A stretch of 48,905 bases of DNA. It comes from Parcubacteria group bacterium. Its GTDB lineage: Bacteria; Patescibacteriota; Minisyncoccia; Portnoybacterales; UBA2143. Positions 1 to 48,905 of this stretch are shown here, piece after piece. The notes beneath the pieces were generated by a model. It was not told the DNA's origin. It saw nothing but the letters and a program-made list of their open reading frames with translations, and made no database searches. The position numbers and the translations under genes were made by a program. Numbering within the stretch: position 1 is the first letter of the stretch; each line of letters starts with the position of its first letter. The DNA is taken from the NCBI GenBank assembly GCA_002685955.1, contig NYYU01000047.1, positions 1 through 48,905 of the forward strand. Reading direction: 5' to 3'.

Positions 1-70
1 CGTAGGCGTGGGCGTGCTGCTCGAGCGAAGCGAGAGGAGGGCTAAGCGATTCAGAAAATTTAGTTTTCGG
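1..70 (-). repeat. Partial copy of repeat family A (MITE-like palindromic element), inverted, cut by the window edge
   Basis: The reverse complement reads CTCCGAAAACTAAATTTTCTGAATCGCTTAGCCCTCCTCTCGCTTCGCTCGAGC..., matching copies at 13133, 19848, 46299 and 48818. Confidence 0.8.
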
Positions 71-82
71 AGTACAGGGTTA

Positions 83-475
83 ATGAATTCTATGAAAATA
101 AAAACAATCAATTGGCTTTTGGTTTTTGTCTGGGCTGGTTTTATCTTCTTCCTTTCTCATCAGCCCGATCTTAAATCTGGCTTATCTCATCAATGGGATT
201 TTATCTTCCGTAAATTGGCCCATATTACAGAATATGCCATTTTAACCCTTCTTTTGTTTAGAGTTATAAGCCAATACAAATTGTCAGAGAGAAAGATTTT
301 AATATTAGTATTTGTTTTTGCTCTGTTTTACGCTTTGACTGATGAATACCATCAGAGTTTTATCTTGGGCCGTCAGGCTACCTTTAGAGATGTTTTGATA
401 GATAGCATAGGTATTTTATTAATAGTTAGTTGGTCGGTTTTAAGGAGTAAGCGTCTATTGATTAAAAAACGATAA
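83..475 (+). CDS. VanZ-like family membrane protein
   Basis: Motifs WAGFIFFLSHQPDL, KLAHITEYAILTLLLFR and DEYHQSFILGRQATFRDVLIDSIG; the upstream part of the ORF (8-82) lies in repeat A, so the start is probably 83 or 92. Confidence 0.8.
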   Translation: MNSMKIKTINWLLVFVWAGFIFFLSHQPDLKSGLSHQWDFIFRKLAHITEYAILTLLLFRVISQYKLSERKILILVFVFALFYALTDEYHQSFILGRQATFRDVLIDSIGILLIVSWSVLRSKRLLIKKR

Positions 476-539
476 CAATACCTGCATAACAGGTAGGGGG
501 CACTGGCTTTTTTTTGTATATTAACTTATAATGTAATAT

Positions 540-734
540 ATGGTTGAGAAAGTCAGACAAGACAAAAAAACGCCTCTATTTAAGAAAGAGGACTATATTT
601 TGTATATCTTGAATAACTTAGAACCTGAAAAGAGCGATAAGATTAGATTAAACAAAGTCGCCTTTTTTGTTGAGTTTGCTTTTGTTCATCACAATAGTTT
701 AAATGATTTCATATCTTGTAGTCTATCAAAATAA
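540..734 (+). pseudogene. Truncated Panacea/SocA-like N-terminal fragment
   Basis: KIRLNKVAFFVEFAFVHH resembles the start of the Panacea (DUF4065) domain; only 64 aa. Confidence 0.35.
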
Positions 735-832
735 TAAAATCTTATCAAGTCTAAAACAACACCAAAAACCTATGAGCTTAAACAGCGTCCTACAAAAACG
801 AAAAAGAATTATCCGGGCTAATTAAAAAAGCT

Positions 833-1627
833 TTGGGTAAAGTAAAAGGGGAATCGCTTCAAACCAAGCAAGTAGTTTGTAATCTGCCAGAAGAAAAAGT
901 TTTTATTCGATTGGTTCAGCTGCCTCGAATGAAAAAAGAAGAGATCGCCAAAGCAATCCCCTGGGGAACAGAAGCTCATATTCCTTTAAAACTTGATGAA
1001 GTTTATTTAGACTGGCAAATGATTAAACCTTTAAAAAAAGGTTTAGATCATCTTGATATTCTGGTAGCGGCTACGCCCCGCAGCTTGGTTGATAGCTATT
1101 TTAGGGTGCTTAAGAAAAGCGGATTAGAGCCAGTGGCCTTAGAGCCGGAATCTGTGGCCGTGGTCAGAAGTTTAATTCCAGCTGATAGCCCTAAGCCAAC
1201 TATTCTTATTGACTTAGGCATTAGCGGATCTAACTTTGTCATTTCTTCAGCTTCGGCTATTCGTTTTACTGCTCGTTCGGCTACCTCGGGCCAGCTTTTT
1301 AATCAGGCCATTACTCAGGAGTTAAAAGTGGATGAAAAGCAAGCTAATCAATTAAAAATCAAGGTTGGTTTTGATAAGACTAAACAAGCCGGCAAGGTTT
1401 ACCAGGCCTTAGAGCCAATTATTGATGATCTGGCCAAACAGATTAAGGACTATATGGGTTTTTATCATAGTCATGCTTCCCACATTCACGGACCTTATAA
1501 AACAGTTAACCAGGGATTACTTTGCGGCGGAGATTCTTTGTTAATTAATTTACCGGCTTACCTTAGTAAAAAATTAGATTTGCCAATTCAAATTGGCAAT
1601 CCTTGCTGGCCAGGAAAGTTTGGCTAG
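833..1627 (+). pseudogene. pilM: PilM-like type IV pilus assembly ATPase, truncated at both ends
   Basis: NLPEEKVFIRLVQLPRMKKEEIAKAIPWGTEAHIPL, ILIDLGISGSNFVI and LLCGGDSLLINLPAYLSKKLDLPIQIGNP; the N-terminal actin-like segment and the C-terminus are missing. Confidence 0.7.
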
Positions 1628-2030
1628 ATTAGATCAAAGAGAAATACTATTTAAGGAGTTAGAAAAAGATTATCAAGAAAAACAAGATGCTCTGGCCGAT
1701 ATTGAAGGAATTTTCCTTAAGCTTCAGGAAGCGGTCGGCTTTATTTCCACTCTAGAAACAATCGCCGCTCAAACTGGCAATATTTTTGAGATTAAGACAG
1801 CCGGTTCTTTTACGGCTTCCAATGAAAATGAAGAGTCGTATTTAACTCTTTGTATTTCACTTTGGGGTAATTTTTCTAACATCCTTGCCTTTTTAGCCAA
1901 TTTAGAAGATAGTCCTTATCCGCCTTATCGTTTAATTGAAATAGAGAATTTGACTATGAGAAGATTAGATAAACAAGGAGCAGAAGGTGATTTAGAAGTA
2001 GTAATTAGTATTAAAATTTATACTCAATGA
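1593..2030 (+). pseudogene. pilO: PilO-like protein lacking its N-terminal transmembrane segment
   Basis: Coiled coil followed by a PilO-like domain (FISTLETIAAQTGNIFEIKTAG...LSLWGNFSNILAFLANLEDSPYPPYRLIEIENLTM); overlaps the 3' end of the pilM fragment. Confidence 0.5.
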
Positions 2031-2302
2031 AGACATTAATTCCATCTAAGAAAATATATCTATTTTTAGAAGAATATCTTAAGTTAATTTTAGGAGTAGT
2101 TTTTGTTTTGATTTTAATCTTGAGCGCCTTTATTTATTACCAATATGTTTATTTAGTCATGCAAGTCCATCCAGAGCCGGTGATTGAAAGAATTTTGGTT
2201 GATCAAGAAACTCTGGAAAAGGTTTTAGCTGATGTAATTATGCGAGAGGATAATCTATCGCGAGTCAGAGCCATTAAGTATTTTGACCCTTTTAACGATT
2301 GA
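2027..2302 (+). CDS. Small single-TM protein of the pil-like cluster
   Basis: One TM helix after a short cytoplasmic N-terminus; 4-bp overlap with the pilO-like ORF. Confidence 0.5.
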   Translation: MKTLIPSKKIYLFLEEYLKLILGVVFVLILILSAFIYYQYVYLVMQVHPEPVIERILVDQETLEKVLADVIMREDNLSRVRAIKYFDPFND

Positions 2303-2341
2303 CTTTGGGTTGGTTGCTGGTTATGATGATGTTGTATGTTT

Positions 2342-2415
2342 GTCCCTGTAGCTCAACCGGATAGAGCGACTCCCTTCTAAGGAGTAGGTTGCGCGTTCGA
2401 GTCGTGCCAGGGACG
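2342..2415 (+). tRNA. tRNA-Arg(TCT)
   Basis: Acceptor GTCCCTG/CAGGGAC; anticodon arm ACTCC-CTTCTAA-GGAGT; T arm GCGCG-TTCGAGT-CGTGC. Confidence 0.93.
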
Positions 2416-2429
2416 CTTGTGAAGGGTTC

Positions 2430-2480
2430 GCCCTGAACCACATAGGGTTCAGGGCTGTCCCACACCCTACGTGGTGTGGG
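2430..2480 (+). repeat. Two adjacent hairpins between tRNA genes
   Basis: GCCCTGAACC(2430-2439)/GGTTCAGGGC(2446-2455) and CCCACACC(2459-2466)/GGTGTGGG(2473-2480). Confidence 0.8.
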
Positions 2481-2506
2481 GCGACTCCCTCCAGGCGCGC
2501 TTATAT

Positions 2507-2578
2507 GGTACCCATAGTTTAATGGTAAAACTTCTCTTTGTGGAGGAGAAAATGAGAGTTCGATTCTCTCTGGGTACC
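2507..2578 (+). tRNA. tRNA-His(GTG)
   Basis: Anticodon arm TCTCT-TTGTGGA-GGAGA; encoded extra G-1 pairing with C73; T arm GAGAG-TTCGATT-CTCTC. Confidence 0.92.
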
Positions 2579-2593
2579 CAGAGATATAAAAAT

Positions 2594-3454
2594 ATGAATT
2601 TTAATGATATATTACAAAAACTTATAGCTAATCTTGGTCCTTGGTTCTGGGTTCATGGAACCAAGATCATCTTTATTCTAATCGGCGCCTATATTGTCCG
2701 TTATTTAGCCCATGTTTTAATTGATAAAGTTATTAGAAAGGCGGTGGTGACTAATAATTTTCTGTCGCCTCAGGCCGAAAAGAAAAGAGAAGATACTTTA
2801 ATCGGAGTTTTTGAAGGAACCTTTAAAGTAGTTATCTGGCTAGGGGCTATTTTAATGATTATTGCTGAACTGGGGGTTAATATCGGTCCAGTTTTAGCCG
2901 GGGCGGGCGTAATTGGTTTGGCGATTGGTTTCGGCGCCCAATATATTATCCGGGATTTTTTTACTGGTCTATTTATTATCCTGGAAAACCAATACCGGGT
3001 GGGCGATGTGGTTTGTATTGGCGATACTTGCGGAACGGTTGAAGGGATTAATCTAAGAATGACTGTTTTAAGAGATGTTGATGGAGCGGTTCATCATATT
3101 CCTAATGGCGAAATTAAAGTGGCTACTAATAAGACCAAGGATTATGCTCGGGTTAATTTAGTGGTCGGCGTAGCCTATGATACTGATCTGGATAAAGTTG
3201 AAAAAATAATTAATCAGGTTGGTCAGACCTTAGCTAATGATGCTCAATGGAAAGACCGGATTATTAAAGCGCCCGAATTTATTAGAGTTAATAATTTTGG
3301 AGCTTCTTCAGTTGATATTAAGATTAGCGGCGAAGTTAAGCCTCAGGAGCAATGGGGTGTTTTAGGTGAATTAAGAAAAAGAATTAAAATTGCTTTTGAC
3401 CAGCAAGGGATTGAAATTCCTTTCCCTCAAAGAGTAATCCGTCGAGTTAAATGA
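2594..3454 (+). CDS. MscS family mechanosensitive ion channel
   Basis: GPVLAGAGVIGLAIGFGAQYIIRDFFTGLFIILENQYRVGDVV; start moved to 2594 because the upstream ORF extension overlaps tRNA-His. Confidence 0.92.
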   Translation: MNFNDILQKLIANLGPWFWVHGTKIIFILIGAYIVRYLAHVLIDKVIRKAVVTNNFLSPQAEKKREDTLIGVFEGTFKVVIWLGAILMIIAELGVNIGPVLAGAGVIGLAIGFGAQYIIRDFFTGLFIILENQYRVGDVVCIGDTCGTVEGINLRMTVLRDVDGAVHHIPNGEIKVATNKTKDYARVNLVVGVAYDTDLDKVEKIINQVGQTLANDAQWKDRIIKAPEFIRVNNFGASSVDIKISGEVKPQEQWGVLGELRKRIKIAFDQQGIEIPFPQRVIRRVK

Positions 3455-3457
3455 TGA

Positions 3458-3491
3458 TCAGATTGACATTAAAAGTCTAATCTGATATTTT
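3458..3491 (+). promoter_or_regulatory. Hairpin (mscS terminator candidate) overlapping a putative rpsL operon promoter
   Basis: TCAGATTGAC/GTC(T)AATCTGA hairpin at 3458-3485; TTGACA 3463-3468, 17-bp spacer, TATTTT 3486-3491. Confidence 0.6.
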
Positions 3492-3530
3492 AATAAATGA
3501 CTGGGTTATTTTTTTACCCTTATTTAAATA

Positions 3531-4049
3531 ATGCCTACAATTCAGCAATTAGTTAAAAGACCAAGAAAGATTTTAAAGAAAAAGCCGAAAGCGCCTGCTT
3601 TGTGGCGCAGTTTTAATTTACTTAAGAATAAACCAAGTAAAGTCCATTCGTCTTTCAAGCGCGGGGTTTGTTTGAAAATTCATACCATGACTCCTAAGAA
3701 GCCAAACTCAGCCTTGCGCAAGGTGGCTCGGGTCAGATTGACTAATGGCATGGAAGTAACCGCCTATATTCCCGGCGAGGGTCATAATTTACAAGAGCAC
3801 TCCGTAGTTTTAATTAGAGGCGGTCGGGTTAAAGACTTGCCGGGAGTTCGTTATCATGTAGTCAGGGGCGTTTTAGATACAGAAGGAGTTGAAGGCCGCA
3901 AACAAAAACGAAGCCGTTACGGCACTAAAAAAGCTAAGGCTGGTAAAGCGTCTCAATCAGGCGAGACCGAAGCAGTTGAAGAAAAAGCCCCGACGCAAGG
4001 TCGGGGTCCCGACCCAGAAGGCGTCGGGACTCAGCCAGCTCAAGGATAA
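3531..4049 (+). CDS. rpsL: 30S ribosomal protein S12 with repeat-containing C-terminal extension
   Basis: [71 protein letters not shown]. Confidence 0.98.
3988..4030 (+). repeat. Family C palindromic element inside the rpsL 3' coding region
   Basis: CCCCGAC(3988-3994)/GTCGGGG(4000-4006) and GTCCCGAC(4006-4013)/GTCGGGAC(4023-4030). Confidence 0.85.
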
Positions 4050-4054
4050 ATATT

Positions 4055-4528
4055 ATGCGTCGTAAAAGAAAAATAGGCAGAACAATTGAACCAGATCCAA
4101 AGTATAATAATAGCTTGGTGGCCAAATTTATTAACTATCTGATGAAAGATGGAGAAAAGTCGGTGGCCCAAAGAGTGCTTTATGGCTCTTTTGATATTAT
4201 TAAAAAGTCAACTAAAGGCAAGAAAGACGCTTTAGAAGTATTTGATGTGGCCATTAGAAATGTTTCTCCGGTGGTAGAGGTTAAATCAAGACGAATTGGC
4301 GGAGCTCATTACCAAGTACCGCGAGAAGTGAGGGGTGAAAGAAAGATTGCTTTGGCCGCTCGCTGGATTATCCAGGCGGCCCAAGCCAGAAAGGGCAAGC
4401 CCATGGCTCAAAAATTGGCTGAAGAGTTGCTTGAGGCAGCCGTTAATGAAGGCACGGCTGTTAAAAAGAAACAGGATATTCATCGCATGGCCGATGCTAA
4501 TAAGGCCTTTGCTCATTTTTCTTGGTAG
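4055..4528 (+). CDS. rpsG: 30S ribosomal protein S7
   Basis: [39 protein letters not shown]...[23 protein letters not shown]. Confidence 0.98.
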
Positions 4529-4536
4529 ATTAAAGT

Positions 4537-6639
4537 ATGCCTAGGGAATATCCAATTGAAAGAACTAGAGATATTGGCATCATTGCTCACATTGATGCCG
4601 GCAAAACAACCGTTACGGAACGGGTGCTTTTTTATACCGGTATTTCTCATAAAATCGGCGAGGTTCATCAAGGCGAAGCAACTATGGATTGGATGGAACA
4701 GGAAAAAGAAAGGGGTATTACCATCACCTCGGCCGCCACTACTTGTTTTTGGACCCGGGGATCTCAAGAATACCGAATTAATATTATTGATACGCCTGGC
4801 CATATTGATTTTACAGTCGAAGTCCAGCGTTCTTTAAGAGTTTTAGATGGGGCCGTAGTTGTTTTTGATGGAGTTTCTGGAGTAGAGCCGCAGTCAGAAA
4901 CAGTTTGGCGCCAAGCTGATAAGTTTAAAGTGCCCCGTATCTGCTTTATTAACAAACTAGATCGTATGGGGGCGAACTTTGAAGCCGGTTTAAAATCAAT
5001 CTGGGAGAGGTTGACGCCTAAAGCAGTTGCTCTGCAGCTGCCAATTGGCTTGGAAGAAAATCATCAGGGAGTGATTGATTTGCTTGAAATGAAAGCTTAC
5101 AAATTTAAGGGTGATTATGGCCAAGAAATAGTTGAAGAAGAAATTCCTGAAGATTTGAAAGAACAAAGCCAGGCATATCAGGCTAAATTAATTGAAAAGA
5201 TTGTAGAACAAGATGATGATTTAACTGAAAAGTATTTACAAGGCAAGGAGATTGATCAAGCAGAGTTGAAAAAAGCTCTGCGTCAAGCGGTGCTTGATTA
5301 CGAGTTGGTGCCGGTTTTTTGCGGTTCTGCTTTGAAAAACAAAGGAGTTCAGCTTTTACTAGATGGGGTGATTGATTACTTGCCGGCGCCTGATGAACTT
5401 CCTCCAGTTGAAGGTTTTGACCCTAAAGATGAGAATAAGAAGATTATTAGGCAAAGCAGCGATGATCAGCCCTTAGCCGCCTTAGTTTTTAAAGTGGCTA
5501 CTGATCCTTTTGTCGGTCAATTAGCCTATTTAAGAATTTATTCCGGCATCTTATCCAGCGGTTCTTACGTGCTTAATTCCAGTACCGGCAATAAAGAAAG
5601 AGCCGGCCGGATTTTAAGGATGCATGCTAATAAGCGGGAAGAAGTTAAAGAGGTTTATGCGGGCGATATTGCGGCTATTGTTGGCCTTAAAGGGACCACA
5701 ACGGGCGATACTTTGGCTGATCCGGACCAACCGGTTATTTTAGAAAAAATTACTTTTCCGGAACCAGTCATTTCTATTGCCATTGAGCCCAAAACAAAAG
5801 CTGATCAAGAAAAAATGGCTTTAGCTTTGAAAAAACTGGCTGAAGAAGACCCTACTTTTAGAATTAAAGGCGATCCAGAAACTGGTCAGACAATCATTTC
5901 CGGCATGGGCGAACTTCATTTAGAAGTTATTGTTGATCGAATGCTAAGAGAGTTTAAAGTGGAAGCTAATATTGGACAGCCTCAAGTCGCTTATCGGGAA
6001 ACAATCAAAAAAACAGCTCAGGCTGAAGGAAAATATGTTCGTCAGACGGGCGGTCGCGGCCAGTATGGCCATGTTTATTTGCGCCTAGAAGCGCAGGAAC
6101 AAGGCAAGGGCTTTGAATTTGTTGATGCGATTAAAGGCGGAGTTATTCCTCAAGAATATATTCCAGCGGTTAAAAAAGGAATTATCGGAGCAATGGATAA
6201 AGGTGTTTTAGCTGGTTATCCTTTAGTTGATATTAAGGCAACCCTTTATGATGGCTCTTTCCATGATGTTGATTCTTCAGAAATGGCCTTTAAGATTGCC
6301 GGTTCAATTGCTTTGCAAGCGGCGGTTAAACAGGCTAATCCTGTTTTGCTAGAACCGATTATGAAATTGCAAACAATTATGCCTGAACAGTTTATGGGCG
6401 ATGTGGTTGGCGATCTTAGCGCGCGGCGCGGTAAGATTGATAAGATGGAGGACCGAGGGGAGGGGGTTAGCCAGGTCAAGGTGATTGATAGTCAGGTGCC
6501 TTTGGCGGGCATGTTTGGTTATGCCACTCAATTAAGGTCTTTGACTCAGGGTCGAGCCACCTTTACCATGGAATTTGATCATTACGCTGAAGTGCCTAAA
6601 AATGTAGCCGAAACTATTATTGGAGAAGGAGGGAAATAA
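4537..6639 (+). CDS. fusA: Elongation factor G
   Basis: [53 protein letters not shown]. Confidence 0.98.
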
Positions 6640-6777
6640 ATATTCAATAACCAATAACCAATATTCATTCAATAATTAAACATTCAACCTTCAATTTATT
6701 GGATTATTAATTTTATTGATGATTAAATTATTGAATGTTGAATGGGTGTTGAGTATTGATTATTGAGAGTTAATTAT
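6640..6777. repeat. Family B ATTCAATATT-rich imperfect palindrome
   Basis: Left arm TTCAATAACCAATAACCAATATTCATTCAATAATTAAACATTCAA; right arm TTGAATGTTGAATGGGTGTTGAGTATTGATTATTGAG. Confidence 0.8.
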
Positions 6778-6778
6778 T

Positions 6779-7012
6779 ATGTGGGAAAAAATTAAAAAAA
6801 TCTTGCAGAAACAAGGGGGTAAATGTATAATTATAGAGGATAATCAGCCCAGCTATTTAGTTATGAAGCTGGACGATTATGAAAAGAATGCAGCCGGTGA
6901 GGTAGAAAAGGTTAATCAGGATATTGCTCAGTGGGAAGCTGATGAAAAAAAGGAAAAGCAAGCAAGCGACCTAGAGAGTCAAGAGGTTAAGATAGAAGAT
7001 TTACCTTTTTAA
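6779..7012 (+). CDS. Small acidic protein, weakly Phd/YefM-antitoxin-like, between fusA and tuf
   Basis: PSYLVMKLDDYEKN core followed by a charged tail ending KIEDLPF. Confidence 0.6.
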   Translation: MWEKIKKILQKQGGKCIIIEDNQPSYLVMKLDDYEKNAAGEVEKVNQDIAQWEADEKKEKQASDLESQEVKIEDLPF

Positions 7013-7084
7013 TTGGTTAGCTATTGACTATTTATCATATATTTTGTAGACTAAAGAAAAGTTTAATAATACTTAATTTAATAT

Positions 7085-7162
7085 ATGGATAGAGAGTTTT
7101 AGATAGTGAATTTAATTACCTATATTATTAGGTAGATTCGCTGTCCATTGCTTTTATCCATC
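7085..7162 (+). promoter_or_regulatory. Structured 5' leader of tuf
   Basis: GATAGTGAAT...ACCTA-tattat-TAGGT...ATTCGCTGTC pairs through with G-U wobbles; preceded by TTGACT-17-TAGACT. Confidence 0.5.
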
Positions 7163-7172
7163 CTTTATATAC

Positions 7173-8372
7173 ATGGCCGAAAAATTTGAAAGAAGCAAGC
7201 CACATCTTAATATTGGGACAATTGGTCACGTGGACCATGGTAAAACCACTTTAACTGCGGCTATTTTAAGGTGCCTCAAAGGAGCTGGCTTTACCTCTCA
7301 AGATAAAGGCGTTAGTGATATTGACAACGCTCCAGAAGAAAAAGCTCGCGGCTTAACTATCTCTGTAACTCATGTTGAATATGAGACAGCCAAAAGGCAT
7401 TACGCCCATATTGATTGCCCGGGACATGCTGACTATATTAAAAACATGATTACCGGGGCGGCTCAAATGGACGGAGCCATCTTAGTTGTTTCCGCTCCAG
7501 ATGGAGCGATGCCTCAAACTCGAGAGCACATTCTTTTAGCTCGTCAGGTCGGCTTACCAGCTTTGGTTGTATTTTTAAATAAAACTGACCAAGCTGATGA
7601 TTCAGAATTAGTTGACTTAGTTGAGCAAGAATTAAGAGAGCTTTTAAGTAAGTATGAATTTGATGGAGATAAGATTACTATTGTTCGCGGTTCGGCTTTA
7701 CAAGCTCTAGAATGCGGTTGTGGCAAAGAAGACTGTGAAAAATGTGGGCCGATTCTACAATTAATGAAAGCAGTTGATGAGAATATTCCAGAGCCTAAAC
7801 GAGCAGTTGATGGAGATTTCCTCTTGCCAGTTGAAGATGTTTTCTCAATTGAAGGCCGAGGCACCGTAGTAACTGGCCGTATTGAGCGGGGCGTTATTAA
7901 GATTAATGAAGAAGTTGAGATAATTGGCATTAAGGATACGCAAAAAACAGTAGTTACCGGAGTGGAGATGTTTAACAAATCTCTTGATCAAGGCCAGGCC
8001 GGAGACAATGCTGGAATCCTTTTAAGGGGAGTTAAAAGAGAAGATATCGAGCGAGGGCAGGTTTTAGTTAAGCCAGGCAGTGTTACGCCTCATACGGAAT
8101 TTGAAGGAGAGGTATATATCTTAAGCAAAGAGGAAGGCGGGCGTCATACTCCTTTCTTTAGCGGGTATAAGCCTCAATTCTTTATTAGAACCAGCGATGT
8201 TACGGGCGATGTGAGTTTGCCTGAAGGCACTGAAATGGTTATGCCGGGCGACACGGTTAGTTTGAAAGTTAAGTTAATGGCCCCAGTTGCCTTGGAGAAC
8301 AAACAGCGTTTTGCTCTCCGCGAAGGCGGTAAGACGGTCGGGGCCGGCGTAGTGACTAAGATAATTAAATGA
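7173..8372 (+). CDS. tuf: Elongation factor Tu
   Basis: [49 protein letters not shown]. Confidence 0.98.
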
Positions 8373-8380
8373 TTTTCATC

Positions 8381-8413
8381 TAAAATCCCTGCCATTAGTA
8401 GGCGGGGATTTTA
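8381..8413 (+). terminator. Hairpin terminator or attenuator between tuf and rpsJ
   Basis: AAAATCCCTGCC-attagta-GGCGGGGATTTT. Confidence 0.6.
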
Positions 8414-8432
8414 ATGTAAAACATTTTTAGTA

Positions 8433-8765
8433 ATGGCACCTAAAAAAGAAAAGGAAGTCAAACAGAGAATTCGTATTAGAATTCAAGCTTATGATCATAA
8501 GCTTGTTGATCAGTCAGTTAAACAAATTGTAGAAACAATTGAGCGCTATGATGCGGAGTTTCGCGGACCAGTTCCTTTACCGACCGCTATCCATAAATAT
8601 ACGATTAACCGTTCTACTTTTGTCCACAAAACGTCCCGGGAACAGTATGAAATGCGAGTTCATAAAAGGTTAATTGATGTAATCAACCCTAGCCCTAAAG
8701 TTATTGATGGATTGACCAGCTTGAATTTGCCAGCCGGGGTTGATATTGAAATAAAGATGACCTAG
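8433..8765 (+). CDS. rpsJ: 30S ribosomal protein S10
   Basis: [25 protein letters not shown]...[39 protein letters not shown]. Confidence 0.97.
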
Positions 8766-8790
8766 CGTCGCTATTGCCTATAAGTGGTTA

Positions 8791-8820
8791 GAAATACTGG
8801 GTTAGCGCCCAGTATTTTAT
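8791..8820 (+). terminator. Hairpin upstream of rplC
   Basis: AATACTGGG-ttagcg-CCCAGTATT followed by a T-rich stretch. Confidence 0.55.
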
Positions 8821-8836
8821 TGGCTAGTTAATAACA

Positions 8837-9520
8837 ATGAAATTTATTCTTGGTAAAAAATTAGGTATGACCCAAATTTTTAATAATCAAGGTCAAGTAA
8901 TCCCAGTTACTTTAGTTAAGGCTGGGCCTTGCCCGGTGGTTCAGATTAAAACGCAAGCCAAAGATGGATATGATTCAGTTCAGATTGGTTTTGAAAAACT
9001 TAAAGAAAAATCAGTTAAAAAACCGCAAAAAGGCCATTTTAAAAAAGCTGATTTAAAGGATAACTTCCGTTATTTAAGAGAGTTCAAAGACAGTCATTTA
9101 AAAATGGGTGATCGGGTTGATGTTTCTATTTTCAATCCAGGAGAAATAGTCAGAGTATCGGGCATTTCTAAAGGGAAAGGATTCCAGGGAGTTGTTAAGC
9201 GGCATGGTTTTAAGGGCTCGCCGGCCAGTCATGGCACCAAACACACCTTGCGAGCTCCAGGCTCAATCGGTTCCGCTTTTCCTCAAAGAGTTTTTAAAGG
9301 CAAAAAAATGGCTGGCCGCATGGGCAGCGATAAAATCTCAGTTAAGGGACTGGAAATTATTGAAATTGATCAAAAAGATAATTTATTGGCAATCAAAGGA
9401 GCCCTGCCGGGCAGAAAAGGAACCTTACTAGAAATCATTACAACCAAAGAGATAGCTAAAGTAGAAAAGGAAGAGCCAAAAGAAGCAGAGAAAAAAGAAG
9501 AACCGGAACAGGATAAATAA
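8837..9520 (+). CDS. rplC: 50S ribosomal protein L3
   Basis: MKFILGKKLGMTQIFNNQGQVIPVTLVKAGPC...GSIGSAFPQRVFKGKKMAGRMGS. Confidence 0.97.
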   Translation: MKFILGKKLGMTQIFNNQGQVIPVTLVKAGPCPVVQIKTQAKDGYDSVQIGFEKLKEKSVKKPQKGHFKKADLKDNFRYLREFKDSHLKMGDRVDVSIFNPGEIVRVSGISKGKGFQGVVKRHGFKGSPASHGTKHTLRAPGSIGSAFPQRVFKGKKMAGRMGSDKISVKGLEIIEIDQKDNLLAIKGALPGRKGTLLEIITTKEIAKVEKEEPKEAEKKEEPEQDK

Positions 9521-9522
9521 TT

Positions 9523-10167
9523 ATGAAAGTTGATTTATACAATCAAAAAGGCGAACAAGTTAGCAAGGTTGATTTGCCAGCCAAGATTTTTGATTTGGCT
9601 ATTAATCAGGATTTAGTTCATCAGGCCGTGGTAGCTCAAATGGCTAACGCCCGGGAAGCAATTGCTCATACTAAAGACAGAGGCGAAAGAAGAGGTGGCG
9701 GCCGCAAGCCTTGGCGACAAAAAGGAACGGGCCGAGCCCGCCATGGTTCAATCCGTTCACCAATTTGGCGAGGGGGCGGTATAACTTTCGGTCCAACCAG
9801 AGAGCGGGTTTTTACTAAAAAGATTAACAAGAAAATGAAAACCAAGGCCCTTTTTATGGCTTTATCTTCTAAAGTTAAAGATAAAGAAATGATTTTATTG
9901 GATAAATTAGAATTGGCTCAAGGCAAAACTAAGCAAATAGTCAACATTTTTAATGATTTAAAATCCAAAGTTGAAAAGAATTTAGATAAAGGTCTTTTAA
10001 TTGTTTTGCCTCAGAGTGATCAAAAATTATTCAGAGCAGCTAACAATCTGCCTAAGGTAGATGTGATCAGAGCGGATAGTTTAAATGTGGTAGATGTTTT
10101 AAAGTATAAATATCTTTTAATGCTTCAAGAGGCGATCAAAGTAATTGAGAAAACATATGTTAAATAA
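9523..10167 (+). CDS. rplD: 50S ribosomal protein L4
   Basis: GGGRKPWRQKGTGRARHGSIRSPIWRGGGITFGP. Confidence 0.97.
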   Translation: MKVDLYNQKGEQVSKVDLPAKIFDLAINQDLVHQAVVAQMANAREAIAHTKDRGERRGGGRKPWRQKGTGRARHGSIRSPIWRGGGITFGPTRERVFTKKINKKMKTKALFMALSSKVKDKEMILLDKLELAQGKTKQIVNIFNDLKSKVEKNLDKGLLIVLPQSDQKLFRAANNLPKVDVIRADSLNVVDVLKYKYLLMLQEAIKVIEKTYVK

Positions 10168-10280
10168 ATTTTCAATATCCAATAACCAATATTCATTCAA
10201 TAACCAATATTCAAACATTCAATTATTGATTATTAATTTATTGAATGTTGAATGGGTGTTGAATGTTGGATATTGAGAAT
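10168..10280. repeat. Family B ATTCAATATT-rich imperfect palindrome
   Basis: TTCAATATCCAATAACCAATATTCATTCAATAACC ... TTGAATGTTGAATGGGTGTTGAATGTTGGATATTGAG. Confidence 0.8.
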
Positions 10281-10289
10281 TGTAAGTTT

Positions 10290-10745
10290 ATGACCTTATT
10301 AAGCAGATTCAAAAAGAAAGTCCCGACGTCCCCGAGGTTTCACTCGGGATCCCGATCTAGCATCGGGGAAGGTCGGGATCCCGACTCAAAAGACGTCGGG
10401 AAGGAACCTCTTGCCAAGAGGCCTGTTAGAGTTGTTAATAAAAAACAAACAGTTAAAGCTTATCAAATTATTAAACAACCTCATATTACAGAAAAAGCAA
10501 CTTGGCTAGCCGAACAAAACAAGCATGTTTTTAGGGTGGCTGCTAAGACTAATAAGATTGAGATAAAAAAAGCAATTGAAGGGCTTTATAGAGTTAAGGT
10601 TGATCGAGTTCGAATAATTCATATTGCTCCTAAAAAAAGACGTTTGGGCCGCCATCAGGGTTATCACCAAGGATTAAAACAAGGATTTAAAAAAGCCATC
10701 GTTACCTTGAAAAAAGGCCAAAAGATAGAATTATTAGCTAAATAA
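10290..10745 (+). CDS. rplW: 50S ribosomal protein L23 with repeat-derived N-terminal extension
   Basis: [52 protein letters not shown]; the longer ORF start at 10263 lies in repeat B. Confidence 0.95.
10321..10401 (+). repeat. Family C palindromic element, in frame in rplW (81 bp)
   Basis: Outer arms TCCCGACGTC(10321-10330)/GACGTCGGGA(10392-10401); nested CCCGAG/CTCGGG, ATCCCGAT/ATCGGG and GGTCGGGATCCCGAC. Confidence 0.88.
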
Positions 10746-10746
10746 T

Positions 10747-11592
10747 ATGAAGAGATATAAGCCAACAACGCCCGGCCGCCGAGGCATGACTTCAGTAGAT
10801 TTTTCCGGGCTAACCAAAACTAAACCGGCTAAAAAACTAACTAAAAAATTAGTTCAAAAGGCCGGCCGGGGTTATCGCGGCCGCATTACGGTTCGCCATC
10901 GAGGGGGCGGCCATAAAAGAAAGTATCGTTTGATTGATTTTAAGCGTTTTGATCGGATTGATATTCCGGCTAAGGTGGCTTCTATTGAATATGATCCTAA
11001 CCGAAGCTCTTTTATTGCTTTATTAAATTACGTTGACGGAGTTAAAAGATATATTCTAGCGCCCGAAGGTCTTAAGGTTGGTCATCAAGTTATTTGTCAG
11101 GAAAAAGCGCCTTTAAAGACTGGCAATCGGATGGCTTTAAAAAATCTTTCAGTTGGCACTCAGGTTTACAATGTTGAACTTTTACCCCGTAAAGGCGGTC
11201 AATTGGTTCGTTCAGCTGGCGGCTCTGCTCAGGTCATGGCTAATGAGGGCGGCTATACCCACTTAAAATTATCTTCCAGTGAAGTTAGGATGGTTAAAGA
11301 TACTTGTTTGGCCAGCATTGGACAATTAAGTAATTTAGAGCATAATACAGTAGTGATTGGTAAAGCCGGCCGCAACCGCTGGATGGGGCGCCGACCAACT
11401 GTTCGTGGTTCAGCCATGAATCCGGTTGATCATCCTCACGGCGGAGGAGAAAATCGCCAGTCAATTGGTTTGAGAAAAGGGCCTAAAACGCCTTGGGGCA
11501 AATTAGCTTATGGAGTTAAGACTCGAAAAAAGAAAAAGGCCAGCAATAAGTTAATTATTAAAAGAAGAATTAAGAAGAAAAAAAAGAGATAA
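10747..11592 (+). CDS. rplB: 50S ribosomal protein L2
   Basis: [28 protein letters not shown]...[22 protein letters not shown]. Confidence 0.98.
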
Positions 11593-11596
11593 AAAT

Positions 11597-11881
11597 ATGT
11601 CACGTTCACTTAAAAAAGGTCCCTATGTTGATGAAAAGCTATTGAAAAAAGTAGCTAATTTAAAGTCGGGCGATAAAGTAGTGATTAAAACATGGGCTCG
11701 GGCCTGTACCATCACACCGGCCATGGTTGGTTTTACTTTTGGGGTTCATAATGGCAAAGAACATCTTAGGGTCTTTGTTACCGAAGACATGGTTGGTCAT
11801 AAATTAGGTGAATTCTCTCCAACCAGAAAATTTGTTAAGCATGGCGGTAAAATACAGCGTGAACAGGAAAAAGGGAAATAA
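11597..11881 (+). CDS. rpsS: 30S ribosomal protein S19
   Basis: [19 protein letters not shown]...[18 protein letters not shown]. Confidence 0.97.
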
Positions 11882-11883
11882 AT

Positions 11884-12444
11884 ATGGCTATTAAAGCAAA
11901 GTTAAAACATTTAAGAATATCGCCCAGAAAAGTGAGATTGGTCGCCAACCTCATTAACAAGATGGGGGTGATTGAGGCTGAAAAACAGTTAAAGTTTTTA
12001 CCCAAAAGATCGGCTCGGCCAATTTTAAAGCTTTTAAATTCAGCCGTGGCTAATGCTCGGCATAACGATAATTTAGCTAAAGAAGATCTTTATGTAGATC
12101 AGGTTGTGGTTGAAGCGGGGCCTGTTTTAAAGCGTTGGCGAGCTCGAGCCATGGGTCGGGCCGCTCCTATTTGGAAAAGAACCAGTCATATTGCCATTAC
12201 TCTACAAGCCCGGTCAGGGGCCAAGGTTCAAGAGCCGGTTAAAACAGAGACCGAATCAGTCAGCCAGTCAGTTGAACAGGTCGTAGATACCGTAGATACT
12301 AAAAAGGAAAAGGGATTTGATAAGAAAACAAAAGCGATTCATCCTAAAAAACCCTATGATACAACCTCTCAATCAAAGAAAAAGTTCTTTAGCCGTCAAA
12401 CTTTGGGTAATGCTAAAAAGCTTTTCAGAAGAAAAAGCATATAG
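11884..12444 (+). CDS. rplV: 50S ribosomal protein L22 with C-terminal extension
   Basis: KLKHLRISPRKVRLVANLINKM...GPVLKRWRARAMGRAAPIWKRTSHIAITL; about 70 extra C-terminal aa. Confidence 0.96.
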   Translation: MAIKAKLKHLRISPRKVRLVANLINKMGVIEAEKQLKFLPKRSARPILKLLNSAVANARHNDNLAKEDLYVDQVVVEAGPVLKRWRARAMGRAAPIWKRTSHIAITLQARSGAKVQEPVKTETESVSQSVEQVVDTVDTKKEKGFDKKTKAIHPKKPYDTTSQSKKKFFSRQTLGNAKKLFRRKSI

Positions 12445-12446
12445 TT

Positions 12447-13100
12447 ATGGGACATAAAGTACATCCATACATTTTTCGAATAGGCTCAGTTTATACTTGG
12501 AAATCACGCTGGTTTAGTCGAAAAAAATACAGTAAATTTTTAAAACAAGATGTTATCTTGCGCGCTTTTATTACTAAAAAATTGGAAAAAGCAGGGGTTA
12601 ATTCAGTGGAAATAGAGCGTTCGGCTAATTCCATCAATATTATTGTTAAAACTGCTCGGCCCGGATTAGTTATTGGTCGAGGCGGCGGCGGCATTGAAGA
12701 ACTTAAAAAAGAAATTAAAAAACTTTTTGAAAAAAAGACTCCAGAATTAGCCAAAACAGAGATCCGTTTGGAAATTGAAGAAGTTAAACAGCCGACCGCT
12801 CAGGCAAATATTGTTGCGATGGATTTAGCCGGTCAGATAGAAAGGCGTTTTCCTTATCGACGAGTGATTAAGCAGGGCCTGGATAAGATTATGACTAATC
12901 AAGAAATCAAAGGAGCCAAGATAATGATTAAAGGCAGATTAAATGGGAATGAGATTGCTCGAAAAGAATGGTTAAGCAAAGGGAGAATTCCCTTGCAAAC
13001 CTTACGCTCTAACATTGACTATGCTCAAGCAACTGCTTACACTAGCTATGGGACAGTTGGCATAACCATTTGGATTTATAAAGGAGACATCTTCGATTAA
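12447..13100 (+). CDS. rpsC: 30S ribosomal protein S3
   Basis: MGHKVHPYIFRIG...IIVKTARPGLVIGRGGGGIEELKKEI. Confidence 0.97.
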   Translation: MGHKVHPYIFRIGSVYTWKSRWFSRKKYSKFLKQDVILRAFITKKLEKAGVNSVEIERSANSINIIVKTARPGLVIGRGGGGIEELKKEIKKLFEKKTPELAKTEIRLEIEEVKQPTAQANIVAMDLAGQIERRFPYRRVIKQGLDKIMTNQEIKGAKIMIKGRLNGNEIARKEWLSKGRIPLQTLRSNIDYAQATAYTSYGTVGITIWIYKGDIFD

Positions 13101-13132
13101 TTCCCAAGAAATGTTAAATTTTTTCGCGCTAC

Positions 13133-13216
13133 GAAAACTAAATTTTTAGATCACTTATCCCTACCCTCGCTTTGCTCGGGCGCACGCCCACACCTGTGAT
13201 CTAAAAATCTGTTTTC
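13133..13216. repeat. Family A MITE-like element (84-bp version)
   Basis: GAAAACTAAATTTTTAGATCAC...GTGATCTAAAAATCTGTTTTC inverted terminal arms around CTTATCCCTACCCTCGCTTTGCTCGGGCGCACGCCCACAC. Confidence 0.88.
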
Positions 13217-13261
13217 TTCGCGCTTTAAAAATTAAAAATTAAAAATTAGAAATTTTAATTC

Positions 13262-13672
13262 ATGTTAGCTCCAAAAAAAGTAAAACATCGTAAATGGCAA
13301 AAAGGCCGCCGACGCAATAAAGGGAAAGAAAGCCGAGGAACGCAGGTGTCTTTTGGCAGTTATGGTTTAAAGATTATGGAACCTTGCTGGATGACGGCTC
13401 GGCAGATTGAGGCCGCCCGGCGAGCCATGACCAGATATGTCCAACGAGGCGGTAAAATCTGGATTAGGATTTTTCCTGACAAGCCCGTAACTAAAAAAGG
13501 CATTGAGGTTCCCATGGGCGGCGGCAAGGGCAGTGTTGACCATTATGTTTCTCCGGTTAAGGCCGGTCGGATTATCTTTGAAATGGATGGTGTTTCAGAA
13601 GACATGGCTCGAGAGGCGATGAGAAAAGCGGGCCATAAATTACCGGTTAAAACAAAATTTATTGTTAAATAA
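13262..13672 (+). CDS. rplP: 50S ribosomal protein L16
   Basis: [58 protein letters not shown]. Confidence 0.97.
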
Positions 13673-13675
13673 TTT

Positions 13676-13870
13676 ATGAAAATTAAAGAATTACGCCAAA
13701 AAACAGAAAGGGAACTAAACGATCTATTAACTGAGTATCAGTATAAGTCAGGCCAGCTTAAGTTTGACTTAGCTTCTAAAAAGCTTAAGAATGTTAAACA
13801 AATTAAGGAATTGCGCCGGGATATAGCTAGAATTAAAACCATTTTAAAGAAAGATTCTAAAAAAGATTAA
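13676..13870 (+). CDS. rpmC: 50S ribosomal protein L29
   Basis: MKIKELRQKTERELNDLLTEYQ...ELRRDIARIKTIL. Confidence 0.93.
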   Translation: MKIKELRQKTERELNDLLTEYQYKSGQLKFDLASKKLKNVKQIKELRRDIARIKTILKKDSKKD

Positions 13871-13872
13871 TC

Positions 13873-14151
13873 ATGGACAAAGAGAAAAAACAATTAAAGA
13901 AAACCCGTCTTTTAAAGGGTGTCGTGGTCAGCGATAAAATGGATAAAACCATTACAGTTTTAGTTAATCGCTATAAAAAGCATCCTAAGTATAAGAAGCG
14001 CTATAAGATTAGCAAAAAATACAAGGTTGATGATCGGGATAATAAATATAAGAAAGGCGATTTAGTAATTATTCAGGGTTGTAGGCCAATTAGTAAAGAT
14101 AAAAGATGGACAGTAAAGGGCTTGGTTGGAAATTCTGAGGCAAAGCCGTAG
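13873..14151 (+). CDS. rpsQ: 30S ribosomal protein S17
   Basis: LKGVVVSDKMDKTITVLVNRYKKHPKYKKRYKISKKYKVDDRDNKYKKGDLVIIQGCRPISKDKRWTV. Confidence 0.95.
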   Translation: MDKEKKQLKKTRLLKGVVVSDKMDKTITVLVNRYKKHPKYKKRYKISKKYKVDDRDNKYKKGDLVIIQGCRPISKDKRWTVKGLVGNSEAKP

Positions 14152-14174
14152 GAATTTCCAATACCAAACCTTTA
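14114..14174. repeat. Family E palindrome overlapping the rpsQ 3' end
   Basis: TAAAGGGCTTGGTTGGAAATTC(14114-14135)/GAATTTCCAATACCAAACCTTTA(14152-14174). Confidence 0.85.
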
Positions 14175-14279
14175 CCCGCCCAAATTTTCGCCTTGCGAAA
14201 AATTGTGGCGGGTAGCGATTTTACAGCTAAATTTATCTCACTAAATAAATTTAGTTCGTAAATTTAGGCAAAATAGCTA
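14172..14279. repeat. GC hairpin plus family D AT-rich palindrome upstream of rplN
   Basis: ACCCGCC-caAATTTTCGC-ctt-GCGAAAAATTgt-GGCGGGT, then AGCGATTTT...AAATTTAT...ATAAATTT...AAAATAGCT. Confidence 0.75.
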
Positions 14280-14644
14280 TGATACAAGCCGGCACCAAAT
14301 TAAAAGTAGCTGATAATACTGGAGCTAAAATGATCCAGTGTTTTAAGGTTTTAGGCGGTAGTCGTCGGCGCTATGCTCAAATCGGCGATATTGTCGTTGC
14401 TTCAGTCAAGTTAGCTGAGCCAAGAAAGTCGGTTGAAAAGAAAGATATTGTTAAGGCCGTAATTGTCAGACAAAGCCAGGCCTTCCGCCGAACTGATGGT
14501 TCCTATATTCGTTTTGATGAAAACGCTGCGGTGATTATTGAAGGGTTTAATCCTAAGGGCGGTCGTATTTTTGGACCGGTGACCAGAGAATTAAAAGAAA
14601 AAGGGTTTGATAAAATCGTTTCATTAGCGCCCGAAGTGCTTTAA
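14279..14644 (+). CDS. rplN: 50S ribosomal protein L14
   Basis: [44 protein letters not shown]. Confidence 0.97.
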
Positions 14645-14648
14645 ATTT

Positions 14649-14954
14649 ATGAAGATTAAAAAAGGTGATCAGGTTTTAGTAATAAGCGGGAAAGACAAAG
14701 GGAAAAAAGCCAAAGTTTTGGAAGCTTTTCCAGTTGAAGAAAAGATTGTAGTTCAAGGAGTTAATATTGTCCGTAAGCATCGTCGGCCTAAAAATGAAAA
14801 AGAAAAAGGTCAGATTGTTGAAATCCCTAAAGCAATTAGCGTGTCTAATGTTAAATTGGTCTGTCCTAAATGCGGCAAGCCGGCGCGAGTTGGTTATCAA
14901 TTGACAGAAAAGACAAAGTATCGCATTTGTAAAAAATGTCAACAAGAAGTATAA
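14649..14954 (+). CDS. rplX: 50S ribosomal protein L24
   Basis: MKIKKGDQVLVISGKDKGKKAKVLEAFP...VNIVRKHRRP. Confidence 0.97.
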   Translation: MKIKKGDQVLVISGKDKGKKAKVLEAFPVEEKIVVQGVNIVRKHRRPKNEKEKGQIVEIPKAISVSNVKLVCPKCGKPARVGYQLTEKTKYRICKKCQQEV

Positions 14955-14956
14955 AT

Positions 14957-15505
14957 ATGCGTTTAAAGGATAAATACATTAAACAAGTTGTTCCAGCCCT
15001 TAAAGAGAAATTAGATTGTCAAAATGACTTGGCTGTGCCCAGGGTGGTTAAGGTTGTGATTAATACCGGATTTAATCCTAAAGACAAGGATGAGAAAGCC
15101 CAAAAGGAAATTATGGACAGCTTAACTTCAATTGCCGGTCAAAAAACAGTTATTTGCCAGGCTAAAAAGTCAGAAGCTGGTTTTAAAATTAGACAAGGTA
15201 TGCCTATTGGAGTTAAGGTTACTTTAAGAGGTAGACGGATGTATGATTTTTTGGATAGGTTGATTCATATTGCTCTGCCTCGTAGTCGTGATTTCCGCGG
15301 TTTGCCTCAGAAGAATGTTGATCAGGCTGGTAATTTAAATATTGGCGTTAAAGAACAGATTATCTTTCCAGAGATTTCAGCTGAAAATACTAGAAGTATT
15401 TTTGGTTTAGAAATTGCTGTGGTAACCACAGCTAAAAGTCGTCCGGAAGGAATAGGGTTATTCAAATTAATGGGATTTCCTATAAAGGGCTTGGTTGAAA
15501 AGTAA
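14957..15505 (+). CDS. rplE: 50S ribosomal protein L5
   Basis: [15 protein letters not shown]...[32 protein letters not shown]; start shifted from 14936. Confidence 0.96.
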
Positions 15506-15541
15506 TTTTCAATACCAAACCTTTATCCGCCTAAGGCGGAT
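15483..15541. repeat. Family E palindrome overlapping the rplE 3' end, plus GC hairpin
   Basis: TAAAGGGCTTGGTTGAAAA(15483-15501)/TTTTCAATACCAAACCTTTA(15506-15525), then ATCCGCC-taa-GGCGGAT. Confidence 0.85.
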
Positions 15542-15554
15542 ACACAAAACATTT

Positions 15555-15740
15555 ATGGCTAAAAAATCAGTTATCGCTAGGTCGCAGAAAAAACCTAAAT
15601 TCTCAAGTCGAGCTACTCGACGTTGTTTCCGTTGCGGGAGAAAAAAGGGATATTTGCGACAGTTTGATTTGTGCCGGATCTGTTTTAGGGAGTTAGCTAA
15701 TAAAGGGGAAATCCCTGGCGTAAAGAAAAGTAGCTGGTAG
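15555..15740 (+). CDS. rpsZ: 30S ribosomal protein S14 type Z (zinc-binding)
   Basis: [39 protein letters not shown]; true start MAKKS at 15555. Confidence 0.95.
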
Positions 15741-15754
15741 TTCGTATACGAAAT

Positions 15755-16144
15755 ATGACTGATCCAATTTCTGACATGTTAACCAGAATAAGGAATGCTC
15801 AAGCCGTTCAACATCAAACGGTGGTTATTCCTTTTTCTAAACTTAAATTTAGCTTAGCCAAAATTTTAGAAAAACAAGGCATTGTTGGCAAGGTAGTTAG
15901 TCAAGGCCGGAAGGTAAAGAAAGTAATGGAAATTGAGTTAAAATATGAACAAGGCCGTTCCACAGTAGATACCTTAAAAAGAATTAGCAAGCCAGGTCGG
16001 AGAATCTATGTTAAAAAGGATGAATTAAAGCCAATTAGGCAAGGTTATGGCCTAATCATCATCTCAACTTCTCAAGGATTAATGACCAATGAACAAGCTA
16101 GGAAAAAAGGCTTGGGCGGAGAAGTGATTTGTGAAATCTATTAA
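15755..16144 (+). CDS. rpsH: 30S ribosomal protein S8
   Basis: MTDPISDMLTRIRNAQAVQHQTVVIPFSKLK...GLIIISTSQGLMTNEQARKKGLGGEVICEIY. Confidence 0.97.
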   Translation: MTDPISDMLTRIRNAQAVQHQTVVIPFSKLKFSLAKILEKQGIVGKVVSQGRKVKKVMEIELKYEQGRSTVDTLKRISKPGRRIYVKKDELKPIRQGYGLIIISTSQGLMTNEQARKKGLGGEVICEIY

Positions 16145-16145
16145 C

Positions 16146-16688
16146 ATGAGTAGAATCGGCAAACAACCCATTATTATCCCGGAAAAAGTTGAAGTTAAAA
16201 TTGACCAGGATAATATCATAGTTAAAGGGCCCCGAGGGGAGCTTAAGCAAGTTATTCCTTTTCAAATAGAGGTCAGTTTAAAGGATAAAGAATTAATTGT
16301 TAAGCCTCGTCCGGGGTCTAAAGGCGTTTCCGCTTTTTGGGGGTTATCCAGAGCCTTAATTTTTAACATGGTTAAGGGAGTGACTGATGGATTTGAAAAG
16401 AAACTGGAAATTGAAGGAGTTGGTTATCGAGTCGCTCTTCAGGATAATAAGTTAGTTCTTAATTTAGGATTTTCTCATCCCATAGAGATTGAAGCGCCGG
16501 CCGGCATTGAATTTAATGTAGAAAAAAACCTAATTACTGTGGCTGGCCCAGATAAGCAATTGGTGGGCCAGGTGGCCGCTAAAATCAGAGATCAGCGCAA
16601 ACCAGAGCCTTATAAGGGTAAAGGGATTCATTATTTAGGCGAAGTGATTAGAAAAAAAGCCGGTAAAAAAGCAGTTGGCACTGAGTAA
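16146..16688 (+). CDS. rplF: 50S ribosomal protein L6
   Basis: [33 protein letters not shown]...[22 protein letters not shown]. Confidence 0.97.
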
Positions 16689-16692
16689 TACA

Positions 16693-17043
16693 ATGAAAAA
16701 AGAACAAGTTAAGCGCCAGCGGCGTCACAAGAAAATTAGAGCAAAAATTAAAGGAACAGCTAGTCGTCCTCGGCTTTGCGTTTTTCGAAGCAATCAACAT
16801 ATCTATGTTCAGTTAATTGACGATCAAAAAGGGAAAACTTTAATGAGTTGCAGCGATTTTGAGATTAAAAAGCAAAAGACATTAACTAAGTTAGAGCTGG
16901 CTAAGGAAATTGGTCTGGCTTTAGCTAAAAAAGCTCTCAAGGAAGAGATTAGAAAAATTGTTTTTGACCGAGCTGGGTATAAGTATCATGGCAGAATTAA
17001 AGCTATTGCTGATGGAGCTAGGGAGGGCGGATTAGAGTTTTAA
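16693..17043 (+). CDS. rplR: 50S ribosomal protein L18
   Basis: [37 protein letters not shown]...[24 protein letters not shown]. Confidence 0.96.
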
Positions 17044-17054
17044 TTTATAAATAT

Positions 17055-17516
17055 ATGGCATTTCAACCGCAATTAGAAAAAACTGAATATGATCAAAAGT
17101 TATTGGATGTGGCTCGGGTAGTGCGAGTGGTAGCCGGCGGCCGACGCTTTAGATTTCGGGCGGTGGTAGTTATTGGCAATCGCAAAGGCAAAGTAGGCGT
17201 AGGCGTGGCTAAGGGTCAGGATGTTAGTTTAGCCGTTGAAAAGGCAGTATCTGACGCTAAAAAGAATTTAATTAAAGTCGTCTTAATTAAAGGAACTATT
17301 CCTCATACAGTTGAGGCTAAATTTAATAGCGCTAAGGTTTTATTAAAGCCGGGCGTTAAAGGAGGCGGCATTGTAGCTGGTGGAGCTATTCGAGTCATCT
17401 GTGATTTGGTTGGCGTAGATAACATTTCTGGAAAGATTATAGGTAAGACCAAGAATAAGTTAAATAATGCTCGAGCGACTATTGTTGCTTTGCAAAGATT
17501 AAAGCCAATAAAATAA
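17055..17516 (+). CDS. rpsE: 30S ribosomal protein S5
   Basis: VARVVRVVAGGRRFRFRAVVVIGNRKGKVGVGVAKGQDVSLAVEKAV. Confidence 0.97.
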   Translation: MAFQPQLEKTEYDQKLLDVARVVRVVAGGRRFRFRAVVVIGNRKGKVGVGVAKGQDVSLAVEKAVSDAKKNLIKVVLIKGTIPHTVEAKFNSAKVLLKPGVKGGGIVAGGAIRVICDLVGVDNISGKIIGKTKNKLNNARATIVALQRLKPIK

Positions 17517-17517
17517 C

Positions 17518-17991
17518 ATGCAATTACATCAATTAAAATCTAAACATAAAAGAGATTCCCGTAAGCGGGTTGGCCGCGGCGGCAAAAAAGGCACTTATTC
17601 CGGACGAGGCAATAAAGGACAAAAATCTCGGGCTGGTAGCAAGCCCAGGCCTGATTTTGCCGGAGGCAGCACTCCTTTAAGTATCCAATTGCCTAAAAAA
17701 AGAGGCCAGTCAGGCAAGGTTGATATCAAGCGGGGAGTAAAGTTGGCTCGATTGCGTTCTAAGCCAGTTGTTTTGAATTTAAAAGATATTGAAAAAAGAT
17801 TTAAAAAAGGCGAGGCGGTTTCTTTAAAGAGCTTGTTGAAAAAAGGATTGATTGCTAGAATAAAAGGCAGAATGCCTTCAGTCAAGATTTTAGGCCAGAG
17901 TGAATCAAAAAACACAATGATTTTTGAAGGTCGGGGGTTTAAATATTCAAAAGCAGCTCAGCATAAAATAAGTATTAAACCAAAAAAATAA
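17518..17991 (+). CDS. rplO: 50S ribosomal protein L15
   Basis: MQLHQLKSKHKRDSRKRVGRGGKKGTYSGRGNKGQKSRAG. Confidence 0.97.
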   Translation: MQLHQLKSKHKRDSRKRVGRGGKKGTYSGRGNKGQKSRAGSKPRPDFAGGSTPLSIQLPKKRGQSGKVDIKRGVKLARLRSKPVVLNLKDIEKRFKKGEAVSLKSLLKKGLIARIKGRMPSVKILGQSESKNTMIFEGRGFKYSKAAQHKISIKPKK

Positions 17992-19274
17992 TGAAGTGGT
18001 TAAATAAAGTTATTCAAGTTTTTAAAATTAAAGATTTACGCAAAAAGATTCTTTTTGTTTTTATGATTTTAGTTATTTTCCGATTGGCGGCTAACATTCC
18101 GGTACCGGGCATTAACATAGACCGGTTGAGAGATTTCTTTGCTAATAACCAATTGTTTGGTCTTTTAAATATTTTTACTGGGGGAGCAATGAGTAATCTT
18201 TCCATTATCATGCTTGGCTTAGGACCCTTTATTACGGCCACGATTATTATGCAGCTTTTAACTATGATTTTTCCTCAATTAGAAGCGCTCCATAAAGAAG
18301 AAGGAGAGCAGGGCCGTCAGAAATTTAACCAGTACGGCCGCATGCTGGCCGTGCCTTTGGCCTCTTTACAGTCCTATGCCATGTTAACTATTTTAAGCCG
18401 TCAAGGCATTATTGATTCTTTTTCTACTATTCAATGGATTACCTCTATCATCGTAATTACGGCGGGCGCTTTGTTTTTAATGTGGTTAGGTGAATTGATT
18501 TCTGAAAAAGGTATTGGTAACGGCGTTTCTTTGTTAATTTTTGCTGGAATTGTTTCTCGAGTGCCTCTTTCTATCAAGGAATTGGCCGTGGGTTATGATC
18601 CTTCTAAAATCCCTTCCTATCTCGCTTTTTTAGCTGTGGCTTTGATTATTATCACTGGCGTAGTAGTTATTACCGAGGGGCGAAGGAACATTCCGGTTTC
18701 TTACGCTAAACGGGTCCGGGGTAATCGGGTTTATGGCGGAGTTTCCACTTATTTACCATTAAATGTTAATCCGGCTGGGGTAATTCCAATCATTTTTGCC
18801 TTATCAATCATGCTTTTCCCCGGAATGGTCGCTAGCTTTTTAGGAACTTCTAGTATTGGCTGGCTGGCCAGCTTTGCCCAGATGGTGGGCCGTCTTTTTG
18901 AGAATGCTTGGTTTTACGGCCTTGCCTATTTTATGCTGGTGGTTTTATTTACATATTTTTATACGGCGGTTACTTTTGACCCTAAAAATGTAGCTAATAA
19001 TTTACAGAAAATGGGCGGATTTATTCCAGGCATTCGGCCGGGTAAGCCAACCTCTGATTTCTTATACTTTATTCTTAATCGGGTTTTGCTTTTTGGAGCG
19101 ATTTTTTTAGGCACGATTGCTGTTTTGCCTTCAATTGTTCAAGGAGCAACCGGCATTACCGCTTTTGGCTTTGCTATTGGTGGCACTGCTCTCTTGATTG
19201 TGGTTTCAGTAGTTTTAGAAACTGTGCGTCAGATTAACTCTCAACTAACTATGAGAGATTACGAAGGGTTTTAA
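17991..19274 (+). CDS. secY: Preprotein translocase subunit SecY
   Basis: FRLAANIPVPGINIDRLRDFF...RMLAVPLASLQSYAM...LTMRDYEGF. Confidence 0.98.
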   Translation: MKWLNKVIQVFKIKDLRKKILFVFMILVIFRLAANIPVPGINIDRLRDFFANNQLFGLLNIFTGGAMSNLSIIMLGLGPFITATIIMQLLTMIFPQLEALHKEEGEQGRQKFNQYGRMLAVPLASLQSYAMLTILSRQGIIDSFSTIQWITSIIVITAGALFLMWLGELISEKGIGNGVSLLIFAGIVSRVPLSIKELAVGYDPSKIPSYLAFLAVALIIITGVVVITEGRRNIPVSYAKRVRGNRVYGGVSTYLPLNVNPAGVIPIIFALSIMLFPGMVASFLGTSSIGWLASFAQMVGRLFENAWFYGLAYFMLVVLFTYFYTAVTFDPKNVANNLQKMGGFIPGIRPGKPTSDFLYFILNRVLLFGAIFLGTIAVLPSIVQGATGITAFGFAIGGTALLIVVSVVLETVRQINSQLTMRDYEGF

Positions 19275-19275
19275 T

Positions 19276-19860
19276 ATGCCCAATCAAAATCCTAAAATCA
19301 TTATTCTTCTGGGGCGTTCTGGTTCTGGCAAAGGCACTCAGGCTAAATTATTGATTGAAGAATTTGGCCTTAGCTATATTTCTAGTGGTAAATTATTAAG
19401 AGCCAGGGCTCAACAGGACGATTTTACTGGAAAAAATCTAAAAAAAGTTTTAGATAGAGGTGATAGGGCGCCAAGCTTTTTAATATTTCAGATTTGGAGT
19501 CAGACAATATCAAGTATGAGAGAAAAGATAAACAAGAATGGATTGGTTATTGATGGGAGTCCTCGAACTTTGTCTGAGGCAGAATTAATAGATGAGTTGT
19601 TACAATGGTACCAATGGCTTGATATTAGAGTAATTCTTCTTGATATTTCTGAACAAGAAGCATTTGATAGATTAACAAAACGATATCGATCTGATGATAA
19701 GCCGGAGGCGATTAAAGAAAGATTGGCATTTTATAGGAAAGATGTTGAGCCAGCCATAGATCATTACGAGAAACAGGGGAGATTGATTAAAATTAATGGC
19801 GAGAAACCAATTGAACATGTATATCACGATATTAAGCAAGCAATAAACTCCGAAAACTAA
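19276..19860 (+). CDS. adk: Adenylate kinase family protein
   Basis: IILLGRSGSGKGTQAKLLIEEFGLSYISSGKLLRA...VIDGSPRTLSEAELIDELL...RLAFYRKDVEPAIDHY. Confidence 0.9.
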   Translation: MPNQNPKIIILLGRSGSGKGTQAKLLIEEFGLSYISSGKLLRARAQQDDFTGKNLKKVLDRGDRAPSFLIFQIWSQTISSMREKINKNGLVIDGSPRTLSEAELIDELLQWYQWLDIRVILLDISEQEAFDRLTKRYRSDDKPEAIKERLAFYRKDVEPAIDHYEKQGRLIKINGEKPIEHVYHDIKQAINSEN

Positions 19861-19975
19861 ATTTTTAAAATCGCTTATCCCTACCCTCACTTCGTTCGGG
19901 CGCGCGCCCACACCCCCGCCCGCCTACGCTACGCGTAAGCGTTGCGGGCGCGGTACGATTTAAAAATTTGTTTTC
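19848..19975. repeat. Family A MITE-like element; its arm supplies the adk stop codon
   Basis: CTCCGAAAACTAAATTTTTAAAATCG ... CGATTTAAAAATTTGTTTTC. Confidence 0.9.
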
Positions 19976-19991
19976 TTCGTTTTTATTAGCA

Positions 19992-20735
19992 ATGATTCCA
20001 ATTAAAACTCCGCAGGAAATTGAAATAATGGCTCAAGCTGGTCAGGTTCTAGCTAAAATTATGAGAGAGTTAAAAGCTAGGATTGAGCCAGGTATAACTA
20101 CTCGGAAGTTAGATAAGCTCGCCCAGGAGCTTATTTTAAATTACCAAGTTAAACCGGCCTTTAAAGGATACCGGGGCTTTCCGGCTGTTTTATGCGTGGC
20201 AATTAATGAACAAGTAGTTCATGGGGCGCCTTTAAATAGGAAATTAATCCCAGGCGATATTTTAAGCTTGGATTTAGGCATTATCAAGCAAGGTTTTTAT
20301 TCAGATATGGCTTTTACTGCCCCAGTTGGTCCAATTGATCCTGAAGCTGGTCGTTTGATTAGAGTGACTAAAAAGGCGCTTAAGCGGGGTATGGCTCGGG
20401 TTAAACCTAATAAAACTATTGGTGATATTGGTCAGGCCATTCAAAGATATGTGGAAGATCAGGGTTTTCAAGTAGTACGGTCACTTTGTGGTCATGGTAT
20501 TGGCAGGAAGCTCCATGAACAGCCAGAAGTGCCTAATTTTGGCCAACGCCATAAGGGGCCTGAACTAAAACCAGGCATGGTTTTAGCTTTAGAACCAATG
20601 GTAACTATGGGTCAGCCAGGAGTTAAAAAAGGGCCTGATGGGTTTTGTTATCAAACCAATGATAATAGTTTATCAGCTCATTTTGAGCATACTGTGTTAG
20701 TTACTAATAAAGATTCAAGAATATTAACAAAATAA
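19992..20735 (+). CDS. map: Methionine aminopeptidase type I
   Basis: MIPIKTPQEIEIMAQAGQVLAKIM...VVHGAPLNRKLIPGDILSLDLGI...RSLCGHGIGRKLHEQPEVPNF. Confidence 0.96.
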   Translation: MIPIKTPQEIEIMAQAGQVLAKIMRELKARIEPGITTRKLDKLAQELILNYQVKPAFKGYRGFPAVLCVAINEQVVHGAPLNRKLIPGDILSLDLGIIKQGFYSDMAFTAPVGPIDPEAGRLIRVTKKALKRGMARVKPNKTIGDIGQAIQRYVEDQGFQVVRSLCGHGIGRKLHEQPEVPNFGQRHKGPELKPGMVLALEPMVTMGQPGVKKGPDGFCYQTNDNSLSAHFEHTVLVTNKDSRILTK

Positions 20736-20805
20736 GTAGTTTTATTAAGATATTCATTATCACTGTTTATTAAGGTTTTATAATGTTTATATAAGTTAAA
20801 AGGGG

Positions 20806-20880
20806 TTTAATATTCAATATTCAACATTCATTCAACACTCCTGCCTACCGGCAGGCAGGCAATAATTTAATAATCAATGA
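20806..20880. repeat. Family B repeat with nested CCTGCCTACCGGCAGGCAGG hairpin
   Basis: TTAATATTCAATATTCAACATTCATTCAACACTCCTGCCTACCGGCAGGCAGGCAATAATTTAATAATCAATGATTAAG. Confidence 0.75.
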
Positions 20881-21371
20881 TTAAGAAAAATAAAGAAAAT
20901 AATTACGCTTTTATAGACAGCCAGAATCTTAATCTGGGCGTCAAAAGTCAGGGCTGGAATTTAAATTTTGCCAGATTTAGACAGTTTTTAAAAGATAAAT
21001 ATTCAGTTAATAAAGCGTATTTGTTTATTGGCTATGTGTTTGATAATCAGGCTCTTTATACTGAATTACAAACAGCTGGCTATATTTGTATTTTTAAACC
21101 GACTTTAGAAATAAAAGAAAAAGGAAAAATTAGAGTTAAGGGAAACGTTGATGCAGAATTAGTTTTACATACAATGATTGAATATAAAAATTACGATAAA
21201 GCTGTTATTGTTTCCGGCGATGGCGATTTTTATTGTTTGATTGAATATTTAGTCAAACAAAATAAATTACGTAAAGTAATAGTTCCAAATGTGCGTTTTT
21301 CTTCACTTCTTAGAAAATTTAGTAAATTTATTGTTAATATTCAATTATTTAAGAAAAAATTGACAAAATAA
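20877..21371 (+). CDS. NYN domain (LabA/DUF88-like) protein
   Basis: YAFIDSQNLNLGVKSQGW...KGNVDAELVLHTMIEYKNYDKAVIVSGDGDFYCLIEYLVKQNKLRKVIVP. Confidence 0.85.
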   Translation: MIKKNKENNYAFIDSQNLNLGVKSQGWNLNFARFRQFLKDKYSVNKAYLFIGYVFDNQALYTELQTAGYICIFKPTLEIKEKGKIRVKGNVDAELVLHTMIEYKNYDKAVIVSGDGDFYCLIEYLVKQNKLRKVIVPNVRFSSLLRKFSKFIVNIQLFKKKLTK

Positions 21372-21461
21372 AAAAAGAGGCATTCCCTCGGGACAGAACC
21401 CTTTGGTAGTCCTCTCATCGTGATATTATAAATCTATCAAATTATAGAAAGCTTGTCAAGA

Positions 21462-21570
21462 GTATTTTCAATAATTGAATGTTTGAGCATTGATTATTGA
21501 ATGAATATTGCCCGCCTGCCAACGCCTGATGCCGCAGGCTATGGCGGGCAGGGATATTGAATATTGATTA
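21462..21570. repeat. Family B repeat with nested GC hairpin
   Basis: TTCAATAATTGAATG...ATTGAATGAATATT-GCCCGCCtgccaacgcctgatgccgcaggctatGGCGGGC-AGGGATATTGAATATTGATT. Confidence 0.75.
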
Positions 21571-23271
21571 TTTTTTGTTCCCTATTTCGTGTTTGATTTT
21601 TTCAATAAACTTTTCTATTTTGATCGGGCCTAAATCGCCCTTTTTTCTGTCCCGGACCGCAACGGATTTTGCTTTTTGCTCTTTTGCGCCAACGATTAAA
21701 AGATAGGGGATTTTTTGCAGTTGGCCATTGCGTATTTTTTTACCCAAGGTATCATCATCGTCATTTAATTCAGCTCTGATATTTTCTTGTTTTAACTTTT
21801 TCTTAATTTTCTTTCCATATTTATTGAACTTTTGGCTGACCGGGATAATTTGAGCCTGGACAGGCGCGAGCCAAGCCGGAAAAGCGCCAGCATAATGTTC
21901 TATCAGAATCCCGATAAATCTTTCAAAAGATCCTATTATAGTTCGGTGGATCATAATAGGGATTTTTTTTTGGCCGTCTTTGTCAATATATTTACAGTTA
22001 AATTTTAAAGGCATTTGAAAATCTAATTGGATGGTGGCGCATTGCCAGGTTCTGCCTAGGGCATCTTCTAATTGGTAGTCGATTTTCGGTCCATAAAAAG
22101 TTCCATCTTTATCTTTTATTTCATAATTCTTACCATAAGTTTTTTTAATAATGTTTTCCAGTTGTTTTTCCGCCTTGTTCCAGAGTTTTATATCGCCCAT
22201 ATAGTCATCTGGTCGGGTTGACAAGCATGCTTTGTATTTTAAATTGAATGGTTTGTAAATCTTATCAATTAGCTTTATTACCTTATTAATCTCTTCTTCA
22301 ATTTGGTCTTGTTTTAGGAAAATATGAGCATCATCCTGCTTGAATTGCTGGACTCTGAATAATCCCACCAGTTCGCCTGATTGTTCTTTTCTGGTGATTA
22401 GTCCAGGTTCAGCGTACCTTAATGGTAATTCGCGGTAAGATTTGGGTGAATTGTTATAGATTAAGATGGCGCCAGGGCAGTCCATTGGGCGCAGAGCGTA
22501 TTTTTGTTCTTCATTTCGGCCGCCTGCGAAATACATGTCGTCTTTGAAGTGATCCCAATGGCCGGATTGTTTCCAGATAGATATGTCTAGCATTGAAGGA
22601 GCTAGAATAAAGTCATAGTTAAATTCTTTTTGAGCCTCTTCCCAGAATTTTTCCAGTTCTTTGTAAATAATTGCGCCTTTGGGATGAAAAAAGGGCATAC
22701 CTTGAGCTTCCCGGTGTATGGAAAATAGGTCTAATTCTTTGCCTAGTTTGCGGTGGTCTCTTTTTTCGGCTTGAGCTTGCTGTTTTAAGTAAGCAGCCAG
22801 CTCTTTTTTAGTATTAAAAGCCACTCCATAAATTCTTTGGAGCATTTTGTTTTTCTCATCGCCCTTCCAATAAGCTCCAGCAAGCTTAGTTAATTTAAAA
22901 GCGTCAAATTTAATTTGACCGGTTGATTTTAAATGAGGCCCTTTACATAAATCAACAAAATCTCCCAGGGTATAAATAGTTACCTTTTTAAGATCTTCTA
23001 TTAATTCCAGCTTATAAGGCTGGTTTTTAAATAGTTTTTTTGCTTCAGCTTTTGAAATTTCTTTTTTTTCAAACTTCAGGTTTTTTCTAATCAATTCTTT
23101 CATCTTCTTTTCAATTCTAGGCAAATCTTCAGGCATTATCCGCTCGGCCAGGTCAAAGTCATAATAAAAGCCATTTTCAATGGTGGGGCCAATGGCAAAC
23201 TTAACTTTTTTAAAAAGTTCTTGAACGGCCGCCGCCATAACATGACTGGTTGAGTGTCTTAAGGTCTCCAT
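21568..23271 (-). CDS. thrS: Threonyl-tRNA synthetase lacking the N-terminal TGS domain
   Basis: RHSTSHVMAAAVQELF, GPTIENGFYYDFDL, YALRPMDCPGAILIYNN, HRTIIGSFERFIGILIEHYAGAFPAWLAPVQ. Confidence 0.96.
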   Translation of the reverse strand: METLRHSTSHVMAAAVQELFKKVKFAIGPTIENGFYYDFDLAERIMPEDLPRIEKKMKELIRKNLKFEKKEISKAEAKKLFKNQPYKLELIEDLKKVTIYTLGDFVDLCKGPHLKSTGQIKFDAFKLTKLAGAYWKGDEKNKMLQRIYGVAFNTKKELAAYLKQQAQAEKRDHRKLGKELDLFSIHREAQGMPFFHPKGAIIYKELEKFWEEAQKEFNYDFILAPSMLDISIWKQSGHWDHFKDDMYFAGGRNEEQKYALRPMDCPGAILIYNNSPKSYRELPLRYAEPGLITRKEQSGELVGLFRVQQFKQDDAHIFLKQDQIEEEINKVIKLIDKIYKPFNLKYKACLSTRPDDYMGDIKLWNKAEKQLENIIKKTYGKNYEIKDKDGTFYGPKIDYQLEDALGRTWQCATIQLDFQMPLKFNCKYIDKDGQKKIPIMIHRTIIGSFERFIGILIEHYAGAFPAWLAPVQAQIIPVSQKFNKYGKKIKKKLKQENIRAELNDDDDTLGKKIRNGQLQKIPYLLIVGAKEQKAKSVAVRDRKKGDLGPIKIEKFIEKIKHEIGNKK

Positions 23272-23272
23272 T

Positions 23273-26200
23273 TTATTCTAATACCTTAACATTATCACAA
23301 ATTATTTTCAAGTTTGCATCGCGGTCGCTTAAGCGGCCGCTAACTAAGACAATCTTTTCTTCTTGCCAGGCCGTAGCGGTCTGTTCTAGGGTGTTAGCGA
23401 AAACTAGGACTTCGATCCGGCCGGTTGTATCCTCTATTTCAACAAAAAGCATTGGTTGACCGGCTCGGGTGTTGATTTTTTTTATCTTGTTAATAATGCC
23501 GCCAATCTTTACCCGTTGGCCAACTTGTCTTTTAGAAAGAGTTTGACAGGAAAAGGCAATTCTATCTAGTTTTTTGCGATAGTTTTCTAAAGGATGTTCA
23601 GAAACATAGAGACCAAGTAATTCTTTTTCCCAGCTTAATCTTTCTTTTTTAGTGGCCGGAGCAACTTTGGGTAGTCTAAAAGAGGGGGTAGCTACTTCAG
23701 AATGACTATCAAAGAGGCTGATTTGATGGTTTTGTTTGCTTTTTTGAGCTTCGCGGGATAAGCCGAGCAATTGATCAAGCGAACCTAAAAGTTGATTCCT
23801 TTCACCTAAGGTATCAAGCGCTCCGCATTTAATTAAGCTTTCCAACGATTTCTTGTTAAGGGGCGATTGGTCTTCAGTTGTTACAGAAACTCGTTCAATA
23901 AAATCAGCAATTGATTTGAATTGGCCTCTGGATTTTCTTTCTTCAATAATTACTTGGACCACATTATGTCCAACATTCTTAATTGCCTTTAAGCCAAAAT
24001 TGATGGTTTTTTCAGCCGCTTTACTAAAATCTTGATTGCTTTGATTAACGTTAGGCGCCAATACCTTAACTTGCATATTGCGGCATTCATCAACTAAAAA
24101 AGCGATTCTTTCAATGTCCTTTTGGTCAGAAGTCATAGCGGCCGCCATAAATTCAGTTGGGTAATGAGCTTTAAGATAGGCAGTTTGGTAGCCAATCAAG
24201 GCATAGCAGGTGGAATGGCTTTTGTTAAAACCATATTGAGCAAAAGGTTCAATTGTTTTCCAAATTCTTTTAGCTGTTCTTGGTTCAATTTCATTATCAA
24301 TCATGCCTTGAATCAGTTTTCCCTTTTGTTCATCTAGAAGTTTTTTGATTTTTTTACCAACTGCTTTGCGTAAAACATCAGCTTCAGATAGACTAAAACC
24401 ACCTAAATCTCGAGCTATTCTCATCAATTGTTCCTGGTAAACCATTACGGCATAAGTGTCTTCTAAAATTGGTTTTAACTTAGGATGAAGGTATTTAATT
24501 TCTTTGAGTCCGTGTTTGCGAGCGATAAATTCGGGGATGAATTCCATTGGACCCGGTCGGTAAAGGGCAACCATGGCAATAATATCTTCAAATTTGGTTG
24601 GTTTGAGATCTTTAAGATATCTTTTAATTCCCTGTGATTCTAGCTGGAAAACGGAAGTGGTCTTAGCTTGTTTGAATAATTCAAGAGTTTTTTGATCGTC
24701 TAAAGGCAGTTTAGCTAAGTCAATTTCCTTACCAGTTGATTCTTTAATCTGATTAAGGGTGTTTTGGATAACAGTTAAAGTTTTTAAACCAAGAAAGTCC
24801 ATTTTTAAAAGACCCAAATCTTCAATTGAATGCATTTCATATTGAGTCACAACTGTTTCATCGCCTTGAGTCGGATGTTGGCAGGGGACGATTAGGTTGA
24901 GAGGGTCTTTGGTAATAACTACGCCACAGGCATGGGTGGAAGCGTGACGGGCCACTCCTTCCAATTTCATGGCCATATCAATTAATTGTTTGGCGTTTTC
25001 ATCTGATTCATAAGTACTATGTAATTCTTGTGATTCGTAAATAGCTTTTTCTAAACTGGAGCCAAAAGGAATCATCTTAGCTATTTGATCACAAAAGTTA
25101 TAGGGATAATCCATGGCTCGGCCTACATCGCGGATAGCGGCTCGAGCGGCCATGGTGCCAAAAGTAATAATCTGAGCCACATGGTCCTGGCCATATTTTT
25201 CAGAAACATATTCAATCACTTCATCGCGCCGGTCATCAGCAAAATCTAAATCAATATCCGGCATGGAGATGCGTTCCCCGCTCATGAAACGTTCAAAGAG
25301 CAAGTCGTATTTTAACGGATCAATATCTGTAATGTTGATTAAATAGGAGATTAAAGAGCCTGGAGCGCTGCCCCGGCCTGGACCAACAACAATTTTTTTG
25401 GACTTGGCCCAATTAACAAAGTCCTGGACAATAAGGAAATATGAGGCAAAGCCAGTCTGCTGAATTACTTTTAATTCATAGGCAAGCCGTTCTTGAATTT
25501 CCTTTGGTGATTTTTCAAAAGAGCGGCTCTTTAATCCTTGCTGGCAAAGATTCTTAAGGTAATCATCGGGCGTTTGGCCATTAGGCAGTTCAAAATGGGG
25601 CAATTGGATTTTACCTAATTCAAGCTCAAAATCACATTTATCTACAATTTCTTGGGTATGTTCAATTGCTTCAGGCACATCTTTAAAATCTTTAATCATT
25701 TGTTCCATGGGTCGGAGAGAAAAATCATTTTCTTTCATAGTTAAACGCTCTTGATCAGCCAGACGTTTGTCAGTTTGGATGCTCATCAAAACATCTTGAG
25801 CTTGAGCATCTTCAGCTTTAACATAGTGAGCATCATTAGTAGCCACCAAAGGCATCTTATGTTTATGAGCTATTTTAATCAAAGCATCATTGACTTGTTT
25901 TTGTTCCGTCAGATTAGGATGATGTTGGAGCTCTAAATAGAAGTTGCCCTGCCCAAAGATTTCCTGATATTCCAGAGCTAATCTGGCTGCTTCATCTATC
26001 TTGTTATCCATAATCATTCTGGGAATTTGGCCGGCCATACAAGCCGAGGCGCCAATTAAACCTTGAGCATGTTTTTTAAGAAGTTCTTTATCAATTCTTG
26101 GCTTGTAGTAGAATCCTTGTAAATATGCTTTGGTGGTTAATTTAACTAGATTTTGGTATCCCTGTTCATTTTTAACTAAAAGGATTAAATGATAGCGCTT

Positions 26201-26449
26201 GGTATCAACATTGGGTCTTTTTTGGCGCATACTGGCTGGAGTTACATACGCTTCACAGCCTAGAATTGGCCGCACACCTCTTTTCTTGGCTTTTTTGTAA
26301 AATTCAACTAAGCCATACATGGAACCATGGTCAGTTAGGGCGATGGAGGGCATTTTTAACTCTTGGCAAGCATCTAAAATCTGGTCTATTTTGGCTAGAC
26401 CATCTAGAAGAGAGTAATGACTATGAACGTGCAAATGAGTAAATTTCAT
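23273..26449 (-). CDS. dnaE: DNA polymerase III alpha subunit
   Basis: N-terminal PHP FTHLHVHSHYSLLDGLAKI; VGPGRGSAPGSLISYLINITDIDPL; MPDIDLDFADDRRDEVIEYV. Confidence 0.97.
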   Translation of the reverse strand: MKFTHLHVHSHYSLLDGLAKIDQILDACQELKMPSIALTDHGSMYGLVEFYKKAKKRGVRPILGCEAYVTPASMRQKRPNVDTKRYHLILLVKNEQGYQNLVKLTTKAYLQGFYYKPRIDKELLKKHAQGLIGASACMAGQIPRMIMDNKIDEAARLALEYQEIFGQGNFYLELQHHPNLTEQKQVNDALIKIAHKHKMPLVATNDAHYVKAEDAQAQDVLMSIQTDKRLADQERLTMKENDFSLRPMEQMIKDFKDVPEAIEHTQEIVDKCDFELELGKIQLPHFELPNGQTPDDYLKNLCQQGLKSRSFEKSPKEIQERLAYELKVIQQTGFASYFLIVQDFVNWAKSKKIVVGPGRGSAPGSLISYLINITDIDPLKYDLLFERFMSGERISMPDIDLDFADDRRDEVIEYVSEKYGQDHVAQIITFGTMAARAAIRDVGRAMDYPYNFCDQIAKMIPFGSSLEKAIYESQELHSTYESDENAKQLIDMAMKLEGVARHASTHACGVVITKDPLNLIVPCQHPTQGDETVVTQYEMHSIEDLGLLKMDFLGLKTLTVIQNTLNQIKESTGKEIDLAKLPLDDQKTLELFKQAKTTSVFQLESQGIKRYLKDLKPTKFEDIIAMVALYRPGPMEFIPEFIARKHGLKEIKYLHPKLKPILEDTYAVMVYQEQLMRIARDLGGFSLSEADVLRKAVGKKIKKLLDEQKGKLIQGMIDNEIEPRTAKRIWKTIEPFAQYGFNKSHSTCYALIGYQTAYLKAHYPTEFMAAAMTSDQKDIERIAFLVDECRNMQVKVLAPNVNQSNQDFSKAAEKTINFGLKAIKNVGHNVVQVIIEERKSRGQFKSIADFIERVSVTTEDQSPLNKKSLESLIKCGALDTLGERNQLLGSLDQLLGLSREAQKSKQNHQISLFDSHSEVATPSFRLPKVAPATKKERLSWEKELLGLYVSEHPLENYRKKLDRIAFSCQTLSKRQVGQRVKIGGIINKIKKINTRAGQPMLFVEIEDTTGRIEVLVFANTLEQTATAWQEEKIVLVSGRLSDRDANLKIICDNVKVLE

Positions 26450-26550
26450 AGAGTCTAAAAATTAAAAATTAAGAATTATACTCTAGTATATCATTTTTTC
26501 AAGCACTGACAAGCTGCGCTTTTGATATGATTATATTGTAATAATTAAAA

Positions 26551-26568
26551 ACTCGCCTTGGGGCGAGT
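26551..26568. terminator. Hairpin between dnaE and the AbiEii-like locus
   Basis: ACTCGCC-ttgg-GGCGAGT. Confidence 0.5.
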
Positions 26569-26595
26569 AGATAAAATAATATTATATAAATATAA

Positions 26596-27273
26596 TTATT
26601 TTATTTTTTCTCTGGCAATTTTATTAAATTCTTTTTGAAAAAACAATTTTATTTTTTCAGTTAAATTTTTTGGTTTTTGTAAAAGTAGTGGAGTAATTGA
26701 ATCTAAATTATTGGTAAGTTTGTTAATTTTAGACAAAAGTAATATTGGTTCAATACTAACGCCGAATTTTGTTTCAACCAGTTTTGTTAATTTTTGTAGA
26801 TTGTATTTTGGCTTATTTTTGAAATAAAAATAGAGATCATAAATATCTTTTACTTCATTTCTTTGATAGGTTGATAGAATTTTATTTACCATAATGTCAG
26901 TTAATGAATCAGTTTTTACAGAATACTGTTCAAGCATTTTTCTATCTTCTATTTTAGCAAATGGGAAATACACAAGTTCCAGTTTTGCAGTTGTCAACTT
27001 TCTGGTTATAAGATATTGTCGGCGATTATAGCTTAAGGTCATAGTAATTTTTTGGCAATTTAAAACTTTTTTCAGGCGATTTATAAAAGACAAATATTCA
27101 TCATTAGTAAAAAGATTATCTGAAAAAAAATCTAAATCAATTGATTTTCTATGTTTTAGATATTTAAACGCTAAAAGTGTGCCGCCAGTCCAATAAAAAT
27201 TATGGGCAAAATTATCTTTTTCCCAGAAAGAAAGAATATCAATTTGCAGTTTATTTAATTTTATTTCAGGCAT
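26596..27273 (-). CDS. AbiEii/AbiGii-type nucleotidyltransferase (toxin-like)
   Basis: NFYWTGGTLLAFKYLKHRKSIDLDFFSD...KILSTYQRNEVKDIYDLYFYFK. Confidence 0.8.
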   Translation of the reverse strand: MPEIKLNKLQIDILSFWEKDNFAHNFYWTGGTLLAFKYLKHRKSIDLDFFSDNLFTNDEYLSFINRLKKVLNCQKITMTLSYNRRQYLITRKLTTAKLELVYFPFAKIEDRKMLEQYSVKTDSLTDIMVNKILSTYQRNEVKDIYDLYFYFKNKPKYNLQKLTKLVETKFGVSIEPILLLSKINKLTNNLDSITPLLLQKPKNLTEKIKLFFQKEFNKIAREKIK

Positions 27274-27493
27274 TTTGGTTTAAGTAATTTACAAAAAGCT
27301 CTTTAAGGGAATTGCTGATATCTAGCCGCTGAAGGAATTTTTTTAGATCCTTTTTTTTGATTCCATCTAAATCGCCAAAACTAAGCTTGCGGCTTAAAAA
27401 CCATATCATAAAATCTGGATTATTAGAATCAGTATCTTTTATATCATAATCCCAGAAAATTCCTTTATTTTTGTCAACCATAGAAGTCTTCAT
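27266..27493 (-). CDS. Small partner protein of the AbiEii-like gene (possible antitoxin)
   Basis: 75 aa, 8-bp overlap with the downstream AbiEii-like gene; leaderless-type TATAAT upstream. Confidence 0.55.
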   Translation of the reverse strand: MKTSMVDKNKGIFWDYDIKDTDSNNPDFMIWFLSRKLSFGDLDGIKKKDLKKFLQRLDISNSLKELFVNYLNQNA

Positions 27494-27583
27494 GTATAAT
27501 TATTATATCAATAATTAGCTATGAAGTCAAAATTAATAAGCGCCTTGCTTGAACCAAATCTATTAAAACCTTATACTATCATT

Positions 27584-29611
27584 ATGACTAAACAAGCAGC
27601 TAAGAAAAGAATAGCTAAATTAAGGCAGGCTATTAATCATCATAGCTATCAATATCACGTTTTAGATAAGCCGGAAATTAGCGATGCTGCCTGGGATTCA
27701 CTCAAGCATGAGCTTTATCAATTAGAACAGGTCTATCCTGATTTAATTACTCCAGATTCGCCCACTCAAAGAGTTAGCGGTCAGGCCTTGGATAAATTTA
27801 ATAAGGTGCGTCATAGGAAAAGAATGCTTTCGCTAGAAGATGTTTTTTACCTTGAAGAATTTAAAGCTTGGCAAGAACGGATTCAGAAATTAGTACCCAG
27901 TGAAAAGTTAGATTATTTCGCCGAACTTAAAATAGATGGTTTTGCTATTGCCTTGGTCTATAAAAAAGGAATCTTGGTTCAGGGATCAACCCGGGGTGAT
28001 AGCAAAGTGGGCGAAGATGTTACTTTAAATTTAAAAACAATTAATTCTATCCCATTAAAACTGGAAATCCACCAGAAACTTCCTTCAGATATTGCCGGTA
28101 AAATTAACGCTTTATTAAATCAGGGGGAAATAGAGATTCGGGGGGAAATATATATGGCCCAAAAGGTTTTTGCCGAAATTAATCAACAACGCAAAAAGCA
28201 AGGTTTGCCTTTGTACGCTAATCCTCGGAATACAGCCGCCGGCTCTATTCGTCAATTAGATCCTCAAGTAGCCGCTTCGCGCCAGCTTGATTTTCTAGCT
28301 TATGATTTAGTTACAGATTTAGGTCAGAAAACTCATCAGATTAAACATCAGCTTATTAAGGCCTTGGGCTTTCAGGTCAGTTTGGACCAGCATTGTAAAA
28401 ATCTGGATCAAGCAGTTAAGTTTTGGGAGGAAATAAAGAAAAAAAGAGAAAAACTGCCTTATCAGATTGATGGTATTGTAGTCAGTGTTAATAACAATCG
28501 GGTCTTTGATAAGTTAGGCGTGGTTGGCAAAGCGCCTCGGGGCAGTGTTGCTTTTAAATTTCCAGCTAAGGAAGTTACGACCATTATTGAAAAGATTGTT
28601 GTTCAGGTTGGTCGGACGGGCGCCTTGACCCCGGTGGCTTATCTAAAGCCAGTTCATTTAGGCGGTATTTTGATTACTCGGGCTACTTTGCATAATGCGG
28701 ATGAAATCAAAAGGTTGGATGTTCGGCTGGGCGATACGGTCATTGTTCAGCGGGCCGGTGATGTCATTCCTGATGTGGTTAAAGTAATTAAAAAATTAAG
28801 GACGGGTCGGGAAAAGAAATTCAATATGCCTAAAACCTGTCCGGTTTGTGGAGGTCCTGTTAAAAGGCCTCAAGCAGAAGTAGTTCATCGTTGTGTAAGT
28901 AAAGCATGCCGGTCAATCCAAAAACAGCAGATTGTTCATTTTGCTTCTCGCAAAGGTTTTGGAATTGAAGGTTTGGGCCCTCAGATTGTTAATCAATTAA
29001 TTGACCAGGGGTTGATTGCTAATGCGGCTGACCTTTTTTCCTTAAGTTTGGGCGATCTGATTCCCTTAGAGGGTTTTGCTGAAAAAGCCGCCCAGAATCT
29101 AGTTAAGGCGATTGAACAAAGCAAAAAAATCTCACTGGCTAAATTCATTTTTGCCTTAGGCATTCGTCATGTGGGCGAGGAAACAAGTATTGCTTTAGCT
29201 CGCTATTTTGGGAGTCTAGATAAATTAGCTAAAACTAGTTTAAAAGAGTTGTCTAGAATTGAAGATGTTGGCGAGATTGTTGCTAAAAGTATTGAGCAAT
29301 GGTTTAATAATAGGAAGCATCACGAGTTAATTAAAAGATTAATCAATTCTGGTTTAGAAATTAAGAAATTAAAACCAGTTAAGAAAAAGTTGTTAGGGAG
29401 CAGTTTTGTTTTGACCGGGGAATTGGATAGCCTGACTCGGGAACAAGCTAAAACAAAAATCAGGCAATTAGGCGGAGATGTTCCTAATTCAGTTTCTAAA
29501 AATACTGACTATCTGGTACTTGGCCAGGAGCCGGGTTCTAAGTATCAGAAAGCTCGCAAACTAGGCGTAAAAGTAATTAAAGAAAGAGAATTTTTAAGTA
29601 TAATCCAATAA
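27584..29611 (+). CDS. ligA: NAD-dependent DNA ligase
   Basis: YFAELKIDGFAIALVYKKG, SIRQLDPQVAASRQLDFLAYDL, zinc finger CPVCGGPVKRPQAEVVHRCVSKAC, BRCT domain; start 27584 (MTKQAAKKR) preferred. Confidence 0.97.
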   Translation: MTKQAAKKRIAKLRQAINHHSYQYHVLDKPEISDAAWDSLKHELYQLEQVYPDLITPDSPTQRVSGQALDKFNKVRHRKRMLSLEDVFYLEEFKAWQERIQKLVPSEKLDYFAELKIDGFAIALVYKKGILVQGSTRGDSKVGEDVTLNLKTINSIPLKLEIHQKLPSDIAGKINALLNQGEIEIRGEIYMAQKVFAEINQQRKKQGLPLYANPRNTAAGSIRQLDPQVAASRQLDFLAYDLVTDLGQKTHQIKHQLIKALGFQVSLDQHCKNLDQAVKFWEEIKKKREKLPYQIDGIVVSVNNNRVFDKLGVVGKAPRGSVAFKFPAKEVTTIIEKIVVQVGRTGALTPVAYLKPVHLGGILITRATLHNADEIKRLDVRLGDTVIVQRAGDVIPDVVKVIKKLRTGREKKFNMPKTCPVCGGPVKRPQAEVVHRCVSKACRSIQKQQIVHFASRKGFGIEGLGPQIVNQLIDQGLIANAADLFSLSLGDLIPLEGFAEKAAQNLVKAIEQSKKISLAKFIFALGIRHVGEETSIALARYFGSLDKLAKTSLKELSRIEDVGEIVAKSIEQWFNNRKHHELIKRLINSGLEIKKLKPVKKKLLGSSFVLTGELDSLTREQAKTKIRQLGGDVPNSVSKNTDYLVLGQEPGSKYQKARKLGVKVIKEREFLSIIQ

Positions 29612-29613
29612 AT

Positions 29614-29892
29614 ATGATTGATGTAAAACATATTGCTAAACTTGCTCGGTTAGGCCTTAGCAAAAAAGAAGAAAAAAAGTTTAAAAGCGAACTTGCGTCT
29701 ATTTTGGAATTTGTTAATAAATTAGAAGAGGTTAAAGTTGATAAGGTTAAGCCAACCGCTCAAGTAACTGGCTTGGAAAATACAACTCGTTCAGACCAAG
29801 GGCAGAAAAAAAACCAGCCGGAAGTAGATAAGTTGTTGGATTTGGCCCCTCAAACTAAAGATAACTATATTAAAGTAAAGGCCGTGTTATAA
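29614..29892 (+). CDS. gatC: Asp/Glu-tRNA amidotransferase subunit C
   Basis: VKHIAKLARLGLSKKEEKKFKSELASILEFVNKLEEV. Confidence 0.93.
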   Translation: MIDVKHIAKLARLGLSKKEEKKFKSELASILEFVNKLEEVKVDKVKPTAQVTGLENTTRSDQGQKKNQPEVDKLLDLAPQTKDNYIKVKAVL

Positions 29893-31310
29893 TGGAGCTA
29901 AATAAATTAACCATTAAACAAGCTCATCAAGGGTTGATTAAGAAAGAGTATTCAGCTTTTGAATTGGCTGAGGCGGCTTTAACTCAGATTAGAAAGCATG
30001 ACCAGCTTAATGCTTATTTAACCATTACTGATGAATTAGCTTTAAACCAGGCTCGGAAAGTAGATAAGAAAATCGCCAACCAGGAAGAAATCGGTCTCTT
30101 AGCTGGCATTCCCGTGTCAGTTAAAGATGCTATTTTAGTTGAAGGGATTAAATGTACTGGTGGTTCAAAAATCCTGGAAAACTATATTGCTCCTTATGAC
30201 GCTACCGTTATTAAAAGATTGAAAAAGGCTGATGCGGTTATTGTTGGCAAGACTAATTTAGATGAATTTACCATGGGCGGTTCCGGAGAAAATTCTGCTT
30301 TTGGGCCAACTAAAAATCCTCATGATTTAGCCAGAGTGCCCGGAGGCAGCTCCAGCGGTTCAGCCGCGGCCGTAGCAACTGATAGTTGTGTTTATTCTTT
30401 AGGGTCAGATACGGGCGGTTCTATCCGCCAGCCAGCTAGTTTTTGCGGGGTAGTTGGTTTAAGTCCAAGCTATGGCCGGGTTTCTCGCTATGGTTTAATG
30501 GCTCATGCTTCTTCTTTAGACCAAATCGGCCCTTTAACTAAAACCGTAGAGGATGCTAAGCTAGTTTTTGAAGCGATTCAGGGTAAGGATGATAAAGATT
30601 CTACCAGCATAGACAAAGAATACGAAGTGCAAAATACGAGCTACGAGCTACGAGATACGAAGATCGGTGTGCCTAAGGAATATTTTGTTGGAGGGATTGA
30701 TTCTCAAGTAGAAAAATTAGTTAGAAAAGCCATCGCTCAATATGAGAAAATGGGCGCTCAGATTGTGGAAGTCAGTTTGCCTCATACTGAGTATGCGGTG
30801 CCTTGCTACTATATCATCGGCCCGGCTGAAATATCGGCTAATCTAGCTCGTTATGACGGGATAAAATATGGCTTGTCAGAAAAAGCTGATAATCTTTTAC
30901 AAGGATATTTAAGAACTCGTCAAAAAGGATTCGGTTATGAAGTTCAACGGAGGATTATGATGGGTACCTATGTTTTATCAGCTGGCTATTATGACGCCTA
31001 TTATCTTAAAGCCCAGAAAGTAAGGACTTTGATTAAACAGGATTTTGTTAAAGCTTTTGAAAAAGTTGATGTTTTGATGACGCCGGTGGCGTCCACTCCA
31101 GCCTTTAAACTCGGTGAAAAAATGGATGATCCAATAGAAATGTATCTGGCTGATATTTATACTATCCCGGCCAAATTAGCCGGTTTGCCGGCTATTTCTA
31201 TTCCTTGCGGCCAGATTGGTAAGCTGCCAGTTGGTTTACAAATTATTGGTAATCAATTTGAAGATGAACAAGCGCTCCAAGTCGGGCAAGTTTACGAAAA
31301 TCTTTCTTAA
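29892..31310 (+). CDS. gatA: Asp/Glu-tRNA amidotransferase subunit A
   Basis: GIPVSVKDAILVEGIKCTGGSKIL...RVPGGSSSGSAAAVATDSCVYSLGSDTGGSIRQPASFCGVVG. Confidence 0.97.
   Translation: MELNKLTIKQAHQGLIKKEYSAFELAEAALTQIRKHDQLNAYLTITDELALNQARKVDKKIANQEEIGLLAGIPVSVKDAILVEGIKCTGGSKILENYIAPYDATVIKRLKKADAVIVGKTNLDEFTMGGSGENSAFGPTKNPHDLARVPGGSSSGSAAAVATDSCVYSLGSDTGGSIRQPASFCGVVGLSPSYGRVSRYGLMAHASSLDQIGPLTKTVEDAKLVFEAIQGKDDKDSTSIDKEYEVQNTSYELRDTKIGVPKEYFVGGIDSQVEKLVRKAIAQYEKMGAQIVEVSLPHTEYAVPCYYIIGPAEISANLARYDGIKYGLSEKADNLLQGYLRTRQKGFGYEVQRRIMMGTYVLSAGYYDAYYLKAQKVRTLIKQDFVKAFEKVDVLMTPVASTPAFKLGEKMDDPIEMYLADIYTIPAKLAGLPAISIPCGQIGKLPVGLQIIGNQFEDEQALQVGQVYENLS
30629..30662 (+). repeat. Family F TACGAG-type repeat inside gatA
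   Basis: tgcaaaatacgagctacgagctacgagatacgaa, translated QNTSYELRDTK. Confidence 0.7.
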
Positions 31311-31319
31311 GATGTATTT

Positions 31320-31874
31320 ATGGATTTACTTTTAGCTGATATTAAAAAGGGGTTAATTGGGGCTTACGATTCTTTGTATTCCTACCTTATTTCAATTGAT
31401 TGGCCTCAAACTATTTCTATTTTAAGAATTCTTTCTTTGATTATTTCTTTTTTCTTCTTAATATCAATTATTCTTTTAATTTTTAAGATTAGAAAAAACA
31501 TTCAAAAATCTCTAGAAATGATTGTTGAAAGCGTTGCGGCGCCTGGTTTGCCTAAAAAAGTTATTAGCCAGCAATGGCAATCAGTCGTAGCTAGATTAGA
31601 GAGCGAAGATGAAGCGGGGTATAAGCTGGCCGTGATTGAAGCAGATAAGATTTTTGATAATTTACTTAAAAAGATGGGCTATCAAGGAGAAGATATGGGC
31701 GAGCGTTTAAAGCAAATCACTCCGGCTCAAATAGCTAATATTGATCAAGTTTGGCAGGCCCATAAAGTTCGCAACCGATTGGCTCATGAACCTGATTTTC
31801 AATTAAAGCGGCACGAAGCCAAACGAGTCATTGAAATTTATCAAAGAGCTTTTGAAGATTTAGAAGTAATTTAA
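31320..31874 (+). CDS. Membrane-anchored hypothetical protein
   Basis: One strong TM followed by a helical cytosolic domain (VWQAHKVRNRLAHEPDFQLKRHEAKRVIEIYQRAFEDL). Confidence 0.7.
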   Translation: MDLLLADIKKGLIGAYDSLYSYLISIDWPQTISILRILSLIISFFFLISIILLIFKIRKNIQKSLEMIVESVAAPGLPKKVISQQWQSVVARLESEDEAGYKLAVIEADKIFDNLLKKMGYQGEDMGERLKQITPAQIANIDQVWQAHKVRNRLAHEPDFQLKRHEAKRVIEIYQRAFEDLEVI

Positions 31875-31885
31875 ATTAAAAAAAT

Positions 31886-33304
31886 ATGCAGCAAACAAAA
31901 GCAATCTTTATTTTAATAATCCTGGTTTTATTCTTAATATTAATCGCATCTAATCAGGCTAAGGTCTGGGGCGGTGATGCTTATTTACCCAAAGCCGACT
32001 TAATTAAAGGCAGTACTCCCCAAGTATATATTTTAGAAAATGGAGTTCGTCATTGGATTCCTGATCCGGAAACTTTTGATCATTTTAGATTTAAGTGGCA
32101 GAATATTAAAACTTATTCTAATTCGGTTGTGGCCGGCTATCCTTTGGGAGAGGATTGGGATAAGTATGATGATTATCCCGAAGGGTCTCTTTTAAGGGGT
32201 TCCGGTTCAGCTGTTTATTTGATTGAATTAGGTAAGCGTCGCTGGATTCCTAACCCAGCCACTTTTGAGGGTAATAATTTTGGCTGGAGATATATTATTG
32301 ATATTGATCAAGATGATTTAGAAAATATTGATCAAGGGGATAATTTGACTTTATCAGAGTCAAACAGATATCCAGAAACCGCCATTTTGGGTGGACCAAA
32401 CCAGAATGAGATTTTGGATAATGGGCGAGTTGAATTTAGATATACCGGGACTAATCCTTTAGGAGAAAATAGCGAGCTTGATTTTGAAACTTATTTAGCT
32501 GGTCATGATACTGATTGGATTAATCAAGGCGCTGATTATACTGAAGAGTATGGTTTAGAAGAGGGTGGTCAATATACTTTTTTTGTCCGGTCTAAGAATG
32601 AGCAAGGATATTATGACCCCAGTCCAGCTTCGGTTAGCTTTCAATTAGGTGTTTCTGCTTACTATCAGAAAGTGGAAATCAGCAATGTTAATGCCAAGGA
32701 AAGTAATTTTACCGATGATTATTTAGAATTACGCAACGATGGAGACGAAACAATTAATATTACTGGTTGGACCTTATCCAGCGATACGGAAACAAAGACT
32801 TTTTCTAAGGCAATTAAGAGGTTGAAATATCCTTTTTCTAGCGGTACTGAAGTCAATATTGAATTAGCTGATGGAGATCAAGCGGTTGTTTCAATGGGGG
32901 TAAGTCCGGATGGAATTAATTTTTTGACTAATAAATGTACTGGTTATTTAGATCAATCAGATCAATATGATCCTTCTTTGGATGAACATTGTCCTGATTT
33001 AATCAATTCAGAATACGATCATTTATCAAATGCTTGTCAGAGCTTTATTAATAATTTAAGCAGCTGCGAAATACCGGATTATTCTGATGATTTAGTGATT
33101 ATCATTGATAGCGAATGTACTGGATTCTTAAATGAGACATTTAATTATGGTCAATGTTATTCAGATTATTATCAGGATATAGATTTTCTTGAGGATGAAT
33201 GGCGGATTTTTCTAAATATGTCGATTGACTTTTTGGATGATGATAACGATACCATTATTCTAAAAGACAAATCTGGCTTGGTGGTTGATCGATATTCTTA
33301 TTAA
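31886..33304 (+). CDS. Secreted protein with two KGST..VYILE.G.RRWIP repeats and a lamin-tail-like domain
   Basis: N-terminal signal/TM; LIKGSTPQVYILENGVRHWIPDPETF and LLRGSGSAVYLIELGKRRWIPNPATF; EISNVNAKESNFTDDYLELRNDGDETINITGWTLSSD. Confidence 0.75.
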   Translation: MQQTKAIFILIILVLFLILIASNQAKVWGGDAYLPKADLIKGSTPQVYILENGVRHWIPDPETFDHFRFKWQNIKTYSNSVVAGYPLGEDWDKYDDYPEGSLLRGSGSAVYLIELGKRRWIPNPATFEGNNFGWRYIIDIDQDDLENIDQGDNLTLSESNRYPETAILGGPNQNEILDNGRVEFRYTGTNPLGENSELDFETYLAGHDTDWINQGADYTEEYGLEEGGQYTFFVRSKNEQGYYDPSPASVSFQLGVSAYYQKVEISNVNAKESNFTDDYLELRNDGDETINITGWTLSSDTETKTFSKAIKRLKYPFSSGTEVNIELADGDQAVVSMGVSPDGINFLTNKCTGYLDQSDQYDPSLDEHCPDLINSEYDHLSNACQSFINNLSSCEIPDYSDDLVIIIDSECTGFLNETFNYGQCYSDYYQDIDFLEDEWRIFLNMSIDFLDDDNDTIILKDKSGLVVDRYSY

Positions 33305-33319
33305 TTCTATAATGAAAAT

Positions 33320-33931
33320 ATGAATAAGATTTTAAAAATAGCTGGGTTAATCTTTTTAATCATTTTAGCAGTTTTTGCTATTAGGTTTTTGATTGGCGGA
33401 AGTGAAGATGATTGGATTTGTCTTGATGATCAATGGGTTAAACATGGCGCGCCTAGTAATGCGCCGCCTGAAACGGGCTGTGGAGAGATTAATAGTTTTG
33501 CTGATTGCGCTAAAGCCGGTTATCCAGTCATGGAAAGCTATCCTAGGCAGTGTCGAGCTTCTGGAGACAAGGTATTTGTTGAAGATATTGGCAATGAGAT
33601 GGAAAAAATGGATTTGATTATTATCAGTTATCCTCGGCCCAATCAAGCGATAGAAAGTCCTTTGGATATAGAGGGGCAGGCTAGGGGCTCATGGTTTTTT
33701 GAAGGAGACTTTCCAGTTGTTTTAACGGATTGGGATGGTTTAATTATTGCTGAAGGATATGCCATGGCTCAAGGTAATTGGATGACTGAAGATTTTGTAG
33801 AATTTAAAGCAAGGTTTGATTTTAAAAAGCCTCAATTATATGATAACGGAACTTTGATTTTAAGAAGAGATAATCCTTCTGGATTGCCTGAGAATGATGA
33901 TGCGCTGGAAGTGCCAATATTTTTTAAATAA
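33320..33931 (+). CDS. Gmad2-type immunoglobulin-like domain membrane/secreted protein
   Basis: IISYPRPNQAIESPLDIEGQARGSWFFEGDFPVVLTDWDGLIIAEGYA. Confidence 0.7.
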   Translation: MNKILKIAGLIFLIILAVFAIRFLIGGSEDDWICLDDQWVKHGAPSNAPPETGCGEINSFADCAKAGYPVMESYPRQCRASGDKVFVEDIGNEMEKMDLIIISYPRPNQAIESPLDIEGQARGSWFFEGDFPVVLTDWDGLIIAEGYAMAQGNWMTEDFVEFKARFDFKKPQLYDNGTLILRRDNPSGLPENDDALEVPIFFK

Positions 33932-33954
33932 GGTTTAGTGAGCATTTCTATTTT

Positions 33955-33982
33955 AAAAGGCCAGTTAATACTGGCTTTTTTG
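33955..33982 (+). terminator. Rho-independent terminator
   Basis: AAAGGCCAGT-taat-ACTGGCTTTTTTG. Confidence 0.75.
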
Positions 33983-34178
33983 TTTTAGAAAATATTAATT
34001 TAGAACCTTTTACTTTATCTGTTTTTTTAAATATTGATTAGCTTGTTTTTGAAAAAAATCGCCAGTTTGGCGGCTTTTTAATGCGGGGTTACTCGGCCTG
34101 CCCGCCATGCTAGCGCAAGCGTTGCAGGCGGGGATAATCCTCCAAAGGCGGACAAGTAGGAAAACTTTTAGGGAAAAG

Positions 34179-34442
34179 TTATTTTATAAAAAGTTCCTTA
34201 GCAATATATTGTTTAATTAGAGATTGATATGGCACTTGCAAGGCGTTAGCTCTTTCTTTAAGGCGGACTAAAATATATTCTGGCAGTCTAATAGAGATAG
34301 AGCGAGAGCTTGGTTTTAAGTTACTAAAAGAAACTGATTCAAAATCATCAGCTTTAAAATATTCGTTAAGATTAACTTTAGACCAAAAATCTCTTTCTTG
34401 ATCTTCATTTTTAAATTTTGGAATCTTAAGTTTTTTGTTCAT
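34179..34442 (-). CDS. CopG/BrnA-like antitoxin
   Basis: PKFKNEDQERDFWSKVNLNEYFK...RSISIRLPEYILVRLKERANALQVPYQSLIKQYIAKEL. Confidence 0.75.
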   Translation of the reverse strand: MNKKLKIPKFKNEDQERDFWSKVNLNEYFKADDFESVSFSNLKPSSRSISIRLPEYILVRLKERANALQVPYQSLIKQYIAKELFIK

Positions 34443-34494
34443 ATAAGTGTTTTTCTTTTTTATTTAAGCTTCGAGCCGAGTTTTCTTTTTAATA

Positions 34495-35058
34495 TTAATG
34501 ATTTTTAGTGATACATTTTCTGATACTCTTTAGACCCGGACGATAACCCTTTAATGTCGAGACTTTCATAGTGGGAGCATTAATTGATGGTGGCTCCCAT
34601 TTTCCAGCAGGTAAAAACTCACCAGTTTTTTTGAAATGAGTAACTCTATTATCACCGTGGTAAAATTCTCTTTTGGGGTCATCTAATCCTCTCTTTAAAT
34701 GACGTTTTGCAGCTATTTGAGCATCAACAATGCAGATGATAATGAAAATGTCAGCATACTTTTTAAATTCAGTAATTTCTGGTTTCCATACTTTATGTTG
34801 AAACGCGGCTTCAGCAATTACAGAGACATTATTTGATAAAAGAAACTTAATGTTCTTGAAAAATATTCCTGTTGCAATTTTATTAGTTTCTTTTGGAAGT
34901 TTATCGTGTTTAATGTTAAATGTGCTTACATAACCTTCTTTTATTTCATCGCGATTTACAACTGGAAAATAAATAAGTTTACTCAGCTCTTTGGAAAGTG
35001 TGGTTTTACCTGAACCTGGTCGACCTGTAATAATGATTAATTTTGGTTTATGTTTCAT
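34495..35058 (-). CDS. P-loop ATPase/kinase (AAA_33 or zeta-toxin-like)
   Basis: LIIITGRPGSGKTTLSKELSKLIYFPVVNRDEIKEGYV...VSVIAEAAFQ. Confidence 0.75.
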   Translation of the reverse strand: MKHKPKLIIITGRPGSGKTTLSKELSKLIYFPVVNRDEIKEGYVSTFNIKHDKLPKETNKIATGIFFKNIKFLLSNNVSVIAEAAFQHKVWKPEITEFKKYADIFIIICIVDAQIAAKRHLKRGLDDPKREFYHGDNRVTHFKKTGEFLPAGKWEPPSINAPTMKVSTLKGYRPGLKSIRKCITKNH

Positions 35059-35121
35059 ATTTTAATTATACCACCGAAAATAAAAATCTCCCAATCAAGG
35101 GGAGGTTTTTATCTCATCTGG

Positions 35122-35197
35122 CGGGGATGATGGGATTTGAACCCATGATCTCCTGCGTGACAAGCAGGCGCATTGGACCGGACTATGCTACATCCCC
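35122..35197 (-). tRNA. tRNA-Asp(GTC)
   Basis: Reverse complement GGGGATG...CCTGC-TTGTCAC-GCAGG...TTCAAAT...CATCCCC. Confidence 0.92.
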
Positions 35198-35204
35198 ATT
35201 TCAG

Positions 35205-35277
35205 TAGCGGCGGAGGGATTTGAACCCCCGACCCATCGGTTATGATCCGATCGCTCTAACCACTGAGCTACGCCGCC
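35205..35277 (-). tRNA. tRNA-Met(CAT), probably elongator
   Basis: Reverse complement GGCGGCGTAGCTCAGTGGTTAGAGC...ATCGG-ATCATAA-CCGAT...GGGGG-TTCAAAT-CCCTC-CGCCGCT. Confidence 0.88.
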
Positions 35278-35287
35278 ATTTTAATTA

Positions 35288-35971
35288 TTAATACTTTTTT
35301 CTTTGTGCAAGAGCATTAATTAATCCATGAATTTTGTGTTGTAAATCTGAGCTTTTACGTATTCTTATATGTAAAGTTCCGTAATAATTATCGTGATTTT
35401 TATAGATTTTTTTATTTTTAACTTTTCTTAAAGTAACTTTGGTAAATTGATTTTCTGGAATATTAGTTATTCTTGACCAATATTTTTCTACTTTTTTGAC
35501 TCTATTTTTATGTATCTGATTTATACCTACGTGTAACGATAATCTTTTTTTATCAATATTTAATATATTTTTAAACCAGAATATTATAAATTTTATCATT
35601 TTTGGATCAGAGTTTCCAAAGCCAGAAATATGCCATTTTCTATTTCCTTCGCCCCAATATAATGCTATTCCAGCTATTAATATATCTTTTCTGCTTAATT
35701 TTTTAATTTGATCAAACCCTTCTTTTTCAAGCTCTTTTACTTTTTTTAAATATTTCTTTCTTTGTATTTTAGCTCCTTTTATTCTTCCTTTGTATCCTCC
35801 CTTCAGTTGTTTTTCATCGAGTAGCGCTATCTGATTTCTTGTGAGTTGAATATCTCTACACCAAATACTTACACTGCTTTTTGATACCTTAAGTTTTTTA
35901 GCAATTTCCTTTATGCTTTGTCCTTTCTGACGTAATCCTCTAGCTTTAATTTTCTCTTTAAATTTTGCCAT
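35288..35971 (-). CDS. HTH protein with LAGLIDADG-reminiscent C-terminal domain (possible free-standing homing endonuclease)
   Basis: HTH KGQSIKEIAKKLKVSKSSVSIWCRDI; DILIAGIALYWGEGNRKWHISGFGNSDPKMIKFIIFWFKNIL; strong SD TAGGAGGTTTATTTATG. Confidence 0.55.
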   Translation of the reverse strand: MAKFKEKIKARGLRQKGQSIKEIAKKLKVSKSSVSIWCRDIQLTRNQIALLDEKQLKGGYKGRIKGAKIQRKKYLKKVKELEKEGFDQIKKLSRKDILIAGIALYWGEGNRKWHISGFGNSDPKMIKFIIFWFKNILNIDKKRLSLHVGINQIHKNRVKKVEKYWSRITNIPENQFTKVTLRKVKNKKIYKNHDNYYGTLHIRIRKSSDLQHKIHGLINALAQRKKY

Positions 35972-35976
35972 AAATA

Positions 35977-36031
35977 AACCTCCTATTATTAGATATATTT
36001 ATATTATACAGGAGGTTCGAAAATTATTCAA
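35977..36031 (-). promoter_or_regulatory. SD-sequestering inverted repeat with promoter in its loop
   Basis: AACCTCCT (36017-36010)...AGGAGGTT (35984-35977); -35 TTGAAT 36031-36026, 17-bp spacer, -10 TATAAT 36008-36003. Confidence 0.65.
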
Positions 36032-36053
36032 TTGTTAACTGTGCATAATTTTG

Positions 36054-36330
36054 TTGCGGGGGCCGGATTCGAACCGGCAACCTCGAGGTTCATGCATATT
36101 AACCATTTGTTTCCGAATGGATTGGACCATACCATCTACCTAATTAATATATTAGGCAGTTCCCATTATGGCCTCTGAACCTTGTCACCTAAGGCGACCT
36201 TGGCTGCTGATTACCGAGAATTAATCCTAACGGCTTCCCAGCAGTTTAGAGAATTTTTCCACAAAATGTTACCATTCTGGGCCACAATTTAACTTATGGG
36301 CCTCGCGAGCTTCCATTGCTCCACCCCGCC
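36054..36330 (-). tRNA. Initiator tRNA-fMet(CAT) interrupted by a group I intron
   Basis: 5' exon GGCGGGGTGGAGCAATGGAAGCTCGCGAGGCCCAT; 3' exon AACCTCGAGGTTGCCGGTTCGAATCCGGCCCCCGCAA; mismatched 1:72 (G:A) as expected for an initiator. Confidence 0.88.
36091..36295 (-). other. Group I self-splicing intron (about 205 nt, tRNA type)
   Basis: 5' splice after U36 with P1 CCAU/GUGG including U-G; Q-like AATCAGCAGCCAAG; R-like GTTCAGAGGCCATAATGGG; S-like AGATGGTATGGTCCAAT; P9 hairpin CCATT...AATGG; terminal omega-G. Confidence 0.88.
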
Positions 36331-36405
36331 TCGCTATTATATATCATAAATTATCTTATGGCAAGCTTGCTTTGATGGGATAGATATAGTAAAATATAAA
36401 TAGAT

Positions 36406-36792
36406 ATGAACTTACCGGTATACTTAGCGGGATTGGTTTTAGCTAGTTTGTTAGCCAGTGTTTGTTTGGTGGCTATTTTAATTTACTTTAACCCTTTTTC
36501 ATCTGATTCTTCTGTTTTCATTTTATTCTACTTAACTTTGTTCATTAGTACGGCTGGTTTTTTTACTTTAACTGGCTGGTTGATTCGGCGTTTTTCTTTT
36601 AAAAGAAAAATTCAATTGTCAACTAACCGATTAATCCACTATTTAGAGATTTCTTTTCGCCAAGGTCTGTTTTTGGCAGTTATTTTAATCGCCGTTTTAA
36701 TCTTACAAAGTCAGCGTATTTTAGCTTGGTGGTATTTATTAATCTTAGTTAGTATTGTTGGTTCAGCTGAATGGTGGCTAGCCAGAAAATAA
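36406..36792 (+). CDS. Four-TM hypothetical membrane protein
   Basis: Hydrophobic segments throughout 128 aa; immediately upstream of pheS. Confidence 0.65.
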   Translation: MNLPVYLAGLVLASLLASVCLVAILIYFNPFSSDSSVFILFYLTLFISTAGFFTLTGWLIRRFSFKRKIQLSTNRLIHYLEISFRQGLFLAVILIAVLILQSQRILAWWYLLILVSIVGSAEWWLARK

Positions 36793-36799
36793 TTTAAAC

Positions 36800-37774
36800 A
36801 TGCTTAAACAATTAAAACAAAAAGCGATAGCAGAGATTAAGCAGGCAGGGGATTTAAATTCTTTGGAAAAAGTCTTTCGTCAGTATCTTGGTCGCAAGGG
36901 AGAGTTGACCCAAGTTTTGCGTTCCTTGAAGGATTTGTCAGCTAAAGAACGAGCCACTCAAGGCAAACTGGCTAATCAAATAAAAAAAGAAATAGAGAAT
37001 ATTTTAGAGCAAAAAAAATACAAAATACGAGATACAAAATACGAGCTACCAAAAGAGTGGCTTGATGTGACTGCGCCCGGTGTTCCTATGCCTCAAGGCC
37101 ATCTTCATCCGATTACTTTAGTCCAGCGTCAGGTTGAAGAGATTTTTCAATCAATGGGATTTACCGTGGCTAATGGTCCGGAAGTGGAAACTGATTATTA
37201 CAATTTTGATGCTTTGAATGTGCCTAAGAATCATCCGGCTCGGGATCTTTGGGATACTTTTTGGTTAAAGGATTTAGACTTGCTTTTAAGAACTCATACT
37301 TCGCCGGTGCAGGCGCGCTATATGGAAAAGAATAATCCGCCTTTGAGAATTATTGTTCCCGGTCGCTGTTATCGTCATGAGGCAACTGATGCTTCGCATG
37401 ATGTGATTTTCCATCAAGTGGAAGGATTGATGGTTGGCTCAGATGTTTCCGCCGCTAATTTTAAAGGAGTGATTGAAGAGTTTTTTAAGCAATTTTATCA
37501 TACTGATGTTAAAATTCGCTTGCGTCCCAGCTATTTTCCTTTTGTTGAACCGGGCTTTGAAGTTGATGTTAAAAGAAAAGGCAAGAACTGGCTGGAAATC
37601 ATGGGGGCGGGCATGGTTCATCCTAATGTCTTTAAAACAGTTGGGTATAAGGCAAATAATTATCAGGGATTTGCTTTTGGCATTGGCTTAGACCGTTTAG
37701 CTATGATTAAATACCAAATTGACGATATTCGCTTACTATTTACCAATGATTTAAGACTTTTAAAACAGTTCTAA
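36800..37774 (+). CDS. pheS: Phenylalanyl-tRNA synthetase alpha subunit
   Basis: GRKGELTQVLRSLKDL...HPITLVQRQVEEIFQSMGFTVANGPEVETDYYNFDALNVPKNHPARD...GFAFGIGLDRLAMIKY. Confidence 0.97.
   Translation: MLKQLKQKAIAEIKQAGDLNSLEKVFRQYLGRKGELTQVLRSLKDLSAKERATQGKLANQIKKEIENILEQKKYKIRDTKYELPKEWLDVTAPGVPMPQGHLHPITLVQRQVEEIFQSMGFTVANGPEVETDYYNFDALNVPKNHPARDLWDTFWLKDLDLLLRTHTSPVQARYMEKNNPPLRIIVPGRCYRHEATDASHDVIFHQVEGLMVGSDVSAANFKGVIEEFFKQFYHTDVKIRLRPSYFPFVEPGFEVDVKRKGKNWLEIMGAGMVHPNVFKTVGYKANNYQGFAFGIGLDRLAMIKYQIDDIRLLFTNDLRLLKQF
37018..37052 (+). repeat. Family F TACGAG-type repeat inside pheS
   Basis: atacaaaatacgagatacaaaatacgagctacca, translated KYKIRDTKYELP. Confidence 0.7.
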
Positions 37775-37776
37775 CT

Positions 37777-41660
<3,884 letters not shown>

Positions 41661-41669
41661 TCTTGAAAC

Positions 41670-41698
41670 TTGACACTGTCATAGAATTAGAATAATGT
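41670..41698 (+). promoter_or_regulatory. Putative secE-nusG-rplK promoter
   Basis: TTGACA 41670-41675, 17-bp spacer, TAATGT 41693-41698. Confidence 0.55.
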
Positions 41699-41731
41699 AA
41701 GGGCAATGCCCTTGAGGGGTTTTTTAAATAA

Positions 41732-41932
41732 ATGAAAATTAATCAATTACCTAAAAAAGCGATAAAGTTTCTTAAGGAAGTCCGTCTGGAACTAAAACGG
41801 GTCACTTGGCCTACCCGCCAAGACACCATTAAGCATACTTTGCTTGTTATTGGCTTGACTCTGGCCGTAGCAGCTTTTCTAGGCGGTCTGGACTTTTTGT
41901 TCGGTTGGTTATTAAATGAATTTATTTTGTAA
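41732..41932 (+). CDS. secE: Preprotein translocase subunit SecE
   Basis: KFLKEVRLELKRVTWPTRQDTIKHTLLVIGLTLAVAAFLGGLDFLFGWLL. Confidence 0.95.
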   Translation: MKINQLPKKAIKFLKEVRLELKRVTWPTRQDTIKHTLLVIGLTLAVAAFLGGLDFLFGWLLNEFIL

Positions 41933-42039
41933 GGGCTTGCTCTGGTCGCCCCAGGCGACCAGATAGCAAACCTTAGTCGCCTGAGGCGACTGATAATTTT
42001 GTAACTAAATTTATTTCATAAATTTAGACAAAACAAATC
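41929..42039. repeat. Family E arms with GC hairpins, followed by a family D element
   Basis: GTAAGGGCTTGC-TCTGGTCGCC-cca-GGCGACCAGA-TAGCAAACCTTA; AGTCGCC-tga-GGCGACT; GATAATTTTGTAACTAAATTTATTTCATAAATTTAGACAAAAC. Confidence 0.8.
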
Positions 42040-42582
42040 ATGCCTAAACAAATACAACAAGGGAGAAATTGGTATGTGCTCCATACATATTCTGGCTATG
42101 AAGAGGCGGTCGCCCGTAATTTAAAGCAGCGTATTGAATCAATGAATATGGAGGATAAGATTTTTAGTATTTTAGTGCCGACTGAAAAAAAGATTAAGAT
42201 TAAGAAAGGCAAGCGAGTGATTGAAGAAGAAAAAGTTTATCCTGGATATGTCTTGGTTGAAATGATTGTGACTGATGATTCTTGGTATGTAGTTAGGAAT
42301 ACTCCTCGAGTGACTGGGTTTATCGGCGCCGGGACAGTGCCCACGCCTGTTGCACCCGATGAAATTAAATCATTGCAAAAACGGATGGGCGTGGAAGAGC
42401 CTAAATACAAAATTGATGTGGTTATTGGTGATTTGGTTAAAATTATTGATGGTCCTTTTAAGGATTTTGACGGTAAGATTTCTGAAATTGATGAGAAAAA
42501 AGGCAAGATTAAAGTTTTGGTTTCTGTGTTTGGTCGAGAAACTCCAGTAGAATTAGACTTTTTACAAGTTAAAAAGATCTGA
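42040..42582 (+). CDS. nusG: Transcription termination/antitermination protein NusG
   Basis: NWYVLHTYSGYEEAVARNLKQRIES...VYPGYVLVEMIVTDDSWYVVRNTPRVTGFIG...GDLVKIIDGPFKDFDG. Confidence 0.97.
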   Translation: MPKQIQQGRNWYVLHTYSGYEEAVARNLKQRIESMNMEDKIFSILVPTEKKIKIKKGKRVIEEEKVYPGYVLVEMIVTDDSWYVVRNTPRVTGFIGAGTVPTPVAPDEIKSLQKRMGVEEPKYKIDVVIGDLVKIIDGPFKDFDGKISEIDEKKGKIKVLVSVFGRETPVELDFLQVKKI

Positions 42583-42591
42583 TGTAGCCTC

Positions 42592-42643
42592 CTGAGGCGA
42601 CTGATAATTTTATAACAAAATTTAAAATTTTGATAAAATATTC
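42592..42643. repeat. Family D element upstream of rplK
   Basis: CTGAGGCGACTGATAATTTTATAACAAAATTTAAAATTTTGATAAAAT. Confidence 0.7.
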
Positions 42644-43066
42644 ATGGCTAAGAAAATTCTAACAAATATTAAATTACAGATTCAGGCCGGTCAGGCTAAT
42701 CCGGCTCCGCCCATTGGGCCGGCTTTGGGTCAGCATGGTTTAAATATCCAGGATTTCTGTACTAAATTTAACGAGGCGACTAAAGATAAAAAGGGTGATA
42801 TTATTCCGGTGGAAATTACGGTTTACGAAGACCGGACTTTTGACTTTAAATTAAAAACCCCGCCCGCTTCTGATTTATTACGCAAGGCAGCCGGGATTAA
42901 AAAAGGTTCAGGCGAGCCTCATAAGAAAAAAGTAGGCAAAGTAACTAAGCAGCAAATTAAAGAAATTGCTGATAAAAAAATGCCTGATTTAAATGCTTTT
43001 GATTTAGAACAAGCAGAGAAGATTATAGAAGGAACTGCGAGATCAATGGGCGTAGAGGTTAAATAG
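42644..43066 (+). CDS. rplK: 50S ribosomal protein L11
   Basis: [38 protein letters not shown]. Confidence 0.97.
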
Positions 43067-43071
43067 AGTAT

Positions 43072-43127
43072 GCCCGCCAGAGGCGAGTCCTCGATTTTGT
43101 ATCAAAATTAAAATTTTGAAAAAATCG
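43072..43127. repeat. Family D-like element after rplK
   Basis: TGCCCGCCAGAGGCGAGTCCTCGATTTTGTATCAAAATTAAAATTTTGAAAAAATCG. Confidence 0.6.
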
Positions 43128-43186
43128 GGAGGTATTGAAATAAAATAGATATTGTGATATATTTGAATGAATGAATAAGGAAAATT

Positions 43187-43208
43187 AAACAGGAGGAATC
43201 CTGTTTTT
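43187..43208 (+). terminator. Hairpin with GGAA tetraloop and T-run; loop region contains AGGAGG
   Basis: AAACAGGA-GGAA-TCCTGTTTTT. Confidence 0.6.
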
Positions 43209-43250
43209 ATGTTTTTTAACAGCAGAATATTAAGGAAGGGAGGTGGTTTC

Positions 43251-43718
43251 ATGTCTAGACCAAGTTGGGAAGAAATATTTATGGAAATAGCTGTAGTCAT
43301 GTCAAAGCGGTCGACTTGTCTAAGGCGTCAAGTGGGCGCAGACCTAGTTTTAGATAAAAAGATTCTAGGGACTGGTTATAACGGAGCTCCCTCTGGATTT
43401 GAACATTGTCTGAACATTGGATGCGAAAGAGAGAAACTAGGCATTCCGTCTGGCGAACGCCTCGAAGTTTGTCGGGGAATACACGCGGAGAATAATGCGA
43501 TTCGGCAGGCGCTCCATGCAAGAGATTCTTTGATTGGCGCAGAACTGTTTTGCACCAACTTTCCTTGTAGTGAATGCGCCAAACTTATCGCCGATGAAGG
43601 AATCAAGCGGGTAGTTTATCTGGAATCTTATAGCAGCGAGCTGGCTGAGAAGATTTTAAGAGAAGGTCATGTTAAATTCGAAAAATTCAAAGGGAAATTA
43701 GGAACGAAAGAATATTAA
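43251..43718 (+). CDS. dCMP/cytidine deaminase family protein (ComEB-like)
   Basis: RPSWEEIFMEIAVVMSKRSTCLRRQVGADLV...GIHAENNAIRQALHARDSLIGAELFCTNFPCSECAKLIADEGI; SD GGGAGGTGG just upstream of ATG 43251. Confidence 0.93.
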   Translation: MSRPSWEEIFMEIAVVMSKRSTCLRRQVGADLVLDKKILGTGYNGAPSGFEHCLNIGCEREKLGIPSGERLEVCRGIHAENNAIRQALHARDSLIGAELFCTNFPCSECAKLIADEGIKRVVYLESYSSELAEKILREGHVKFEKFKGKLGTKEY

Positions 43719-43740
43719 TGGAAAAAGGAGGTGATAAATC

Positions 43741-44091
43741 ATGACTGATCAAAAGAAAAAGAAAGATTTTAGCAGTTATACTTATGGTGAGGCTAGGACC
43801 GGAGGCGGTCAGTTAATCAAATTTACATGTGAACCCGAAGACGTGAAGAAAATTAAATCTTTTTTGGCTGAAAATGTAAGAGGCATTGATGTCCCTGTGA
43901 CTGGTCAAGTAAGCACGTCTCATGGGACGTTTGGGCAATACTCCAGATATAAAGTCGTTCAACATAAATATGCAGGCGGTGGATACGGACCATCTTGTGG
44001 GGGATGCATTGAAGTTTTGGAAATTAAAAATCCTCCTATGAGTAGACATAGAATCGTTATCTATGAGTTTTCAAACGGACACGGCGTTTGA
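43741..44091 (+). CDS. Conserved-looking hypothetical protein (116 aa)
   Basis: Strong SD AAAGGAGGTGATAAATCATG; Gly/Cys motif GGGYGPSCGGCIEVLEIKNPPMSRHRIVIYEF. Confidence 0.8.
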   Translation: MTDQKKKKDFSSYTYGEARTGGGQLIKFTCEPEDVKKIKSFLAENVRGIDVPVTGQVSTSHGTFGQYSRYKVVQHKYAGGGYGPSCGGCIEVLEIKNPPMSRHRIVIYEFSNGHGV

Positions 44092-44203
44092 ACGAGGCAT
44101 TAAGAGGCCAGACAGGGAGATAGAAAGAATTGAGGTAGTAGAGAAACAAGTTGAGAAGGGTGGAAAGAAATGGTCAGGTGTTTTTCATAAATCGCCATAT
44201 TAA
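44063..44203 (+). CDS. 46-aa ORF overlapping the end of the 116-aa gene (not in the ORF track)
   Basis: MSFQTDTAFERGIKRPDREIERIEVVEKQVEKGGKKWSGVFHKSPY*. Confidence 0.45.
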   Translation: MSFQTDTAFERGIKRPDREIERIEVVEKQVEKGGKKWSGVFHKSPY

Positions 44204-44230
44204 TTCATAAAAAAGGAGGTAAAAACATAA

Positions 44231-44268
44231 AAAAGGTCTGATTAAAAAAAAACTTAATTAGGTCTTTT
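44231..44268 (+). terminator. Terminator hairpin
   Basis: AAAAGGTCTGATTAA/TTAATTAGGTCTTTT pairs over 15 positions using three G-U pairs; followed by ATTTT. Confidence 0.7.
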
Positions 44269-44305
44269 ATTTTCCCAAAAAGCTGGTATAATAGCTTTCA
44301 GATAT

Positions 44306-45547
44306 ATGCCTAAAGATTCTCTTTCTAAAATAGATTCTAAGATCAACAATTTAATTAAACAGGAATTTACCCGTCATCAAGAGGGGTTTAATTTAATTGC
44401 TTCAGATAATTATGTTAGCTTGGCGGTGCGCGAGGCAGTCGGCAGTATTTTAAGCGCTCGTTATGCTGAAGGGTATCCGGAAAAAAGATATTATTCCGGA
44501 CAATATTTTATTGATCAAATTGAAAAAACAGCTATTCAAAGAGCTAAAAAAATATTTAAAGCCAATTATGCTAATGTCCAGCCTCATTCCGGTTCTAACG
44601 CTAATCAAGCCGCTTATTTTGCTTTATTAAAACCAGGTGACAAGATTTTATCAATGAGAATTGATCAGGGTGGTCATTTATCCCATGGCGCTTTAGTTAA
44701 TTTTTCCGGCCAATTATACAATTTTGTTTTTTACGGAGTGGATAAAAAAACAGAGCGGATTGATTACGAAGAAGTAAGCAGAATCGCTCAGAAAGAAAAA
44801 CCTAGATTAATTATAGCCGGCGCTTCCAGCTATCCGCGCCAGATTGATTTTTCTAAATTTAGTAAAATTGCCAAAGAAAACAAAGCATATTTAATGGCTG
44901 ATATTGCCCATGTAGCTGGTTTGGTGGCGGCTAAGTTACATCCTCAGCCTTTTCCATATTGTGATCTAGTTACGATGACTACTCACAAGACCTTAAGAGG
45001 GGCGCGCGGTGGTTTAATTCTTTCTAATGATAAGATTATCGCTGAGAAAATAGATAAGGCGGTTTTTCCTGGCTTGCAGGGCGGTCCTTTGCAAAATGAA
45101 ATTGCCGGCAAAGCAGTCGCCTTAAAACAAGCTAGCCAGCCAAGCTTTATTCAATATCAAAAACAGGTTATTAAAAACGCTCAAGTTTTAGCTAAAATTC
45201 TTATAGAACAAGGATTTGATTTAGTTTCAGGCGGTACGGATAACCATCTGATTTTAGTTAATCTAACCAAGCTTGATTTGACCGGCAAAAAAGCCCAAGA
45301 AGCTCTAGAAGCAGTTAATATTTATGTTAACCGTAACATAGTGCCAAATGATTCACGTTCTAAGTGGCAGACTTCAGGTATTCGTTTAGGTGCGCCGGCC
45401 GTAACTAGCAAAGGATTAAAACAAAAAGAAATTAAGCAAATTGGTCTTTTGATTGTTAAAATCCTTAATAATATTGATGATTTGAAAATCAGACAGCAAG
45501 TTAAAAACCAAGTGATTAAATTAGCTAAAAAATTTCCTGTTTTATGA
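44306..45547 (+). CDS. glyA: Serine hydroxymethyltransferase
   Basis: FNLIASDNYVSLAVREAVGSILSARYAEGYPEKRYYSGQYFID...DLVTMTTHKTLRGARGGLIL. Confidence 0.97.
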   Translation: MPKDSLSKIDSKINNLIKQEFTRHQEGFNLIASDNYVSLAVREAVGSILSARYAEGYPEKRYYSGQYFIDQIEKTAIQRAKKIFKANYANVQPHSGSNANQAAYFALLKPGDKILSMRIDQGGHLSHGALVNFSGQLYNFVFYGVDKKTERIDYEEVSRIAQKEKPRLIIAGASSYPRQIDFSKFSKIAKENKAYLMADIAHVAGLVAAKLHPQPFPYCDLVTMTTHKTLRGARGGLILSNDKIIAEKIDKAVFPGLQGGPLQNEIAGKAVALKQASQPSFIQYQKQVIKNAQVLAKILIEQGFDLVSGGTDNHLILVNLTKLDLTGKKAQEALEAVNIYVNRNIVPNDSRSKWQTSGIRLGAPAVTSKGLKQKEIKQIGLLIVKILNNIDDLKIRQQVKNQVIKLAKKFPVL

Positions 45548-46311
45548 AAATTATTAATGGCCATAAAATAGCTAATCAAGTTTTAGCTGACTTAAAGCAA
45601 GAAATTAAACTAAGAAAACTTAAGCCCTGCTTAGCTATTATTTTAATTGGTTCTGATCCAGCTTCTCAGCTCTATGTTAAACTGAAACAAGAAAAAGCAA
45701 AGCAAATAGGAGTTAAGGCGGGGCAGTATCTTTTGGCTGATAATGTTTCAGAACGAGAAGTTTTAGAAATTATCAATAAATTAAATCAGAATTCAGAAGT
45801 AAATGGTATTTTAGTTCAAATGCCTTTGCCTAAACATTTATCAAAAGATAAGATTGTGTCAGCGATTAGCTTAGCCAAAGATGTAGATGGTTTTGTAAAA
45901 AATAGTCACTTTCAGCCTCCATTTATTTTGGCCATAGAAAAAGCTTTAAAAGAAACAAGAGAAGATTTGAAAGATAAAAAGATATTAGCTTTGGTTAATT
46001 CTGATGTTTTTGGCAAGGTCTTACAAGATAAATTAGGAATTAGATATTTATTAGGCTTTAATCAAGATTTAAGCCAAGCTGATGTTGTTATTACTGCCCT
46101 AGGCAAGCCGAATATAATTAAAGGTGATATGATAAAGCAGGGCGCTATTTTAATAGATGGCGGAATCAGTCAAAAAAATGGTAAAATAGTTGGAGATATT
46201 GATAGGGAAAGCGTTCAGGAAAAAGCAAAATGGCTTTCACCCGTACCGGGCGGAGTAGGCCCCTTGACCGTAGCTTTTTTGTTCAAGAATGTTATTGGCT
46301 CCGAAAACTAA
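45544..46311 (+). CDS. folD: Methylenetetrahydrofolate dehydrogenase/cyclohydrolase
   Basis: LAIILIGSDPASQLYVKLKQEKAKQIGV...VNGILVQMPLPKHLSKDKIVSAISLAKDVDGF...SPVPGGVGPLTVAFLFKN. Confidence 0.95.
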   Translation: MKIINGHKIANQVLADLKQEIKLRKLKPCLAIILIGSDPASQLYVKLKQEKAKQIGVKAGQYLLADNVSEREVLEIINKLNQNSEVNGILVQMPLPKHLSKDKIVSAISLAKDVDGFVKNSHFQPPFILAIEKALKETREDLKDKKILALVNSDVFGKVLQDKLGIRYLLGFNQDLSQADVVITALGKPNIIKGDMIKQGAILIDGGISQKNGKIVGDIDRESVQEKAKWLSPVPGGVGPLTVAFLFKNVIGSEN

Positions 46312-46447
46312 ATTTTTTAAATCGCTTATCCCTACCCTCGCTTTACCTGCCTACCGGCAGGCAGGCTCGGGCGCGCGCCCACACCCCCGCCCGCCTACGC
46401 TACGCGAAAGCGTTGCGGGCGCGGTACGATTTAAAAAATTTGTTTTC
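46299..46447. repeat. Family A MITE-like element (149 bp) with nested CCTGCCTACCGGCAGGCAGG hairpin; supplies the folD stop codon
   Basis: CTCCGAAAACTAAATTTTTTAAATCG ... CGATTTAAAAAATTTGTTTTC. Confidence 0.9.
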
Positions 46448-46461
46448 TGCGCTCTGTATAT

Positions 46462-48905: not shown

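Follow-up and report, generated by a model that had tools for sequence, protein, structure and literature searches.

The window (the whole stretch of DNA analysed, 48,905 nucleotides) carries on its minus strand a cluster of genes for tRNA-fMet, tRNA-Met and tRNA-Asp, and between the first two of these lies an open reading frame (ORF) for a protein with a helix-turn-helix (HTH) at its N-terminus (Table 1). The positions given in an earlier note on this DNA for the ORF, its Shine-Dalgarno (SD) sequence, the complementary arm, TTGAAT and TATAAT were all exact when checked against the sequence, and AACCTCCT (36017-36010) was confirmed to be perfectly complementary to AGGAGGTT (35984-35977), the two flanking TATAAT. 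The ORF, placed by the note about 83 bp past the 3' end of the tRNA-fMet gene, was found to begin 81-83 bp from it on the minus strand. The -10 box in the loop does stand 17 bp from TTGAAT, with 10 of 12 consensus matches, and TTGA and TATAAT of this promoter are kept in homologs L003 and L009. The tRNA gene beside the ORF was rightly said to carry an intron, which is of group I (RF00028, 66.7 bits); aragorn -i on L001 returned a tRNA-fMet gene of 278 nt with a 205-nt intron. No terminator-like site was found between the tRNA-fMet gene and the ORF, so that the ORF is probably cotranscribed with the tRNAs.

Table 1. Features of the window around the ORF, in the order in which they are read on the minus strand
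Feature	Positions	Strand	Basis and remarks
Initiator tRNA (tRNA-fMet), whole split gene	36330-36053	-	Exon boundaries read from the sequence
tRNA-fMet 5' exon, ending ...CCCAU after anticodon position 36	36296..36330	-	Sequence; aragorn -i
Group I intron, 205 nt, in the fMet anticodon loop	36091..36295	-	Rfam RF00028, 66.7 bits, E 8.6e-17
tRNA-fMet 3' exon (AACCTCG...GGTTCGAATCC...CCCGCAAC)	36053..36090	-	Sequence; Rfam partial tRNA
Sigma-70-type promoter, TTGAAT-17-TATAAT	36003..36031	-	TTGAAT 36031-36026; TATAAT 36008-36003; 10/12 consensus matches
Putative operator left arm GAACCTCCT, preceded by TC (TCGAAC), in the -35/-10 spacer	36010..36018	-	Inverted repeat recurring in homologs
Putative operator right arm AGGAGGTTT, here doubling as SD sequence	35976..35984	-	L009 keeps AAGGTTC without SD
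ORF, HTH and YWGEG-domain protein, 227 aa	35288..35971	-	ATG at 35971; intact; putative tRNA-targeting homing endonuclease/autorepressor
HTH, residues 5-40	35852..35959	-	Pfam HTH_23/HTH_7 matches
YWGEG motif, residues 105-109	35645..35659	-	Y105, E108 and G109 invariant in 78 homologs; aligns to I-DmoI LYVAEG
Elongator tRNA-Met, 10 bp past the ORF stop; conserved neighbour	35204..35277	-	
tRNA-Asp, final gene of the fMet-Met-Asp cluster	35119..35197	-	

By sequence comparison the ORF belongs to an unnamed and undescribed family of Patescibacteria, of which no description was found among open-access papers. The family was present in 83 of 294 genomes (about 28% of Patescibacteria), with up to nine copies per genome, and some of the copies in this survey were truncated or contained stop codons. 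Its position is almost always immediately 5' of a tRNA gene: among 78 distinct homologous ORFs (alignment A1), a same-strand tRNA gene was located within 30 bp of the stop codon (-30 to +30) in 66, and the ORF ran into the downstream tRNA in 37. Each of the remaining 12 was separated by no more than about 230 bp from a tRNA gene, a fragment of one or a tandem copy. In a phylum-wide, largely independent set (3 of its 29 loci overlap the 78 homologs) 24 of the 29 were tRNA-adjacent and four of the other five were near a tRNA or tRNA fragment. Against an expected adjacency of 5% of genes, which is an upper guess based on our own estimate of ~900 genes and ~45 tRNAs per genome, 24/29 corresponds to a p of about 1e-27. 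Homologs of 46-57% identity fill the same slot (fMet-ORF-Met-Asp), and more distant homologs are found at other tRNA genes. Two tandem, divergent copies (L047/L070 and L058) precede a single tRNA-Lys gene one behind the other.

Very often the ORF takes its stop codon, TAG, from the tRNA that follows it, where U8-A9-G10 supply the three letters (L007, L024, L026-L029, L031, L034 and others). Because 37 of the 78 ORFs run into the tRNA, 5' processing of the tRNA and the reading frame would be in conflict; RNase P processing of such a tRNA would remove the stop codon and leave a nonstop mRNA.

A tblastn search of phage and plasmid collections and a first viral scan returned no homologs. In a second viral scan two copies were observed in huge contigs (L318 and L319; IMG/VR, 497 and 372 kb), one of which lies inside a tRNA cluster, between the tRNA-Asn and tRNA-Glu genes.

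The clades of the protein tree follow the isotype of the downstream tRNA (Met, Gln, Lys, Arg, Ile, Gly and Asn), with 25 isotype changes on the tree compared to 68 in shuffles (0 of 200 shuffles as low). These clades span many host families, and copies from several clades occur in single genomes; old vertical inheritance with many losses could be an alternative source of the tracking. In sister genomes from the window's own family (G001, G003, G007 and G008) the fMet and Met genes directly follow one another with spacers of 5-21 bp, and the ORF is therefore an insertion into a tRNA spacer. Sporadic presence and empty sites at the same locus, as looked for in a homing gene, were thus both observed. 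Near six loci (L006, L032, L036, L038, L043 and L057) there are extra copies, 15-21 nt long and some of them inverted, of the part of a tRNA that runs from about the T-loop to the 3' end, and these scars look like traces of breakage or insertion.

The N-terminal HTH described in the earlier note was recovered with PF13384, which matched 65 of the 78 members at E<=0.1, and it resembles the HTHs of resolvases and transposases (HTH_7, Sleeping Beauty PAI). The note had further seen a motif reminiscent of LAGLIDADG in the DILIAGIALYWGEG stretch; of the seven residues that are invariant across the family, this stretch contains Y105, E108 and G109. When the A1 profile was searched against PDB sequences, a short match to I-DmoI was obtained (E=3.9e-4), in which LYWAEGSK lies in register on LYVAEGDK, the second motif of that enzyme. 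A sequence search against the PDB gave no LAGLIDADG match, and no LAGLIDADG match above cut-off was obtained with Pfam, NCBIfam, PHROGs or PADLOC, the first three giving HTH or sub-threshold matches only. Despite a confident AlphaFold2 model (pLDDT 95.4 for the full length and 93.7 for the C-terminal domain), Foldseek with the full-length protein and with the C-terminal domain gave no LAGLIDADG protein among the PDB matches listed (best TM < 0.45), and neither a nuclease fold nor any significant match against PDB and viral models. The order of secondary structure elements in the model (DSSP) is alpha-beta-alpha-beta-alpha-beta-beta-alpha, as against alpha-beta-beta-alpha-beta-beta-alpha in the LAGLIDADG fold. 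Profile-profile comparison with LAGLIDADG_3 (PF14528) was in register but weak (probability 3%, P=0.014; positive control 95%), and LAGLIDADG_1 was discarded as out of register. Membership of LAGLIDADG is not claimed, because there is no significant Foldseek match and the profile-profile score is weak; the affinity is taken as suggestive only.

As a control, the placement of Pfam LAGLIDADG genes of the same class relative to tRNAs was assessed. No tRNA-adjacent placement was observed for LAGLIDADG_1 genes of this class, the only tRNAs nearby being tRNA-Ile/Ala, as expected from rRNA operons. In contrast, several free-standing ORFs that score above the cut-off of PF14528 (LAGLIDADG_3) were located directly 5' of tRNA genes or ran into them, at His, Tyr, Asp, Cys and Leu tRNAs and also in the fMet-Met-Asp cluster. 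Among the indirect arguments for a homing-type gene in the window family, this shared niche carries the most weight. The tRNA-adjacent LAGLIDADG_3 genes of Patescibacteria (L246, L248, L249, L251, L253, L254, L256, L259 and L260) form a second such homing gene family.

The complementary arms upstream of the ORF had been interpreted as a hairpin that sequesters the ribosome-binding site (RBS) in the manner of I-TevI. The RNA of the window does fold as described, with a minimum free energy of -17 kcal/mol (z=-2.15; matched by 4 of 200 shuffles), which is only modestly better than shuffles, and the window alone therefore does not decide the matter. Of the shuffled upstream regions, 1% attained a perfect 8-bp arm that overlaps the SD; the repeat in the window is clearly beyond chance because it recurs in homologs, where it takes the form TYGAAC...GTTCRA, with an outer span of about 42 bp, around the -10 box. 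GAAC is found at -50 to -40, TATAAT just after it and GTTC just before the ATG. GAAC..GTTC at an outer span of 40-44 was counted 13 times, compared to a mean of 0.3 and a maximum of 3 in 200 shuffles, and an inverted repeat at p<=0.05 was present in 28 of 81 upstream regions. The strict operator is recognisable in a minority of upstream regions, about a third. TYGAAC occurred in 23 of 35 (background 16%, p 9e-11, with homologs that are not independent).

The inner bases of the arms co-vary (CCTCC/GGAGG, CCACG/CGTGG, CTACG/CGTAG and CAACG/CGTTG), and in L011, L048, L053, L066 and L077 the pairing has decayed, yet the cores and the span are kept. Sequestration of the RBS does not seem to be what is conserved: AGGAGG was counted 3 times across the 81 upstream regions, and a stem that pairs the SD and encloses the promoter was found in the window and in L003, whereas the arm has no SD in nearly all other homologs, among them L009, L025 and L050. 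L009 keeps GAACCT..AAGGTTC without any SD, and in the viral copy between the tRNA-Asn and tRNA-Glu genes the ATG is closely preceded by GAACCC..GGGTTT, with a span of 42 bp as counted by eye. The repeat has the look of an operator on which a dimer would repress its own gene, and not primarily of a hairpin that sequesters the RBS, a reading that rests on the persistence of the GAAC/GTTC cores and their near-fixed span where the stem is broken, and on a right arm that mostly holds no RBS. In addition to its putative operator role, the repeat may pair in read-through RNA and so hide the start region. The analogy with I-TevI, which the earlier note drew for RBS sequestration, survives in the other half of that system, a putative autorepressor operator.

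GTTCRA is the universal T-loop box of tRNA genes, and TYGAAC is its reverse complement, a match that was noticed after the fact. The similarity of the putative operator arms to the stem of the neighbouring tRNA gave a p of 0.048, and copying of the T-stem of the adjacent tRNA by the arms was rejected, p being only about 0.05. Presence of the whole 42-bp palindrome in tRNA genes was also discarded, as the second half-site is absent (by eye) on the D-arm side; a target based on the T-loop, if real, must therefore be asymmetric. Halving the span of the operator gives 20-22 bp, which agrees with the distance between the intron site and the T-loop GTTC (counted to C56), namely 20 nt in fMet (window sequence, after position 36) and 21 nt in tRNA-Asn (L013, after position 35).

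The earlier note had tied the ORF to the intron, but the fixed neighbour proved to be the downstream tRNA gene. An intron-bearing fMet gene was rejected as fixed partner, since the fMet gene is intronless, inverted or absent at some loci while the downstream tRNA stays. The expected co-occurrence of intron and ORF holds in part of the family. Introns were present in 15 of 28 fMet genes beside Met-clade ORFs compared to about 11 of 100 fMet genes without the ORF (Fisher 6e-6; inclusion of all doubtful intron calls gives 7e-5; both sets of counts ignore relatedness, and the pattern search for fMet missed genomes with odd fMet genes). In the Asn clade most downstream tRNA genes have introns, including that of L002, a paralog in the genome from which the window comes, but no intron was seen beside the ORFs of the Gln, Lys, Arg, Ile and Gly clades. 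About half of the ORF-bearing loci have an intact intronless fMet gene, which an fMet-cutting enzyme would have to spare. Paralog L002 (G000:C49, ORF 1486-2157, plus strand) is directly upstream of its intron-bearing tRNA, which is called Thr(TGT) by ARAGORN and of which the spliced loop reads Asn(GTT). The fMet genes L219 and L221 (of G025 and G145) are split elsewhere (GGCTC|GATTCCG) by about 700 nt and thus carry an insertion of another kind.

In the ultra-small Patescibacteria the behaviour of the family resembles that of a selfish (homing) gene that cuts DNA and has tRNA genes as its speciality. The explanation that we regard as probable is a tRNA-specific family of free-standing, homing-endonuclease-like genes which would be self-repressed and would cooperate with tRNA introns in two clades (Met and Asn). 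Its N-terminal HTH would recognise the half-site GTTCRA, which is the T-loop box, and its C-terminal YWxEG domain would form a dimer and probably cut. Spread into empty tRNA loci by break-induced copying is suggested by the empty sites, isotype-specific clades, sporadic presence and decaying copies. The conserved cores and near-fixed spacing point to self-repression by a dimer on a palindromic operator, the two arms of which lie on either side of the gene's -10 box and would imitate the T-loop half-site. In the Met and Asn clades, the group I intron that is often present in the neighbouring tRNA may protect that tRNA (collaborative homing). The proposal of the earlier note, a free-standing homing endonuclease mobilising the tRNA intron or its own locus, is in keeping with the evidence as far as a homing-type gene occupying its own locus is concerned (empty sites, LAGLIDADG_3 genes in the same niche, fMet intron enrichment), but the intron is not its fixed partner. 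Tentatively, a more specific arrangement is possible, in which an isotype-specific nuclease dimer places one half-site on the T-loop box (53-58) and its centre, ~21 bp away, on the anticodon; anticodon introns would then be immunity alleles riding along, and the promoter operator would be a decoy copy of the tRNA half-site through which excess protein shuts the gene off.

An HTH autorepressor, domesticated or never selfish, which controls its tRNA operon with T-loop boxes as binding sites and has no nuclease activity, would also account for the clear HTH, the operator-like repeat over the gene's own promoter, the probable cotranscription and the absence of a nuclease fold match. It is nevertheless held to be unlikely in view of the patchy presence of the gene, its several isotype-specific copies per genome, the broken copies, the empty sites in sisters, the true homing genes in the same niche and the invariant acidic E108-G109 in the LAGLIDADG-like motif. 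An element resembling a site-specific transposase or recombinase, which would carry out strand transfer itself to enter the 5' side of tRNA genes instead of homing via repair, is very unlikely: the HTH is like those of resolvases and transposases, and partial tRNA 3' ends are repeated near some loci, but no transposase catalytic domain was matched (NCBIfam matches were N-terminal only and far below cut-off) and no terminal repeats or target duplications were recognised. tRNA genes are classic integration sites of which integrases use the 3' end, whereas insertion here is 5' of the tRNA and the isotype differs per clade. It is scarcely credible that ORF, intron and tRNA are close by chance or merely through a gene order inherited from long ago. 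The arrangement fMet-Met-Asp is ancestral within the taxonomic order, but different isotype clades occupy different loci and nearly all are tRNA-adjacent (p about 1e-27 for 24/29), and introns are enriched (15/28 versus 11/100, counts ignoring relatedness).

A switch in the style of I-TevI, in which read-through RNA folds the SD away and RNA from the internal promoter is free of the blocking arm, is compatible with the homing explanation preferred above and is itself rather doubtful. T4 homing genes including segB use such hairpins (PMC2988022), the arrangement is exact in the window and L003 with the -10 box inside the loop, and the stem reaches the start codon in several homologs, so that hiding of the start site could be general. 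Against it stand the scarcity of AGGAGG (3 times in 81 upstream regions), the arms without an SD in L009, L025, L050 and others, and the persistence of the GAAC/GTTC cores and their spacing where the inner pairs are lost.

To our knowledge, homing genes dedicated to tRNA genes are isolated phage cases (SegB). If the explanation favoured here is true, a phylum-wide, isotype-partitioned family would help to explain the many tRNA introns in the reduced genomes of Patescibacteria, and would supply naturally occurring DNA-binding proteins specific for tRNA genes, as well as a case in which the copying of a target by an operator could be put to the test.

Among known systems, SegB of phage T4 is a GIY-YIG free-standing homing endonuclease located between tRNA-Arg and tRNA-Ile (PMC2988022); it shares with the window gene a free-standing position in a tRNA cluster and a promoter of its own, and it promotes inheritance of the tRNA region, but it is a phage-borne single case from another nuclease family, whereas the window family is phylum-wide, forms isotype clades and has no GIY-YIG match. 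I-TevI, also of T4, is an intron-encoded GIY-YIG homing endonuclease and autorepressor, and in T4 hairpin and operator coexist (PMC2988022). Its operator resembles the homing site and overlaps the promoter, and in both systems the promoter lies inside an inverted repeat or hairpin; the window gene differs in being free-standing and in its putative operator, a spaced palindrome of T-loop-like half-sites. F-CphI, an enzyme of collaborative homing with an Endo VII motif and demonstrated cleavage (PMC6083498), is likewise free-standing and adjoins an intron-bearing target gene that the intron could protect, whereas the intron link of the window family is confined to two clades and its cleavage is putative. 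LAGLIDADG enzymes are represented in CPR by I-ShaI of an rRNA intron (PMC11270868). The family motif GxALYWAEGxK aligns with GLYVAEGDK of I-DmoI and LAGLIDADG_3 genes share the tRNA-adjacent niche, but the family has no Pfam LAGLIDADG or significant fold match, a weak profile-profile score and an added N-terminal HTH and long helix. By analogy, the family would work most like SegB combined with the operator of I-TevI, with cooperation of the F-CphI type in two clades.
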